Part shown: one piece after another, positions 1 to 64,000 of the stretch
How the letters are laid out: every line of letters begins with the position of its first letter
Numbering within the stretch: the stretch's first letter is position 1
Program-made: the position numbers and the translations under genes
Assembly: GCF_024055795.1 (NCBI RefSeq)
Contig: NZ_JAMXMY010000004.1
Span: 1-64,000 of the forward strand
Direction: 5' to 3'
From: Actinoallomurus purpureus
GTDB taxonomy: Bacteria > Actinomycetota > Actinomycetes > Streptosporangiales > Streptosporangiaceae
Length of the DNA stretch: 64,000 nucleotides
Notes under the pieces: generated by a model
Seen by the model: only the letters and a program-made list of their open reading frames with translations
Told to the model about the DNA's origin: nothing
The model's database searches: none

Positions 1-53
1 GGCCCCACCGCCGGCGCACGCCCGCACCGCGCCACCCCGGATGTGCGGGCCGG

Positions 54-725
54 TCACACCGGCGTTCCGCTCGACGGCGCCGTGGTCGCGACCCGCCTCC
101 GCCCCGCGGCGCACACGGCGATCAGCCAGACGGCCGACAGCAACCGCCACAACGGCTCGAGCCGGGTGACGGGCGTCGCGACGATCGACACCATCGACAC
201 CGCGAGCAGAGGAGCCAAGACGAGGCCGAAACGCAGCGCCCACCTCGGCCGAAATCCCGTCGCAAGGCCGTTCCTGGACACGAGCCAGACCAGGACCCCC
301 ATGCCTGTCAGGTGCAGCGCACCCCCGCAGGCCAGAGTCGACCGGCCGAGGATCGTCAGCGTGCCGTCCCCGGCGTCGTCGGCGATGAGGACGAGCAGCA
401 GCGACAACACCACCGAGGCGGCGAAGGCGGCCGCCGAGACCCCGCCCGCCCACCGGACGCGCCCGGCGATCGGCCCCGCCGCCGGATCGAGCGTCCGGGC
501 GAGGCCGGCGCTGAACCAGGCGAGACCCAGCGCGGCGACGGCCTGCAGCGTCGAGGCGGCCACCACGGCGGCGACGCTGCCGGTGTAATACTCCCGCAAC
601 TCCGCCGCGGACGCGTCTGGCAGGTACAGGGACGTTCGGGCCAGTACCCCGCTCGCCACCAGACTCGCCACGAACGCCAGGACGAACCCGACTCCCGCCG
701 GTCGCCAACCTCGTACGTGCTCCAC
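54..725 (-). CDS. Six-helix membrane protein of unknown function
   Basis: The product is about 223 residues and almost entirely hydrophobic. Roughly six membrane spans can be seen (about 5-27, 48-72, 90-115, 130-150, 160-183, 190-210), and it ends in a short arginine-rich tail. The start chosen is the GTG at 725 because GGAGG lies six bases upstream. The longer open frame upstream is arginine-rich and has no ribosome site. I do not recognise a named family and see no catalytic motif. Gene and strand are well supported by the ribosome site and hydrophobic pattern; the function is unknown. Confidence 0.7.
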   Translation of the reverse strand: MEHVRGWRPAGVGFVLAFVASLVASGVLARTSLYLPDASAAELREYYTGSVAAVVAASTLQAVAALGLAWFSAGLARTLDPAAGPIAGRVRWAGGVSAAAFAASVVLSLLLVLIADDAGDGTLTILGRSTLACGGALHLTGMGVLVWLVSRNGLATGFRPRWALRFGLVLAPLLAVSMVSIVATPVTRLEPLWRLLSAVWLIAVCAAGRRRVATTAPSSGTPV

Positions 726-1038
726 GGTGTCCTCCTTCGCCGGACCGCCGACCGAGCGGCGTCTTCGAGCTCGGCTCTCAGCGTCCCGAGCGGCACCCGG
801 CGCGTCGTCCCTCAGGAGCGGCCTCATCCCGTACGGTCCCGGGCGCAGATCGCGCGGCGACCACTACGCCACCGGGCGTACCGCCTCCCTATGACCCGTC
901 GCCCAACCCTGATGCGGACGGATTCCCCGGCTGTCAGTGAGCCGGCGGACCCGGTCCCTGGCGGATGGCGACGGCACCCGCCAGGGACCGCTGCATCCGG
1001 ATTGCGCCCGGCGCCCGGTCTGTGCTGCCCTTGGGCCC

Positions 1039-1872
1039 ATGCCGAGCTTCTCCTCCCACGACGGGACCGTCCTGGCCCATCACCTCATGGGCCGGGGTGA
1101 GCCGCTGCTCTGCCTTCCGGGTGGCCCCGGCCGGCCGTCGGGATACCTTGGCGATCTCGGCGGCCTGGCGACGTCTCGGCGGTTGATCCTGCTGGACAAC
1201 CGCGGGACCGGCGATTCGGCCGTGCCCGCCGACGCGGGCACGTACCGCGCCGACCGACTCGTCGCCGACGTCGAGGCCCTCCGAGAGCACCTCGCGCTGG
1301 AGACGTTGGACCTGCTCGCCCATTCGGCGGGCGCCGACGTGGCCGTCCTGTACGCCGCCCGCCACCCGCACCGGATCCGCCGGCTCGTCCTGGTGGCGCC
1401 GAGCCCCCTCGCCGTCGGACTCGAACCGACCGACGAGGAATGGTCCGCCGCGATCCACCGCCGGTCCGCGGAGCCGTGGTACGAAGGCGCGCTCGCCGCG
1501 CTCGACGCCTGGGAATCCGGAGACGAGCGCGAAGAGACCCGGCTGGCCACCCGGCCCTTCTACTACAGCCCCTGGAACGAGGCGGCCGAAGCACACGACC
1601 GGTCGTATCCGATGGTGCGGGCGGCCCGGACGGGTTTCCACGGCGAGGGCGCGTTCGACACGGACGCCACCCGTACGACCCTCGATCGGCTTCCGGCACC
1701 GGTCCTGGTGATCTCCGGAGAGGACGACCTCGCACCCACCGCCGACCAGGCCGCCGCGTACGCCGAGCTCTTCCCCGACGGGCGGAGCACCTCGGTGCCG
1801 GGAGCCCACTTCCCCTGGGTCACCGCGCCGAAGGAGTTCGCCGAGACGGTGGAGGAGTTCCTCAGCGCCTGA
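1039..1872 (+). CDS. Alpha/beta-fold hydrolase, proline iminopeptidase-like
   Basis: A 277-residue cytoplasmic serine hydrolase. The oxyanion segment PGGPGRP lies near residue 28, the DNRGTG turn near 53, and the nucleophile elbow AHSAGAD puts the serine at 96. The likely acid is in GEDDLAP near 230 and the histidine in GAHFP at 257. This order matches the S33 (proline iminopeptidase) branch, though the substrate cannot be read from sequence. The ATG at 1039 was chosen because the protein-like region begins there; codons further upstream are low-complexity. It stands alone, followed by a gap and then a secreted protein. Confidence 0.8.
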   Translation: MPSFSSHDGTVLAHHLMGRGEPLLCLPGGPGRPSGYLGDLGGLATSRRLILLDNRGTGDSAVPADAGTYRADRLVADVEALREHLALETLDLLAHSAGADVAVLYAARHPHRIRRLVLVAPSPLAVGLEPTDEEWSAAIHRRSAEPWYEGALAALDAWESGDEREETRLATRPFYYSPWNEAAEAHDRSYPMVRAARTGFHGEGAFDTDATRTTLDRLPAPVLVISGEDDLAPTADQAAAYAELFPDGRSTSVPGAHFPWVTAPKEFAETVEEFLSA

Positions 1873-2065
1873 CCGACGCCCCACCGTGGCCGGTGTCGGC
1901 TCAGCTGCAGCCCAGACGGTCGCGGCCATACCGGCGCTGCTCTGTCCGGGCAAAGAGAACTGTGCAGAAGCCGCATGGCGACCATTCATGATCATAAACT
2001 GGCGCCCGGTTGTCGATCTTCGACACTGGAGAACGGTCCGAACCGGACCAGTGAGGACACCGCCC

Positions 2066-2557
2066 ATGCGCAAGTTCGCCGTTCTGGCCACTGCCACCAT
2101 CATCGCCACCGGAGCCGTCGCACCGGCCGCCAACGCCGCCTCCATCAGGTCCGCGTCCGGCGTCGGAATCGCCGCAGTGCACCCCAAGCACCACTGGAAC
2201 CTGAACAAGGACAGCAAAGGCAAGGCCCTCGCTCCCACCAAGGTCAAGGTCAGCGGATACTGGCAGGTGGTGAGCAACAAGAACCACCCCACGTGGCGCG
2301 AGATCACGCTCGTCGCGACGGTGACGGCGCCTAAGGGATCAAAGGCGGAGGTGACGTACTTCTTCGGCTCCCCGAGCGGCAAGATCGACAAGTACACCAT
2401 GCCCTTCGGGGACGGATGGCCCAAGACGAACCACCTCGAGGCGATCAACAAGGCCGCCCTCGCGGACGTCTGGGCGCAGAAGTCCTACCGCGTGAAGGTG
2501 AAGGGCAAGTGGAAGAGGGTCTACAGCAAGAAGATCCGCATCAAGCAGGGCATCTGA
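2066..2557 (+). CDS. Small secreted basic protein, unknown function
   Basis: A 163-residue protein beginning MRKFAVLATATIIATG, a typical Sec signal peptide with a likely cleavage after the ANA near residue 25. The mature part is lysine-rich (many KVK and KGK pairs), has no cysteine, and looks like a beta-rich extracellular domain with several aromatic residues. I do not recognise the family. The start at 2066 is chosen because it places the signal peptide at the N-terminus. A GC-rich hairpin just after the stop is a likely end of transcription. Confidence 0.75.
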   Translation: MRKFAVLATATIIATGAVAPAANAASIRSASGVGIAAVHPKHHWNLNKDSKGKALAPTKVKVSGYWQVVSNKNHPTWREITLVATVTAPKGSKAEVTYFFGSPSGKIDKYTMPFGDGWPKTNHLEAINKAALADVWAQKSYRVKVKGKWKRVYSKKIRIKQGI

Positions 2558-2567
2558 CCGTATGTGC

Positions 2568-2594
2568 GGCCCCGGCGTACGACGCGCCGGGGCC
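2568..2594 (+). terminator. GC hairpin after the secreted protein gene
   Basis: A perfect 10-base inverted repeat (GGCCCCGGCG and its complement) with a 7-base loop begins 11 bases after the stop codon. There is no T run, which is usual for actinomycete terminators. Confidence 0.5.
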
Positions 2595-2742
2595 CGCGTC
2601 ACCGCAGCGATGCCGGTGATCTTGCCGGTTCACTGTGCGCGGGAGGGCGTGGCAAGTCGTCGAGGAGGTCACCGGCGCCCGCTCCATGAATTTCTCCGTC
2701 CCCCCGGGGGGCGGCCGTGGGAGTGGGGTCGCCGCCGTCGTG

Positions 2743-3129
2743 TCATCCGGCGTGGTCGAGGCGAACGGTGTTGTCGTGCGACTCGCGGGCGTCGAGCAGC
2801 TCGTCCCAGTGCTCGTCCGCCCAGGCGCAGGCGGCCGCCAGTGGTTCGAGCAGGCTACGGCCCAGCGAGGTCAGCTCGTACTCGACGTGCGGGGGCGCCG
2901 TAATGTGGACGGTGCGCCTGACCAGACCGTCCCGTTCGAGGGACCGCAGCGACTGCGTGAGGACCTTGGGAGTGACACGGCTCAGCGGCACGCGCAGCTC
3001 GGAGAACCGGCGCGGCCCGTGCTCGAGGCAGCGGATGATGAGCGCCGCCCACTTGTCGCCGAATCGGATCGGGTTGAGTGATGACGGGCACAGCTCGTCG
3101 AACATGTCGGCGGGCAGGGGTTCCCTCAT
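2743..3129 (-). CDS. HxlR-family winged-helix regulator
   Basis: A 128-residue DNA-binding protein with the whole HxlR pattern: a cysteine at 14 in the N-terminal arm, a helix with GDKW near 25, the FSELR helix near 43, a recognition helix containing TPKVLTQSLRSLE, and the wing with PPHVEYELT. Family members bind as dimers to the shared promoter of a divergent gene and often sense reactive electrophiles or oxidants through the N-terminal cysteine. Here the divergent partner, 101 bases away, encodes an NAD(P)H-binding protein. Repression of that gene is the likely role (inference). Confidence 0.85.
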   Translation of the reverse strand: MREPLPADMFDELCPSSLNPIRFGDKWAALIIRCLEHGPRRFSELRVPLSRVTPKVLTQSLRSLERDGLVRRTVHITAPPHVEYELTSLGRSLLEPLAAACAWADEHWDELLDARESHDNTVRLDHAG

Positions 3130-3230
3130 CGCGTCACGATAGCCGGTATCCCGGCGGTAACCACGGACCTCGATAGCGTCCGGGAACCGGTCGGCGCACA
3201 GGCTCCGGCCCCGGTGAGAGGCGGTTATCC

Positions 3231-3863
3231 ATGAACATCGTGATCTTCGGCGCGGGCGGCAGAGCCGGGCGGCAGGCCGTCGCCGAGGCGCACCGGCGCG
3301 GCCACCGGGTCACCGCCGTGGTCCGTGACCCCGCCCGCCACGGCGACCTGACGGACGCGAAGGTGGTGGCGGGCGACGTCACGGACGCGGCGGGCATCGA
3401 GCACCTGGCCGCCGGGCATGACGCCGCCATCAGTGCCGCCGCGGACCTGTCCGTGCCACCCCGTGACTTCTTCACCGCGTCGACCCGCGCCCTGACCATC
3501 GGCCTGGCGAAGGCGGGCGTGCGCCGCCTGGTGGTGGTCGGCCTCGCGTCGGTCCTGCCGGGGGCATCCGGTGCTCCCCTGATGGACGAGCCCGGCTACC
3601 CGAACGAGTACCGTTCCTTCTCCCTGGGCCACGCGGCGGGCCTCGATGAGCTCCGGAACTGCGACCTCGACTGGGCGTACGTGGCCCCTGCGGGCGACTT
3701 CGACCACGACGGCCCGCGCACCGGCCGGTACGTCGTCGCCGAGCACGGTGACCCGGCCGACCGGATCGGCTACGCGGACTTCGCGATCGCACTGGTCGAC
3801 GAGGTCGAAGCGCCCCGCCACCACCGCGCCGCCGTCAGCATCCGCGAGGCGTCCGGCGGCTGA
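3231..3863 (+). CDS. NAD(P)H-binding atypical SDR (NmrA/YwnB-like)
   Basis: A 210-residue protein with the dinucleotide-binding turn GAGGRAG at residues 7-13, an RDP loop near 32-34 that suits NADPH, and an acidic GDVTDA turn near 49. It lacks the YxxxK pair of classical short-chain dehydrogenases, which is typical of the atypical NmrA-like group. Such proteins act as redox sensors or quinone reductases, and the substrate is unknown here. It is divergent from an HxlR regulator, a common pairing. It ends 21 bases before the convergent argG gene. Confidence 0.8.
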   Translation: MNIVIFGAGGRAGRQAVAEAHRRGHRVTAVVRDPARHGDLTDAKVVAGDVTDAAGIEHLAAGHDAAISAAADLSVPPRDFFTASTRALTIGLAKAGVRRLVVVGLASVLPGASGAPLMDEPGYPNEYRSFSLGHAAGLDELRNCDLDWAYVAPAGDFDHDGPRTGRYVVAEHGDPADRIGYADFAIALVDEVEAPRHHRAAVSIREASGG

Positions 3864-3884
3864 GCCGTCTCCGTTCTGGTCTGG

Positions 3885-5396
<1,512 letters not shown>

Positions 5397-5412
5397 TCAG
5401 CAGCCCCCAGGG

Positions 5413-6129
5413 GCCGAAGCCACCTACCAGGCCGCCCGGACGGAACTCGACGCCGCCCTGGCGGCATGGCCCGACCGGTTCATCGGATGTGGCTCCGTGC
5501 CGCTGGGGCTGCCGGCCGAGCAGATCGCGGCCGCGGTGGAGCGGGACGTCGTGGGGCGAGGACTGCGGGGCATCGGAGAGCCGACTCCGCCACCCGGGCA
5601 GGCGGCTCGCATCGAGCCCGTGCTCCAGGCCTCCAGCGATCAGGGCGGGTTTCCGGTCATCGTGCACGGTTTCGCACCCACCACGGCCGAGGACCTCCAG
5701 ACCCTCGCCGCGCTCACGCGCAGATATCCGCGCGTGCCGTTGGTCGTGAGCCAGCTCGGCGGCCTGAACTGGATGGACGCCGTGGAACTGGTGCGTGACA
5801 CCCCCACCATGTACCTCGAGCTGTCCACCGCCGGCATCATCTTCGCGGTCCGCCTGGCGATCACCGAGATACCCGAACGGACACTGTTCGGATCCGACGC
5901 CCCCTACGGTGACCCCGTACTGGCCCGTGCGACCGTCGAACGCGTCACCACCTCCGGCGAGATCCGCGACCGCGTACTCGGCGCGACCGCCGCCGCCCTG
6001 TTCGGCCTGACCTGGTCCCCGCGTGTCCCGCCTCGTCGGGGAGTTACCGGTCGGCGTCGCCGGCCTGGGCGTCGTTGCTCGCGTTGGCGCGATCGATCTC
6101 GGCCATGTGCTCCTCGGCCCAGTACCTGA
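5413..6129 (+). pseudogene. Remnant of an amidohydrolase-family gene
   Basis: The reading frame encodes the C-terminal two thirds of an amidohydrolase_2-type TIM barrel. One can see the strand VIVHGF, the QLGG turn where homologues usually have a histidine, and the typical ending GSDAPYGDP followed by an RVLGATAAALFGL helix. The N-terminal metal motif HxH is absent. Upstream in the same frame there is no start codon before the argG operator, and the frame runs past the normal end into the neighbouring HxlR gene. A GTG at 5497 could start a truncated product, but this is more likely a decaying gene cut at its 5' end. Confidence 0.65.
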
Positions 6130-6457
6130 CGACGGCGAGCGCGTTCTCGAGCGACAGGCCCAGGTCGGTGAGCCGGTAGTGCACCCGCGGCGGCACGGTG
6201 GGCTCCACCCGGCGGGCGACCAGGCCGTCGCGGGTCAGGCTCTGGAGGGTCGCGGACAGCATCTTCTGCGAGATGCCGGGCATCCGCCGCCGAAGCTCGG
6301 CGAAACGCACCTCCTGGGGGGAAGCCTCGGCGAGAACTTTGACGGCCATGGACGTCCATTTCGTGCCGATGCGGTCCAGCAGCCGGCGGGTCGGGCACTC
6401 GGGATCGAAGAGGTCGCCGCGTGCTCCCTTCGCCGTACGGGTCGGAGAGGAGGTCAC
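6044..6457 (-). CDS. HxlR-family winged-helix regulator (second copy)
   Basis: A 137-residue protein with the HxlR signature: a cysteine at 21 in PECPTRRLLDRIGTKW, FAELRRRMPGIS, KMLSATLQSLTRDGLV and the wing VPPRVHYRLT. It is only distantly similar to the regulator at 2743. It is divergent from an alpha/beta hydrolase gene, with an inverted repeat between the two, and so probably controls that gene and itself. The acidic, asparagine-rich tail is outside the domain. Confidence 0.85.
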   Translation of the reverse strand: MTSSPTRTAKGARGDLFDPECPTRRLLDRIGTKWTSMAVKVLAEASPQEVRFAELRRRMPGISQKMLSATLQSLTRDGLVARRVEPTVPPRVHYRLTDLGLSLENALAVVRYWAEEHMAEIDRANASNDAQAGDADR

Positions 6458-6506
6458 CTGCGGCTCACCACCTGTCGAGAAAGTGCGGTCTTGGCTTGGT
6501 TGCGGA

Positions 6507-6541
6507 GGTTACCTAGTCTCAGCTGGTCACTATTGGTAACC
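6507..6541. promoter_or_regulatory. Inverted repeat operator between HxlR and hydrolase genes
   Basis: GGTTACC at 6507-6513 is matched by GGTAACC at 6535-6541, with further AGT/ACT symmetry inside. The centre lies in the divergent promoter region, 14 bases upstream of the hydrolase start. Dyads of this kind between an HxlR gene and its target are usual; HxlR binding is inferred. Confidence 0.5.
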
Positions 6542-6554
6542 ACAGGGAGTGGTC

Positions 6555-7445
6555 ATGCCCAGGTCCCTCTCACGTCCCAGCGTCGCCGAGATCTCCCAAC
6601 ATCGGGTCGCGGCCAACGGCATCGAGATCAACGTGGCGATCGCCGGGGACGGGCCCGCCGTCCTGCTGCTGCACGGCTTTCCGCACACCTGGCGGCTGTG
6701 GACCGACGTCATCGCCGGGCTCTCCGGGCATTACCGCGTCATCGCCCCGGACCTGCGGGGATTCGGCGCCACGACGAAGGCACCCGACGGGTACGACGCC
6801 GGCACCCTCTCCACCGACGCCGAAGAACTCCTCGACGCTCTCGGCGAACCATCGGCGACGGTGGTCGGCATCGACGCGGGCACCCCTCCGGCGTTCCTGT
6901 TCGCCATGCGGCGCCCCGACCGCGTACGGCGGCTCGTCCTCATGGAGTCGCTGCTGGGCCGGCTTCCCGGCGCCGAGGACTTCCTCACCGACGGGCCGCC
7001 GTGGTGGTTCGGCTTCCACGCGGTCCCCGGCCTCGCAGAGACGGTCCTGACCGGTCATGAGGCGGAGTACATCGACTGGTTCCTCACCGCCGGCACGCAC
7101 GGCCGCGGCCTGCCCGGCGAGATCCGCGACGCCTTCGTCCGCGCCTACGCCGGACCGGACGCCCTGCGCTGCGCCTTCTCCTACTACCGGGCCCTGCCCG
7201 CCAGTGCACGACAGATCCGGGACGCCGTGGCGTGCGGGCGGCTCACCGTGCCCACGATGGCCGTCGGCGCGCACCCCGTGGGAACCGCCCTCGAACGGCA
7301 GCTGCGACCCGTCGCCGACGACCTCACCGGCCACCTCATCGAGGACTGCGGCCACATCATCCCACTCGACCGCCCCAACGCCCTGCTCCCGCTGCTGACG
7401 TCCTTCCTCGCCCGACCGGAGCCGCGCACTCCTCGCGGCGAATGA
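6555..7445 (+). CDS. Alpha/beta hydrolase, epoxide hydrolase/dehalogenase type
   Basis: A 296-residue enzyme with HGFPHTW near 40-46 and DLRGFG near 66. The nucleophile elbow VGIDAGT has aspartate at 107, which marks the epoxide hydrolase or haloacid/fluoroacetate dehalogenase branch rather than esterases. The general base is the histidine in DCGHIIPLDRP near the end. The ATG at 6555 is preferred over a GTG six bases upstream because AGGGAG sits five bases before it. It is divergent from an HxlR regulator. The substrate is unknown. Confidence 0.85.
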   Translation: MPRSLSRPSVAEISQHRVAANGIEINVAIAGDGPAVLLLHGFPHTWRLWTDVIAGLSGHYRVIAPDLRGFGATTKAPDGYDAGTLSTDAEELLDALGEPSATVVGIDAGTPPAFLFAMRRPDRVRRLVLMESLLGRLPGAEDFLTDGPPWWFGFHAVPGLAETVLTGHEAEYIDWFLTAGTHGRGLPGEIRDAFVRAYAGPDALRCAFSYYRALPASARQIRDAVACGRLTVPTMAVGAHPVGTALERQLRPVADDLTGHLIEDCGHIIPLDRPNALLPLLTSFLARPEPRTPRGE

Positions 7446-7510
7446 CACCAGAGAGAGCGTGCATGTGACAGTCGGCCACAGCGATGACCTCGTCGCGACA
7501 CAATGAGGGC

Positions 7511-7924
7511 ATGACTCAGCCCGGCCCGGACGATCGTGGTGCACGCTGCCATTGCGGGCTGCCCGCACCGTACGACGACTGTTGCGGGCGCTTTCACCGC
7601 GGAGACGCCAAGGCGCCCACGGCGGAGCGGCTGATGCGCTCGCGGTTCAGCGGTTTCTGCGTTGGTGACGAGACCTACCTCCTGCGTACGTGGCACCCGT
7701 CGACGCGGCCACCGCACATCGACTTCGACGAGACCCTGCGGTGGCAGCGCCTGGAAGTCCTCCAGACCGCCGACGGGAGTTATCTCGACACCGACGGAAC
7801 CGTCCACTTCCACGCCCACTACATCCAGCGGAACCGCCCCGGGCACATGGAAGAACACAGCCGCTTCGTCCTCCAAGACGGCACCTGGCTGTACGTCGGC
7901 CCTGTTGGGGTCCAGCCCGCATAA
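7511..7924 (+). CDS. YchJ-like protein (UPF0225) with N-terminal cysteine cluster
   Basis: A 137-residue protein starting with a Cys-x-Cys-Gly motif and ending the cluster with DDCCGRFHRG, the metal-binding SEC-C-like element of the YchJ family. The second half is an NTF2-like domain with TWHPSTRP and HFHAHY. Length and motif order fit the family closely. No reaction is established for it. The ATG at 7511 gives the usual N-terminus; an ATG at 7484 would add nine unrelated residues. Confidence 0.85.
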   Translation: MTQPGPDDRGARCHCGLPAPYDDCCGRFHRGDAKAPTAERLMRSRFSGFCVGDETYLLRTWHPSTRPPHIDFDETLRWQRLEVLQTADGSYLDTDGTVHFHAHYIQRNRPGHMEEHSRFVLQDGTWLYVGPVGVQPA

Positions 7925-8224
7925 GCCCAAAACCCACATTGAGATGATCTTGATGGCTGGCGCGAGGCGCTGAACTGCGTGTTGGAGGCAGCCGTGACGC
8001 GGAGCGCAGGTACGGCCGGGCTTCGCGGGGATCAGGCCGGTCCGGTCGGGTGTTGGTTCTGCAGGCGGCGCATCAGGTCGGGCGGGATCCGACTTCCGGA
8101 CCGGTGATGCGGGCCCATACGCCCCTCCACTCGGGTCCGTGCCACCAGCCGCAAAGTAGCCCTGCGTGACCGAAGGTGAAGTCTCGCTCGCCCGCCTTCG
8201 GCTGCTCTCGACCCCAGGAAACAA
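7925..8224. other. No clear gene; degenerate stretch
   Basis: Open frames exist on both strands but none has a ribosome site with a protein-like composition. It leads into a recombinase remnant on the minus strand, and I take it to be decayed mobile-element DNA. Confidence 0.4.
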
Positions 8225-8356
8225 TCAGTCGGTTGTGTCCGGGGTGAGGGCTCGGTAGAGGGTGGAGCGGCCGATCTTGAGGTGTTGGGCGATGGCGGTG
8301 ATGGATTCGCCGCGGGCTTGGCGGGCCCGGGCGACGGCGAGGGTGTCGTGCAAACA
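8225..8356 (-). pseudogene. C-terminal remnant of a serine recombinase (resolvase)
   Basis: The frame encodes about 43 residues ending in a helix-turn-helix: ARQARGESITAIAQHLKI then GRSTLYRAL, which is the DNA-binding tail of resolvase/invertase proteins. The catalytic domain with its serine is absent. Upstream codons in this frame do not resemble the family. This is a leftover of a transposon or invertible element. Confidence 0.65.
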
Positions 8357-8478
8357 CCGCGCCTTGCCGACATGCGGTCGCGGCGGACAGTCCTTGAGTG
8401 GTTCCCGGCCGTACGGGCCAGGAAGCTGTGCCGATCCCGGCCAGATACCGCGGATCATAAAGAAATGACGGGAAATCG

Positions 8479-8892
8479 ATGCGAAAGTTCAAGCAGAAAG
8501 CAACGCTCACGCTTACCACTGCGGCGCTGCTTGCCGGTTCCGTGGCCATGAGCAGCCCGGCGAACGCGGCGTCATCGCCGATCGCCGCATGCGGCGGCGG
8601 GAGCTACCACCAGGTCGACAGCCACGCTCTGAGTGACAAGGCCATCGTCTACCTGATGTACAACGGCTCGACCGACTGTGTGGTCACGTGGAAGCAGGGC
8701 AAATATTACGGTAACGGCGAAACGGTCAACGCCTACGTATGGGCGAAGAACGGCGACGGTTTTGCCGATGGCGGATACTACAAGTACTATGCTGGCCCGT
8801 CGAAGGTTACGGCTCCGGGGCAGTGCGTCCGATGGGGCGGCGGCTACAGCACTAATCTTGAGTACGACAGCCCATGGGAGCACTGCGGCTGA
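8479..8892 (+). CDS. Secreted SapA-like (spore-associated) protein
   Basis: A 137-residue exported protein with a clear Sec signal peptide (KQKATLTLTTAALLAGS, cleavage after ANA near 30). The mature part carries the spacing YNGSTDCVVTW, then YYAGP and APGQCVRWGG, which matches the spore-associated protein A group of Streptomyces. It has four cysteines, probably in two disulfides. Members are found on spores or in culture fluid, and the role is unknown. It stands alone, flanked by remnants on both sides. Confidence 0.75.
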   Translation: MRKFKQKATLTLTTAALLAGSVAMSSPANAASSPIAACGGGSYHQVDSHALSDKAIVYLMYNGSTDCVVTWKQGKYYGNGETVNAYVWAKNGDGFADGGYYKYYAGPSKVTAPGQCVRWGGGYSTNLEYDSPWEHCG

Positions 8893-9476
8893 TCATGGAG
8901 GGCGACGCAGAAGGGCTCGCCGGGGCGGCCGCGCCCCTATCTCGTCACCGGCCGTGCCAACCTCCAGCCACAGCACTCAGAGCCGCCCTGGATTTGTGAC
9001 TTCGTTAAAGGCCGCCCGCGTTCTACGTGGAGGTCACTTTCGACAGCGGCGCCCGGCGCACGTTCGACCTGGTGATCGGTGCCGATGGGCTGCATTCCAA
9101 CACAGTCGGGCAGGGCGAGGGCGGTGTTGGCGGATCGGCCTTCGGTGCCGGACGGCCGTCGCGGTCGTCGAGGGTGGCGATGGAGTCGTTGAACAAGAAC
9201 TCGACCTTGTGCTTGACCAGGCACGAGCACGCACTCGAAGGCTGAACCGCAGCCGACGATCAACGCGATCGCGGGACCGACCAGGGCCGCCGAGGCCGAC
9301 CAGTAGGTACGTCGGTCCGAGTTCCAACACCCGCGCTGTCAGGGACCGGGTCGCCGGCACCTCTCCCAGGGCACGTCCGCGGAGGCGAAGTGTTGTTGAT
9401 CTGCGGCTGACACGCGCTGCGGTGCGTGATCCCGGAGCTTACGGCCCGTCCGGCATCGGGGAAGTATCCTTGGCCG
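8893..9476. other. Non-coding stretch holding gene debris
   Basis: No intact gene is seen in these 584 bases. The recognisable content is two oppositely oriented pieces of an FAD monooxygenase (separate entry), plus hydrophobic minus-strand codons near 9260-9340 that may be a piece of a transporter. Confidence 0.5.
9021..9245. pseudogene. Rearranged FAD monooxygenase fragments
   Basis: The plus strand at about 9027-9107 encodes VEVTFDSGARRTFDLVI followed by GADGLHSNTV, the DG motif region of PHBH-type flavin monooxygenases. The minus strand at about 9147-9245 encodes LVKHKVEFLFNDSIATL then DDRDG, the segment that normally comes just before it in the same protein. The two consecutive pieces are now head to head, so part of the gene has been inverted. 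No complete product is possible. Confidence 0.6.
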
Positions 9477-10196
9477 GTGTTCTCGCCTCAAGGCCCGTCT
9501 CTGCGTGAACTGGCGATGCAGGCGCTGTCCTCGGTCGAGCGCGGCTACGACCTACTCGCTCCGAAGTTCGACCGCACGCCGTTTCGCACCCCCGATGGCG
9601 TTCTTGACGCGACCGCCGACGCGCTGCGTCCGCTCGGGCCGTTCGACCGGGGACTGGACGTGTGCTGCGGCACCGGTGCGGGCATGCGGGTCCTCGAACA
9701 CCTGTGCCAAGGACGGATCACGGGCGTCGACTTCAGCACTGGCATGCTCGCGCAGGCGCGCAGCGCGCACCCGGACGCCGAGTGGGTAAGGGCCGACGGC
9801 CGGGCCCTGCCCTTCGCCGAGGCCTTCGACCTGGCGGTCAGCTTCGGAGCGCTCGGGCACTTCCTGCCCGCCGAACGGCCCGCGCTGTTCGCCGGGGTGT
9901 ACCGCGCGCTGCGGCCCGGCGGGCTCTTCGCCTTCCCGATCGGTTCGCCGCAGCCCATCACCTCGGGCTGGTACTGGGCGCTGCTCGGATTCGACCTAGC
10001 CGTGCGGGTCCGCAATGCCGTGTGGCGTCCCCCGTTCGTCATGTACTACCGCACCTGGCCGTTGCACGCGGTCCGCAACGACCTGGCAGCATCCGGATTC
10101 ACCGTGACGACAGTCCCCTTGACGGCTCTCGGCCGACGCGAGGACGGCAGCCCGCGGCACCTGCTTGTTCTCGCGCGCAAAGCCGGCACGCCCTGA
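9477..10196 (+). CDS. Class I SAM-dependent methyltransferase
   Basis: About 239 residues with the Rossmann methyltransferase pattern: motif I LDVCCGTGAG, the acidic end of strand 2 in GVDFSTGML, a motif II region around ADGRALPFAEAFDLAV, and the post-II RALRPGGLF helix. It acts in the cytoplasm; the acceptor is unknown. The GTG at 9477 gives a plausible FSPQGPSLRELA leader, but an ATG at 9516 is also possible because neither has a strong ribosome site. It is convergent with the sialidase-like gene. Confidence 0.8.
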   Translation: MFSPQGPSLRELAMQALSSVERGYDLLAPKFDRTPFRTPDGVLDATADALRPLGPFDRGLDVCCGTGAGMRVLEHLCQGRITGVDFSTGMLAQARSAHPDAEWVRADGRALPFAEAFDLAVSFGALGHFLPAERPALFAGVYRALRPGGLFAFPIGSPQPITSGWYWALLGFDLAVRVRNAVWRPPFVMYYRTWPLHAVRNDLAASGFTVTTVPLTALGRREDGSPRHLLVLARKAGTP

Positions 10197-10411
10197 CCGA
10201 TGCGTACGCCGTTCGACTGCTTCTGATCGCGTTTTCAGCCGGGACCATCGAGGCCACCGGAGGGATGGGCTGTCGCCGGTTCGATCCAGCCATTCGGCCG
10301 GCAGGGCGCGCTCGGCGTCGGTGGGAATCGTCGGCTTCCGCCCGCAAGGCTCGCCACCTGGTCGGTGCGACCCGCCGGCGCTGGAAGCGCCGGCGGGTCG
10401 CACCCGGCCGG

Positions 10412-11875
10412 TCAGTTGTAGAAGGTCGCGCTGTGGATGTCCACCGGGTTGGTGGTGTTGCCGGTGGCCACGCCGTACACGGCCACGAATGCCGAGCCGG
10501 TCGAGACCAGGCCGGTGTAGTCACCGAGCATCCGACCGGAACTCGTCAATGGCACCGTCCTCGCGTCGAACGAGCCCTCGATGTGCCGCTCGCGCCACGA
10601 TCCGGACTCCGTGCAGTCGTCCGCGCAGGTCACGGCCCAGAAGTCGGTGGGCAGGGTCGCGGCGGACGTGTTCTTCCGGAAGTCGTAGTACGTGACCGCC
10701 ACGGTGCCGCCCGGGGACACGGCGATCGCCGGTACCGCGGCCGAACCGGTGGGCGTCTTGTCCACGCGAACCGGGCTGGACCAGGTCTGCCCGTCGTCCG
10801 TGGACCGCGCGTACGCGACGTGGAAGGTGCCGTCGGTGTCCTGGCTCTGCCAGACCGCGTTCACCACCTTGCTGCCCGGCTGGGCCGCCAGCAGTGGCTC
10901 CGTGGCGTTGCGCACCGGGTCGCTCGAGTTGTCGGGGTCCGGGATCTTGGTACCCACGGTGAACGGGGCCGCCACGTTGAGCGTCGGCGTCGACCACGTG
11001 TCGCCGCCGTCGGTCGAGCGGACGACCTGGGTGGCGGCGGTGGTGTCGGTCTCCACGTGCATGCCGAGCAACAGCGAACCGTCGGCCATCGGTGTCACCA
11101 CCGTACCGATGGCGCCGCTGTTGGTGGGGAAGTCGTACACCTTCTTGGTGGTCCAGGTCTTCCCGTCGTCGGTCGACTTCGCCATGTAGACCGGCTGTCC
11201 CCAGGTGCCGTCCGACTCGCTGAAGGACCGGTCCCACACCGTGTAGAGCACGCCCGGGTGGTACGGGTCGGCGGTGATCGCCGGACGGTCGTTGAAGAAC
11301 TCCGTGGTGTCGTCCCGCTGCAGGGTCACCGGGGCGTCCCAGTGCTCGCCGCCGTCACTGGACCGCGACACCAGCATCGCCGTGACCTGACCGGTACGCG
11401 ACAGCGAGAACGACGCGGCCACCGCCGCGCCGGACGGCGTGATCGTGATCCAGTGGTCCGTCGTGACGTCGTAGTCCCCGCCGTTGGCCGCGGTACCGCC
11501 GTTGCACCGGGAGAACGCGGGCTGCGTCGCCGACGCATGCCAGGTCGCGCCGCCGTCGTTGGACACGGCGGTGACGGCTCCGTTGCTGCCGTACCGGTTC
11601 CACCGGTCCTGCTGGTACACGGCGACGAGATGCGACGAATTCTTCGGATCCCGCGCCACCATGGGCTGAACCTCGGCATTCGAGTTCAGCACATAACCGT
11701 CGCCCGCGGACAGCCCACAACCCGCCGGCAGCGCACTGGTACCCGATACCGGCACCACACTGGCAGGGTCAGAACCATCCGCGAAGGCGGACTGAGCCGC
11801 AAAGGTGCAGGCGAACACGGTGGCCGCCGCGACCACCACTGATCTGGAACGTCGTTTCAACGGTGCCTTCCTCAT
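10412..11875 (-). CDS. Secreted sialidase-fold (BNR/Asp-box) protein
   Basis: A 487-residue exported protein. The start at 11875 gives a signal peptide with RRSRSVVVAAATVFACTF and cleavage near the AFA. The mature part has at least five Asp boxes (SNDGGATW, SSDGGEHW, STDDGKTW, STDGGDTW, STDDGQTW) spread along a beta-propeller. This fold is shared by exo-alpha-sialidases and other glycosidases. The arginine triad and Tyr/Glu pair of true sialidases cannot be assigned by eye, so the enzymatic role is uncertain. It may form a secreted group with the next gene on the same strand, 219 bases upstream. Confidence 0.8.
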   Translation of the reverse strand: MRKAPLKRRSRSVVVAAATVFACTFAAQSAFADGSDPASVVPVSGTSALPAGCGLSAGDGYVLNSNAEVQPMVARDPKNSSHLVAVYQQDRWNRYGSNGAVTAVSNDGGATWHASATQPAFSRCNGGTAANGGDYDVTTDHWITITPSGAAVAASFSLSRTGQVTAMLVSRSSDGGEHWDAPVTLQRDDTTEFFNDRPAITADPYHPGVLYTVWDRSFSESDGTWGQPVYMAKSTDDGKTWTTKKVYDFPTNSGAIGTVVTPMADGSLLLGMHVETDTTAATQVVRSTDGGDTWSTPTLNVAAPFTVGTKIPDPDNSSDPVRNATEPLLAAQPGSKVVNAVWQSQDTDGTFHVAYARSTDDGQTWSSPVRVDKTPTGSAAVPAIAVSPGGTVAVTYYDFRKNTSAATLPTDFWAVTCADDCTESGSWRERHIEGSFDARTVPLTSSGRMLGDYTGLVSTGSAFVAVYGVATGNTTNPVDIHSATFYN

Positions 11876-12094
11876 CCTCGATGGGGGGGTGTCTCCACAG
11901 GGGACGCTGCCGCCAAGCCGGGCAGCGTGTTCCCAGCAGGCGCCAAACGGCACAGCCGACGCTACAGCTCCAAGATCATTTCCGTCTCCCCCTTAACCTG
12001 ATCTTTCAGACAGTCCTCAGGGAACGGCGGAAGCGGTGCACCGCGTCCCGGCCGGCCTGCCACCGGGACGCGGGTACGGACGACCGGAGGCGGG

Positions 12095-13582
12095 TCAGGA
12101 GACGTTCAGCGCGGTGTCGTCGAGGACGAACGAAGTCTGCAGCTGCGATCCCTCGGTTCCAGTGAACTTCAATGTGACGGCCTGGCCCGCGTAGGCGGCG
12201 AGGTTGTAGCTGTGCTGCTGGTAGCCGGTGGCGGCGTTGAGATTGGAGAAGGTCGCCAGGGTCGACAGCACGGTGCCCGAACTGTTGAGCACCTGGACCT
12301 TCAGGGTGTCGTAGGCGGTCGAGGTGGACGTCTCGGCTGTGTCGATGTGCAGCCAGAAACTGAGTGAGGCGGTCGAGCAGGCCGCCGGGACGGTCACGGT
12401 TTGGGAGAGCGTGTCGGTGTTGGCCGTTCCGTAGCCGTTGAGCCAGGCGTCGTAGGCGCCGGTACGGGGCGGCTCGCTGGAGGAGGTGTTGATGACGCCC
12501 GAGGTGGCCGTCCAGCCGGCGCCGGAGCCGGACTCGAAACCGGGGTTGGTGACCAGTTGCGCCGGGGTGCACGAGGAGGTCGGCGGCGGGGTCGGCGTGG
12601 TGGTGCCGGCGCCGGCGAGCCACTCAGTTGCGTTCAGGCCGAGTTGCGCGTCGGTCGCCTTGGCGTCGTTCCAACCGTTGTACAGGGTGTTGCCGGACTG
12701 GCCGGTGCCATCGTCGATGTCGGAGCTGTCACCCCAGAAGGCGACCCGGCCGTTGCCGAAGGTGCTGGTGGCGAAGAAGGCCCCGGTGGTCCCGCCCGGC
12801 GTCGCGGTGGTCAAGTAGAGCAGGCCTTTGACGCCTGCGTTGTCGGCCGGGTGCAGGGTCACGGTGGTGCCGTTGTAGAGGGCGCCCGCGGTCACGGTTC
12901 CGTACGGACCGTGCAGGACCGGGTCGGTGCTGTCAGTGATGGCGGTCGGGTAGCCGCTGGCGATGTTGAGCAGATCGACGCTGAATCCGAACGGGTCGGT
13001 ACTGTCGACCGTGTTGTTGGTCATCAGATCGTTAATGATCTTCGGCGAGTCGGCGCCGTCGTTGTTGCGGTCGCTGCCGGTGTGGTCGGAGACCAGGAAT
13101 AGCCCGCCGCCGTTCTTGACGAACGTCATCACCGCTGTCTTCTCGGCCGTACTGAGCAGGACGTTGGGCTCGGGCAGCACGAACTCGTCGAAGTTCGACA
13201 AGTCCTGGGGGTTGGAGGAATCGCCATAGGTGATGGTCTTGCCTGGGGCGAGGGTGTCGAGGGTGTAGTTGCCGGTCTTCTGCAAGGCCACACCCCAGGC
13301 CGAGATGGCGCCGGTCCAGTCCGTCTCCACTGTCGGCGAGGCGTTCTGCGTCGTCGGGTCGGGAATGCTCGTGCTGATGATCCAATCGGCGTTGCCCGCG
13401 GTCTCGGCCTTGCTGTCGTCGAACAGCACACGATGCTTGGTCACCGCCGCCGCCGGGTGAGAGTTCGCGACAACCACAAGCGTGACGGCAGCGAAGGTGA
13501 AGGCGGCAATAACGAGCGCGGTGATCGCACCCAGCAGACGTGCCCTGGTCGTGCGAAACGGGATGGCTGGGGGCTCGAACAT
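12095..13582 (-). CDS. Secreted protein with ThuA/GATase-like domain and C-terminal carbohydrate-binding-like domain
   Basis: A 495-residue protein with a membrane signal near residues 14-38. Residues about 50-320 form a flavodoxin/ThuA-like fold: RVLFDDSK at the first strand, [15 protein letters not shown] at the nucleophile-elbow position, and [19 protein letters not shown] threonine/proline linker ([11 protein letters not shown]) follows. The last 140 residues begin [10 protein letters not shown] and are a jelly-roll module found behind many secreted actinomycete hydrolases. Activity is unknown. Confidence 0.7.
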
Positions 13583-13746
13583 TCGACACGCCTCTCGGGC
13601 GAAGATGAGATGTTCTGAGTGTCAGTTCAACGGCGCTGCGCGGTCCACGTACGCGATGACAACCGTCGATGTCGAGATCTGTTCGATATTAGGGTTGACG
13701 ACGCGCTCAGACGCGGAACTCGCCGGCTGGTCGGCCCCATCGCGAG

Positions 13747-14622
13747 TCAGGTACCCGCGCTGCGACGGGCGGACCAAGCCTCGTGGGCGCTGCGGACGCG
13801 AGCCCACAACACCTCACGGTCGGCGGCGCCCAGATCGGTCAAGTCCAGCCCGAACACCTCCGCCAGCGCCTCGTACCACTCGCTCCTGGTCTCCAGGACA
13901 CGCCGCCGGTCCGGGCCGGGACCGATCCGCCGCAGCACGCACCCAGTGAGTGCATCGACTCCGTCGGCGTCGCGCCGCATCACCGTGGACGTCCGCACGT
14001 ACCCCGACTCCGGGGACGTCGACAGGTGCACATGCCGGTCGAGGAAGTCGGTCACCACCGCGGGCCGCATCCCGAAGTCCATGCCGGCGAACGTTCCACG
14101 CGGATCGTGCTCCAGCCGCCATCCACCAGGTTCGACCTGCGAGCGCCCGACCCGGAACCGGAACGGCCCCTGGACATACTCCCCCACACGCAGCGGCAGC
14201 GGCTCGTGCAGCCCGTCGCCCAGCCCCGCGTCCACCAGCCAGACTCCCTCCGGGCATTCCCCGGACGGCAGGCCGCGCACGGTCAGCGCCAGATGGTTGG
14301 CGAGCGCCGGACCCGGAGGAGGCACGACATCATGCTCCTGCACTCCTGCCCGGTGCCAGGTCACGTCATATCCCAGGGCGCGCAGCAGGAGGGAGAACGC
14401 GCCGTTGAGGTGGTAGCAATAACCGCCGCGTCCGGCCACGATCCGCGCGGCGGAGTCGTGAGGATCGATGGAGGTCAGCCGGCCGAGGTGGGCGTCGAGG
14501 GCCTCGTAGGCGATGCGTTCGACCTGCGCGGCGTGAAGGGTGCGCAGGCCCGCGACGCTGGGCGGTCCCAGGTCGGAAACGCCGAGGCGTCGAAGATAGG
14601 CGGCCGTGTCGAACGCGGGCAT
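13747..14622 (-). CDS. nat: Arylamine N-acetyltransferase
   Basis: A 291-residue cytoplasmic enzyme that moves acetyl from acetyl-CoA to arylamines or related acyl acceptors. The catalytic triad is visible: Cys69 in RGGYCYHLNG, His110 in ANHLALTV and Asp131 in LVDAGLGDG. The position of Cys69 supports the ATG at 14622. The residue two after the cysteine is histidine, where most family members have glutamate (RGGxCxExN), an actinomycete variation. In actinomycetes such genes sometimes close ansamycin rings, but no such cluster is present here. Confidence 0.9.
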   Translation of the reverse strand: MPAFDTAAYLRRLGVSDLGPPSVAGLRTLHAAQVERIAYEALDAHLGRLTSIDPHDSAARIVAGRGGYCYHLNGAFSLLLRALGYDVTWHRAGVQEHDVVPPPGPALANHLALTVRGLPSGECPEGVWLVDAGLGDGLHEPLPLRVGEYVQGPFRFRVGRSQVEPGGWRLEHDPRGTFAGMDFGMRPAVVTDFLDRHVHLSTSPESGYVRTSTVMRRDADGVDALTGCVLRRIGPGPDRRRVLETRSEWYEALAEVFGLDLTDLGAADREVLWARVRSAHEAWSARRSAGT

Positions 14623-14806
14623 CTGCCACCTCCGGCACGCATCGTAAACCGCCACGGAAGCAGTACGCCAAGCAGTGATAGCTCGCGCTGCGGCCCTGAC
14701 GCACGCCCCAGCACGGCGCCCGGCCCCGGTTGCTCACCGCCGCCGACCTAACGCTGATCGACGCCCCGGAATCCCAGGCTGGTGCGGTTGGCGCCGGATG
14801 GGCGGG

Positions 14807-15529
14807 TCACCCGAGCTTGAGCAGTAGCTCGGCGAGCTGGGCCGACATGGTGATCATGCAGTCGTGGCCGGTCGGCAACTCCCACACCTGTGCCGGGGAA
14901 CCGTTGGGCTGTATCGCGGGGACAGACCTCCGTTCATAGCCTTCCGGCACGCCGGCGACGCAGTGGATGTGCGTCCGTGGGATCACGTTCAAAGCCGGGT
15001 TGTCCAGTCGGACCGGCTGCTGGAGGCAACGCACCGACTGATCCGACAGCATCGTGCGCAGCCAGGCGACGTCCACCGGGTCGGTAACCCCGAACAGACC
15101 CGAGGACGGCGGCAGCTCGGGAGGCGGAACCCGCCAGCCACCATCGGACTTCGCGGCGAGGTCGATCATGACCTGGGTCAGGGGCATGACGTCGGCCGCG
15201 CTCTCACCGTCCTCCGGGACCATCGCGTCGAGGTAGACCAGATGTGCGATCCGATCCGGGACCTGGTTGGCCACAGACGAGATGACCAGCCCGGCGTAGC
15301 TGTGTCCCACGAGTACCACCTCGGTGAGGTCTTCCTCGGTGATCAGCGTGACGATGTCGCCGACGTGCGTGTCAAGCCCTACCTCGGGGCTGAGCAGATG
15401 TGCCTTGTCTCCGTGGCCGGTCAGCGACGGGGCGAGCACCCGATGTCCGGCCGACGTCAGGAACGAGACCACTCGCTCCCAGCACTGTCCGCTATGCCAG
15501 GCGCCGTGTACCAGGAGATACGTTGACAT
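14807..15529 (-). CDS. Alpha/beta hydrolase, esterase/hydroxynitrile lyase-like
   Basis: A 240-residue enzyme of the plant-esterase/HNL-like branch: LLVHGAWHSGQCW at the oxyanion hole, nucleophile elbow VGHSYAG with Ser77, and the catalytic histidine at 222 in TGHDCM. Members cleave small esters, and the substrate is unknown. It is divergent from an XRE-family regulator about 290 bases away, which may control it (inference). The intervening bases hold no clear gene. Confidence 0.85.
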   Translation of the reverse strand: MSTYLLVHGAWHSGQCWERVVSFLTSAGHRVLAPSLTGHGDKAHLLSPEVGLDTHVGDIVTLITEEDLTEVVLVGHSYAGLVISSVANQVPDRIAHLVYLDAMVPEDGESAADVMPLTQVMIDLAAKSDGGWRVPPPELPPSSGLFGVTDPVDVAWLRTMLSDQSVRCLQQPVRLDNPALNVIPRTHIHCVAGVPEGYERRSVPAIQPNGSPAQVWELPTGHDCMITMSAQLAELLLKLG

Positions 15530-15820
15530 GTCTCGCTCCTTGCTGTGCTTGTCCGCGTTGGGGGCGGAAGGATGGGGGTCACCAGCCGAGTTCGCCGGCG
15601 TCCTCCTGGAAGCCGTCGGTGCCGGTGACGGCCATGGCGACGACGGCCTCGCGGTCTCCCCGACGGGTGGGCCACCGTCGATACCGGCGGTGAGGTCGGT
15701 GTCGGCTCGGTGAACCGCTGATCAGGCTGCCGCCCAGGCTTTGACCGAGCCAGGCCCCCCCGCGTTCCTGGGGGTGACAGGACCAGGCACGCGCGCGACC
15801 GTCCGAATTACCGTGGAGAC

Positions 15821-16708
15821 ATGACCGAGGAACCGAACCCGCTGGGCGATTACATTCGCGCCCGCCGTGAGCGCGTCACCCCCGAGCAGGTCGGCGTCCC
15901 CGTCTCGGGAGTGCGGCGCGTGCCGGGGCTGCGCCGGGAGGAGGTCGCAATGCTCGCCGGCATCAGCGTCGATTACTACCTCCGCCTGGAACAGGGCCGC
16001 GATCGCAACCCCTCCGTGCAGGTCCTCGAGTCCCTCGCCCGCGTGCTGCAACTCGACGACGATGCGACGGCCTACCTGCTACGCCTCGGCGCAGACAAAC
16101 CCCGAAGGCACCGGCGCCGGCCCCGGAAGGAGACTGTCCCTCCGGGCATCGCCAAGCTGGTGGCCACGCTCCCGCTACCCGCACACGTCGAGAGCCGCTA
16201 CCTCGACGTCCTCGCCGCCAACGCCTTGGCGACGGCACTGTCACCGCGTCTCGCGGCGGGAGCCAACCGCCTGCGGGACGTGTTCCTCGACCCTGCCGAG
16301 CAGGCTCTCTACCCGGACTGGGAGAACGCCACCGTGGTCATGGTCGCCGGCTTCCGCGACTCCGTCGGCACCGACACGGACGACCCCCGATTCATCGAAC
16401 TCGTCGGCGAACTCTCCCTTGCCAGCCCTCGCTTCAGCCGGCTCTGGGCCCGCCACGACGTACGAGCATGCGAAGGCGCCCCTTTGCACATCGACCACCC
16501 CCAGGTCGGCGGTCTCCGGCTGAACCGGGAGAGGCTGGGCTTCGCCGGTGCCGCAGGCCAGAAGCTCGTCGTCTACCACCCCGACCCCGGCACTGACAGC
16601 GCCGAAAAACTGGCACTCCTCGCCTCCGTCATGCAGACACCGGCTGCGCCCCGAGACGCCACCGCCGGCGAACAGGATTCACGTTCGCCCGGCGCGCCGA
16701 GAAGATGA
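15821..16708 (+). CDS. XRE-family regulator with MmyB-like ligand domain
   Basis: A 295-residue regulator. The N-terminal helix-turn-helix (about 8-85) has GLRREEVAMLAGISVDYY and LEQGRDRNPS, a hallmark of the MmyB-like group. The C-terminal part (about 105-275) is the PAS-like MmyB domain, with LAANALATALSP and a late HPDPGTDSAEKLALL. Members often sit next to an oxidoreductase or hydrolase gene that they control. Here the divergent neighbour is an alpha/beta hydrolase. Confidence 0.88.
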   Translation: MTEEPNPLGDYIRARRERVTPEQVGVPVSGVRRVPGLRREEVAMLAGISVDYYLRLEQGRDRNPSVQVLESLARVLQLDDDATAYLLRLGADKPRRHRRRPRKETVPPGIAKLVATLPLPAHVESRYLDVLAANALATALSPRLAAGANRLRDVFLDPAEQALYPDWENATVVMVAGFRDSVGTDTDDPRFIELVGELSLASPRFSRLWARHDVRACEGAPLHIDHPQVGGLRLNRERLGFAGAAGQKLVVYHPDPGTDSAEKLALLASVMQTPAAPRDATAGEQDSRSPGAPRR

Positions 16709-16846
16709 CGCCGGCCGAAAGCTCGGCGACTACCTGAGCGGCACATACCCGCACACCGACTGAACCCGAGCGAACTGCAACGGGAATTGCCACCAAGACG
16801 AGTCAGGGCGAGGCTGCCCGATATGCTGCCGTAGCGCGGAGGTTGG

Positions 16847-17152
16847 ATGCAATTCTTGCTCGTGGCCTATGACGGCACAGATGATCAGGCGATCGAACGG
16901 CGTCTGCGGGCGCGCGCCAAGCACGTCGCACTCGGTGATGAGATGGTGGCGTCGGGGCAGATGCTGTACGGCACGGCAATTCTCGATGATCATGGCAAGA
17001 TGATCGGTTCCATGGTGGTCCTGGATTTCCCGGCGCGAGAGGATCTGGACGCATGGCTCGCAGTCGAGCCTTACATGGTCGGCGATGTCTGGAAGAAGGT
17101 CGAAGTGCGGCCATGCCGGGTCGGCCCATCGTTCACCGGCCTCCACCACTGA
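16847..17152 (+). CDS. YCII-related protein
   Basis: A 101-residue protein with the YciI fold: MQFLLVAYDGTD, HVALGDEM, the MLYGTAILDD strand, GSMVVLDFPAREDLDAWL and the VRPC end. The conserved histidine at 26 and aspartate at 30 are the likely active residues of the family. Some members remove chloride from chloro-aromatic compounds or act as small accessory enzymes; the role here is unknown. A ggaggttgg stretch just upstream could serve the ATG. Confidence 0.85.
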   Translation: MQFLLVAYDGTDDQAIERRLRARAKHVALGDEMVASGQMLYGTAILDDHGKMIGSMVVLDFPAREDLDAWLAVEPYMVGDVWKKVEVRPCRVGPSFTGLHH

Positions 17153-17202
17153 TAGCCCTTTCTGAACTGATCTCGGCCGGTGGCTCGTGACCGTACGCTC
17201 GC

Positions 17203-17781
17203 CTAGCCCTTTATGGTGACGCGGAGCACGATGATGACCGTTATGAGCAGACCTACGATGAGTCCGGCCACTTGGGGCGTCAGCTGGTTCCGCAACCGCT
17301 TCGGCGGCTGGAACCGTGCGGCCGGGTCCGTGCTCAACTCCCACCAGTTGACTACCCGCTGGAAATCCATGTGGAAATCGGGGTCGGGGTACCGGGTGCT
17401 GTGCTGGAGCGCAGGCAGTGAGCGACGCCGCCCGTCCGCGAGGGTGATACGAGCCGCGATCACCGTCCCATATTCGCTCTTGGTCTCGCGTACGTCGATC
17501 CACCGGATCTCCTGCCAGGGGTAGATACGACCACGCCCGATACCCCAGCAGATGGTTATTCCGGCCGCCCCGACCGTGGTCCGGCTCCGGAGCGCCATGG
17601 AGATGCCGAGACCGACGAGCGCGGCCGTCCCGCCCAGCAGCCAGCAGGAGCCCACGACGCCGAGTTGAAAAAAGGCAAAGGCTCCTTCGACGACCAACCC
17701 GACGCCCAGCGCCGCAAAATGCGGCCAGGATGGGTGATACCGATCTTTCCCTCGGAAGCTCAGCTCGTTCACGGAGCGCAC
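17203..17781 (-). CDS. Membrane protein with PH-like domain
   Basis: A 192-residue protein starting at the GTG at 17781 (GGAG seven bases upstream). Two spans lie near 25-45 and 47-65. A beta-rich cytoplasmic segment follows, with GIGRGRIYPWQEIRWIDV typical of bacterial PH-like domains, and a last span lies near 167-187. Function is unknown. It is convergent with the YCII gene. Confidence 0.7.
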   Translation of the reverse strand: MRSVNELSFRGKDRYHPSWPHFAALGVGLVVEGAFAFFQLGVVGSCWLLGGTAALVGLGISMALRSRTTVGAAGITICWGIGRGRIYPWQEIRWIDVRETKSEYGTVIAARITLADGRRRSLPALQHSTRYPDPDFHMDFQRVVNWWELSTDPAARFQPPKRLRNQLTPQVAGLIVGLLITVIIVLRVTIKG

Positions 17782-18061
17782 GCTACATCTCCGGCCCTCG
17801 AACGGATGAGCCGCCCCTGGCTGGCCGTCATCCGGCTTCGCGCCTGCTCACAGACGCAGGTCAGGTAATTCGAGGACAAGCCGACCCGGACCGCAGGGCC
17901 GGCCACGGCCCGAGGCCCGGAAGCGGCGCGGCGTGCGCCACGAGGCGCTGTTTGACCATGCGGAGGTGGAATGCCTTCGCCGATGGCCTGTCGCAAGCTG
18001 ATCAACGCCTACAACGATCCCACGGAGAGGAAGCCTCCTGACCTAACCGCCGCCGTACGCG

Positions 18062-18346
18062 CGGCTGCACGACCTTCGGCACATCCACGCGACGACGCTC
18101 CTCCTGGCCGGCGTCCCCGTACACGTCGTCGCGGCCCGGCTCGGCCATGCCGATCCGGCGATCACGCTTCGGGTCTACGCGCACGTGGTCCGCTCGGCCG
18201 AGACGGCTGCGGCCGATGTGTTCGCCAAGGCCATCAAAGTCACTCACTCGGTCACTCATCGGAGCCCGTCTGAGCACGTACGTGTGTGTGGCGCCGACGC
18301 GTGGGCGGCGGCCTCCGGTCAGGAGCAGGGACGTCTGACATTCTGA
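18062..18346 (+). pseudogene. C-terminal remnant of a tyrosine integrase
   Basis: The frame encodes RLHDLRHIHATTLLLAGV, VVAARLGHADPAITLRVY and AHV: the box II H-x-x-R, the GH and the catalytic tyrosine of phage-type integrases. The N-terminal domains and the first catalytic arginine are missing, and the frame has no start codon near its left end. It points toward the tRNA-Thr repeat at 18848, as actinomycete integrases usually do, so it may be what is left of the enzyme of an element that used that site. Confidence 0.75.
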
Positions 18347-18453
18347 GATAGGTACATGTCGCGCGGCTGTTTGCTTCGACTGTCTTGGTTAGGCCTGTGA
18401 AGAGGCAGGTCCGTCCCGCCCCGTGCGGGGCCCAGCGAAGACAGGGAGAAAAA

Positions 18454-18627
18454 ATGCCCGAGGAGGAGCTCCCGTTCGTGGTGCAGGCCGCCATCAGGGA
18501 GGCCAACGCCACAGGCAGAGACGTCACCGTGAGGCTCTTCGGCGCTCGCAGGGAATTCGAGGTGTGGCCCGGTGACACCGAGGAGAGCATGACCGAACTT
18601 CTGCCCCAGCTGAAGCTCCGTCCGTAA
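18454..18627 (+). CDS. Small acidic protein, unknown function
   Basis: A 57-residue product starting at an ATG five bases after GGGAG. It has an alternating pattern (DVTVRLFGARREFEVW) that suggests a small beta-hairpin followed by the acidic helix GDTEESMTELLPQL. I do not recognise a family. It has its own strong ribosome site and is followed by a strong hairpin, both signs of a real gene. It lies between the integrase remnant and the tRNA-Thr repeat. Confidence 0.55.
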   Translation: MPEEELPFVVQAAIREANATGRDVTVRLFGARREFEVWPGDTEESMTELLPQLKLRP

Positions 18628-18667
18628 TTTCCAACTGTCGCCGCCACCACGGTGTCGGTGACTGAAA

Positions 18668-18710
18668 AATCCCCGTTCGGGTGGCCTTAGAGGCCATCCG
18701 GACGGGGATT
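18668..18710 (+). terminator. Long hairpin terminator
   Basis: A 19-base stem beginning AATCCCCGTTCGGGTGGCC with only two G-T pairs and a five-base loop, 40 bases after the small gene's stop. It is symmetrical and may work in both directions. Confidence 0.7.
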
Positions 18711-18813
18711 CTCTGATCGTCCGTCGGAGTGAAGCCCCCCGGCCGCCGGTGCTGAGGCGATGGACGACACCTTCTCAACGCTCGACGCGGAGCCGTAGTC
18801 ACCCAGTCATTCA

Positions 18814-18847
18814 AGAAGCCCCCGGCCGTGACCGGGCGGGGGCTTCT
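18814..18847 (-). terminator. Hairpin beside the left tRNA-Thr repeat
   Basis: AGAAGCCCCC pairs with GGGGGCTTCT. It abuts the left copy of the tRNA 3' end and differs in sequence from the hairpin beside the right copy. It is probably the original terminator of tRNA-Thr before the insertion (inference). Confidence 0.6.
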
Positions 18848-18900
18848 GACCTGGGAGCCGCCTATCGGAATCGAACCGATGACCTATTCATTACGAGTGA
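18848..18900. repeat. Left 53-bp direct repeat, partial tRNA-Thr (attachment site)
   Basis: Identical over 53 bases to 21077-21129. It contains the last 45 bases of tRNA-Thr(CGT), from the anticodon stem to the 3' end, plus eight downstream bases. Identity stops abruptly on the tRNA side. This is what remains after site-specific integration into a tRNA 3' end. Confidence 0.85.
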
Positions 18901-19550
18901 GGCTACGCATGTCCATAGCGGTCCAGATCTAACCGCTGACCTGGCTGCTCATGGCTGAGCCGTCCACCGCTGTCCAGGGTCGTCCGGGGGCGTTGTTAGC
19001 AAAGGCGTTAGCAGTCTTGGTGTGCTCGGCGCTGTCTGAGTCGACGTACGTGGCGCTTGAGCGATCGCCCCCAACCCGAACGGCGGCAGCCACCCGCGGC
19101 GATCGTCTTGCGCGCCAGCCATCACCTGACCACCTCGATAAGCCGACGGATTTACAGACCCACCGCGCAACTCGACTGACCTGCAGGTTTGTCGCAGCGG
19201 CTCTTGATTTCGATCCGTATTCGGCCCCTCCGGCGTCGCCGACCGAGACGCGGACCGCTTAGGTGCCCATGTCCTAAGCGATCTGTCACTACGACGCACC
19301 CGCCTGCGGCCGGTTCGGTCGGCCGCGCGAAGGGTCGGTCTTGGCTGTGGGCGACGTCGGCCCGTGGGATGAACGCGTGGAGACCGCACTGCGGCTTGAC
19401 CGCGCCGGGACCGCACGCGGTACGGATCTGGTGCCTGCCGGGTCGCCCAGACTGGGCACCGCTACGATAACAACGCCCCCTCACCGGGGGGTGGAGTCCG
19501 ATAACCGGGTTCCCCCGAAGCCTGGGGGCAGTTCAACAGGACGGAACAGG
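18901..19550. other. 650 bases without a recognisable gene
   Basis: Left part of the tRNA-Thr insertion. No frame has a ribosome site and a protein-like composition. Two short GC hairpins (around 19476-19492 and 19512-19528) precede hemE and could affect its transcript. Confidence 0.5.
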
Positions 19551-20681
19551 GTGGACATCGCTGCACGGGGAGAAGTCAGCCACAAGCGGGTGTCCGGCAA
19601 CGTCCGGCCTAAGAAGCTGCTGCTGCGCGCGCTCGCGGGAGAGCGCACCGAGCGGTCGCCGATATGGCTGATGCGGCAGGCCGGACGCTACCTGCCCGAG
19701 TACCACCGGGTCCGTGAGGCCGCCGGGGGCATGGTCGGGCTCTGCAACTCGCCCGAACACGCTGTCGAGGTGACCCTGCAGCCGATCCGCCGCTTCCCGC
19801 TCGATGCCGCCATTGTCTTCGCGGACCTTCCGCAGGTCGCCGCCGCGCTGGGCCAGACCCTGGACTACCGGGTCGGCGACGGGCCGGTCCTGACGCCCCC
19901 CGTTCGCTCGGCAGCGGACACAGCCGACTTCCTCAGCACCTCCAGGCTCCACGAAAAACTGGCCCCGGTCTACGAGACGGTACGGCAGCTTACCCGCGCC
20001 CTGCCTCCCGAAGTGGCGCTGATCGGCTATGCCGGCGCGCCGTGGACGATCGCCACCTACATGGTCGAAGGACGCAGCGGCGGCCCGTCGGAACACGCCG
20101 TCGTCAAGCAGTGGGCGCTGAGCGACCCCGATGGGTTCCAGCCCCTGATTGACATGCTCACGACCGCTGTCACCCAGTTCCTTGAGCGCCAGATCGAGGC
20201 GGGCGCGGAGGCGGTGCAGTTGTTCGACACCTGGGCCGGAATCCTCCCGGACGCCCTCTTCGAACGCTGGTGTGTCAGGCCGGTCGCCGCTATCATCGCG
20301 GCGCTCAAGGTAAAGCACCCGGACGTCCCCGTCATCGCCTTCCCCCGCGGCGCCGGGCTCGCTTACGACGGCTTCGCCGAGGCGACCGGCGCGGACTGCA
20401 TCGGCCTGGACGCCACGGTTCCCCTCGAATGGGCCGCGCAGAAGGTACAGCGCGGCCTGGGCCGATGCGTACAGGGCAACCTCGATCCCCAGCTTCTGGT
20501 CGCCGGCGGACCCTCGCTCTATGCCGAAACAGGCCGTATCCTGCGCGCCCTGAGCGGGGGGCCGTTCGTGTTCAACCTGGGACACGGCATCGCCAAGACC
20601 ACGCCGCCGGAGCATGTCACTGCCCTGGCCGAGCACGTACGCTCCTGGACCACGCCCGCCCCGCCAGACCGGCTGGAATAA
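19551..20681 (+). CDS. hemE: Uroporphyrinogen decarboxylase on a tRNA-Thr island
   Basis: About 376 residues; converts uroporphyrinogen III to coproporphyrinogen III in the cytoplasm. The family elements are all present: LMRQAGRYLPEY (both substrate arginines), the early acidic residue in FADLPQV, YAGAPWTIATYMVEG (conserved tyrosine), DTWAGILP, and FNLGHGI with the C-terminal histidine. Phrases such as KLLLRALAGE, YMVEGRSG and CVQGNLDP look closer to alphaproteobacterial HemE than to actinobacterial ones (impression, not a search). The GTG at 19551 is a best guess; the frame is open further upstream. It is the only clear gene between the tRNA repeats, with no other haem gene nearby. Confidence 0.88.
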   Translation: MDIAARGEVSHKRVSGNVRPKKLLLRALAGERTERSPIWLMRQAGRYLPEYHRVREAAGGMVGLCNSPEHAVEVTLQPIRRFPLDAAIVFADLPQVAAALGQTLDYRVGDGPVLTPPVRSAADTADFLSTSRLHEKLAPVYETVRQLTRALPPEVALIGYAGAPWTIATYMVEGRSGGPSEHAVVKQWALSDPDGFQPLIDMLTTAVTQFLERQIEAGAEAVQLFDTWAGILPDALFERWCVRPVAAIIAALKVKHPDVPVIAFPRGAGLAYDGFAEATGADCIGLDATVPLEWAAQKVQRGLGRCVQGNLDPQLLVAGGPSLYAETGRILRALSGGPFVFNLGHGIAKTTPPEHVTALAEHVRSWTTPAPPDRLE

Positions 20682-21044
20682 TCACCCGCGGACCCGGACT
20701 GCTCACCGGGATGACCGCTCCGCGGAACTGGTGACAGCTATTCTGGACTCGCGGCTGATGATCGTGTCCCGTCACAGTTAGTTGGCTCAGGCGGGGAGAG
20801 TTCCCGAAGGCGATGGGGCAGGGACTGCGGCGGTGGCGTCAGGCTCCGCGTCGGCTTTGCCTAGCGGCGGACCAAGATCTTCCCGTGACCGGAGGCCCCG
20901 TTGCACGGCCAGTTTGGCATGTCCACGTTCACGCACCGCCTCGGCGACGCCCTTGCCTCCGGCTCGGAGTTAGCACCGCCTCATCCTCCAGCGGACTTTC
21001 ACCCCCAAGCGATCGCCCATGCTGGGCGCACAAGGCGTTAGCAA
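20682..21044. other. 360 bases without a recognisable gene
   Basis: Right part of the tRNA-Thr insertion between hemE and the tRNA terminator. I see no coding frame with a ribosome site and no repeat other than the terminal hairpin. Confidence 0.5.
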
Positions 21045-21076
21045 AAAGCCCCCTTCCATGATCGGAAGGGGGCTTT
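21045..21076 (-). terminator. Terminator of tRNA-Thr
   Basis: A perfect 13-base stem (AAAGCCCCCTTCC) with a six-base loop, followed on the minus strand by a T run. It lies eight bases beyond the tRNA 3' end. Confidence 0.8.
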
Positions 21077-21129
21077 GACCTGGGAGCCGCCTATCGGAAT
21101 CGAACCGATGACCTATTCATTACGAGTGA
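21077..21129. repeat. Right 53-bp direct repeat within tRNA-Thr (attachment site)
   Basis: Second copy of the 53-base repeat, here part of the intact tRNA gene. Together with the copy at 18848 it bounds about 2.2 kb of inserted DNA. Confidence 0.85.
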
Positions 21130-21157
21130 ATCGCTCTGCCGACTGAGCTAAGGCGGC
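21085..21157 (-). tRNA. tRNA-Thr (anticodon CGT)
   Basis: A full cloverleaf can be folded: acceptor GCCGCCT pairs with AGGCGGC, the D arm is GCTC/GAGC, the anticodon stem ATTCA/TGAAT has loop CTCGTAA, and the T arm carries TTCGATT. The anticodon CGT reads ACG threonine codons. CCA is not encoded. Its presence next to ricT and holB is a common actinobacterial arrangement. Confidence 0.95.
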
Positions 21158-21219
21158 CTGCCACACACTGTGTGACGCAGAGAGTCTACCGGGTTCCGGC
21201 GGCACCTCGTACATCGATA

Positions 21220-22725
21220 TCAGTGGCACATGGTGTTCTTCTTCGGCGGGGTGCCGGTCACCAGGTAGCGGTCCACGGCGGTCGTGATGCAGGGGTTGCC
21301 CTGCAGGTAGGCGGTGTGGCCGTCGCCGTCGAGGCTGAGGAGGACGCCGGACTTGAGCTGCGACGCCAGGCCCTGGGCCCACTTGTACGGGGTGGCCGGG
21401 TCGCGGGTGGTGCCGACGACCAGGATGGGCTTGGCGCCGTTGGCGGCGAAGGCGACGGGCTTGGTGCCGTCCTGGGCGGGCCAGTAGCCGCACGGCAGGG
21501 TGCCCCAGACCACGAACTGGCCGAAGAGCGGGGCGGCCTGCTTGGCGCGGTCGGCCTGCTTCTGCCAGGCGCCGAGGTCGCGGTCGTAGGGCTTGTCGAT
21601 GCAGTTGACGGCCATGTTGGCCTCACTCTGGTTGGAGTAGGTGCCGTCCCTGTTGCGCTCGACGAGGAGGTCGCCGAGGCGCAGGAGGGTGGTGCCGTCG
21701 TTCTGGTCGATGGCGCTCTTGAGCGCGAGTTTCAACACCGGCCAGGTCTGCTTGTTGTAGAGGGCGGCGGCGACGCCGAGTTCGACGAGGGACTCCTCGA
21801 CGACGCGGCCGTCGTTCAGGCCGTTGCGGAGGGGCCTCTTGTCGGCCTGGGCGAACAGGTCGGACAGCCGGGCGAGGGCCGACCTGGTGGTGCCGGTGCC
21901 GAGCGGGCAGTCCTTGGTCTTGACGCAGTCGGCGGCGAAGGCCTTGGTGGCGGTGTCGAAGCCCTTGGCCTGCTCGATGTTGATCTCGTCGGCGGACAGT
22001 TTGGGGTCGATGGCGCCGTCGAGGACGAGGGCGCGGACGCGCTTGGGGAACTCCTCGGCGTAGTACGCGCCGAGGTAGGTGCCGTACGAGGCCCCGTAGT
22101 AGGTGAGGCCCTGGTCGCCGAGGGCGGCGCGCAGGATGTCCATGTCGTGGGCGGCGTTGGCGGTGCCGACGTACGGCAGCAGCGTGGGGATGCGGTTCTT
22201 GCAGTCCTCGGCCCATCCCTTGCTGACGTTCACGAGGGCGTTGAGCTCGGCGGCGTTGTCGGGCGAGGTGTCGGTTTCGAAGAACCGGTCGAGTTCCTTG
22301 CCGGTGAGGCAGCGGACGGTGGGGCGGCTCTGGCCGACGCCGCGCGGGTCGAAGCCGACGATGTCGAAGTTCCTGCGCAGGTCGGCGCCGAACTGCCGGG
22401 CGGAGCCGCGGGCGAACTCGACGCCGGAGCCGCCGGGGCCGCCGGGGTTGAGGACGAGCGACCCCTTGCGCTGGCCGCCCTCGGCGGGCAGGCGGATCAC
22501 CGGGAGGACGATGGGGCGGTCGCCCGGGTGGTTGTAGTCGAGAGGAACCTGCACGGTGCCGCATTGGAACCCGCCGCCGCAGTCGCGCCACGAGATCTTC
22601 TGGGAGTACAGGGATGCGCTGCCGCTGGGGGACGGGGCCGACGCAGTGGACTTCGGTGCGTCCGTGCAGGCCGTCACCACGATTGCGGCCGCCGCCAGCA
22701 CGGAGACCGTACGGAACTTCTTCAC
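21220..22725 (-). CDS. Lipoprotein tripeptidyl aminopeptidase-like S33 peptidase
   Basis: A 501-residue exported lipoprotein. The signal peptide ends in the lipobox VTAC (Cys20), and a serine/proline-rich spacer follows. The peptidase has NPGGPGGSG near 93, GFDPRGVGQS near 124 and the nucleophile GASYG with Ser213. The C-terminal TAP-like domain holds VGTTRDPATPY and the histidine in GDGHTAYL. It removes short N-terminal peptides outside the cell; Streptomyces homologues (Tap, SlpD/E) do so. It is downstream of ricT on the same strand. Confidence 0.9.
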   Translation of the reverse strand: MKKFRTVSVLAAAAIVVTACTDAPKSTASAPSPSGSASLYSQKISWRDCGGGFQCGTVQVPLDYNHPGDRPIVLPVIRLPAEGGQRKGSLVLNPGGPGGSGVEFARGSARQFGADLRRNFDIVGFDPRGVGQSRPTVRCLTGKELDRFFETDTSPDNAAELNALVNVSKGWAEDCKNRIPTLLPYVGTANAAHDMDILRAALGDQGLTYYGASYGTYLGAYYAEEFPKRVRALVLDGAIDPKLSADEINIEQAKGFDTATKAFAADCVKTKDCPLGTGTTRSALARLSDLFAQADKRPLRNGLNDGRVVEESLVELGVAAALYNKQTWPVLKLALKSAIDQNDGTTLLRLGDLLVERNRDGTYSNQSEANMAVNCIDKPYDRDLGAWQKQADRAKQAAPLFGQFVVWGTLPCGYWPAQDGTKPVAFAANGAKPILVVGTTRDPATPYKWAQGLASQLKSGVLLSLDGDGHTAYLQGNPCITTAVDRYLVTGTPPKKNTMCH

Positions 22726-22809
22726 GCCGTTACCGTTCTCGTCGCCGTAGGGTTCGCTCGCAGCCTACGCGGGCGCACCCGCTTTTTCGCTACTCAGCGT
22801 ACCGGCGAG

Positions 22810-23637
22810 TCATCCCAGAGTGTCACCATAGTGCTGGTCGTGCTGTTTGCGCGGGGAGCAGACGGACGCGGACGGGCAGGCGCAACGGCCGCCGCCGTCG
22901 AGCCGGACGGTGACCGTGTCCGAGGGCACGTTACGGCCCACGACCTGGCCGGGACCCGATTCTGTCTGGACGCGCGCGCCGAGCCGCGGCATACGGTCGT
23001 GCGCCTGGACGTACAGCGGGTGCTCGTACTTCAGGCAGCACATGAGCCGCCCGCAGGCGCCGGCGATGCGCAACGGGTTGACCGGAAGGTCCTGCTCCTT
23101 GGCCATTCGGACCGACACCGGCTCGAAGTCCTTGAGGAAGGTGGCGCAGCACAGGTCGCGGCCGCAGGGGCCGATGCCGCCCTGGAGGCGCGCCTCGTCG
23201 CGCGGGCCGACCTGGCGCAGCTCGACGCGCGCCTTCATCGCGCGGGCGAGGTCGCGGACGAGCGCCCGAAAGTCGACGCGGTTCGGTGCCGAGAAGTAGA
23301 TCTTGTAGACGTTGTCCTGGTCGAGGTAGTCGACCCCGATCACCTTCATCGGGAGCTCGTGCTTGCGGATCAGCTTCTTGGCGATGGACCGCGCATCCGC
23401 GCGCCGGCGCCGGTTGTCCTCGTCGCGGGCGAGGTGCTCCTCCTCGGCGATGCCCGCGCAGACGGGCAGCTCGACGTCCTCGGAGACGTACTGCGGGGCC
23501 CAGACGCACTCGGCCACCTCGGCGCCGGAATCGGTGGGCACGAGCACTTTGTCGCCGACCTTCGGCGAGTGCGGGCCGGGGTCGAGGTAGTAGAGACGTC
23601 CGTATCGCGTGAAGCTGACGGCCATCATCATGCCCAT
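22810..23637 (-). CDS. ricT: PSP1-domain protein RicT
   Basis: A 275-residue protein with the PSP1 domain and two cysteine motifs, GPCGRDLCCATF and GACGRLMCCLKYE, that ligate iron-sulfur clusters in the Bacillus RicA-RicF-RicT (Y-) complex. That complex modulates RNA processing and development; the actinobacterial role is less known. The start at 23637 has GGAG six bases upstream. In most actinobacteria this gene directly follows holB; here the two are about 10 kb apart. The tail has extra cysteines (CACPSASVC) beyond the domain. Confidence 0.9.
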   Translation of the reverse strand: MGMMMAVSFTRYGRLYYLDPGPHSPKVGDKVLVPTDSGAEVAECVWAPQYVSEDVELPVCAGIAEEEHLARDEDNRRRRADARSIAKKLIRKHELPMKVIGVDYLDQDNVYKIYFSAPNRVDFRALVRDLARAMKARVELRQVGPRDEARLQGGIGPCGRDLCCATFLKDFEPVSVRMAKEQDLPVNPLRIAGACGRLMCCLKYEHPLYVQAHDRMPRLGARVQTESGPGQVVGRNVPSDTVTVRLDGGGRCACPSASVCSPRKQHDQHYGDTLG

Positions 23638-23827
23638 GCCTCGCTCCGTCCACCGGGGGGGTCCAACCTGGCCGTCAGCCTACGCGCAACCGGTATGACT
23701 CCGGCGTGAGCGGGATCACACGAATGGCCGAGCCCTGACAGATCCATTGACCACTTCCCGGACGGGGCGTAGACGTGATCGGACAACGTTGTCGTCGGCC
23801 TGCCTCCTCCGCGAAGGGCAACCCCGT

Positions 23828-26608
23828 ATGGCCCTCCCCCGCCCCCTCGCCCCGCCCAGGGCGACCCGCCCGCCCCGACCGCTCGCCCTCCTCCTGTCGA
23901 CCGCCGCCGTCCTGGGTGCGCTGCTCACCCCCGTACGGGCGGAGGCCGCGGCCCTCGTCTCCGCCCCGGCCTCGCTGGTCAATCCCCTGATCGGCACCAC
24001 GAACGCGGCCGACGACTTTCCCGGCGCCGACGTCCCGTTCGGGATGGTGCAGTGGAGCCCGGACACGAACCCGCGGCCGTACGGCGGCGGGTACTCCTAC
24101 ACCAGTTCGACGATCACGGGGTTCAGCCTCACCCACATGGCCGGGCCCGGGTGCCGGGCGTACGGCGACGTCCCGATCATGCCGACGGTCGGCGCCGTCG
24201 CCGATGCCGGCTCGGCGAGCGCTTCGTTCTCCCGCGCCGACGAGTCGGCCTCGCCCGGCTACTACGCGGTCAAGCTGGGCAACGGCGTCCGGACGGAGCT
24301 GACCACGACGGCCCGCGGCGGGATCGGCCGGTTCGCCTTTCCGGCCACCACCCAGGCGAACCTGCTGTTCAAGCTGACCGGCAGCCAGAACGGGACCTTC
24401 GCCGACACCTGGCAGGTGGTCGGCGACCGGGCCGTCGTCGGGGCGGTGACCAGCGGGAACTTCTGCGGCCAGGGCAACCGCTACACCGTCCACTTCGCCG
24501 TCACCTTCGACCACCCGTTCACGGCCGGCACATGGCAGGCCGCGACGCTGCGGCCGGGCGCGAAGACGCTCGCGGCCACTTCGGCCGCACGGGCGACGTC
24601 GCAGGCCGCCCCGCCGGAGGAGGGCGACGCGCCGAACAGCCCGCGGCCGCACGGCCCGCAGCAGCCGCAGGCCGCGCCGCTGGCCGACCCGAACGGCGCG
24701 TACCTGACGTTCGACACCACCAAGAACCCGGTGGTGACCGCCCGGGTCGGACTGTCGTTCACCTCCGACGCCGAGGCCCAGGCCAACCGGGACGCCGAGG
24801 TCCGCACGCCGGACTTCACGAACGTACGGGCCGCCGCCCGCAAGGCGTGGAACACCGCGCTCGGCCGGATCCGCGTCGCCGGCGGCACCCTCGCGCAGCG
24901 GCACGTCTTCTACACCGCCCTCTACCACGCGCTCCTGCACCCGAACGTCATGAGCGACGCCGACGGCCGTTACATGGGCTTCGACAACGCCGTGCACGCG
25001 GTCGCCCACGGTCACGCCCAGTACGCCAACTATTCGGGCTGGGACATCTACCGCAGTCAGGCACAGCTCCTCGGCATGATCGCGCCGGATCGGGCGAGCG
25101 ACATCGCCCAGTCGGCCGTGAACGACTACGCGCAGAGCGGCGGGCTGCCGAAGTGGTCCCAGGCCAACGGCGAGACGTACACGATGGTGGGCGATCCGAT
25201 CGACCCGATCATCGCCGACCTGTACGCCTTCGGCGGCCGGCGCTTCGACACGGCCGCGGCGAAGAACGCGATGGTCCATCAGGCGACGGTCGCCTCCAAG
25301 GCCCGGCCGGGGCTGAACTACCTCGAGAGCATCGGGTACCTGCCGAGCAACGGCGTGTACGGCTGCTGCAACTTCAACGGCTCGGTCTCGACCGCCCTGG
25401 AGTACGACACCGCCGACTTCGCCATCGGCGCGTTCGCGGGCGCGCTCGGCGACAAGGCCACGCGGACCAGATTCGTCGACCGCGCCCAGACCTGGAAGAA
25501 CCTCCTCAACACCACGAGCGGTTTCATGCAGCCCCGCACCGCAAGCGGCTCGTGGACCGGCGGGTTCAATCCCGCCTCCAAGAGCAACATGACCGAGGGA
25601 ACGTCCTGGCAGTACACCGGCATGGTGCCGTTCAACGTGCGCGGCCTCGCGGACGCAAAGGGCGGGAACGCCGCGATGATCGCCTACCTCGACCACGTCC
25701 TCGCGGCCTACGACGGCAGCGGCGGCGACCACGCGAACCTCGGCAACGAGCCGAGCATCGAGCTGCCCTGGGAGTACGACTACGTCGGGCGGCCCTGGCG
25801 CACCCAGGAGATCATCCGCAACGTCCGGGACAGGCTGTGGCCGGACTCCCCCACCGGCTGGACCGTCGGCAACGACGACCTCGGCACCATGAGCGCCTGG
25901 TACGTCTGGTCGGCGATGGGCGTCTACCCCGAGACCCCGGGCACGGCCGACCTGGCGCTCGGCAGCCCGGAGTTCACCAAGGTCGTGATCGCGCTCGGCA
26001 CGGGCCGTACGCTCACGATCGACGCGCCGAAGGCCGCGCCGGGCGCGCCGTACGTCCAGAGCGCCACGTGGAACGGCCGGACGTGGAACAACGCCTACCT
26101 GCGGCCGTCGGCGGTCCTGAACGGCGGCACGCTCCGGCTCGCCCTCGGCACGAAGGCGAACACCTCCTGGGCCACCGCCGCGTCGTCGGCGCCTCCCTCG
26201 TACGCCGGCACCGGCGCGCCGCCGACCCGGACCGGGCCGATCACCTCCGCGGTCGCCGGGAAGTGCGTCGACGTCCGGTCGAGCCGGGCCGCGAACGGCA
26301 ACCCCGTCCAGCTGTACGTCTGCAACGGGACCAACGCCCAGAAGTGGACGGTGCACACCGACGGCACGCTCACCTCGTTCGGTCTGTGCCTGGACGCCGA
26401 CGGCACGGCGGACGGCGCGAACGTACGGCTGTGGGAGTGCGGCGGTACGGGCGGCGGCCAGCGGTGGACGTACGACGCGTCGGCCAAGTCGCTCGTCGAG
26501 CAGCGGTCCGGCAAGTGCCTCGCCGCCCCCCAACCGGTCGACTCGACACAGCTCCAGCTCGCCGCCTGCGACGGGAGCGCCGGCCGCCGATGGACGCTGC
26601 CGGGCTGA
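23828..26608 (+). CDS. Secreted GH92 alpha-mannosidase with ricin-type lectin domain
   Basis: A 926-residue exported enzyme. The signal peptide (PLALLLSTAAVLGALL) ends near the AEA. GH92 signatures follow: SLVNPLIGT, PGADVPFGMVQWSPDT, GFSLTHMAGPGC, the GNEPSIELPW segment, and GNDDLGTMSAWYVWSAMG. Members are calcium-dependent exo-mannosidases acting on alpha-1,2 and related linkages, and the exact linkage here is unknown. The last 125 residues are a beta-trefoil with three repeats ending QKW, QRW and RRW. The gene opposes its neighbours and lies within the 10 kb that separates ricT from holB. Its last 45 bases recur at 30121. Confidence 0.92.
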   Translation: MALPRPLAPPRATRPPRPLALLLSTAAVLGALLTPVRAEAAALVSAPASLVNPLIGTTNAADDFPGADVPFGMVQWSPDTNPRPYGGGYSYTSSTITGFSLTHMAGPGCRAYGDVPIMPTVGAVADAGSASASFSRADESASPGYYAVKLGNGVRTELTTTARGGIGRFAFPATTQANLLFKLTGSQNGTFADTWQVVGDRAVVGAVTSGNFCGQGNRYTVHFAVTFDHPFTAGTWQAATLRPGAKTLAATSAARATSQAAPPEEGDAPNSPRPHGPQQPQAAPLADPNGAYLTFDTTKNPVVTARVGLSFTSDAEAQANRDAEVRTPDFTNVRAAARKAWNTALGRIRVAGGTLAQRHVFYTALYHALLHPNVMSDADGRYMGFDNAVHAVAHGHAQYANYSGWDIYRSQAQLLGMIAPDRASDIAQSAVNDYAQSGGLPKWSQANGETYTMVGDPIDPIIADLYAFGGRRFDTAAAKNAMVHQATVASKARPGLNYLESIGYLPSNGVYGCCNFNGSVSTALEYDTADFAIGAFAGALGDKATRTRFVDRAQTWKNLLNTTSGFMQPRTASGSWTGGFNPASKSNMTEGTSWQYTGMVPFNVRGLADAKGGNAAMIAYLDHVLAAYDGSGGDHANLGNEPSIELPWEYDYVGRPWRTQEIIRNVRDRLWPDSPTGWTVGNDDLGTMSAWYVWSAMGVYPETPGTADLALGSPEFTKVVIALGTGRTLTIDAPKAAPGAPYVQSATWNGRTWNNAYLRPSAVLNGGTLRLALGTKANTSWATAASSAPPSYAGTGAPPTRTGPITSAVAGKCVDVRSSRAANGNPVQLYVCNGTNAQKWTVHTDGTLTSFGLCLDADGTADGANVRLWECGGTGGGQRWTYDASAKSLVEQRSGKCLAAPQPVDSTQLQLAACDGSAGRRWTLPG

Positions 26609-26610
26609 CC
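26564..26610. repeat. 47-bp repeat, copy A (3' end of the GH92 gene)
   Basis: Matches 30121-30167 in the same orientation at 44 of 47 positions. It covers the last codons of the ricin domain and the stop. In copy B the stop has become a CGA codon. Confidence 0.8.
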
Positions 26611-26791
26611 GTCGGACGCGGGAGGGACCGCACCGCCGGGGCCGTTGGTGCGCCGCCGGATCGATCGGCGACACCCGGTCGCGGCCCCAGGAATGAGTCA
26701 CCTTGCCGCCGACACCGGCGGCAAGGTGACTCCAGCGGCGGCCTTCACGGCCCTCGCCGACACCATGCTCTGCCGGCGACGCCTCGAACGC

Positions 26792-28276
26792 TCACCCTGT
26801 CCGAGGAGCGAATGTGGCCTCCAGGCTGTCGAGACTGCGCATCACTGCCGACTCCAGATTCGCGGGGGAGCCGTCCACGGCCCGCCACACATGTCCGTCC
26901 GGCCGGATGATCGCCGCGCCGACGCCGGACCAGTCCGGACCGCCGGTCTCGGCGAGCGGGCTGGGATGGGTCTCGATGCCCATGGCCGACGCGGAGTCGG
27001 CCGCTCTGCCCAACCGGTTACCGCCGGACAGGTCCAGGAGGACCGGTCGGCCGCCCTGCAGGGCACTGAAGATGATCGAATCTGGCTCCGTCGCAGGCGC
27101 TCTCGTACCGACCAACGGGTGCGCCGCCGGGTCGGAGGGCGTGTAGGTGATGTCGAGTGCGGCCAGCTTTTCGGCGAGGGCGCGTTCAAGATTCGGGTGG
27201 GACGCGAGCAGGTTGTTCAGCAGGGAACGCAGTGCCTGCCCGTCCGGCGTGATCGCGGTGATCAGCGCCCCCTGAGCCAGCGTGTGCTCGGCCAACGCCT
27301 CGCCCACCGGGTGGCGTTCGTCGTGGTAGCTGTCAAGCAGGCCCGCCGTCGCGCGGCCCTGCACCTCGGCGGCCAGCTTCCAGCCGAGATTCATCGCGTC
27401 CTGCACGCCGACGTTGAGTCCGACGCCGCCGGCCGGCCAGTGCATGTGCGCGGCGTCTCCGGCGAGCAGCACGCGGTCCTTGCGATAGGTCGCAGCGTGT
27501 CGTGTGGCATTGCCGAACCGGGTGAGCCAACTCGGATCGCGCATGCCGTAGTCGGTGCCGGTCACCCGGCTCGTGATGGCCCGCAGCTCTTCCAGGGTGA
27601 GCTCATCACCGGCGTTCTGGTTCGCCGGGTCGAAGCCGGTGACCCGGTGCCGTCCACCGCCCAACGGCAGAGCGATCAGCGCGCCGGCCGCGTTGTGCGT
27701 GCTGACCACGGTGCCGGGAGGATCATCCAGGACCACCTCGCCGATGAAGCCGTACGCCGTGCTGTCCGTACCGGGGAAGTCGATGCCGGCGGCCTTGCGG
27801 ACCGTGCTGCCGGCACCGTCACAGCCGACCACGAACTGGGCGGTCCGGGTCGAGGTCCCGTCCGCGCCGGCCACCTCGACCGTGACCGACGAATCGTCCT
27901 GTGTCAGGCCGGTGACCGAATGCCCGCGCAAGATGGAGACACCGAGGTCCCTCGCGCGGCGTTCCAGCAGCTCTTCGGTGCGCACCTGCGGGTACGCGAG
28001 CATGAAGGGGTATGGGGTGCCGAGCCCAGTGAAGTCGAGCCGTCTCTCGAGCATGCCGAAATGCCAGTTCGGCAGCGGAACTCCCTCAGCGACGAACCGC
28101 CTCGCCAGACCCCGCATCGCCAGCACCTCGAGCGTACGAGGATGCAGTCCGAGCGCCTTCGAATGCGGGCTGCGCTGCTCGTCGCGTTCGAGCACCAGTG
28201 TGGACACGCCCGCCAGTGCGAGTTCGGCGGCGAGCCAGAGCCCGACCGGCCCGGCACCCACGACGATGACCTGCAC
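26792..28276 (-). CDS. PHBH-type FAD monooxygenase (aromatic hydroxylase)
   Basis: A 494-residue group A flavin monooxygenase. The FAD-binding VVGAGPVGLWLAAELALAG is at the N-terminus, the DG motif VGCDGAGST near 155, and the GD motif VLLAGDAAHMHWPAGGVG near 265. The C-terminal 100 residues form the thioredoxin-like tail seen in the PgaE/RdmE and rifampicin monooxygenase branch, so polyketide-like aromatics or an antibiotic are possible substrates. The GTG at 28276 has GGAGG five bases upstream. It is divergent from a TetR gene. Confidence 0.9.
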   Translation of the reverse strand: MQVIVVGAGPVGLWLAAELALAGVSTLVLERDEQRSPHSKALGLHPRTLEVLAMRGLARRFVAEGVPLPNWHFGMLERRLDFTGLGTPYPFMLAYPQVRTEELLERRARDLGVSILRGHSVTGLTQDDSSVTVEVAGADGTSTRTAQFVVGCDGAGSTVRKAAGIDFPGTDSTAYGFIGEVVLDDPPGTVVSTHNAAGALIALPLGGGRHRVTGFDPANQNAGDELTLEELRAITSRVTGTDYGMRDPSWLTRFGNATRHAATYRKDRVLLAGDAAHMHWPAGGVGLNVGVQDAMNLGWKLAAEVQGRATAGLLDSYHDERHPVGEALAEHTLAQGALITAITPDGQALRSLLNNLLASHPNLERALAEKLAALDITYTPSDPAAHPLVGTRAPATEPDSIIFSALQGGRPVLLDLSGGNRLGRAADSASAMGIETHPSPLAETGGPDWSGVGAAIIRPDGHVWRAVDGSPANLESAVMRSLDSLEATFAPRTG

Positions 28277-28326
28277 GGGCGCCTCCTCTTTGATTCCGTT
28301 CACGGATATCTCCTGATGCCCGGACT

Positions 28327-28369
28327 GAACATTCCAACATTCATAGTAATGCCACTCCAACGAATGTTC
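28327..28369. promoter_or_regulatory. Inverted repeats in the monooxygenase/TetR promoter
   Basis: GAACATTC at 28327 and GAATGTTC at 28362 are exact complements, and another AACATTC lies at 28336. The cluster is AT-rich and sits between the divergent starts, 18 bases before the TetR ATG. It is the likely operator of the TetR protein (inference). Confidence 0.5.
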
Positions 28370-28387
28370 GTCCGTTAGGATCAAGTC

Positions 28388-29008
28388 ATGCCGCCTCGCA
28401 ACTACACGTCCGAGATCCGGAGCCGGCATGCGGCGGACACTCGCCGGGTGATCACCGAGGCGGCCAGGAAGCTGTTCGCCGAGCAGGGGTATACGCGCAC
28501 CAGCGTGGCCGAGGTCGCAGCCGCGGCCGGCGTTGCCGTGAACACCGTCTACACGAGCGTGGGCGGCAAGTCCGCGCTGATCCTGGCGATGACCGAGGAC
28601 AGCGCCGCCGATACGGCCGGCTCCGACAGCCTGCAAAGGATCGCCACGCTCGACGACCCGCGAGAGATTCTCCGGATCACCGCGGAAGGCACCGGGACGG
28701 TGCAGCGAAGGCAGCAGAAGACCCTCACGATCCTGCTCGACAACCGAAACGCCGACCCGGACATCGCAGCCGCCGCCGACCTCGCCACCCGGATCGTCCA
28801 GGAGCGTTTCGGCGTCATCGCCGAACGGCTGATCAAGACGGGTGGCCTGCGTCCCGAGCTCACCAGGACACGGATCGAACAGACGCTCTGGTTCTATTTC
28901 GGATTCGACGCCTGGAGAACCGTCCGTGGCATGGGCTGGGACTGGACGGAGGCGGCGGAGTGGCTGGCCACCCAGGCCGCCCATGCCTTGCTGCCACCGG
29001 CGGCGTAG
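28388..29008 (+). CDS. TetR/AcrR-family regulator
   Basis: A 206-residue repressor with the TetR helix-turn-helix near residues 18-63: RRVITEAARKLFAEQGY, TSVAEVAAAAGVAVNTVYTS and VGGKSALI. The C-terminal ligand domain is helical and not assignable. Paired divergently with a flavin monooxygenase, it probably responds to that enzyme's substrate (inference). Confidence 0.88.
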   Translation: MPPRNYTSEIRSRHAADTRRVITEAARKLFAEQGYTRTSVAEVAAAAGVAVNTVYTSVGGKSALILAMTEDSAADTAGSDSLQRIATLDDPREILRITAEGTGTVQRRQQKTLTILLDNRNADPDIAAAADLATRIVQERFGVIAERLIKTGGLRPELTRTRIEQTLWFYFGFDAWRTVRGMGWDWTEAAEWLATQAAHALLPPAA

Positions 29009-29035
29009 CGCTCCCACCCGCCGTCCACGGAGAAT

Positions 29036-30100
29036 TCATCGCCGGCCGAGGTCCCATACGCGCATCTGGCAGTCCTGGCCAGCCGTGACGGCGACGGTGC
29101 GGCCGCCCAGTTCGGTGACTCGGACGGCGAAGACCTCCTGCTTGTGCTCGGTGAGCGGCCCGCCGAGCAGGCGACGGCCCTGCAGGTCCCACACACGCAC
29201 CGTGCCGTCCTCGGCGCCGGTCACCGCGACCGGCCTGCCGTCCACGACGCCGACGTCCATGCAGCGGATGCCTTCGTCGTCCCGGTCATCGCCTTCGGGC
29301 ATGTCGATGCGGTCATCCCAGGTGCCGGTGCCGGGGTCGCTCAGCAGCACCGACTTGCTGCCGGCCGCCACCACGCGCACCCGGCCGTCGACGGTCGCCA
29401 GCCCGACCCCCATGATCGGGATGGGAGCGCGCTCGAACTGTACGAGGAGTTCCTTGTTGTGGATGTTCCACAGCATCACGCGGCCGTCCACGCCGCCGGA
29501 GATCACTACCGGATGCCCCCCGAGCGTTCCCGAGCCGAGCCCGCCGATGCTGTCGAAATGCCCGCGCTCACCACGCGTGACCAGGTCGGTGGGCTCGGCC
29601 CGGTAGTCGACCTCGAACCACTTCTCGTCATCTTCCTCGTACTCAGTGAGGGAGTCGCGCTGGGAGGCGTCCCAGAGGCGCACCATCGCTGGCACGCTGC
29701 TGTCACCGCAGATGAACACGGGCCGTCCGCCCAGATCCATGGTGGACGTCCTCGCCAGTCCGCCGTGCTCGTTGCGGATATAGGTCCGCACCGCGCCGGT
29801 TTCCAGGTCCCACTGAGCGAACGCCTGGCGATATCCGCCTCCGCCGACCACAATCCGTCCGTCGAGGACCACGGCGCCGATCTTGAGCAGGCAGTCCGAC
29901 TCGTCCTCGTCCGGCCCGAACGGATTGTCCAGCGGGTGTGCGGCCCAGTGGTCATCGACCGGATCCCACGTGAGCGCCTGCTGACCGCGAGAGTCGACGC
30001 AGACCACCAGGGGACGTCTGTCCACGACAACGATGTCGAAGTCCTGGATCGGCGCGTCGGAGATGCTTCGGCTGGACAGGAGAAGATCGGGGGTTTTCAT
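29036..30100 (-). CDS. WD40-repeat protein
   Basis: A 354-residue protein built of WD40-like blades. The clear ones end VMLWNIHNKEL, VRVWDLQGRR and MRVWDLGRR, each preceded by a GGxDGxV or GxEDGTV turn. Weaker blades lie in the first half (VRLWDAS). No signal peptide or kinase domain is attached. It likely acts as a binding platform, with partners unknown. The stop is 28 bases from the convergent TetR gene. Between its start and the next gene lies the second 47-bp repeat. Confidence 0.85.
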   Translation of the reverse strand: MKTPDLLLSSRSISDAPIQDFDIVVVDRRPLVVCVDSRGQQALTWDPVDDHWAAHPLDNPFGPDEDESDCLLKIGAVVLDGRIVVGGGGYRQAFAQWDLETGAVRTYIRNEHGGLARTSTMDLGGRPVFICGDSSVPAMVRLWDASQRDSLTEYEEDDEKWFEVDYRAEPTDLVTRGERGHFDSIGGLGSGTLGGHPVVISGGVDGRVMLWNIHNKELLVQFERAPIPIMGVGLATVDGRVRVVAAGSKSVLLSDPGTGTWDDRIDMPEGDDRDDEGIRCMDVGVVDGRPVAVTGAEDGTVRVWDLQGRRLLGGPLTEHKQEVFAVRVTELGGRTVAVTAGQDCQMRVWDLGRR

Positions 30101-30120
30101 GATTGAAATCTACTGGCGGG

Positions 30121-30167
30121 GCCTGTGACGGGAGCGCCGGCCGCCGGTGGACGCTGCCGGGCCGACC
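30121..30167. repeat. 47-bp repeat, copy B (stray end of a GH92/ricin gene)
   Basis: Encodes CDGSAGRRWTLPG on the plus strand, the exact C-terminus of the mannosidase, but no ricin domain precedes it. The three substitutions include loss of the stop codon. Confidence 0.8.
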
Positions 30168-30169
30168 TC

Positions 30170-31027
30170 TCAGAGGGCGAGCACGGACCGCGCTGCGGCG
30201 AGGGCCTGCCCCCGATAGGAACCGCCGAACAGGACGACGTGGACGAGCAGCGGGTGCAGCTGATGCAGCGGCACCCGCGCCCGCCGGCCGTCCGCGAGCG
30301 GCGCCGTCTCGTCGTACGCGGCGACGATCCGCTCCAACTGCGGCGCGCCGAACAGCGCCAGCATGGCCAGGTCCGTCTCCCGGTGCCCGGCGTGCGCTGC
30401 CGGGTCGATCAGCCACACCCGGTCGCGGCCCCACACGAGGTTGCCGGACCACAGGTCGCCGTGGATGCGGGCGGGCGGCTCGTCGGGTCCGGCGACGTCG
30501 GGGATGCGCGCGGCGGCGCGCTCGAACCGCACCGCGTCGTCCGCCGACAGCGCTCCGCGGTCCACCGCCATCCGGACGTACGGCAGGACGCGGCGCTCGG
30601 CGTACCACTCCGGCCAGGACGAGCCCTCGGTGTTGTCCAGCGGCAGGGAGGCGATGTAGCCGCGCCACGGCGCGCCGTACGCCTCCGCGCCCGCGCCGTG
30701 CAGGAGGGCCAGCTCCCGCCCGAACCGCTCCGCGGCCTCCGGCGTCGGTGCCCCGCTCTCGATCCAGGGCAGGACGAGGGTCGTGTCGTCGACGCCGAGC
30801 ACTTCGAGTACGGGACCGGGCGTCTGGTCCCCGGCGGCCCGCCGCCAGCCCTCCCGCAGCCAGCGCAGCCCCGCCGCCTCGGCCGCGAACAGCCCGTCGA
30901 TCCGGCGCCGGGCCTCCTTGACGAAGACCCGGCGGCCGTCGGCGAGGGTGACTCGGCGCAGCGACCACTCGTGGCTCGTGCCGAGGTCGGCGACGTCCGT
31001 GACGGGGGTGCCGAGGAGGCGATCCAT
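30170..31027 (-). CDS. Fructosamine/ketosamine 3-kinase family protein
   Basis: A 285-residue kinase of the aminoglycoside phosphotransferase fold. The nucleotide lysine is in VFVKEARR near 34, the catalytic loop is IHGDLWSGNLVWG, and the metal-binding aspartate is in LIDPAAHAGHRETDL. Family members phosphorylate sugars bound to protein lysines at O-3, making the glycation adduct unstable; bacterial ones prefer ribulosamines and erythrulosamines. It lies three bases after a low-molecular-weight phosphatase gene, so the two are co-transcribed. Confidence 0.9.
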   Translation of the reverse strand: MDRLLGTPVTDVADLGTSHEWSLRRVTLADGRRVFVKEARRRIDGLFAAEAAGLRWLREGWRRAAGDQTPGPVLEVLGVDDTTLVLPWIESGAPTPEAAERFGRELALLHGAGAEAYGAPWRGYIASLPLDNTEGSSWPEWYAERRVLPYVRMAVDRGALSADDAVRFERAAARIPDVAGPDEPPARIHGDLWSGNLVWGRDRVWLIDPAAHAGHRETDLAMLALFGAPQLERIVAAYDETAPLADGRRARVPLHQLHPLLVHVVLFGGSYRGQALAAARSVLAL

Positions 31028-31030
31028 GGG

Positions 31031-31510
31031 TCAGCCGACGTTCTTGAGCCGCTCGCGAACGTGGTCGAGCAGGCCCGGGACGGCGGCCTCGATCTGCTCG
31101 CGCACCTCCTCGAAGGCCGAGTTGCGGCTGTAGTACGGGTCGGGGACGTCGAGGTCGCGGGCGCCGGGGTCGAACTCGCGCAGCAGCCGGACCTTGCCCG
31201 CGGCCTCCTCATCCGGGGCCAGGCGTCGCAGGTCGCGCCGGTGCCCCTGGTCCAGCGCGATGATCAGGTCGTAGTGGTCGAACCAGGCGGCCTCGAACTG
31301 CCGTGCCCGGTGGGAGGAGGTGTAGCCGGCGCGGCGCAGCGTGGCGACGGTGCGCTCGTCGGCGGGGTCGCCGATGTGCCAGTGCCCGGTGCCCGAGCTG
31401 TCGACCTCGACGTCGAGGCCTTCATCCCGGACGTGGCGGCGGAAGACGTGCTCGGCCATGGGAGAGCGGCAGATGTTGCCCGTGCAGACGAACGTGACGC
31501 GGTACGGCAT
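31031..31510 (-). CDS. Low-molecular-weight protein tyrosine phosphatase
   Basis: A 159-residue phosphatase. The P-loop VCTGNICRSP has the nucleophile Cys9 and the partner Cys14 next to Arg15. The general acid is in DPYYSRNSAFEEV near the end. The ATG at 31510 gives the standard N-terminus. It is upstream of, and nearly fused to, a ketosamine kinase gene. LMW-PTP enzymes can also remove phosphate from protein-bound ribulosamine 5-phosphate, so the pair is a plausible protein deglycation unit (inference). Confidence 0.92.
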   Translation of the reverse strand: MPYRVTFVCTGNICRSPMAEHVFRRHVRDEGLDVEVDSSGTGHWHIGDPADERTVATLRRAGYTSSHRARQFEAAWFDHYDLIIALDQGHRRDLRRLAPDEEAAGKVRLLREFDPGARDLDVPDPYYSRNSAFEEVREQIEAAVPGLLDHVRERLKNVG

Positions 31511-31730
31511 GCGGCAAGGGTAATCAGCGCACGGCGGTCCGGCATCCACAGGTTGTGGACGATCCACCGGGCGGTCAGGACGGCCAGACGCGCATCGCCA
31601 GCTCGGCGACGGCCTCCAGTCGCGCGGGTCGCGCCATCGCGGGCCTGGGTGGCCGACGAGGCGCGCTGGGTCACCGCCGGCTGGATCGACGCCACCGGCG
31701 GCTCGGACCTGTGACCCTGGAACCGGTTAC

Positions 31731-31755
31731 GGCCCACCCGCGGTGCGGGTGGGCC
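31731..31755. terminator. Hairpin terminator after the subtilase gene
   Basis: GGCCCACCCG and its exact complement around a five-base loop, 20 bases beyond the subtilase stop. Confidence 0.7.
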
Positions 31756-31774
31756 GTGTCTCCGGGCGGGGGTG

Positions 31775-33487
31775 TCAGCGGCCCACGGCGTGCAGGGCGT
31801 CGATGACGCCGCTGCCGAAGAAGCCGTTGTGGCCTGTCGACCCCTCACAGGTGTGGGTGTCGGTCACCTTCGCGTACGTGCCGTTCGGCTGCAGCACGTA
31901 GCGGGTGTAGGTGTAGGCGCGCGGCGACGGGCAGGCCTGCTCGGTCGCCGTCCCCTGCAGGATCCGCTGGACCCGGTCCGGGGACAGGGTCAGGCCGCCG
32001 TGCCTCGGGTCGCGGTGCCCGTACCGGCTGATGATCAGCGCCGCGACGCCGGCGGCGTGCGGCGAGGCCATCGACGTGCCCTGCAGGTACTGGTAGTAGC
32101 CGCAGGTCGTGCCCTTGCAGTCGCGGACGACGTACGGCACGTTCGGCGTGCCGTCGGCGTTCAGCTCGCCGCGGGCCCTGGCCAGCGACTCGGGGTAGGC
32201 CGCGAGGATGGCCTTGGTCACGTCGCGCTTGCCGTCGGCGGTGTCGTACACGTCGCCGCCGGGCGCGGCAACGTCCACGTAGCCGTTGCCGTAGTCGGAG
32301 TAGTACGCCTTCCGGCCGCTGATGCCGACCGAGGAGACCGCGATGACGTTCCGGCCCTCGCTGGGCTCGGAGATGCAGCTCGGCGGGATCGTGCGGCTGT
32401 AGGGCGCCTCGCCGGGCTTGGCCGCGTAGTCCGGGCTCGAGTCATCGGTGATCGTCTTGGTGTAGTCGGTGGCGCCGTTGCCCGCCGCCGACACCATGGT
32501 GACGCCGTGCCGGTGGGCGTAGGCCAGCGCGCGCTCGGAGGCCGCGATCACCGTGCGCTGCTCGGCCTGGTACTCCGCCGAGTCGGCCGGGTTGTCCGGG
32601 CAGTTGAACAGCCACGGGTCGGTGTAGAAGCTCATGTTGACCACGTCGATCCCGGCGTCCGCCGCGTACGTGAGCGCGTCCACCACCGGCTGCAGGAAGA
32701 AGAATCCTGAGTCCTGCCCGGCCCGCACGTTGACGAGGGTGACGTTCGGCGCGACGCCGGCGACGCCGAGACCGTTGAGCGGGGAGGCGATGGTCGAGGC
32801 GACGTGCGTGCCGTGCTCGTTGTCGTCCTCGTCGACCGGGTCGACGCAGGAGGGGTGCTCGCAGGGGCCGTCGACCTCGGCACCGTTCGCGTCGGCCGGG
32901 ATGTCCTTGGTGAAGTTGCGGCTGAGTCCGCGGTCGAAGTTCGCCCGAATGTCGGGGTGGGTGCCGTCGATGCCGGTGTCGATGACCCCGACGAGCACCC
33001 GGCGGTCGCCGGGCTCCACCCGGTACGACCCGTCGGCGGTCGCGTGGATCTTCCGCATGTCCCACTGGCCGCCGGCCAGCGGATCGCCCTTCACCTTGGC
33101 GGCGGGGCCGCGGCTCCCGCCGTCGCGCCCCTCCTTCTCCACCGCGATGTTCTTGTCGGCCGCCCGGCGCGTGACCTTCGGCGCCTCGCCGACGGCCCGG
33201 TCGCGCGCGACTCCGTCGACGGCGGCCTGCCGCCGGGCGTCGGCGCTGAATCCGGTGCGCGTCGAACGCACCGTGGCCAGCCCCACGGCCTTGTTCTCTC
33301 GGACGACAGTGCCGCCCGCGGCTCTGATCGCCGCGTGCGCCTTCTCGAGAGAGACGCCCTCCTTGTAGAGCACGACGTACTCCGCGGCCTTTCCGTCGGC
33401 CGAGGGCGTCGCGGGCCCCGCCTGCGCGGGTGCCGCGAGTGCCGCCGCGACGGCGGCACAGACAGCGAGAACGATGGCGCGCCGCAC
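31775..33487 (-). CDS. Secreted subtilisin-like (S8) protease
   Basis: A 570-residue exported protease. The signal peptide (AIVLAVCAAVAAALAA) starts at the GTG at 33487, with GGAGG six bases upstream. An inhibitor_I9-type propeptide with YVVLYKEGVSLEKAHAAI follows. The catalytic triad is visible: Asp in GVIDTGIDGTHPDI, His in EHGTHVAS, and Ser in GTSMASPHAAGVAAL. The C-terminal 60 residues have two cysteines. There is no C-terminal membrane anchor, so it is not a mycosin of the type VII system. Confidence 0.93.
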   Translation of the reverse strand: MRRAIVLAVCAAVAAALAAPAQAGPATPSADGKAAEYVVLYKEGVSLEKAHAAIRAAGGTVVRENKAVGLATVRSTRTGFSADARRQAAVDGVARDRAVGEAPKVTRRAADKNIAVEKEGRDGGSRGPAAKVKGDPLAGGQWDMRKIHATADGSYRVEPGDRRVLVGVIDTGIDGTHPDIRANFDRGLSRNFTKDIPADANGAEVDGPCEHPSCVDPVDEDDNEHGTHVASTIASPLNGLGVAGVAPNVTLVNVRAGQDSGFFFLQPVVDALTYAADAGIDVVNMSFYTDPWLFNCPDNPADSAEYQAEQRTVIAASERALAYAHRHGVTMVSAAGNGATDYTKTITDDSSPDYAAKPGEAPYSRTIPPSCISEPSEGRNVIAVSSVGISGRKAYYSDYGNGYVDVAAPGGDVYDTADGKRDVTKAILAAYPESLARARGELNADGTPNVPYVVRDCKGTTCGYYQYLQGTSMASPHAAGVAALIISRYGHRDPRHGGLTLSPDRVQRILQGTATEQACPSPRAYTYTRYVLQPNGTYAKVTDTHTCEGSTGHNGFFGSGVIDALHAVGR

Positions 33488-33617
33488 TGCACACCTCCAT
33501 GTATGTCAACTCAGTGCCGGTAAAGAACTGGCAATGGAGGCATCAGAGCGGTTCCGTGCGTGGTTCGTCCAGTGGTGCGACGGGTGAGATCTATGGCCGG
33601 TTATGGCCAGTGTGAGA

Positions 33618-34772
33618 TCAGCCGGTACGCAGGGCCATCGCCATGGCCTCCACCGCGAGCTGCGGATTGACGTTGGCCTTCAGGCGCTCCCGGCACATCA
33701 TGATCGCCTCCAGGCGGCGCAGCGTGTCCTCCGGAGGACCGGAAGCCGCCCGCACCTCCCGGGCGCGGTCCGCGTTGACCAGCTCGACCCCCGCGCCGAG
33801 TTGCACGACGAGCACGTCGCGGTAGTACGAGGCGAGGTCGAGGAGGGCGCGGTCGAGGGCGTCGCGCTTCATCCGGGTCGTGCGGGACTTCTGGCGATCC
33901 TCGAGCTCCTTGAGCGCCCCGGCGGTGCCGCGCGGCATCCGGCCCTTGGCGCTCTCGCCGAGCGCCTGGCGCAGCGCGGTGGTCTCCCCCGCGTCCTTCT
34001 CGGCGCCGAGCTCCTTGGCCTCGGCCTCCGCGGCCTTGACGAGCGCCTCGGCCGCCACGACGGCGGGGCCGACGCCCGTCAGCCGCCCGGGGACGGCCAG
34101 CACCTCCGAACGGCGGCGGCGCGTCTGCTCGTCGGTCGCCAGGCGCTTCGCCCGGCCCACGTGCCCCTGCGCGGCCCGGGCCGCCGCGGCGGCGACGTCG
34201 GGGTCGATCCCGTCCCGGCCCACGAGGACGTCGGCGACCGCGTGAGCGGGCGGCGTGCGCAGCGTCACGAGACGGCAGCGCGACCGGATGGTGACGACCA
34301 GGTCGTCCGGCGACGGCGCGCACAGCAGCCAGACCGTGCGGGTCGGAGGCTCCTCGATGGCCTTGAGCAGGGCGTTCGCGGCCTGCTCGGTGGACCGGTC
34401 GGCGTCCTCGAACAGCACGATCCGCCACCGCCCGCCGGTCGGCGACGAGGCCGCCCGCAGGACCAGCTCACGGGTCTCCCGGACGCCGTACGAGAGGCCG
34501 GCGGGGCGGACGACCTCCACGTCGGCGTGGGTGCCGGACAGCACCTGGTGGCACGAGGCGCAGTGCCCGCAGCCCTGGTCGGGGCACAGCAGCGCGGCGG
34601 CGAACGCCCGCGCGGCCACCGAGCGCCCCGATCCGGGCGGTCCCGTGAACAGCCAGGCGTGCGTCATCCCACCGCCGCCCTCACCGGTCAGGGCCTGGGC
34701 CCCGGCCGCGGCGGCGGTGCGCAGCTGCTCGATGACGGGCCCCTGCCCGACCAGATCGTCGTACACCGTCAC
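33618..34772 (-). CDS. holB: DNA polymerase III delta-prime subunit
   Basis: A 384-residue clamp-loader subunit. The nucleotide loop reads GPPGSGRS, with arginine in place of the usual lysine, consistent with a subunit that does not hydrolyse ATP. A zinc module (CPDQGCGHCASC) and the SRC motif in RSRCRLVTL follow. The GTG at 34772 has GGGGG six bases upstream; the longer frame is low-complexity. It lies downstream of the thymidylate kinase fusion, as in other actinobacteria. Confidence 0.92.
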   Translation of the reverse strand: MTVYDDLVGQGPVIEQLRTAAAAGAQALTGEGGGGMTHAWLFTGPPGSGRSVAARAFAAALLCPDQGCGHCASCHQVLSGTHADVEVVRPAGLSYGVRETRELVLRAASSPTGGRWRIVLFEDADRSTEQAANALLKAIEEPPTRTVWLLCAPSPDDLVVTIRSRCRLVTLRTPPAHAVADVLVGRDGIDPDVAAAAARAAQGHVGRAKRLATDEQTRRRRSEVLAVPGRLTGVGPAVVAAEALVKAAEAEAKELGAEKDAGETTALRQALGESAKGRMPRGTAGALKELEDRQKSRTTRMKRDALDRALLDLASYYRDVLVVQLGAGVELVNADRAREVRAASGPPEDTLRRLEAIMMCRERLKANVNPQLAVEAMAMALRTG

Positions 34773-34964
34773 GCGACGCCCCCTGCTTCCGTACGCACCC
34801 GCGGCGCGGCGACGACGCGGCCGCGCGGACTCCAGACCGGCACACCCCGGACCGACGGCTTCCGAGCCGACGGGTTCGGGGGCGGCGAGTTTCCCGCCGG
34901 CGGGTGGCCCTTCGTTCTGGAACACGACGGTACCCCGCCGCCGAACGTGGCCTCCCGCCCCGCT

Positions 34965-36989
34965 TCAGTCGGAGATGACAGGCATCGTACTCGTGACGGC
35001 CTCGGCGGTGGCCGGGACCGGGTCGGGCAGGATGCTGCGGACCCGGTCGTGGATCTGCCGGGTGATGTCCGCCTGCGGCTGCGTGCCGTCGATGACGAGG
35101 TACCGGTGCGGCTCGGCCTCGGCCAGGGCGCGGAACCCGCGGCGCACGCGCTCGTGGAACTCGCGCGGCTCGGACTCGATCCGGTCCGCCGGCGACGCGA
35201 ACCGGCCCAGCCCGACGTCGGACGGCACGTCCAGGATGATCGTCAGGTCGGGGGTGAGGCCGCCGGTGGCCCAGCGGTTCACCTCGGCGATCTCCTTGCC
35301 CTTCAGCTCGCGACCGGCGCCCTGGTAGGCCAGCGACGAGTCGACGTAGCGGTCGGTGACGACGATCGCACCCCGCTGCAGCGCCGGCCGGATGACCTCG
35401 GCGACGTGCTGCGCCCGGTCGGCGGCGTACAGCAGCGTCTCGGCACGGGCGGACAGCCCGGTGGTCTCCTTGTCCAGCAGGATGGCGCGCAGCCGCATGC
35501 CCATCTTCGTCGAGCCGGGCTCGCGGGTGGTGACGACGTCGAAGCCCTGGTCGCGCAGCCAGATCGCGAGCAGCCGCGCCTGGGTGGTCTTCCCGGCGCC
35601 CTCGCCGCCCTCGAACGCGAGGAACACGCCGCGCTCGCGGCTGCCGCCGGGCTCCTCCGGCGCGTACTCCTCGCCGCGCAGCGCCGCCATCAGGTCCCGC
35701 AACAGCGGGACGCCCCTGCGGTCGTCCATCTGCCGGTAGGCGAGCAGGCCGACGATGACGGCGACCAGCGCGCCGAGCAGCAGCACGGCGTTGGGACCGT
35801 CGAAGTGGTAGACGCTGTTCTTGTTCAGTTTGATGCGGTGCTCGCCGACCGCGCCCGCGATGAACGGCACGGCGGCGACCGTGAGCAGCAGAGCGACCCG
35901 TACGAGCGACTGCAGGAACGCCCAGGTGCGGCCGCGCAGGCTGTCCTCGACCTCCAGGCCGATCAGCGTGTAGCCGATCACCCAGGCGATGCCCGCGCCC
36001 GTTCCGAGCAGCGCGGTGAGCAGGGCGACGATGACGAGGTTCTGAATGATCGCGATCAGCGCCAGGGCGATGCCCGCCCCGATGATCGCCAGGCCGAACA
36101 GCCGACGGCGGCTGAATTCCTTCAGGATGCGCGGGGCCAGGAACATTCCGATGGCCATGCCCACGAAGACCATGCCGAAGACGACGCCGTACGCGGCGTC
36201 GCCCCCGCCAAGGGCCTTGACGTAGACCTTGGCGATGCCGATCACCGCGCCGCCCGCCGCGAACGCCCCGACGATCCCGACGGTCAGGCCGCGCACCAGC
36301 GGCGTCGAGCCCACGAACCGCCAGCCAGCGAAGATCTGCTTGAGGATCGACGGGACGGAGACCTTGCCGCCCTGCTTGGGGATCTCTCGCAGTGAGAAGA
36401 TCGTGGCCGCGGAGACCAGGAACGTCACCGCGTTGATGTACAGCGCGAGGTTGGCCTGCTGCCGCTGGGTCTCGAACAGCACGCCCGAGATCAGCGCCAG
36501 CACCGAGAACGTCCCGGCGGCGACCGGCGCCGAGCCGTACGTCGAGATCAGGCTGATCTGGTTGGCCTTCTCCAGCTGGTCCTTGGGCACGAGGTTCGGG
36601 ACCGTGGCCTCCTTGGCCGGGATCCAGAACAACGTCACGACCTCGACCAGGAAGGTCGCGATGTACAGCCAGTCGAGCCGGCCCACGATCGGGATCGACA
36701 GGAACAGGCTGAACCGCAGGATGTCCGCGATCACCATCGTGGTGCGGCGGTCGAAGCGGTCGGCCACCGCACCGGCGAGCGGTCCGAAGACCAGCGCCGG
36801 GAGCAGCTTCACCACGAGGACGCCGCCGATCGCGTAGTTCTCGGCGGAGCCCTTGGTGAGTGAGCCGGCCAACGCGGTCAGTGCGAGGATGCTCAGCCAG
36901 TCCCCGAAACTGGACAACGACAAGGCGATCCAGAGCCGACGAAACGGCTTGATCGACAGCACGCCGGGAGAGCTGCCCGTTCTGGTCAT
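34965..36989 (-). CDS. tmk: MFS transporter-thymidylate kinase fusion
   Basis: A 674-residue two-part protein. Residues 1 to about 430 form a 10-12 span major facilitator domain, with the loop DRFDRRT after the second span. A charged linker leads to a complete thymidylate kinase (about 455-660): P-loop FEGGEGAGKTTQ, VTTREPGST, the DRYVDSSLAYQG segment with the catalytic DR, and the dTMP-binding region. The kinase makes dTDP for DNA synthesis. The fused form recurs in actinobacteria, and no transport substrate is known. It ends 192 bases before the holB start and begins 27 bases from the topA stop. Confidence 0.9.
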   Translation of the reverse strand: MTRTGSSPGVLSIKPFRRLWIALSLSSFGDWLSILALTALAGSLTKGSAENYAIGGVLVVKLLPALVFGPLAGAVADRFDRRTTMVIADILRFSLFLSIPIVGRLDWLYIATFLVEVVTLFWIPAKEATVPNLVPKDQLEKANQISLISTYGSAPVAAGTFSVLALISGVLFETQRQQANLALYINAVTFLVSAATIFSLREIPKQGGKVSVPSILKQIFAGWRFVGSTPLVRGLTVGIVGAFAAGGAVIGIAKVYVKALGGGDAAYGVVFGMVFVGMAIGMFLAPRILKEFSRRRLFGLAIIGAGIALALIAIIQNLVIVALLTALLGTGAGIAWVIGYTLIGLEVEDSLRGRTWAFLQSLVRVALLLTVAAVPFIAGAVGEHRIKLNKNSVYHFDGPNAVLLLGALVAVIVGLLAYRQMDDRRGVPLLRDLMAALRGEEYAPEEPGGSRERGVFLAFEGGEGAGKTTQARLLAIWLRDQGFDVVTTREPGSTKMGMRLRAILLDKETTGLSARAETLLYAADRAQHVAEVIRPALQRGAIVVTDRYVDSSLAYQGAGRELKGKEIAEVNRWATGGLTPDLTIILDVPSDVGLGRFASPADRIESEPREFHERVRRGFRALAEAEPHRYLVIDGTQPQADITRQIHDRVRSILPDPVPATAEAVTSTMPVISD

Positions 36990-37015
36990 TGTGTCAGCGT
37001 ATCCACCCGAGAGCG

Positions 37016-39652
<2,637 letters not shown>

Positions 39653-39799
39653 GGTGCTTGAACCTCACAAATCTCGACTACGGCGGGAGTCATCAAGTGC
39701 CACCCCGAAGCCGGTCAACGTCCGATGCGGTAGACCGATTCCGCGGAAGAGGATCACACGCTCCCCGTGAGGACCCCTAGACGGAGCAGAATAAGGCCA

Positions 39800-39985
39800 A
39801 TGCTGGAGTACTCCTACCTAGTACTGCATCTGCCGCGCGGCACGACACGGGATGCCGCGAGGCAAGTCATGGTCGAGCACGCAGAGCGTGGTGGGTGGGA
39901 ACTCGTCCGCGTGCGGGTGTACCCGGACGGACGCCGACGAATCCAGCTACGCCGCAAGGTCATCCGCGCCACGCGCACCTTGTAG
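39800..39985 (+). CDS. DUF5703-family small protein
   Basis: A 61-residue protein: EYSYLVLHLPRGTTRDAARQ, HAERGGWELVRVRVYPDGR, then an arginine-rich strand (RRIQLRRKVIRATR). This matches the actinobacterial DUF5703 pattern. It is divergent from topA and has no known function. The ATG at 39800 gives the family length; an ATG at 39767 would add only basic residues. Confidence 0.8.
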   Translation: MLEYSYLVLHLPRGTTRDAARQVMVEHAERGGWELVRVRVYPDGRRRIQLRRKVIRATRTL

Positions 39986-40077
39986 GGGCCGCCAGTTCTC
40001 GGCCTCTTCGACGCTACAGCAATGTGCCCCGCACGTGAGCGCAGGGCACAGCTTGGCGCGAACTTTCCCATTTATAG

Positions 40078-40122
40078 GGCTTTGCCTGGCCCGAAACCCC
40101 GTGTCCCGGGCCAGGCAAAGCC
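40078..40122. terminator. Perfect 16-bp hairpin, bidirectional terminator
   Basis: GGCTTTGCCTGGCCCG and its exact complement flank a 13-base loop between the convergent DUF5703 and chaplin genes. It is strong enough to end transcription from either side. Confidence 0.75.
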
Positions 40123-40158
40123 GGCAGGCTCACGCCGCGACGGCCGCCTCAGCGGCCC

Positions 40159-40270
40159 CGCGACAAGCCGTCAGCGGTCTCGCGACAAGCCATCAGCCAT
40201 TCCGTGACGAACCGTCAGCGGAGGACCCACGACGAACCGTCAGCGGACCCGTGACGAACCGTCAGCGGTC
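40159..40270. repeat. Five tandem 22-26 bp repeats overlapping the chaplin stop
   Basis: Units share the core GACRARCCRTCAGC. The last unit contains the chaplin stop codon (its minus strand reads CGCTGACGG). Spacing is 22-26 bases with no unique spacers, so it is not a CRISPR array. Confidence 0.75.
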
Positions 40271-42007
40271 GCGGAGGCGGCGGACCATGGAGACGGCACC
40301 GGAGGACGCGGCGAGCAGTCCCGCCAGCGCCAGGGCGGCCAGCGCTCCGTGCTCCGCCTGGGCCGGCTCCTGGGCCGCGACCGTCCGCATCGGCGGGATG
40401 CGCTTCGGCGGCCCGCCCACCGGCGGAAGGCCGAACCTGGCCGGGACGGGCAGCGCCGCCCCCGCCTGCGGGACCGGCCGGGTGACCGGAACGCGCGGCA
40501 GGTCGGGAAGCGCCCGCGCGCCCGGAACCGTCCCGGCGACGCCGGAGTCGCCCCCGATGGGGGAACCGGCCGTGGAGGTCCCGGAGGCGGTCCGAGTGGT
40601 GCCGGAAGCGGGCTGAGCGGCGTCCGCCGGGCCGCCGAACCGGACCGGCCTGGGCAGCTCCGGCAACGCGCCCGGAAGGTCGTCGGCGAGGTCGGCCAGA
40701 CGGCCGCCCACCGGGAGGGACGCGGTCCGCTGGGTCTGGGCCTGGGTCTGGGTCTGGGGCGCCGGGACGGCGACGGGCGGCCTCGGCACGTCGGGCACCG
40801 CCGGCGTCACGGGCACGCTCACGCGCCGGAGCGGCTGGAACCGCAGCCGGGGGAAGACGGGCATGGCCGCCGGGTTCGCCGTCACCGCTCCCGTACGCGA
40901 CGACGTGCCCGGCAGCTGCGGGAGCTCGCTCAGCGGCGCCCGCGCCGCCGTGACGTGGTGCGCGGAGGCGCAGTGGTCGTCACCGCCGCCGCAGCCGGCG
41001 AACGCGTGGCCGATGACGGCGGCGGCGTTGCCGCAGACGTTGACCGGCGCGGTCACGGGAACGGTCGCCTGGTTGCCGCCCCCGACGCTGTGCCGCCCGT
41101 TGGTCCGGCCGCCCGTGCCGGAGCCGCCGCGCACCGGGGGGATCACGCCCGAGCACCCGGCGGCCGCGTCGCCGAGGATCGCAGCGGCGTTGCCGCAGAC
41201 GTTCACGGGCGCGGTCACGGGGACCTGCACCTGGTTGCCGCCAAGGACGCTGTGCCGCCCGTTGGTACGGCCGCCGCCGGTGCTCCCGGGGCCGGTGACC
41301 GCCGCGCCGCCCTCGCACCCGGCGATCGCGTTGCCGACGGCGTTGCCGCAGACGTTGACGGGGGCCTTGATCGGGACGTTGACCTGGTTGCCACCGCCGA
41401 TGCTGTGCCGCCCGGAGGTCGAGCCTCCGCCGCCGTCGCCACCGCGCTTGACCGTGGCGCCGCCCTCGCACCCGGCGGCGGCCCTGCCGAGCACGGCGGC
41501 GGAGTTACCGCAGATGTTCACCGGCGCGCTGATCGGGACGTTGACCTGGTTGCCGCCGAGCACCGATCCGCCACCGGTCGTGCGCCCGCCGTTGCCGCCG
41601 TTGCCGCCGCTGTGGCCGCCGGAGACGGAGGCGCCGCCCTCGCAGCCGGCCGCGGAGCGGCCCACGACGGCGACGGCGTTGCCGCAGACGTTGACGGGCG
41701 CGCTGATGGGGGCGTCGACCTGGTTGCCGCCGCCGACGCTGTGCCGCCCGGACGTCGACTGCCCGCCGCCGGTGCCGCCACGGCGCACGGACGCGCCGCC
41801 GGTCGACCCGGCGATCGAGTGCCCGATGACCGCGACGGCGTTGCCGCTGACGTCGACCGGCGCCGAAACGGGCGCCTTGACCTGGTTTCCGCCGAGCACG
41901 CTGCCCGCGCCGTCGGTGACGTCGGCGAGGGCCGGACCGGCACCGAGCGCGACGAAGCTCGCGGTGAGTAGGGTGGCACGCGCGGTGCTCTTCGCCCATG
42001 TAGGCAT
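40262..42007 (-). CDS. Six-repeat chaplin with C-terminal membrane anchor
   Basis: A 581-residue exported protein; chaplins assemble into the hydrophobic coat that lets aerial hyphae and spores leave water. After the signal peptide (TLLTASFVALGAGPALA) come six chaplin domains of the pattern GGNQV-x4-APVNVCGN-x(n)-AGC, starting near residues 36, 90, 147, 202, 253 and 309. The first lacks both cysteines (VSGN and AGST), and the fourth is shortened between its cysteines (NAVGNAIAGC). A 200-residue proline/threonine-rich spacer leads to a final hydrophobic span and MVRRLRDR. No LPxTG-like sortase motif precedes the span. AAAGGAG lies nine bases before the ATG. Confidence 0.9.
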   Translation of the reverse strand: MPTWAKSTARATLLTASFVALGAGPALADVTDGAGSVLGGNQVKAPVSAPVDVSGNAVAVIGHSIAGSTGGASVRRGGTGGGQSTSGRHSVGGGNQVDAPISAPVNVCGNAVAVVGRSAAGCEGGASVSGGHSGGNGGNGGRTTGGGSVLGGNQVNVPISAPVNICGNSAAVLGRAAAGCEGGATVKRGGDGGGGSTSGRHSIGGGNQVNVPIKAPVNVCGNAVGNAIAGCEGGAAVTGPGSTGGGRTNGRHSVLGGNQVQVPVTAPVNVCGNAAAILGDAAAGCSGVIPPVRGGSGTGGRTNGRHSVGGGNQATVPVTAPVNVCGNAAAVIGHAFAGCGGGDDHCASAHHVTAARAPLSELPQLPGTSSRTGAVTANPAAMPVFPRLRFQPLRRVSVPVTPAVPDVPRPPVAVPAPQTQTQAQTQRTASLPVGGRLADLADDLPGALPELPRPVRFGGPADAAQPASGTTRTASGTSTAGSPIGGDSGVAGTVPGARALPDLPRVPVTRPVPQAGAALPVPARFGLPPVGGPPKRIPPMRTVAAQEPAQAEHGALAALALAGLLAASSGAVSMVRRLRDR

Positions 42008-42145
42008 GGATGAAGCTCCTTTGATTCAGGGTGGGGAGAACGTCTCTCAGGGTTCGGAGAACGTCTCTCGGGGGGATCCACGGCGTGGCCGCACGAATGC
42101 GGGCACGCCTCGACCCGGCGGGGGGCCGGGCCGGTGATGGGGGAA

Positions 42146-42937
42146 CTAGTCAGGCGAAAAGGAAGGCTCGTCCGCCGCGGTGCGGACGGCCGGAGGGACC
42201 GTCCGCACGATGAGAGCGGACGCGCGCGAGCGGCCTGAGGCCGCCCCGAACCCGGGGGCGCGCCAGAGCCCCGTCTGGATGACGCCGTCGCCGACGGACG
42301 GGGGAAGCGCCTGCGCCCGGTGCGGCAGCTGTTGCGGCATCCGTGGCATGGCCGGCGCGGGGACCCGGGAACGGGTCGCGTGATCGGCGGAGGCCTTCTC
42401 GGACGCCCCCGTTGCGGCGAACGGGCCGGTGCTCGTCACCGGCCCGCGACCGGCCGCGGCGCGATGGCCATGGCCGTGGCCGGGGTGCCGCGGTGCCCGA
42501 GAAGGATCCGCCGTGACCTCCGAGGTGCCGGGCCGTACGGCTCCGGCCACTCCGCCCGCCGCCCGTGACGGCGCGGCGGGGATCAACGGCAGGCGAGAGT
42601 GCCGGAGGACCGCCCCGGGAACGTGCACGGCCGGTGCGGCGGCGTGCAACGGCGGCATGTCACGCGTGATCGCGATGACATGCCGACCCGTGTGCGCGAC
42701 GGCGCTGGGAAGGCGTGCTCCCGGAACGGTGTCGGCGTGTGCCTGCCCGGCGGCTCCGAGCAGCCAACCGGCGACCGCGATGCCCGCCATGGCGAGCAGG
42801 CGCCGCGTGACCGGCAGCGCGAGGAGACCGAGCAGGCGCCGGGTGCCAAATCGCTTGCGGAGACACGGTCGCGTGAGGAGACCCGGGCAGCGCACGACGA
42901 CGGAGGCGCACCTCCGTGACCGCGACCACCTGGACAC
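42146..42937 (-). CDS. Secreted proline/histidine-rich protein next to chaplin
   Basis: About 263 residues. The GTG at 42937 is seven bases after AAGGAGG. An arginine-rich start and a hydrophobic segment (LLAMAGIAVAGWLLGAAG) form a long signal peptide ending at AHA. The rest is rich in Pro, Ala, His and Arg and appears disordered, with a run of Gly-His pairs mid-way. I recognise no domain. It lies upstream of the chaplin gene on the same strand, so a cell-surface role is possible (inference). Confidence 0.65.
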   Translation of the reverse strand: MSRWSRSRRCASVVVRCPGLLTRPCLRKRFGTRRLLGLLALPVTRRLLAMAGIAVAGWLLGAAGQAHADTVPGARLPSAVAHTGRHVIAITRDMPPLHAAAPAVHVPGAVLRHSRLPLIPAAPSRAAGGVAGAVRPGTSEVTADPSRAPRHPGHGHGHRAAAGRGPVTSTGPFAATGASEKASADHATRSRVPAPAMPRMPQQLPHRAQALPPSVGDGVIQTGLWRAPGFGAASGRSRASALIVRTVPPAVRTAADEPSFSPD

Positions 42938-43046
42938 CACACGCCCTCCTTGGCATCGACCCACCGCGTGGAACGCAAAGGCGTTCCGTACGGTGAGTCA
43001 CGCTATCACCACGGAGAGCATTGAATCGACAATTGCCGAGAGGTTT

Positions 43047-44354
43047 TCAGGCGTGATCAAGAAAATGGTCGAGAACGCGCACGCCGAAGCGAAGACCGTC
43101 GACGGGAACGCGTTCGTCGATGCCGTGGAACATTCCGGAAAAATCCATATCCTTCGGCAATTTCAGCGGCGCGAAGCCGAAGCAGCGAATGCCCAGCGTG
43201 GCGAACGACTTCGCGTCCGTCCCACCGGACAGGCAGTACGGCACCGGCCGCGCCTGCGGGTCGTGCGCCTTCAGCGCCGAGGCCATCGCCGCCACCAGCG
43301 GCCCGTCGAACTCCGTCTCGACCGCGATGTCGTGGTGGACGAACTCCCGCCGTACGTGCTCGCCGAGCAGTTCGTCGACGGTCGCGAAGAACTCCTCCTC
43401 ATGGCCCGGCAGGAATCGGCCGTCGACCTGAGCGGTGGCGGTTTGTGGAATTACATTCGCTTTGTAGCCTGCATCCAGAACGGTCGGATTCAGGGTATTT
43501 CTGACTGTCGCGCCGATCATTCGGGACAGCGGCCCGAGCTCCCTCACCATCTTGTCGATGTCGCCCGCGTCGAACTCCACACCCGTCGCGTCGCAGACCT
43601 CTTCCAGGAAGGCGCGCACCGTCTTCGTCAGCCGTACCGGGAACTCGTGCTCACCCAGCCGCGCGACCGCCCCCGCCAGCGCCGTCACCGCGTTGTCCGG
43701 GTGGACCATCGACCCGTGCCCCGCCGTACCCTCGGCGATCAGCCGCATCCAGGCCAGGCCCTTCTCGGCCGTCTCGATCAGGTAGAGACGCTCGTCGTTC
43801 GGCAGCGTCAGGCTGAAACCGCCGACCTCCCCGATCGCCTCCGTGCAGCCCTCGAACAGCTCCGGATGGTTGTCGACCAGCCAGTGCGCGCCCCACTTGC
43901 CCCCCGCCTCCTCGTCCGCGAGGAAGGCCAGCACCACGTCGCGCTCCGGCCGGCGCCCCTGGCGCAGCCGCTCCCGGACCGTCGCGAGGACCATCGCGTC
44001 CATGTCCTTCATGTCGACCGCGCCGCGCCCCCACACGCAGCCGTCGGCGATCTCCCCGCCGAACGGATCGCGGGTCCAGTCCTCCTTACGCGCCGGGACG
44101 ACGTCCAGATGCCCGTGGATCAACAGCGCGTCCCGCTGGGGATCGGTCCCCTCGATCCGTACGACCACACTCGACCGCTTCGCGTGCGACTCGTAGATCT
44201 TCGGCTCGAGGCCGACCTCCGCGAGCTTCTCCGCCACGTACTCCGCGGCCGCCCGCTCCCCTGGCCCGCTGTGGTCACCCGGATTGGAGGTGTCGATGCG
44301 GATCAGGTCGCTGCACAGCTGGACGACCTCGTCCTCCGCCGAAGGGTCGCTCAC
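43047..44354 (-). CDS. M20-family zinc peptidase/deacylase
   Basis: A 435-residue metal-dependent amidohydrolase of the ArgE/DapE/carboxypeptidase G2 group. Metal ligands are visible in order: LIHGHLDVVP (His), WGRGAVDMKD (bridging Asp), LADEEAGGKWG (Glu pair), and the late FHGIDERV (His). The dimerisation lid lies between, with GTAGHGSM. The GTG at 44354 has GGAGG five bases upstream. The natural substrate is not readable. It is divergent from tRNA-Leu. Confidence 0.9.
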   Translation of the reverse strand: MSDPSAEDEVVQLCSDLIRIDTSNPGDHSGPGERAAAEYVAEKLAEVGLEPKIYESHAKRSSVVVRIEGTDPQRDALLIHGHLDVVPARKEDWTRDPFGGEIADGCVWGRGAVDMKDMDAMVLATVRERLRQGRRPERDVVLAFLADEEAGGKWGAHWLVDNHPELFEGCTEAIGEVGGFSLTLPNDERLYLIETAEKGLAWMRLIAEGTAGHGSMVHPDNAVTALAGAVARLGEHEFPVRLTKTVRAFLEEVCDATGVEFDAGDIDKMVRELGPLSRMIGATVRNTLNPTVLDAGYKANVIPQTATAQVDGRFLPGHEEEFFATVDELLGEHVRREFVHHDIAVETEFDGPLVAAMASALKAHDPQARPVPYCLSGGTDAKSFATLGIRCFGFAPLKLPKDMDFSGMFHGIDERVPVDGLRFGVRVLDHFLDHA

Positions 44355-44582
44355 ATTGCCTCCTCGCACACACGGCGCCGAACCGGAGGACCCGCCCACC
44401 GCGTCGGCGCGGCCCGTCACCGGCATCCGGCTCGTTTCGCCCAGGTTGTTCCGGCAGGACCATCCTCCCGCAGCCACGCCTCCACCCCGCCACCCGCCAC
44501 CCGACCGAAACCGACTTCGCGGCATCACCAGGGATTTGCTATCGTGTGGCAGCCGACGCGGGAAGCCGCGGAGGCACACCAC

Positions 44583-44668
44583 GTCCGGGTGGCGGAATAG
44601 GCAGACGCGCTAGCTTGAGGTGCTAGTGCCCTTTACGGGGCATGGGGGTTCAAGTCCCCCCTCGGACA
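44583..44668 (+). tRNA. tRNA-Leu (anticodon GAG)
   Basis: A class II tRNA with a long variable arm (TGCCCTTTACGGGGCA). Acceptor GTCCGGG pairs with CTCGGAC allowing one G-T, the anticodon stem is CTAGC/GCTAG with loop TTGAGGT, and the T arm has GGTTCAAGTCC. The anticodon GAG reads CUC codons. Confidence 0.93.
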
Positions 44669-45031
44669 CTTCGGTCCTGGGGTCAGTGTGGTCGGAAGCG
44701 GAGCTTCCTTCCCGCTGGCCCTTCGTCATTCCGCCCGGGGGGCGACCCCCGGACCCCCCAGGCAGGGGGCTCCGCCCCCCGCGCCCCCACGCCGCCTCCC
44801 TCCACGCACGGGCGACCCCCGGACCCCCCAGGCAGGGGGCTCCGCCCCCCGCACCCCCGCGCCCGGCGATGCCGCCGCCGCGGCACGATTCCTCGACGTT
44901 CTCAACATCGTTTGACGCCGTTCCACAGTTCCCGCGCCCGGCCGGGCGCGGGGACTGCCACCTGCCGGCCCTACTAGCCCGCCCGAACCGATCATTCGGG
45001 TGCCGAGCGGGGGTAGTTCACCGTAGCGAGA
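44669..45031. repeat. Gene-free stretch with 70-bp tandem GC repeats
   Basis: A unit starting at 44740 recurs at 44810 (period 70, the first 40 or more bases identical). Each contains the hairpin GGGGGCTCCGCCCCC, a common actinomycete intergenic element. No gene is seen in these 363 bases; the hairpins may terminate transcription. Confidence 0.65.
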
Positions 45032-45184
45032 TCAACGTGCTCCCACACCGATGTCGGGCGCGACCATGATCCATCCATCGTCCGTCATGGTCAGTTCCTT
45101 AAAACCGAACCGTTGCCAGGCGCTCTTGATCTTCTTTGCGATCTGACCGCCGTTATCAGCCGTCCGTGCCGCGGAGAGCGTCAC
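45032..45184 (-). CDS. 50-residue protein translationally coupled to the VWA gene
   Basis: The GTG start overlaps the VWA gene's TGA stop (GTGA), an arrangement typical of coupled translation. The product begins TLSAARTADNGGQIAKKI and continues SAWQRFGFKELTMTDDGW, ending IMVAPDIGVGAR. It has a plausible amphipathic helix followed by a beta-hairpin. I recognise no family. It could also be the tail of a longer protein cut by rearrangement. It is the last readable gene before the GC repeats. Confidence 0.45.
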   Translation of the reverse strand: MTLSAARTADNGGQIAKKIKSAWQRFGFKELTMTDDGWIMVAPDIGVGAR

Positions 45185-46929
45185 TTACTTATTCGTTCCG
45201 CGATGATGTTCAGCAGAATCCGCTGGACGTCCTGGGGTTTAAGGGCGTGGTAGGCGGCACCGTTGGTCGTAGCGGCGATCTTTTGCAGGGTCGCCATGTC
45301 GACACCGGGGCCGAAGCCGATGGAGATGACCGGGACCGGTCTGGCCGGGTCGTCCTCCCGCTCGAGGGTGTTGAGCAGCCCAGTGAGGGTGATGCCGTCG
45401 TGGTCGTCGTTCCTGCCGTCCGTCAAGAGCAGGACGTTGTTGTAGTACCCCGGCTTGAAGGTGCTCCGGAGCGACCGGACCGCGGCGAGCACTGAGTCGT
45501 ACAGTCCGGTGTCGCCATCCGGCTTGGGCCGTGCCTGGTCCAGGGCGAGGGTGATGGCCTGGCGGCGGCTGGTCGATCCGACCCGGGCCGGCAATGGCCC
45601 GATCGGTACTTGCACGCGATAGGCCCGCTTCCCGTCCAGGTTCGTGGCGAAGGTCCACAGACCCACATCGGTGTCGTCGGGTAGCGTCGCGAGCGCGCCC
45701 TGCCCGATCTTGACGGTCGCCTGCATACGGGTCACGTTCCCGGCGACCGGTTGCAGCATCGATCCGGACACGTCGAGCAGGGCCAGTACGCGCGTGCGCA
45801 GCGACAACTGGTTCCACTTCGCGATAGCGTCGGTCACCACGGTGGCTGAAGATCGCGGGAACGCGCGGGGAATCCGCGGGCTCAGCCCGCTGACGGCGGT
45901 GAAGCCGTCACCGGCATGCCCATCGGGATCGCGAAAGCCCAGCGCCTGAACGGCGGTCCGGGCCGGTGCGCTGCGCATGGCCTGTTCCAGGAAGCGGGCG
46001 GCCCGGCTCCTCGCGCCGTCCTCGGTGGTCGGTACGAACGGGTAGTCCAGGCTTATCTCGCCCTCGCTCGGGTAAAGCGCCTCGACCTGAACGGGCGGAG
46101 CCGTGCGACCATACGCCCAAAGAGACTGTTCGGGGACGATCAGCACAGGGTCCTTGCCCTTCGTGCCGCGTCCTAGTGCGGCGAGCAGCGACTCCGGAGT
46201 CGGGGAGACGGTGCTGCGCAGGTTCTGGGCGAGCTGGGTGAACGCCGACGCCGCGTCCGGTGCGCGCTGAAGCGACATCTGCGCCATGACGAGCGCGGCC
46301 ATGCCGGCGGACTGGCCGACCGGGTCGAGGATCCGCAGGTTGACTCCCTTGATCCCGCCGGCGTCGGCCTTCGCGGTACCGGTGGGCTCTACCGATGCTC
46401 TCAGCAGCGCTTCCCAGGTCGGCTTGATGTCCTCGCGGCTGAGCCAGGCGGCGAACGAGCGCGTCGTCCCGGCGACGACCGGAGTATGGGCCACCGAAAC
46501 CGGTGTCCCGTCGGCCGCGATCCGCACGCCTGCCGTACCGCGCACCAGCGCCAGCCAGAGGGAAGAGTCGGGAATCCACACGTCGGGGATGGTCTCTCCC
46601 GGCATCGACCCCCGGCCGGACAGCACCAGCGCCGTGCCGGCCGGATCGGCCGCCCTCACTTTGGCCTGTACACACCGGCCGTCGACCATGTGCCGCTGCC
46701 GGGCGAAGACCGTCGCGACGTCCTGAACCGCCGGAGCCAGCTCGGGCGCCACGGCGACGTCGAGCACGAGACGATCACCGCACCCGCGCTGGCCCGCCAG
46801 CGCATATGTCCCCGCTCCCACCAGAACGACCAGCACGCCGACGACAGCACCCAGACTGATCAACCACGCACGGCGCCCCGATGCGGCCCGCTGGCTACGC
46901 CTCCTACCCTTACGACGCCGTTCACTCAC
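45181..46929 (-). CDS. Membrane-anchored VWA protein with solute-binding-like domain
   Basis: A 582-residue protein. A basic cytoplasmic start (RRRKGRRR) and one span at about 22-46 leave the rest outside. Residues about 50-345 resemble an extracellular solute-binding fold (DVWIPDSSLWLAL, AAWLSREDIKPTWEALL, VLIVPEQSLW). From about 380 a VWA domain has the metal-site motif DVSGSM and LLTDGRNDDHDG. Such proteins bind ligands or partners outside the cell; the role is unknown. The GTG at 46929 follows GGGGG by six bases. It is downstream of a membrane-tethered sigma-like gene. Confidence 0.82.
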   Translation of the reverse strand: MSERRRKGRRRSQRAASGRRAWLISLGAVVGVLVVLVGAGTYALAGQRGCGDRLVLDVAVAPELAPAVQDVATVFARQRHMVDGRCVQAKVRAADPAGTALVLSGRGSMPGETIPDVWIPDSSLWLALVRGTAGVRIAADGTPVSVAHTPVVAGTTRSFAAWLSREDIKPTWEALLRASVEPTGTAKADAGGIKGVNLRILDPVGQSAGMAALVMAQMSLQRAPDAASAFTQLAQNLRSTVSPTPESLLAALGRGTKGKDPVLIVPEQSLWAYGRTAPPVQVEALYPSEGEISLDYPFVPTTEDGARSRAARFLEQAMRSAPARTAVQALGFRDPDGHAGDGFTAVSGLSPRIPRAFPRSSATVVTDAIAKWNQLSLRTRVLALLDVSGSMLQPVAGNVTRMQATVKIGQGALATLPDDTDVGLWTFATNLDGKRAYRVQVPIGPLPARVGSTSRRQAITLALDQARPKPDGDTGLYDSVLAAVRSLRSTFKPGYYNNVLLLTDGRNDDHDGITLTGLLNTLEREDDPARPVPVISIGFGPGVDMATLQKIAATTNGAAYHALKPQDVQRILLNIIAERISK

Positions 46930-47239
46930 TTTTGCCCCCGATTGCCCCTTTTGCGCTGTTTTGGAGCGAAACTCTAACGCGCTTAAATCAACACGGAGAC
47001 AACCATTCGATGAAGAAAAGCCGCGACTTACGGCCGACCTTGTCATTCAAGAGATTGGCACGGCTTTTCTAGCCGAACGTGGCCACCCTCGAAAGACTTC
47101 CGGACCAATGAAGCACGAGTCGATCATCCAGCCACTGCAGGAATTTACTTTTCAGTATTTGGTCACTGCGCTGGACGGGGTACCTTAGCGGCTTTCCACT
47201 GATAGGGCCGTGGTTTGCCGGAGCTTGCGGTCGGCGCTG
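46930..47239. other. 310-base gap, promoter region of the VWA gene
   Basis: Lower in GC than its surroundings. I see no gene with a ribosome site and no long inverted repeat. It must hold the promoter of the VWA gene. Confidence 0.4.
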
Positions 47240-48493
47240 TCATCGCCGGTGGCTCGGGGTGGGTGTCTGGGATCCGGAGTTCTTGCCAGTGGGGGTAGGG
47301 CTCGGGGTAGGTGGCGGAGGAGTCGGCGTCTTCGAGTGGTGGGCCGGCGGGTTCGGGAGAACCGGCGGGGACGGAGGGAACGGCGAGTCCGGGAAAAGCG
47401 CTGACGGGCTCGGCTGGGGCCCGGTCGAGGCGTCGGGTGGAAACGAAGGGCCCGGATCCGTCGACGGCACGGCGGCCGGTGGCTCGGACGGCGGCATTCG
47501 AGGTGGTGGGGTGGCCCGGACCGAGGGCTCGGCGGTGCGCTTCCGCTCATGGGAGAGGCCCGTTCCTTTGTCGCCGGACGAGCCCTCCGAGGAATGGTCC
47601 GACCGCACGGCCATGACGCCCATTGCCACGAGCACCAGGGCCGCCAGAGCCGCGGCCTGGAGCAGGCCCTCGATACGGCGGCCGCGGAACTCTTTCCGTC
47701 GCTCGGCGCGGCCGGCACGAGAGGCCGGCGTCTCATCGCTCTCCTCCAGTTCCGCGCTGGTGGCCGCGTCGTCCTCCGGCATCGGCGTGGCGTCCGGGTC
47801 CGGCGAGGCCTTCGGGAAAGCGTGAGCCGGCTCGTCGGCGGTCTCGGACGGTGGGTCCGGCACGACCGGCATCCCGTCGGCGTCGAAGATCAGTGTCTCA
47901 TCGGGCGTGCCCTCCACCGCCGCACACGCGGCGAGCACCCGCTCCGACTGGTCCTCCGACGGCTCGCACCGTCGTCTTATCAGCCGGCGCAGCGTGTCCT
48001 CGTCGAATGAGGTGAGCACGACCGGGTCATGCGCCTCCTGGCCGTGGCCCGCGGAGAGGGCGCGCTCCAGTCTCCGCCGCGAGCCCTGGACGAGAGCGGC
48101 GGCCGTGTCCGGTGCCATGTTCAGGATCCAGGCGATCTCCTCCGGCACCAAGGAGATGGCCAGGGCGAGGACATCGCGGTCCTCGGGCTCCAGGCCGGCC
48201 AGCGCCCGCCACATCGGATCCGACATGAGCGTGGTCGCGGGCTTGCGAACGAAGGCCCCGTGCCGCACGCATTCGGCGCGGGCCAGCGCGTGCAGCCACA
48301 CCGGCAGCGTGTCCTCGTCCGCCGGCACCGAATCCGGGTTACGCGCTACTGCGACGAAGGCGTCGCGCACGGCCTCCGCTGCTCTGTCACCGAGCATGAC
48401 GTGGCAGTAGATCTGCAAAGATCCGGCGTGCTCGTCATAGAGCGCGGCGTAAGCCCCCGGGGCCCCTGCCCGCAGATCCTCGGTAAGAGACAC
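47240..48493 (-). CDS. ECF sigma-like protein tethered by a membrane span
   Basis: A 417-residue protein. Residues about 4-80 resemble sigma region 2 (AYAALYDEHAGSLQIYCHVM) and about 100-150 sigma region 4 (LEPEDRDVLALAISLVP then EEIAWILNM). An acidic linker is followed by a span at about 277-296 and an outer tail of over 100 residues rich in proline, serine and threonine. The cytoplasmic part could bind RNA polymerase while the tail senses the surface; release or in-place action is unknown. The GTG at 48493 follows GGAGGA by six bases. It faces the same way as the VWA gene and the giant protein. Confidence 0.72.
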   Translation of the reverse strand: MSLTEDLRAGAPGAYAALYDEHAGSLQIYCHVMLGDRAAEAVRDAFVAVARNPDSVPADEDTLPVWLHALARAECVRHGAFVRKPATTLMSDPMWRALAGLEPEDRDVLALAISLVPEEIAWILNMAPDTAAALVQGSRRRLERALSAGHGQEAHDPVVLTSFDEDTLRRLIRRRCEPSEDQSERVLAACAAVEGTPDETLIFDADGMPVVPDPPSETADEPAHAFPKASPDPDATPMPEDDAATSAELEESDETPASRAGRAERRKEFRGRRIEGLLQAAALAALVLVAMGVMAVRSDHSSEGSSGDKGTGLSHERKRTAEPSVRATPPPRMPPSEPPAAVPSTDPGPSFPPDASTGPQPSPSALFPDSPFPPSPPVLPNPPAHHSKTPTPPPPTPSPTPTGKNSGSQTPTPSHRR

Positions 48494-48643
48494 CGGTTCC
48501 TCCACCGCCGTATCACTGGGCTCGGGGCCCGCTGCTAGCCGACGACGAGCCCCACACCCCAGCCCATGGGCCTTTGGCCTCTGCCTTCGCGCCCGCCCGA
48601 CTGGACCTCCCTATCCTCTCGGGCCATCGGATGGGCCTGGTCG

Positions 48644-51600
48644 TCACAGCGGCAGGCGCTGATAGACGACGGCGACGGATACGCAGGCCATGTTGCCGTC
48701 TTCGTCCTCCAGGCAGAACGTGGCGTTGCGCCAGGGGCTGCCGACTTCCCGGGCTTCGGGTTCGACAAGTTCGAAACCGTCCCTGCTCCATTTGTTGTTG
48801 TTGGAGATCTGCGGTTGGTCGGCGTCGAGGGGCAGCTTCGGTAGCCCGAGAAGGCCGACCGGCGCGATGTCGTGCGACACGGACCGACTCGGGACGAGCG
48901 CTGCCCAGTGGGGATTGTCCACGCTGCCGGTGGGAGCGAGGGTGATCGACCGACCGCCTCCGTCTGCACGGATCTCACCCTCACGCTCGACGATGCTCAA
49001 CTCGACACCGAGGTATGGGGCGATCAGGTGCCGGGCGATCCCGTCGGTGTTTCGGGCCACGGGGTCGGTGAGGGCACTGATGATCTCTTCGTCGCTCTGG
49101 TCGATCTGCCCTCGGGCGTCCCTGCCCAGTACGTCCGGCCGTTCCCGTAGCGACCTGGCCAGTCCTTCGCGCAGCTGGGACGGGGTGTCGACGAAGGTGC
49201 CGCGGTCGAGGAGGACACCGCCGCCCATTGCCGCCAGGACCGCACTGTAGATGGAGTCGGCCCCCGCCTCGGTGGGCTGGACCTCCAGTTCTCTCGTGCC
49301 GGCGATGTTCTGCTGATGGCCACTGAGCGTAGCCGGCTGACCTGTCGATGGCCCGGCGGTGATCCGGATCGTCTTGTCCGCGTCGATGCGGGGCAACGTC
49401 TTGCCCGCCTCGCCCACGAGCGCCGACCAGAGCGGCGTTGTCGCGCTGCGGGGATTGGTGCGGGCCAGAACGAGATCGCCCGCCTGACTGGCGCCCGCGG
49501 GCTCGTACGCGAGGACACTCCCATCGTGCTCGAGGATCGTCAGTCTGACACCGGCGGCTTCGGCCAGCAGGGGCGGTGCCAGCAACCGGACCGCCTCTTC
49601 CCAATGCCCTGGCTGAGCGATGGCCCTTTCGATGTACTGGGCCGCCATTCCGGTCTCGAAATGCTCGACCATCCGGCGGTGCACGGCCGCGCTGTCAAAC
49701 TCCGCCGCGGCGCGCAGGAACTCCTCAAGGACGCGTTCTCCACCGGCGAACCCGTACCCGGCCGGGACCAATGGCCACTTGCTCAGCTCAGCGGCATTCG
49801 TGCCGATCCATTCGGCCAGCTCCGTACGCAGGACCGCCGGATCGGTGATCACCTTGCCGCCGACGGTGAGCCGTCCACCGGCCGCCTTGATCGTCGCCTC
49901 GAAGAAGGCGTTGTCTCCCTGCTGGGGTTCGTCGAACTGCCGCTCGTGAACCAGCGCCCATTCGCGCTGCCTTTCGCTCGTCCATGGCCCATCGGCGGCC
50001 GATGCCTGATGGAACGACCCGGGCGCGAAGATGTCGTCGCTGTCCCAGCCGACGGCCGAGACGAACGGCCCGACCAGCTCGTTGACAGGCATCACGTGCC
50101 CGTCCTCGCCGACGACCACTGCCAACCCGGCCGAGCTCATGGACTCGCTCGCCCGCGGTGAGGGCGCCATCACGCTGCCCGCAGGGTTCGCCGGGCTGAA
50201 CTCCACCAGCCGCCGCCCACTGGTGGTGTCCGCCACGACCCACGTACGCCCGCCGCTGACGAACAGTGCGGTGCTGCCCGCCGGGATCGCGCCGATCAGT
50301 TCCCGAAGCGAGCGAGCGACCACCCACTGGTCGGCTCGTATCCCTGCCCAGTCCTCGCCCGTGGCGGCCGCGTCCCCGGTTCGGCCGGCCGTCGGCGCCG
50401 GGCGGATCCCGCCCCGCTCCTCGAAGAGCCGTGAAATCAGCCGGACCGCGGACCCCAGGTTCAAACCGGCCGCGACCGCGTCACCGCGACCTCGCGCGGC
50501 GCTCACATCATCGGCGGGGCGCAGTCTGTCTACCGCGCTTTCGAGGTCGGCGACCTCCAAGGAAACGCCCGACGAGGGCGCCGACGAGCCGGCCCCGTTG
50601 GCCAGCCAGCTATTGCGGGCGTCCTGCAACGACTTCAGAACAGAGTCGGCCGAATCGACCGACCCTGCCTTCGCCTGTGCGGCTCTCTGCGCATCAGCCG
50701 CCAGGCCAAGGCCGACCAGTACCGGATCGGACCGGTTGGGAGCGCTGAGCGGCGAACCCACCGCGAACCGGCGCTCCACCCACGGCAACGCCGCCCATCG
50801 CCGGACCCCATCCTTCGTGTCGTGCAGGTGGGCGACATACAGCGGCCTGCCATTTCCGTACCGACTGACCTCACCAGTGGTCTCGATCACCCGTACGGCC
50901 GAGCCAAGCCGGTTCATGAAGTACGGCGCTATTTGCTCGGCGAGCTCGGGCCAGCTGCCCGGATCGGCGATGGACGCCTTGATGTCATCCAGCGCCTGGC
51001 CGCTCTCGATCCGCTCACTGATGCGCGCGTCCAACGCGTGGACATCGTTTTCGGCACCCGCCTGCGGTCCTGATTGTTCGCGCTGTTTGTACAACTCGGC
51101 GTAGATCGTGTAGACGACCAGCCAGCCGTCCGGGTTTCCGTTCTTCTCCTGATCAATCCGCTCCACGAGACGGCCTCGCAGCTCCGTCACCTTCTCGACG
51201 GGCACCTGCCCGGCGCCGAACTCGCCCGTGGCCGCCAGCACGGCATTGAAGAAGGCGTCGGCGCCCTTGTGGACCTCGACGACCTGCCGGTCATGACGCA
51301 ACGCCGATCGCCATTGCGCTGCGGTCATCCCCTCCGGTTCCCGGCCTGTCGGCATCACCGGCCCGCTCGTGGCGGGCCCGTAAACCGGAACGTACGTACT
51401 ACTCCGCCCTCCCGCGACGTCGGCCGGGCTGGTAACGGCACCCCGCACGTGCGGTGCCCGGACCGGTGCCAGCCCCGTCCAGGAACGCGCCCCGTCACCA
51501 GTAAGGCGTGCCACGGTGAGCCCAGGCTCTTCACCCGGGGACAGCGGCTGAGCGTCCGTCTCCAGGACACGTGCCTCGAAGTAACGCTGCCCGAGAAGCC

Positions 51601-53557
51601 GCAACAGCCCATCGGTCAGACCATGGTCGCGCCCCCCGGAGAGCTGAGCGATGATCTCCTGCCATGCCTCGCCGTTGTACACCCTCCGGCCAGCGTCCGT
51701 TTTGGCGATCTCCTGCCATCGCGGCGCAGCGGCGTCCTGGTCACTGCCGTCGTCTCGCACCGTCGCCCGAACGTACTCCGCCTCGAAGTTGGCCCAGAAG
51801 ACGCTCGAGTCCGGGTCGTCGAGTGACGTGTCCATCCGCATACGGCTTGTCAGTGCGGTCCGCAACGCCTGTCCGTCACCGAAGCTTTCGCCGAGCCCGG
51901 CACCGCGGCCGGCCGCCGCCAACGCGTCGAAGAAATCACTGCCGCCATGGTCCCCGACGAACGCCATCCCGTGGTCGGCGGCCCATTTCACCTGTCCGCC
52001 GGACAACCCGCCCAGCGCCTGGCCATCCGCCCTCGACGGCACGCCGACCCATCGCTGCGTTCCGTCCGGACCCACACTCTGGGCGACCACCAACGCAGGA
52101 CCGGATCCGTAGGAGCTCATCCGCCCGTCGGCGTGCAGCACCAGCAGACTCGTTCCGGAGTACTCGCTGAGCATCACAGGGGCGAGCGCACTCTCCAGCG
52201 CGTCCCAGTGGCCCTGCGATTGGAAGCTGGCCACCATCTGTCCCCACGCCACGCCGGTGTCGATCTGCTCCTCGATCAGCGTCGCGACCTCATTGTCGAG
52301 GTTTTCGGCCTGCCCTGCGCTCGCCACCATCTCGCTGGCAGCCTGGCGGAACGCATCCTTCGCCAGCTGCCAGCTTTGCCCGTCCAGCTGCTTAGCGCCC
52401 ATACCCTGGGCCACGAACTGGCGGAGTTCTCCGGCATCGCTGATGACCCGGCGGCCACCGGAGGTGTCGTCAACGGGGAGACGGCCATCGGACGCGGCCA
52501 GAAACGCCTCGTACAGCGACGTGGTCTCTGTCGTGCCCGGCTCCGAGTCCCACGAATGCACCAACCGCGCGTGCCCCCAGCCGATACCCGCAGGCAGGCC
52601 ACCCAGGCTGAACTCTGACCGGCCGCCGACAGGATCCGAGGGGGTGGTGACGGTCTCTTCATGGGTCGGGTGCGCGACCTGCGGCTCAGAAGCGACCGGA
52701 GCCGGCTCTTCATGGGTCGGGTGCGCGACCGGCGGTTCAGAAGCGACCGGAGCCGGCCGGTCGGTGACCGCGGACGATGCCGCTGGGGGACTGTCGAGGA
52801 ACGCAGCTGGGACAGCATCGCCCCGGCCACGCCTAGAGCGCTGAGATACGGAACTGCCGGCCGTCGTCGCCTGCGGTGAGCCCGCTCTGCGGGGCACCGA
52901 GATCGCGCCCTCCTGCAGACCAGACGCCTCCGCCGGAGCCGGGCCGGCCGCGCTGGATGTGTCACGATTTGTAGCCGACGACGTCCGCCGCGCGCCCATG
53001 GATGAAGACTCCGGCGCGTCCGTGTCACGATCTGCAGCCGACGACGCCTGCCGCGCGCCCATGGATGAAGACTCCGGTGCGCCACCGTCAAGGCCCCCGC
53101 CCCGTGGCAGACCGGCACCCAAGCGCCTGGCGGTGCGGTCGGCACGCACTTCACCATAGTCGTTTAGGTCCATAGCGACGACCGCGGTCACGCGGTAGGT
53201 TTCAGACCGATTGCTCGCCGACAAGGCGAACCCGTCGGCGGCCATGTCCACAGGGAACCTGATTCCCTGCTGCATCATCCTTTCCCTGGCCTCATTGAAC
53301 CAGTACGTCGCGATGGACGGATCGACGCGCATCCACTCCTCGAAGTTCTCCAGCGCTCCACGATCCACATCAGTCCACACGCCGGCCTTTGGCTCGGCCG
53401 GTGCCGAAGCGCCGGATGCGCCTCGGCCGCGGGTGGCGGCCGTGGGCGGCCGGAGCGTGGCCGGCACGACCTGGCCGCCTACTATTTGGGCCTCGGCCAC
53501 GGTCATCGAGAGGCATGCCACATCGCTATAACTCGACTTGTGCCACGCGATTGACAT
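48644..53557 (-). CDS. Giant repeat protein with five degenerate OTU-like domains and DUF397-like ends
   Basis: A 1,637-residue protein. It opens with SIAWHKSSYSDVACLSM, a DUF397 first-half pattern. Residues 150-320 are low-complexity with short duplications (PESSSMGAR twice; EEP/PVASEP/VAHPTHE twice). Five repeats of 125-170 residues follow (about 344-508, 537-699, 763-928, 1213-1381, 1431-1557). Each starts like an OTU peptidase helix (GDNAFFEA, GADAFFNA, GADSIYSA), but with Ala, Ser or Asp where the catalytic Cys should be, and ends W-x-A-L or similar. A papain-toxin-like strand set (ALFVSGGRTWVVAD) lies near 1098. The C-terminus ends CVSVAVVYQRLPL. There is no signal peptide or span. The ATG at 53557 is preferred over a GTG at 53584. 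It is probably secreted by, or associated with, the type VII system nearby (inference). Confidence 0.8.
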   Translation of the reverse strand: MSIAWHKSSYSDVACLSMTVAEAQIVGGQVVPATLRPPTAATRGRGASGASAPAEPKAGVWTDVDRGALENFEEWMRVDPSIATYWFNEARERMMQQGIRFPVDMAADGFALSASNRSETYRVTAVVAMDLNDYGEVRADRTARRLGAGLPRGGGLDGGAPESSSMGARQASSAADRDTDAPESSSMGARRTSSATNRDTSSAAGPAPAEASGLQEGAISVPRRAGSPQATTAGSSVSQRSRRGRGDAVPAAFLDSPPAASSAVTDRPAPVASEPPVAHPTHEEPAPVASEPQVAHPTHEETVTTPSDPVGGRSEFSLGGLPAGIGWGHARLVHSWDSEPGTTETTSLYEAFLAASDGRLPVDDTSGGRRVISDAGELRQFVAQGMGAKQLDGQSWQLAKDAFRQAASEMVASAGQAENLDNEVATLIEEQIDTGVAWGQMVASFQSQGHWDALESALAPVMLSEYSGTSLLVLHADGRMSSYGSGPALVVAQSVGPDGTQRWVGVPSRADGQALGGLSGGQVKWAADHGMAFVGDHGGSDFFDALAAAGRGAGLGESFGDGQALRTALTSRMRMDTSLDDPDSSVFWANFEAEYVRATVRDDGSDQDAAAPRWQEIAKTDAGRRVYNGEAWQEIIAQLSGGRDHGLTDGLLRLLGQRYFEARVLETDAQPLSPGEEPGLTVARLTGDGARSWTGLAPVRAPHVRGAVTSPADVAGGRSSTYVPVYGPATSGPVMPTGREPEGMTAAQWRSALRHDRQVVEVHKGADAFFNAVLAATGEFGAGQVPVEKVTELRGRLVERIDQEKNGNPDGWLVVYTIYAELYKQREQSGPQAGAENDVHALDARISERIESGQALDDIKASIADPGSWPELAEQIAPYFMNRLGSAVRVIETTGEVSRYGNGRPLYVAHLHDTKDGVRRWAALPWVERRFAVGSPLSAPNRSDPVLVGLGLAADAQRAAQAKAGSVDSADSVLKSLQDARNSWLANGAGSSAPSSGVSLEVADLESAVDRLRPADDVSAARGRGDAVAAGLNLGSAVRLISRLFEERGGIRPAPTAGRTGDAAATGEDWAGIRADQWVVARSLRELIGAIPAGSTALFVSGGRTWVVADTTSGRRLVEFSPANPAGSVMAPSPRASESMSSAGLAVVVGEDGHVMPVNELVGPFVSAVGWDSDDIFAPGSFHQASAADGPWTSERQREWALVHERQFDEPQQGDNAFFEATIKAAGGRLTVGGKVITDPAVLRTELAEWIGTNAAELSKWPLVPAGYGFAGGERVLEEFLRAAAEFDSAAVHRRMVEHFETGMAAQYIERAIAQPGHWEEAVRLLAPPLLAEAAGVRLTILEHDGSVLAYEPAGASQAGDLVLARTNPRSATTPLWSALVGEAGKTLPRIDADKTIRITAGPSTGQPATLSGHQQNIAGTRELEVQPTEAGADSIYSAVLAAMGGGVLLDRGTFVDTPSQLREGLARSLRERPDVLGRDARGQIDQSDEEIISALTDPVARNTDGIARHLIAPYLGVELSIVEREGEIRADGGGRSITLAPTGSVDNPHWAALVPSRSVSHDIAPVGLLGLPKLPLDADQPQISNNNKWSRDGFELVEPEAREVGSPWRNATFCLEDEDGNMACVSVAVVYQRLPL

Positions 53558-53715
53558 GCTGCCCCATCCCGCTTCCGTATCCACGATACACGTCAGAGGC
53601 GAGTCTAACGAAAGGCGCCAGTAAATGCGATTGCGTCACCACAGGGCTTCTGGCGCGACAATTCTTTAAGCTGGCACCAGGGTTCTATCAATTACGTCAT
53701 CCCGGCCTTCTCCGC

Positions 53716-54204
53716 TTATTTCGCGGCGCGCATCCGACGCCAGGGAAGTCCCTCGTCGCCCGACAGGCCGTTGGTCTGGAAGCGTGCGTTGAGTTCCTCG
53801 AGCTGTTCGCGTGTGGCATCCGGGCCGAGCCGCCCCATCTCCAGGAACATCTCCTCGTTGCCCGCCGGGGAGGACACAAAGAGCATGAGGCCGCCGGTCC
53901 GTGTCGTGAAAGTGTGCTGACTGCCCTTCGGCACCACGACGGTCGTTCCCGCGCCGCCGGAGAATATGGCGTCACCTACCCGGAAGTCGTACTCGCCGTC
54001 CAGCACATAGGCGATCTTCATAAAGCCGTGGTGCGCGTGCGGCGGGTTCTCCTCGATCACATCGTGGGCGAAGACGAACGCGCCGAGCGCCTGGTCGACC
54101 TCGGCCCCCCTCACCAGTACCTCCAGCCAGTGCGGTCCGCCGAGATCAACCCGCTTTCCCTCGCCGGGTCGCACCGCCCAGCCGTCCTCGCCCCACGTAC
54201 CCAT
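53716..54204 (-). CDS. Cupin-domain protein
   Basis: A 162-residue single-domain cupin. Motif 1 is PPHAHHGFMKIAYVLDGEYDF and motif 2 is VPKGSQHTF, giving a probable metal site of three histidines and a glutamate. The C-terminal 40 residues form a helix with LGPDATREQLEELNARF. It may be a small-molecule isomerase or dioxygenase, but the substrate is unknown. The ATG at 54204 has AAAGGGTGG upstream. It lies upstream of the giant repeat gene on the same strand. Confidence 0.85.
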   Translation of the reverse strand: MGTWGEDGWAVRPGEGKRVDLGGPHWLEVLVRGAEVDQALGAFVFAHDVIEENPPHAHHGFMKIAYVLDGEYDFRVGDAIFSGGAGTTVVVPKGSQHTFTTRTGGLMLFVSSPAGNEEMFLEMGRLGPDATREQLEELNARFQTNGLSGDEGLPWRRMRAAK

Positions 54205-54558
54205 AATCCACCCTTTTATAGCCAGGAGGCGCCGCCCACCTGGGCAAACGAGACGCTGGGCGCGAAAGCTACCACATTGCCCGGTTCAGCTGGCCAAACC
54301 CCCGCGACGCCGAGTCTGTGGCACGAGGGCGCGGATGACCGCACCGGGTAAGCGCATATTTCACCGCGGCTGAGAGGACATGAACGCAGACAAAATCCGG
54401 TGGCGCTCAGGTTCCTTGATATGGCACCCACGTTCTTTCATTCAACGGGTCAGATCATGAGAAGGTCGACAGTAGGACCGTGGACGGATTCCGGCATTGA
54501 CGGATCCTATATCCTCATGCCATTCCTACGCCGCTCACTCTGTCGCCACGCGAGCGAC
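54205..54558. other. 354-base gap between cupin and lectin genes
   Basis: Relatively AT-rich for this genome. It holds the cupin promoter. No clear gene is seen on either strand. Confidence 0.4.
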
Positions 54559-54687
54559 ATGAGAAAACCAGCTACCCTCATTCAGGCACTTCTTGGAGGA
54601 ATCATCAAGCGCGATCAGGAAGGCGGAAAACTCGACCAGGTCCCGTACAACCAGTTCTCCTCCGTGAAGTACATGTCCTGCACCTGA
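54559..54687 (+). CDS. Possible 42-residue peptide
   Basis: An ATG opens a frame for MRKPATLIQALLGGIIKRDQ and a polar tail ending SSVKYMSCT. The first half is an amphipathic helix with a basic cap and the tail has a single cysteine. There is no ribosome site, and third-position GC is only moderate, so this may be chance. It is noted because it precedes the lectin gene in the same direction. Confidence 0.2.
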   Translation: MRKPATLIQALLGGIIKRDQEGGKLDQVPYNQFSSVKYMSCT

Positions 54688-54782
54688 CCTGACGTCACCC
54701 CGCATCACATCCGCTCGACCGTTGCCGCGGGCGGGTAGCCGATACAGCGTCCGCGTACGTACCCACCTTGAGGGAACCCAGC

Positions 54783-55607
54783 GTGTCCGAACCAACATCT
54801 GAACAGCCAGAGGAGCCGAAAGGCCGCGATCTGACACGCGCCTTCCGTGCGGTCGTACGGCCACCTGGCGAGAAGAAGAGCCTGTCCAGCTATCTCGTGA
54901 CGATCGGCATGACGGTCGTGCTGGCCGGTGCCGTGGCACTGGGCGTGGGCGCCATCGTCTTCCGCCCGCATGCCAAGGCGAAGCCGGTGGCCGCCGCGGA
55001 CAAGCAGCGATCCAAATCGTTGCGTCCGTCCGGCTCGCCGCGCATCTTGTACCAGCGCCCCCCAGCGGCCCCCGGCGCCAACCAACCCCCGGCCGCCGCG
55101 CCCCTCGGGAAAAACCCCAATGGAGCCAAGGGCGACCGCGCCCACGGCGGAGATCCTGCCGTGGCAAACGCGAGTTCCGGGTCGGGTGGCGGACCGGCGC
55201 AGAGGCAGGCGAATGTGATGGCCACGGTCGCCACTCACTCGATCGTCGGCTACGCCTCGCACCGTTGTATGGATGTCTCCGGCGGGCACGCCGTGAACGG
55301 CACCCGTGTGCAGATCTGGAACTGCCGTAGCGATCTGAGGCAGCAGCAGTGGTCGTTCGTGAACGGCACGCTCCGATCGATGGGGATGTGCATGACCGCG
55401 GCCCGCTCGTCCGCCGGGACGCCTCTGCAGGTCCAGTCGTGTAACGGCAGCTCCGCGCAGTTGTTCAGGCTCACCAACGCCAACGACATCGTGCACAGCG
55501 GCACCAACCTATGCGTCGACGTCAAGAACAAGTGGACGGGTGCCGGCGCCCCTCTGCAGATCTGGACGTGCAACGGGCACCCGAATCAGAAGTGGCGACT
55601 GGCCTGA
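54783..55607 (+). CDS. Membrane-anchored ricin-type lectin
   Basis: A 274-residue protein starting at the GTG at 54783 (GAGGGA seven bases upstream). After about 35 polar residues comes one span (YLVTIGMTVVLAGAVALG), then a proline/alanine-rich stalk. The last 125 residues are a beta-trefoil with SHRCMDVSGG, GTRVQIWNC, QQQWSF, GTPLQVQSC and NQKWRLA, the QxW lectin pattern. It probably binds sugars outside the cell. A strong terminator follows. It stands between the two giant proteins of the locus. Confidence 0.85.
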   Translation: MSEPTSEQPEEPKGRDLTRAFRAVVRPPGEKKSLSSYLVTIGMTVVLAGAVALGVGAIVFRPHAKAKPVAAADKQRSKSLRPSGSPRILYQRPPAAPGANQPPAAAPLGKNPNGAKGDRAHGGDPAVANASSGSGGGPAQRQANVMATVATHSIVGYASHRCMDVSGGHAVNGTRVQIWNCRSDLRQQQWSFVNGTLRSMGMCMTAARSSAGTPLQVQSCNGSSAQLFRLTNANDIVHSGTNLCVDVKNKWTGAGAPLQIWTCNGHPNQKWRLA

Positions 55608-55620
55608 CGCCAAGAAGAAG

Positions 55621-55656
55621 TGGTCCCTTCCTCCCGGAGGAAGGGACCATTTTTTT
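55621..55656 (+). terminator. Rho-independent terminator of the lectin gene
   Basis: TGGTCCCTTCCTCC pairs with its complement and is followed by seven Ts, 13 bases after the stop codon. It is one of the few classical terminators in the window. Confidence 0.9.
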
Positions 55657-55691
55657 GCCGTCCAGCATCCGCAGAGCCAGCGCGGTCTCGC

Positions 55692-55793
55692 CTCCCCATC
55701 GTCCGCGAACTCGCCGGGGCCCACGGCGGCACCGTGACGGCCACCTCCGAACCCGGCCGGGGCTCCACCTTCATCCTGAGCCTGCCGGCCTGA
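55692..55793 (+). pseudogene. C-terminal remnant of a sensor histidine kinase
   Basis: The frame reads LPIVRELAGAHGGTVTATSE then PGRGSTFILSLPA and a stop, the final strand-helix-strand of a HATPase_c domain (G2 box region). Nothing upstream in frame belongs to a kinase, since the lectin terminator lies immediately before. Debris from an earlier gene. Confidence 0.7.
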
Positions 55794-55931
55794 AACCCGT
55801 GCCTGGCACGTGCTCGGAGATGGCGCGCTCATTCTCGCGCCGAGGAGCCCGTCCGCGGGATGGTTGATGTATTTCTTCACGTCTGGACGGGTGAGTGTCC
55901 GTTCGATGGCTCAACAGGATTTCGAGAGGCT

Positions 55932-58448
55932 ATGTCGGTTCAGGATGGCGCGCAGGTAAAGGCCGAAGAGGCGATGTGGCTTACGTCGCGACACAGCGGG
56001 GAGGCGCCCGGGGCCGCGTGTGTACAGGCAAGCGCGGGAACCCTGAGCGACGGGGTCTTCACGCTGGACAGACCCCGCCCGCGAGGGCAGAGCGGACAGC
56101 CCCGCAGCGCTTCCACCGCCTCGCCCGCCCCGGCAAGCCTGGCCAAGGCCGACCAAGAAGCGCTGGCAGCGTTCGTGACATGGGCAGGGAAGCGCACCGC
56201 CGACGATCCAGCTCAGAAACCTGTCGGCGAAGCGATCAAAATACTGGACGGGGTCGGACTCCCCCCTGGCCTCAACTCGCCCAGGGACTGGACACTCGAA
56301 TCCTGGAAGAAAGCGCCCCACGCCTGGCAGGCGGTAGCGGTCATCGCTGAGCACCTACGTAACGGCGGCAATAGAGAAGAGGCAAGGACGATCGCCTCAC
56401 GGCTGAGCGTCGGCCACCCTAAAAGAGGGATCCTGCGTGGAGGTGCATCGCCAGGCGGATCTTTGCCACAGGCGAACGACGCCAGCACCAGCCAATTGAA
56501 TGCCCCGGAATACGTGCTTCGGCAGGGAGAGATGAGTCGGAGGCGGAGGCGGCCGAACCCAAACGCCCCCAGCCCCGCGACCATCCAGGAAGACGAAGCA
56601 AGCTCGGCAAGGCCGACCCCGCCCGCCGTCCCGGAATCAGCGCAAGCCAGCGGAAGGCGAGCTGGGAACACAACAGACGTTGGTCCCACCTCGTCCGTTG
56701 AACCAGGGCATCCCACCGCATTCCGGTACTCTCCAGGACGACGCCGGGGAAGAAATTTTTTCGGATCCACTACAACAAACTATGAGCTGGAGGTAGCAAA
56801 AGGAAAAGGCTGGTGGAACGATGATAAATTCAACAAGCTACTCGAGGAACTAGGGGACATCTCGGCCGATGAGTTGGTAGGGTATTCTCTGCGATTCGAT
56901 CGGATTCCCGACAATATCACCACGCTGGCCGCAGAATGGAAGCTGAACGCGACGTTCCTTTATCGACTCAGCGCGACACTCAAGGTTGCTCCCGAGCATT
57001 TCAGCGCGGTAAGAACGTTCCTGGGGTCAACGTATCACGCTTACTCTCAAGCAGAGTCAGCCAGTGCGCGATCCCAAATCGCGGAAACAGTCGCGAGTAC
57101 GATTTCCGGTGCCCTCCGGGACCAGGCCTCCAATATCCTTGGAGGATCCGACTCGGGCTCGTATTCAGTCCGGCACCTAATGCTGATTGCCCACCATGCC
57201 AAGATCGACATCAACATCGCCACCGATAGCGATCGGCGCGACCAATGGCACTTGACGGTGAACGCAAGTAACTTGATGCGTTTTATCGGAGAGTATGTCG
57301 CGAATGACCCTTCCGACAATCCTTCCGTCTCAAATCTTACCACGATGCGTCCGGAAGAAATCGAGACGGCCGCCAACGCTTGGCGTAATAGAATTGCGAC
57401 GAATGCGGCGAATGAACTACTGGACGCCGCATTTGGCAGCATTGCTCCCCGCCAGCCGATATCGGCTTCAGCGGTCAAGCGCGTCGCCGAGACCATACTA
57501 ACGAATGGTGAAGTTTATGGTGAAACCTCAGCTATACAGAAGGGCAGAGAGAGGGCCGAACGTGAGGCTAGGAAGGCCGAACGTGAGGCTAAGAAAAAAC
57601 GGAATGAGGCGAAGACGGTTTGGCGGGAAATTGTAGCGACTAGCCTACTGGAGAATTTGCGAGACCAGCGCCAAGGAGGCGCTAGGCCCAACGACGCCAA
57701 CATTCCCCGAGACATGGTAAAAAGTCTCGCCAAGGTAATGTGGATGCCCGAGCATCTCGCTGCCATAGAGAGAGAGTCGGATCCCGTCAAGGCTGTTATC
57801 TCGTCGCCAGACCTAAACATGGTCTTGGCTACTGCCGAATCTCTCGTCGATCAACTGCTTCCGCAAGGTCGTGGATCTCAGCCGGGCCCCACCCAACACC
57901 GTGCCGCCCATCCCCACCCCCGGCAAACACGAGAACCCGCCGGTTCGCAACCGAGAACGGCGCCCGACACGAAAGAACCGGTGGATAGAGCTTGGCTGGA
58001 ATATAACGTGGAACTACTATTGGAGCATTTGCGAGACGAGCGCAAAAGAGATGCTGGACTCGGTGACGCCCAGATCACCCGTGAGATGGTAGCCCGCCTC
58101 AACGAGGTAGTGCAGGGGCCCGAATACTTCCCCCTTCTACGGGACAAGGCGAGTATCGTCGAGGCCGTCACCGCGCCCGACGCGTCGGATGAGCTACAGT
58201 TCGTCTCCGCTATTGCCAAATCTCTCGTCGATGAGCTGTTTCCGCAGGGTCGTGGATCTCGATCGCGCCCGCTGCCGACACCACCAGGGCAGGCGACAGC
58301 TTCACGGCCGCTGCCGACACCACCAGCGCCGGCGACACATTCGGCGAACGTGGAGCTCGGCAATGACGGCCTCCTGTATACAAAGTCGAGCGTCAGCCTC
58401 AGCGACCATTGCGTCAGCGTTGCCGTGATCCAGCGGTGGCCCAGGTGA
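55932..58448 (+). CDS. Large repeat protein with DUF397-like N-terminus and CVSVAV tail
   Basis: About 838 residues. Near the start, MWLTSRHSGEAPGAACVQAS follows the DUF397 first-half spacing (W-x3-S-x-HSG...C). A disordered proline/serine region runs to about 270. A helical core with YELEVAKGKGWW follows, then a charged coiled coil (GRERAEREARKAEREAKK) near 536. Two tandem repeats of about 90 residues come next (about 564-650 and 685-776), both ending SLVD-[QE]-L-x-PQGRGS. The last residues, YTKSSVSLSDHCVSVAVIQ, again resemble DUF397 and match the tail of the 1,637-residue protein. AT content rises in the core. The start is uncertain (55860 and 55974 are alternatives). No known family is recognised. 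Confidence 0.7.
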   Translation: MSVQDGAQVKAEEAMWLTSRHSGEAPGAACVQASAGTLSDGVFTLDRPRPRGQSGQPRSASTASPAPASLAKADQEALAAFVTWAGKRTADDPAQKPVGEAIKILDGVGLPPGLNSPRDWTLESWKKAPHAWQAVAVIAEHLRNGGNREEARTIASRLSVGHPKRGILRGGASPGGSLPQANDASTSQLNAPEYVLRQGEMSRRRRRPNPNAPSPATIQEDEASSARPTPPAVPESAQASGRRAGNTTDVGPTSSVEPGHPTAFRYSPGRRRGRNFFGSTTTNYELEVAKGKGWWNDDKFNKLLEELGDISADELVGYSLRFDRIPDNITTLAAEWKLNATFLYRLSATLKVAPEHFSAVRTFLGSTYHAYSQAESASARSQIAETVASTISGALRDQASNILGGSDSGSYSVRHLMLIAHHAKIDINIATDSDRRDQWHLTVNASNLMRFIGEYVANDPSDNPSVSNLTTMRPEEIETAANAWRNRIATNAANELLDAAFGSIAPRQPISASAVKRVAETILTNGEVYGETSAIQKGRERAEREARKAEREAKKKRNEAKTVWREIVATSLLENLRDQRQGGARPNDANIPRDMVKSLAKVMWMPEHLAAIERESDPVKAVISSPDLNMVLATAESLVDQLLPQGRGSQPGPTQHRAAHPHPRQTREPAGSQPRTAPDTKEPVDRAWLEYNVELLLEHLRDERKRDAGLGDAQITREMVARLNEVVQGPEYFPLLRDKASIVEAVTAPDASDELQFVSAIAKSLVDELFPQGRGSRSRPLPTPPGQATASRPLPTPPAPATHSANVELGNDGLLYTKSSVSLSDHCVSVAVIQRWPR

Positions 58449-58559
58449 GCGGCGGCCGACGTCGCGAATTCGACAAGAAGCACGGCTTTTAACAGTAAGG
58501 AAGCACCGCCTGAACGTGCCGTATATTTCGGCGCTTCGCGCGCCGGAGTTCACGGGTAC

Positions 58560-58868
58560 TCAGGTCCTGGATTGCCCGCCTACCGGATATCCTGGACGAC
58601 CGGTCCAGGGAAAGGCGGCGGCCTGGCCGCCATCGGACTCGTCGTCGGACAGGTCGGACTCGTCAGGCTCAGCGGCCAGGTCGTCGAACTCGCCATCCTT
58701 AACCCCGAGGATGAACGCCTCCCATTCGTTCGGAGTGTAATACAGCGCGACGGCGTCGGGGTCGTCCGCATCCCGCAAAACCACCATGTGGTCTTCGTGT
58801 TTATGCTCGACAGGCACGTCCGCACCGTCGACGAACAGCACTTCTGCCGACTCGATTATCCCAGCCAT
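58560..58868 (-). CDS. DUF397-like small acidic protein (second half only)
   Basis: A 102-residue protein with MVVLRDADDPDAVALYYT followed by PNEWEAFILGVKDGEFDDL, the second half of DUF397 (VRDSKDP...W..F). The first half (WRKSSYS...CVEVA) is missing; its place is taken by an unrelated N-terminal strand pair. The tail is very acidic (EPDESDLSDDESDGG). A GTG at 58886 is an alternative start. It is divergent, 72 bases away, from another DUF397 protein. Confidence 0.75.
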   Translation of the reverse strand: MAGIIESAEVLFVDGADVPVEHKHEDHMVVLRDADDPDAVALYYTPNEWEAFILGVKDGEFDDLAAEPDESDLSDDESDGGQAAAFPWTGRPGYPVGGQSRT

Positions 58869-58940
58869 GGGTTTCTCTTTCTTCACTTGGTTGAGGCATA
58901 ATGCGGTCAGTACGACGTCTTACCGTAAAGAGGTGAGCCA

Positions 58941-59192
58941 GTGACGGAAGTACCGGGTGAGTACGAGCGAGTGGTCGCGGTCCGCGACAGCAAGGACCCC
59001 GATGGCCCGAAACTGTTCTTCCGGCCGAGCGCGTGGATCGCCCTGCTCGCTCGGATCAAGGCCGGAGAGCTGGAGCTGCCGGCGGAGTTCCGGAAGGGAC
59101 TGGACGAACGCTTCACCCGTCCAGTCCAACCGCCAGTCCAACCGCCGGTCCAACCGACTCATCGCCGAAGGCGCGGTGTAGGTCCCACCTGA
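58941..59192 (+). CDS. DUF397-like small protein (second half only)
   Basis: An 83-residue product from the GTG at 58941 (AGAGGTG six bases upstream). YERVVAVRDSKDPDGPKLFF then RPSAWIALLARIKAGELELP is a textbook DUF397 second half. The first-half W-x-KSSYS-Cys segment is absent. The tail has a threefold PVQP repeat and a basic end. In actinomycetes DUF397 proteins usually partner with XRE regulators; none is adjacent here, and eccC lies convergently 50 bases away. Confidence 0.82.
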   Translation: MTEVPGEYERVVAVRDSKDPDGPKLFFRPSAWIALLARIKAGELELPAEFRKGLDERFTRPVQPPVQPPVQPTHRRRRGVGPT

Positions 59193-59242
59193 CGGCCGGG
59201 GAGTGGTGGCCGCACGAAGCGGCGTCAAGACCGTCGCCGCGG

Positions 59243-62200
59243 CTACCACTCCTGCTCCTCCTCATCGAGTACGGTCTGCACGACCTGCGTCGCCCGGCCG
59301 CGGCGGACCAGCACGCCGCGGCCGGGCGGGCGCTGGGCGGCGCGCTGGTCACCGAGCAGGACGCCTTCCCGAGGGTCGCCGGACAGCACGAGTCCGGGGG
59401 AGCCGAGCTCACGTAGCCTGCTGACCAGCGGATCGGTCATCAACATCCGCGAGGCGCCGCCGACGCGGCGTGCCACCACCAGGTGGAAGCCGAGCTCCCG
59501 AGCCTGGGTGAGGTAGTCGGCCAGTGGAGCCAGCGGCCCGCGGGACGTGCCGGCGACCAGGTCGTAGTCGTCGACGACGAGATAGAGTTCGGGCCCGGTC
59601 CACCAGTTGCGTTCCCGCAGGTCCTGTCCTGTGACGTCCGGCGGAGGCAGGCGGTCGCGGAGCTTTTCCGCCAACTGCTCGACGTAGGCCACGGCGTACT
59701 CCGCGTCTCCGGCCTGTGCGCCGATGTACGGAGCGGGGACGGCGTCGAGCAGGCCGCGCCGGTAGTCGATGACCACGAACCGCACGTCCTCGGGCGCCTG
59801 TCGTTCCGTCAGACCGCGCATCCAGGCACGCAGGAAGGACGTCTTCCCGGAGCCGGAGTCCCCGAACACGAGGAAGTGCGGATCCACACCGCAAAGGTCC
59901 AGCCCCACCGGCGCCAGATCGAGCTCGCGGAGTCCGATCGGGACCTCACTCACAGGCGGCCGGCGCAGCGCGCCGGTGGCCTGGGCCGCTTCGGCGTGCC
60001 GTGCGGCACTTAGGTCGGCGGGTGACACACGCTTGGGCAGGACGCGGAGGTGGGGTGCGGGTTCGCCCGGCCAGCAGGCCGCGATCTCCTCGATGACCGC
60101 TTCCTGGGCCTTGCCGAGGCCGTCGGTGGTCTGCGACCCGTCCATCCGCGGCAGCGCCGCGTGGTAGACCAGCCCCGGCGAGGCGACGCCGCGCCCCGGC
60201 GTGACCGTACGCAGCAGCCGGGCCGCCTGCCGGTTCACCTCGGACTCGGCGGGCTCGTTCAGCCGCAGCTCGATGCGGCCGCGGATGTTGTCGCGCAGAC
60301 TGATCCGGATCTCCGCCCAGCGGTTCGCGCTGACGACCAGGTGCACGCCGACGCCCAGACCCCGTGAGGAGATGTCGACGACCGTCGCCTCGGCGCCCTC
60401 ACTCACCTCGCGCACGGCGCCCCAGTTGTCGATCACCAGAACGACGTCGGCCGCGTCCACGCCCTCGGGCAACTCGCCCTCGTCGCGCAGCCGGCGGAAG
60501 TCGTTCGCCGAGGCGATGCCGAGCTCTTCGAAGAGGCGCTCGCGGGCACCGACGAGCTGGTGCACCTCCGACAACGCGCGGCTGGCGCGTTCGGGATCGT
60601 GGCGGCCCGCGACGCCGCTCACGTGCGGCGCGTCCTGCAGGCTCAGCAGCGCACCTCCGCCATGGTCGACGCAGTAGAACCGCAACTCCTCCGGAGTGTG
60701 GGTGAGCATCGCGGCCAGGAGCGTGGTGCGCAGGAGGGTGCTCTTGCCGGCCTGTGGCGCGCCGACCAGCGCGAGGTGGCCGTGGGCGCCCGCCAGGTCC
60801 ATGACCAGCGGGTACTGAGTCTGCTCGACCGGCAGGTCCACCACGCCGATCGGGAAGTTCAGCTGCCCCTGAGGCCACATCGTCGCCTGGAGCCCGTGGG
60901 CCGGGTCGTCGACGTCGATGCTTCCCAGCACCGAGTCGAGCGTGATGTGGGCCGGTAGCGGCGGCAGCCAGACCTGGTGCACCGGCGATCCGTACCGGCG
61001 CACCTGCTCGACCGCGACCTGCATCTCGGTGCGTTCACCCGCCAGGGCCCGTGGCGACGGCGACACAGGAGTCTCCAGAGACGTCTCATCCCGTCCCTGG
61101 TGCGGAGTGCGGAACGCGAACGGCACTGGGGGAACCCTCTCGGGCGTGGCTTGTTCCCGTTCGGACGGCTCCTGGTAGGGGGCCGAGACGTGGGCGACGC
61201 GGAACCGCTCGTAGACGGACTCGTCGACCTTGAGGTAGGCCGAGCCGGGGATGGCCGGCAGGCGGTAGGCGTCGGGGGTGCCGATGACGGCGCGGCTCTC
61301 GGCGGCGCTGAAGGTGCGCAGGCAGATCCGGTACGACAGGTGGGACTCCAGGCCGCGCAGGCGGCCTTCCTCCAGCCTTTGGGTGGCCAGCAGCAGGTGC
61401 ATGCCGAGGCTGCGTCCGACGCGGCCGATCTGGACGAACAGGTCGATGAAGTCGGGACGCTGGGACAGCAGCTCGCCGAACTCGTCCACCACGATGAGCA
61501 GGTACGGCAGGGGTTCGAGCGGCTTGCCGTTGACGTCGGTGCCGCCGGCGGCCTGGCGGAGCTGGTAGTCGCTCAGGGAGTCGACGTTCCCGGCGTCGCG
61601 CAGCATCCGCTGGCGCCGCTGCTGCTCGCCCTGGAGCGCGGCCCGCATGCGGTCCACCAGCGCCAGGTCGTCGGCGAGGTTGGTGATCAGGCCCGCCACG
61701 TGGGGCAGCTCGGTGACGCCGGCGAAGGTCGCGCCGCCCTTGAAGTCGACCAGCACGAAGCTCAGCAGCTCCGGAGAGTGCTGCATCGTCAGCGCGGTGA
61801 CCAGCGTGCGCAGCAGCTCACTCTTGCCCGACCCGGTCGCGCCCACCACCAGCCCGTGCGGGCCGATGCCGCCTTGAGCAGACTCCTTCAGGTCCAGTGC
61901 CAGGTCCTCGCCCTCGCCGGTCACCCCGATCGGAATCCGCAACAACATCTCGTCGTCGGGCGCCCGCCAGCGCGTCCGGGGATCGAACCTGGCCAGGTCC
62001 GGCACGCCGAGCATGTCGGGCAGCGAGATCGTCCGCGACAGCACCTGCTCGCGCTCGCCCGACAGGCGCAGCGGCGCGAGGCGGCGGGCGATCTGCTCGC
62101 ACAGGGCCGGGTCCATGCGGTCCGCCACCGCGTCCTCGACAGAGCTGTGCAGGGCCGGGACACGACTCGTCAGCTCAAGCCCGCCCGCGCCGTCCAGGCG

Positions 62201-63319
62201 TGCGCGCACGCCGACTCGCTCTGGCTCCTCCTTCTCCCGCTGGACCAGGCAGACCACCGTGATGCCGGTCTCCGGGCCGGCCTCGCCGATCAGGCGCTGG
62301 ACCAGCGGCGTCCGCGCCCACGCCTCGTCCGGCCGGTACCCGTCGAACACGACCACGAGCCGGTGGCGGGGTCCGGTGTCGCGCAGGGAACTGAGCCGGG
62401 TCGCGCGTTCCGCCCGCTGGTTCTGAAGCTTGGTGAGGTGGTCGTCGAGGTAGTCGGCGAGCCCGTCGAGGTCCTCCGCGACCAGCGGCACCACCCCGGC
62501 CTCGGCCCCGCGCGCGTCCGGGTCGTGGGTGTGCGGCAGCCACTTGGCCCACTCCCAGCCGGGTGCGCCGTTCGCGCACACCGCCACCGACACGTCGTCC
62601 GGCGCGTGCAACACCGCGAGTTGCGTGAGGAGGGCACGCGCCGCCGCCTGCGTCGCCTCCTCCGGCCCCAGCAGGCTCACCACACCGGACCGCGCGAGAT
62701 CCACCCAGGCCGGCTGCCGGCCCACGGTCGCGTTGGCGGCGACGACCCTGGCGGCCGCGCGCTGGGACTGCTTGTCGTACTCGGCCATCGGATCGCTGCG
62801 CCCGCTCTGACGGATCTGCAACGCGTGCGGGCCTCGCCCCACGCCGAGCCGCAGTTTCAGGAAGTCCTCGTCCGTCGGCCGCCGCTCCCACACCCGCCGG
62901 CGGCCGACCGCGATCGCGAACAGCCGCTCCGGACTCGGGTGGGCGAACGCGCCCGCCACCCGCTGGGCACTCGCGACGGCGCGCGCCTGCCGCCGGATGT
63001 CGGCGAGATGCTCGTCGAACCGTTCACGCTGGCGGTCGCGGGTGCGGCGGTTCGCGTTGCGGAACTGCACGCGGACCGCCACTGTCACCCCGACCGACAC
63101 GATGACGAACGAGATGCCCAGGACGACCAGCCAGGGCTTGCCGTACGTCACCATGTAGGCCGCCATGCTGACGCTGCTCAGCAGCGGCAACAGGAGGTAG
63201 AGCCAGTTCGAGGCGTTGTTGTTCTGCGGCTTCTGTGGCGGCGCCCCCAGGGTGACTTTCTCTTCGGGGATCGCCGGCGGCATCGTACGCGCAGACCGGT
63301 GAAAGGCAGTCCTGCTCAT
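59243..63319 (-). CDS. eccC: Type VII secretion FtsK/SpoIIIE ATPase EccC
   Basis: A 1,358-residue motor of the type VII (ESX) secretion membrane complex. Two spans lie at about 39-60 and 63-84. The three ATPase domains follow: VVGATGSGKSELLRTL near 490, LVGAPQAGKSTLLRTTL near 848, and FGDSGSGKTSFLRAW near 1146, with matching Walker B segments such as FVLVDFKGG in the first. This is the undivided EccCa-EccCb form common outside mycobacteria. Its start overlaps the stop of the upstream AAA+ gene (ATGA). Substrates are usually WxG100 proteins, and none is seen in this window. Confidence 0.95.
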   Translation of the reverse strand: MSRTAFHRSARTMPPAIPEEKVTLGAPPQKPQNNNASNWLYLLLPLLSSVSMAAYMVTYGKPWLVVLGISFVIVSVGVTVAVRVQFRNANRRTRDRQRERFDEHLADIRRQARAVASAQRVAGAFAHPSPERLFAIAVGRRRVWERRPTDEDFLKLRLGVGRGPHALQIRQSGRSDPMAEYDKQSQRAAARVVAANATVGRQPAWVDLARSGVVSLLGPEEATQAAARALLTQLAVLHAPDDVSVAVCANGAPGWEWAKWLPHTHDPDARGAEAGVVPLVAEDLDGLADYLDDHLTKLQNQRAERATRLSSLRDTGPRHRLVVVFDGYRPDEAWARTPLVQRLIGEAGPETGITVVCLVQREKEEPERVGVRARLDGAGGLELTSRVPALHSSVEDAVADRMDPALCEQIARRLAPLRLSGEREQVLSRTISLPDMLGVPDLARFDPRTRWRAPDDEMLLRIPIGVTGEGEDLALDLKESAQGGIGPHGLVVGATGSGKSELLRTLVTALTMQHSPELLSFVLVDFKGGATFAGVTELPHVAGLITNLADDLALVDRMRAALQGEQQRRQRMLRDAGNVDSLSDYQLRQAAGGTDVNGKPLEPLPYLLIVVDEFGELLSQRPDFIDLFVQIGRVGRSLGMHLLLATQRLEEGRLRGLESHLSYRICLRTFSAAESRAVIGTPDAYRLPAIPGSAYLKVDESVYERFRVAHVSAPYQEPSEREQATPERVPPVPFAFRTPHQGRDETSLETPVSPSPRALAGERTEMQVAVEQVRRYGSPVHQVWLPPLPAHITLDSVLGSIDVDDPAHGLQATMWPQGQLNFPIGVVDLPVEQTQYPLVMDLAGAHGHLALVGAPQAGKSTLLRTTLLAAMLTHTPEELRFYCVDHGGGALLSLQDAPHVSGVAGRHDPERASRALSEVHQLVGARERLFEELGIASANDFRRLRDEGELPEGVDAADVVLVIDNWGAVREVSEGAEATVVDISSRGLGVGVHLVVSANRWAEIRISLRDNIRGRIELRLNEPAESEVNRQAARLLRTVTPGRGVASPGLVYHAALPRMDGSQTTDGLGKAQEAVIEEIAACWPGEPAPHLRVLPKRVSPADLSAARHAEAAQATGALRRPPVSEVPIGLRELDLAPVGLDLCGVDPHFLVFGDSGSGKTSFLRAWMRGLTERQAPEDVRFVVIDYRRGLLDAVPAPYIGAQAGDAEYAVAYVEQLAEKLRDRLPPPDVTGQDLRERNWWTGPELYLVVDDYDLVAGTSRGPLAPLADYLTQARELGFHLVVARRVGGASRMLMTDPLVSRLRELGSPGLVLSGDPREGVLLGDQRAAQRPPGRGVLVRRGRATQVVQTVLDEEEQEW

Positions 63320-64000
63320 GCGGCCCCTTGCGGCAGGTCTTCGGGGAGCACCTCGGTGAGGTCCTGTTTGCTGAGGGAGGTCAGCCCCGCCACGCGCTGC
63401 GCCTGCCGTTCGGTCATCCGCTGGAAGACCTGCCGGGCGGTGCGGCCGTTACCGAACCGCCCGCCCCGCGGGTAGGCCGCGAAGTAGTCCAGCAGGCGTT
63501 CACGCGTGTCGTCGGCCAGCCGGTAGTCGTGCTGCTCGGCGTGGTGTTCCACGATGCTGACGAGCTCCTCGGAAAGGTAGTCCTCGAATGTGAGGGTCCT
63601 GGTGAAACGTGAGGCCAGGCCGGGGTTGGAGTCGATGAACCGTTCCATGTCGCCCGGATAGCCGGCGGCGATCACGACGACCTCGTCGCGGTGGTCCTCC
63701 ATCAGCTTGACCAGCGTGGAGACCGCCTCCTGCCCGAAGTCGGTGCTCTGCCCGTGCGGGACCAGGGCATAGGCCTCGTCGATGAACAGCACGCCGCCGA
63801 GCGCGCGGCGGAAGATCGCCTGGGTCTTGGGCGCGGTGTGCCCGACGTACTCTCCGACCAGGTCGCCGCGGTCGGCCTCGACCAGATGGCCGCGTTCCAG
63901 CAGCCCCAGCGCGGCGAGGATCCGCCCGTACAGGCGGGCCACCGTGGTCTTTCCCGTACCCGGGTTCCCGGCGAAGACCAGGTGCCGCGACAGCGGTGGG
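63316..64000 (-). CDS. eccA: EccA-like CbxX/CfxQ AAA+ ATPase (5' end outside window)
   Basis: The last 228 codons are present. Reading in from the edge: LVFAGNPGTGKTTVARLYG (Walker A), GEYVGHTAPKT, VLFIDEAYAL (Walker B), AAGYPGDMERFI with NPGLASRF (sensor and arginine finger). A lid domain ends with RFGNGRTARQVF. Type VII loci often encode such a cytosolic ATPase (EccA) upstream of eccC, thought to act on substrates. The ATGA overlap with eccC shows co-translation. The N-terminal TPR part, if any, cannot be seen. Confidence 0.88.
   Translation of the reverse strand, partial: PPLSRHLVFAGNPGTGKTTVARLYGRILAALGLLERGHLVEADRGDLVGEYVGHTAPKTQAIFRRALGGVLFIDEAYALVPHGQSTDFGQEAVSTLVKLMEDHRDEVVVIAAGYPGDMERFIDSNPGLASRFTRTLTFEDYLSEELVSIVEHHAEQHDYRLADDTRERLLDYFAAYPRGGRFGNGRTARQVFQRMTERQAQRVAGLTSLSKQDLTEVLPEDLPQGAA

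Follow-up and report, generated by a model that had tools for sequence, protein, structure and literature searches.

A foreign, solitary hemE gene lodged in a putative AICE remnant at a tRNA-Thr gene of Actinoallomurus purpureus

Genes and features at the tRNA-Thr locus

The window analyzed here (the whole stretch of 64,000 nt, positions 1 to 64,000 of contig NZ_JAMXMY010000004.1 from Actinoallomurus purpureus) contains an exact 54-bp direct repeat (18847-18900 and 21076-21129; 0 expected by chance, based on 100 shuffles) that encloses a segment of 2.2 kb, the right copy being the 3' part of a tRNA-Thr(CGT) gene. Each copy has its own GC-rich hairpin on its 3' side in the direction of tRNA transcription, and the two hairpins differ (18814-18847 and 21045-21076); both were read from the sequence, as they have no T-run and were hence missing from the terminator scan. 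Between the repeats, hemE is the lone intact gene, the remaining ORFs being short and overlapping. We refer to this gene and its close relatives as hemE-X, and to the genomes compared by G numbers. The features from left to right are as follows, with the strand given where one was assigned.

17203-17781, minus strand: bPH_6-domain gene (PF10756), conserved chromosomal left border of the accretion zone
17868-17932: short putative integrative-element fragment, 88-92% identical to sequence inside the G001, G002 and G007 elements
17992-18237, plus strand: frameshifted C-terminal pseudogene of an AICE tyrosine integrase (PF00589, E=1.9e-9)
18454-18627, plus strand: 57-aa ORF between the integrase remnant and the left repeat (from the ORF list; no Pfam match)
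18814-18847, minus strand: hairpin behind the left copy of the tRNA-Thr 3' end (read from the sequence)
18847-18900: left att repeat, copy of the tRNA-Thr 3' part (exact 54-bp match)
18901-19052: putative distal terminus of an AICE-type element, adjoining the left repeat on its inner side (~77% identical to the distal termini of the 23-kb G001 and G002 elements)
19406-19550, plus strand: left portion of the hemE-X unit, comprising a promoter-like region and the leader (homology with G156, G190, G180 and G002 starts here)
19551-20681, plus strand: hemE-X, predicted uroporphyrinogen decarboxylase, GTG start (TIGR01464, 365.9 bits; PF01208; tree; motif alignment)
20682-20829: right part of the hemE-X unit (homology with G156 to ~20737 and again at 20785-20829)
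21031-21076: putative tRNA-proximal element end with hairpin 21045-21076 (93-97% identity to the proximal ends of G001 and G002)
21076-21129: right att repeat, within the functional tRNA gene (exact 54-bp match)
21081-21158, minus strand: tRNA-Thr(CGT), the integration target (tRNA search)

An earlier note on this DNA had described exact 53-bp repeats of the tRNA 3' end bounding the insert, a different hairpin behind each copy and no integrase. The repeat is confirmed, with its length corrected to 54 bp, and the two hairpins are as described; the lack of an integrase holds between the repeats, but a C-terminal pseudogene of a tyrosine integrase sits 0.6 kb outside the left one. A 20-bp inverted repeat lies at 18668-18710, 3' of the 57-aa ORF and ahead of the left att repeat. 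The left flank is collinear with those of G003 and G007 (86-89% DNA identity) to ~17815/17858, where homology ends. Because synteny with these two genomes resumes only at the bPH_6 gene, we place the element-derived accretion zone at ~17859-21080, which makes it 3.2 kb long here as compared to ~35 kb in G003 and ~32 kb in G007.

Probable origin of the segment from an AICE

Within the genus, this tRNA-Thr gene is an integration hot spot, with a second att copy ~23 kb from the tRNA in G001 and G002, and two further att copies in tandem in G003 and G007. In the elements of G001 and G002, the gene for a tyrosine integrase ends immediately within the tRNA-proximal att. The G002 element encodes a RepSA initiator, identified by Pfam (PF20199) and with a G001 homologue recognised by eye, as well as an FtsK/SpoIIIE-type transfer protein. 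Both ends of the window segment match these elements. The left repeat with the first 150 bp inside it (18751-19052) is ~77% identical to their distal ends, the alignment of 18901-19052 running across the att copy (like ends occur elsewhere in G001), and 21031-21160 is 93-97% identical to their proximal ends. The integrase pseudogene shares 82-83% DNA identity with the 3' end of their int genes, and 88% identity over 73 aa. The window retains neither replication nor transfer genes and lacks an intact integrase of the tyrosine or serine kind; the frameshifted remnant outside the left repeat is its only integrase trace, and tblastn found neither RepSA nor TraB near the locus. Given this loss, the AICE origin rests on the homology of the ends, and the att repeats are site-specific and lie at a tRNA 3' end. 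Because the ends match the sister elements and an integrase pseudogene lies just outside the left repeat, we read the segment as the putative remnant of an AICE that lost its core and kept both ends and one gene. The simplest reading of the whole zone would be two decayed element remnants in tandem, with hemE in the tRNA-proximal one. AICEs use tRNA 3' ends, tRNA-Thr included, and tandem AICEs as well as remnants have been described (PMC3218068).

These comparisons bear out two proposals of the earlier note, namely that the locus is a tRNA-Thr island (it has att repeats at tRNA-Thr(CGT), with sister elements at the same tRNA) and that the gene could be cargo left after deletion of an element (the ends and the integrase remnant match elements of sister species). 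The sister species, a comparison that the note had suggested, have no hemE at tRNA-Thr. G006, considered as an empty site (no second att copy and no integrase match), was set aside, since its left flank shows no collinearity over 31 kb.

The tandem elements at G003:C22:320000-347000 and G007:C70:320000-341000 contain adjacent genes that resemble, by eye, an HD hydrolase, a Nudix hydrolase and an XRE regulator. An mdp-nud-xre set has been described for pSE211-type AICEs (PMC3218068), and two AICE types seem to use the one tRNA in this genus. Within the G001 element (11539-17688, L105 and L106 combined), three large ORFs resemble by eye the type I restriction-modification set HsdM, HsdS and HsdR.

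Protein, leader and ancestry of hemE-X

The window HemE passes the TIGR01464 equivalog model with 365.9 bits (cut-off 302.95) and matches URO-D (PF01208) over its full length. Its motifs MRQAGR, FADL, APWTIATYMVEG, FDTW and NLGHGI align with solved enzymes at what we take to be the catalytic Arg, Asp, Tyr, Ser/Thr and His positions of HemE. The product most likely acts as a second uroporphyrinogen decarboxylase. In the leader region of hemE-X, TACGAT and TTCAACAGGA-GGAACAG-GTGGA are invariant, and the GTG start together with the leader TTCAACAGGA-GGAACAG is kept in four relatives; we found no consensus sigma-70 promoter for the window gene.

The HemE tree comprised 83 proteins and was rooted on a Listeria row. 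Within it, the 18 actinomycete hemE-X rows form one clade (99/99) that joins two sequences from alphaproteobacterial MAGs (100/100) inside alphaproteobacterial HemE (100/99). Identity to the window HemE is 77% for the Caulobacteraceae MAG and 72% for the Bradyrhizobium MAG. These two MAGs may be affected by binning errors, but isolates, too, support the wider alphaproteobacterial placement. The same genome has another hemE at G000:C13:91373-92401, of actinobacterial type and with ~40% protein identity to the window HemE, and this housekeeping protein groups with actinobacterial HemE. The earlier note was therefore right both in calling the gene alphaproteobacterial in type and in suggesting a search for a second copy.

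A solitary gene at unrelated loci

Of the 343 family genomes, 16 carry hemE-X, and all 16 have two hemE matches. The gene was also found in Actinopolymorpha rutila and in one (G646, from another family) of 395 genomes sampled from the class, for a total of 18 loci. Homology among these loci is limited to the gene with ~0.1-0.3 kb ahead of it and ~0.05-0.15 kb behind it (more in a few cases), with no common collinear flank even for copies that are 96-98% identical; the copies stand singly, and their neighbour genes vary by locus. Relationships among the copies also depart from those of the housekeeping genes. G206 and G316, from different genera, have hemE-X genes 98.3% identical as compared to 80.4% for housekeeping hemE, whereas within single genera housekeeping hemE is the more similar of the two (G316 versus G308, 96.5% and 86% for hemE-X; G203 versus G206, 93.2% and 86%). 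This mismatch, together with the tree, rules out vertical inheritance and an actinobacterial paralogue. When the filled loci of G205 and G203 are compared with related genomes, they show insertions of ~2.7 and ~3.3 kb, respectively, in otherwise collinear DNA, and these hold hemE-X plus other DNA.

On either side of the hemE-X unit, the breakpoints vary among copies, and clean transposon boundaries were therefore rejected for it. A plasmid or phage vehicle was sought as well, and no record exceeded 60% identity, the best in IMG/VR being ~33%. Two pairs of viral-labelled IMG/VR contigs (L221-L224) encode divergent, long-branched HemE proteins that are 33-34% identical. What looked by eye like a CRISPR array ahead of the G205 hemE gained no support from a repeat search.

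ARAGORN found no tRNA near the other hemE-X loci except a tRNA-SeC in G308 and, near the Actinopolymorpha copy, a tRNA-Met and a tRNA-Asn. Sequences like tRNA 3' ends lie near hemE-X in G206 and, by pattern alone, in G308. In G206 (G206:C65, L162), two such copies with a hairpin lie ~2.0 and 0.5 kb upstream of hemE-X and a similar hairpin directly 3' of it, with no complete tRNA found nearby, which suggests that this hemE-X, too, may lie in an array of tRNA-targeted elements.

These loci bear on whether the segment in the window, att-hemE-att, is itself a minimal mobilizable cassette, which a related AICE integrase could excise through the 54-bp repeats and move, with its hemE-X cargo, to another tRNA-Thr. 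In favour of such a cassette, the two att copies match exactly over 54 bp, neither element end has been lost, and AICEs of sister species with intact integrases use the same tRNA. However, no other examined hemE-X locus is flanked by tRNA-Thr repeats, and the unit common to the other loci is the gene rather than an att-bounded segment, so that we consider this explanation unlikely. We instead regard hemE-X as a solitary, horizontally mobile and selected haem-pathway gene of actinomycetes. Our literature search returned no report of this second hemE, with the caveat that searches for the symbol hemE are blurred by the word heme.

Traces of a possible IS21-type vehicle

Five copies (G021, G204, G205, G206 and G316) start at one point, TGATTTTGTCAAG, in unrelated surroundings, that of G206 from the second base. 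This left end occurs nowhere in the 343 family genomes except at hemE-X loci, and it holds two imperfect tandem repeats of ~22 bp; such tandem-repeat ends are known from IS21-family elements. Antisense 3' pieces of istB lie behind hemE in G205 (aa 184-255), Actinopolymorpha (aa 227-255) and G203 (aa 236-255), where positions are those of a reference IstB, confirmed as IstB_IS21. These traces are in keeping with an IS21-type element of the past in which hemE lay between istB and one of the termini, what would now be called a transporter IS.

The window hemE-X has no istA or istB match nearby and no IS21-like left end, and its whole branch (the window, G002, G180, G156, G190 and G269) shows neither the left end nor an istB trace. 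Several close hemE-X copies also have no such left end, and right ends vary. An intact IS21 element with hemE was not found next to any of the 18 copies (343 family and 395 class genomes), and the IS21 copies examined in G316 and G156 do not have the hemE-X left end. The IS21 vehicle may thus serve as a lead for part of the hemE-X family, and not as a demonstrated mechanism for the window.

Selection and possible roles

None of the 18 full hemE-X ORFs is interrupted, and the 15 pairs compared, recent ones included, give dN/dS values of 0.10-0.36; selection therefore keeps the HemE-X protein. The sister genome G004 has a 3' fragment of hemE-X only; therefore, the gene can be lost. If hemE-X were neutral cargo, passively carried by unstable DNA without any benefit, this dispensability and the scrappy accessory DNA of the flanks would be expected, but the open frames and low ratios, in recent copies too, speak against it and make it improbable.

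Genes of tetrapyrrole metabolism adjoin a few copies. At L020 (1308-7068, Bradyrhizobium MAG), genes for a COX1-type oxidase subunit I, a cytochrome-c-type protein, hemC and the hemE-X relative run in one direction, the last directly behind hemC. A divergent HemD-domain gene (PF02602) lies ~0.3 kb upstream of hemE-X in G646 (L207), and in G001 (L173) hemE-X is closely followed by a cobalamin riboswitch (6281-6496; RF00174, 91.2 bits) and a CbtA gene. A tetrapyrrole setting is thus hinted at for these three loci, not in general.

The gain from hemE-X may lie in dosage, in a different regulation or in tolerance. One role that may be considered is that of a dosage gene, raising a limit on haem-synthesis flux, for example when many cytochromes are made. 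The gene order in the Bradyrhizobium MAG, whose relative is 72% identical and near an oxidase gene, and the HemD neighbour in G646 argue for it, yet most actinomycete copies adjoin unrelated genes and the window copy is solitary, which leaves the dosage role possible and somewhat unlikely. Alternatively, as the earlier note had suggested, hemE-X could be a tolerance gene that maintains haem synthesis while an inhibitor, such as a compound made by a competitor, blocks the resident enzyme. The sporadic spread of a single extra enzyme under purifying selection does resemble that of target-duplication resistance genes, and HemE-X is just ~40% identical to the resident HemE. On the other hand, no biosynthetic or resistance gene consistently adjoins hemE-X, its catalytic residues are the usual ones, and our literature search yielded neither an inhibitor of this kind nor such a duplicate for these genera; we judge tolerance to be very unlikely.

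Discussion

The explanation that we favour, with good confidence, is that hemE-X is a horizontally mobile single-gene unit for a predicted functional spare uroporphyrinogen decarboxylase, and that in this genome it has come to lie in an AICE remnant. An integrative element would have sat at tRNA-Thr, with the 54-bp repeats as its att sites, and its core would later have been lost, leaving both ends and hemE-X. We infer that hemE-X entered this element as a compact unit of ~1.2-1.5 kb made up of its own promoter region, the gene and a short tail, and that this unit was captured alone, repeatedly, at unrelated actinomycete loci. In at least one branch it may have ridden an IS21-family element, and such an element would have been the original vehicle. 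The product would join the chromosomally encoded actinobacterial HemE as a second isoenzyme, presumably expressed and adding decarboxylase capacity. A more specific proposal, which we offer tentatively and consider rather unlikely, is that hemE-X travels as cargo of a small, dedicated IS21-derived transposable unit, precise at one end and variable at its other ends, which moves a single housekeeping enzyme between actinomycete families and is kept for protecting or boosting haem synthesis.

Central tetrapyrrole genes are usually regarded as fixed housekeeping genes, and here an ordinary one behaves as a travelling gene. A foreign second hemE that has crossed genera and a family boundary on its own while staying intact points to selective pressure at the uroporphyrinogen step in soil actinomycetes, for which the 18 loci offer natural replicates in seeking its cause. 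The spread of a gene-sized unit with different breakpoints each time also makes a route of single-gene transfer in actinomycetes testable.

Compared with known systems, the island appears to be an ordinary AICE remnant with an unusual passenger. Like AICEs of the pSAM2 and pSE211 types, it has att repeats at a tRNA 3' end, a tyrosine-integrase relic and ends homologous to sister elements bearing RepSA and FtsK/TraB; unlike them, it is without replication, transfer and intact integrase genes, and its cargo is a single foreign haem-pathway enzyme. Insertion sequences with passenger genes have been described as a class, the transporter IS or tIS (PMC9330008). The exact left end with ~22-bp tandem repeats in five hemE-X relatives and the antisense istB 3' fragment behind hemE in three copies are shared with tIS and the IS21 family, whereas hemE-X loci are without an intact istA-istB and a second end and show no target duplication, and the window copy is without the left end. 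With respect to HemE itself (TIGR01464, PF01208), the hemE-X product resembles the known enzyme in being a full-length equivalog with the catalytic residues, and differs in being a second copy, of an alphaproteobacterial clade, that is horizontally mobile in actinobacteria.
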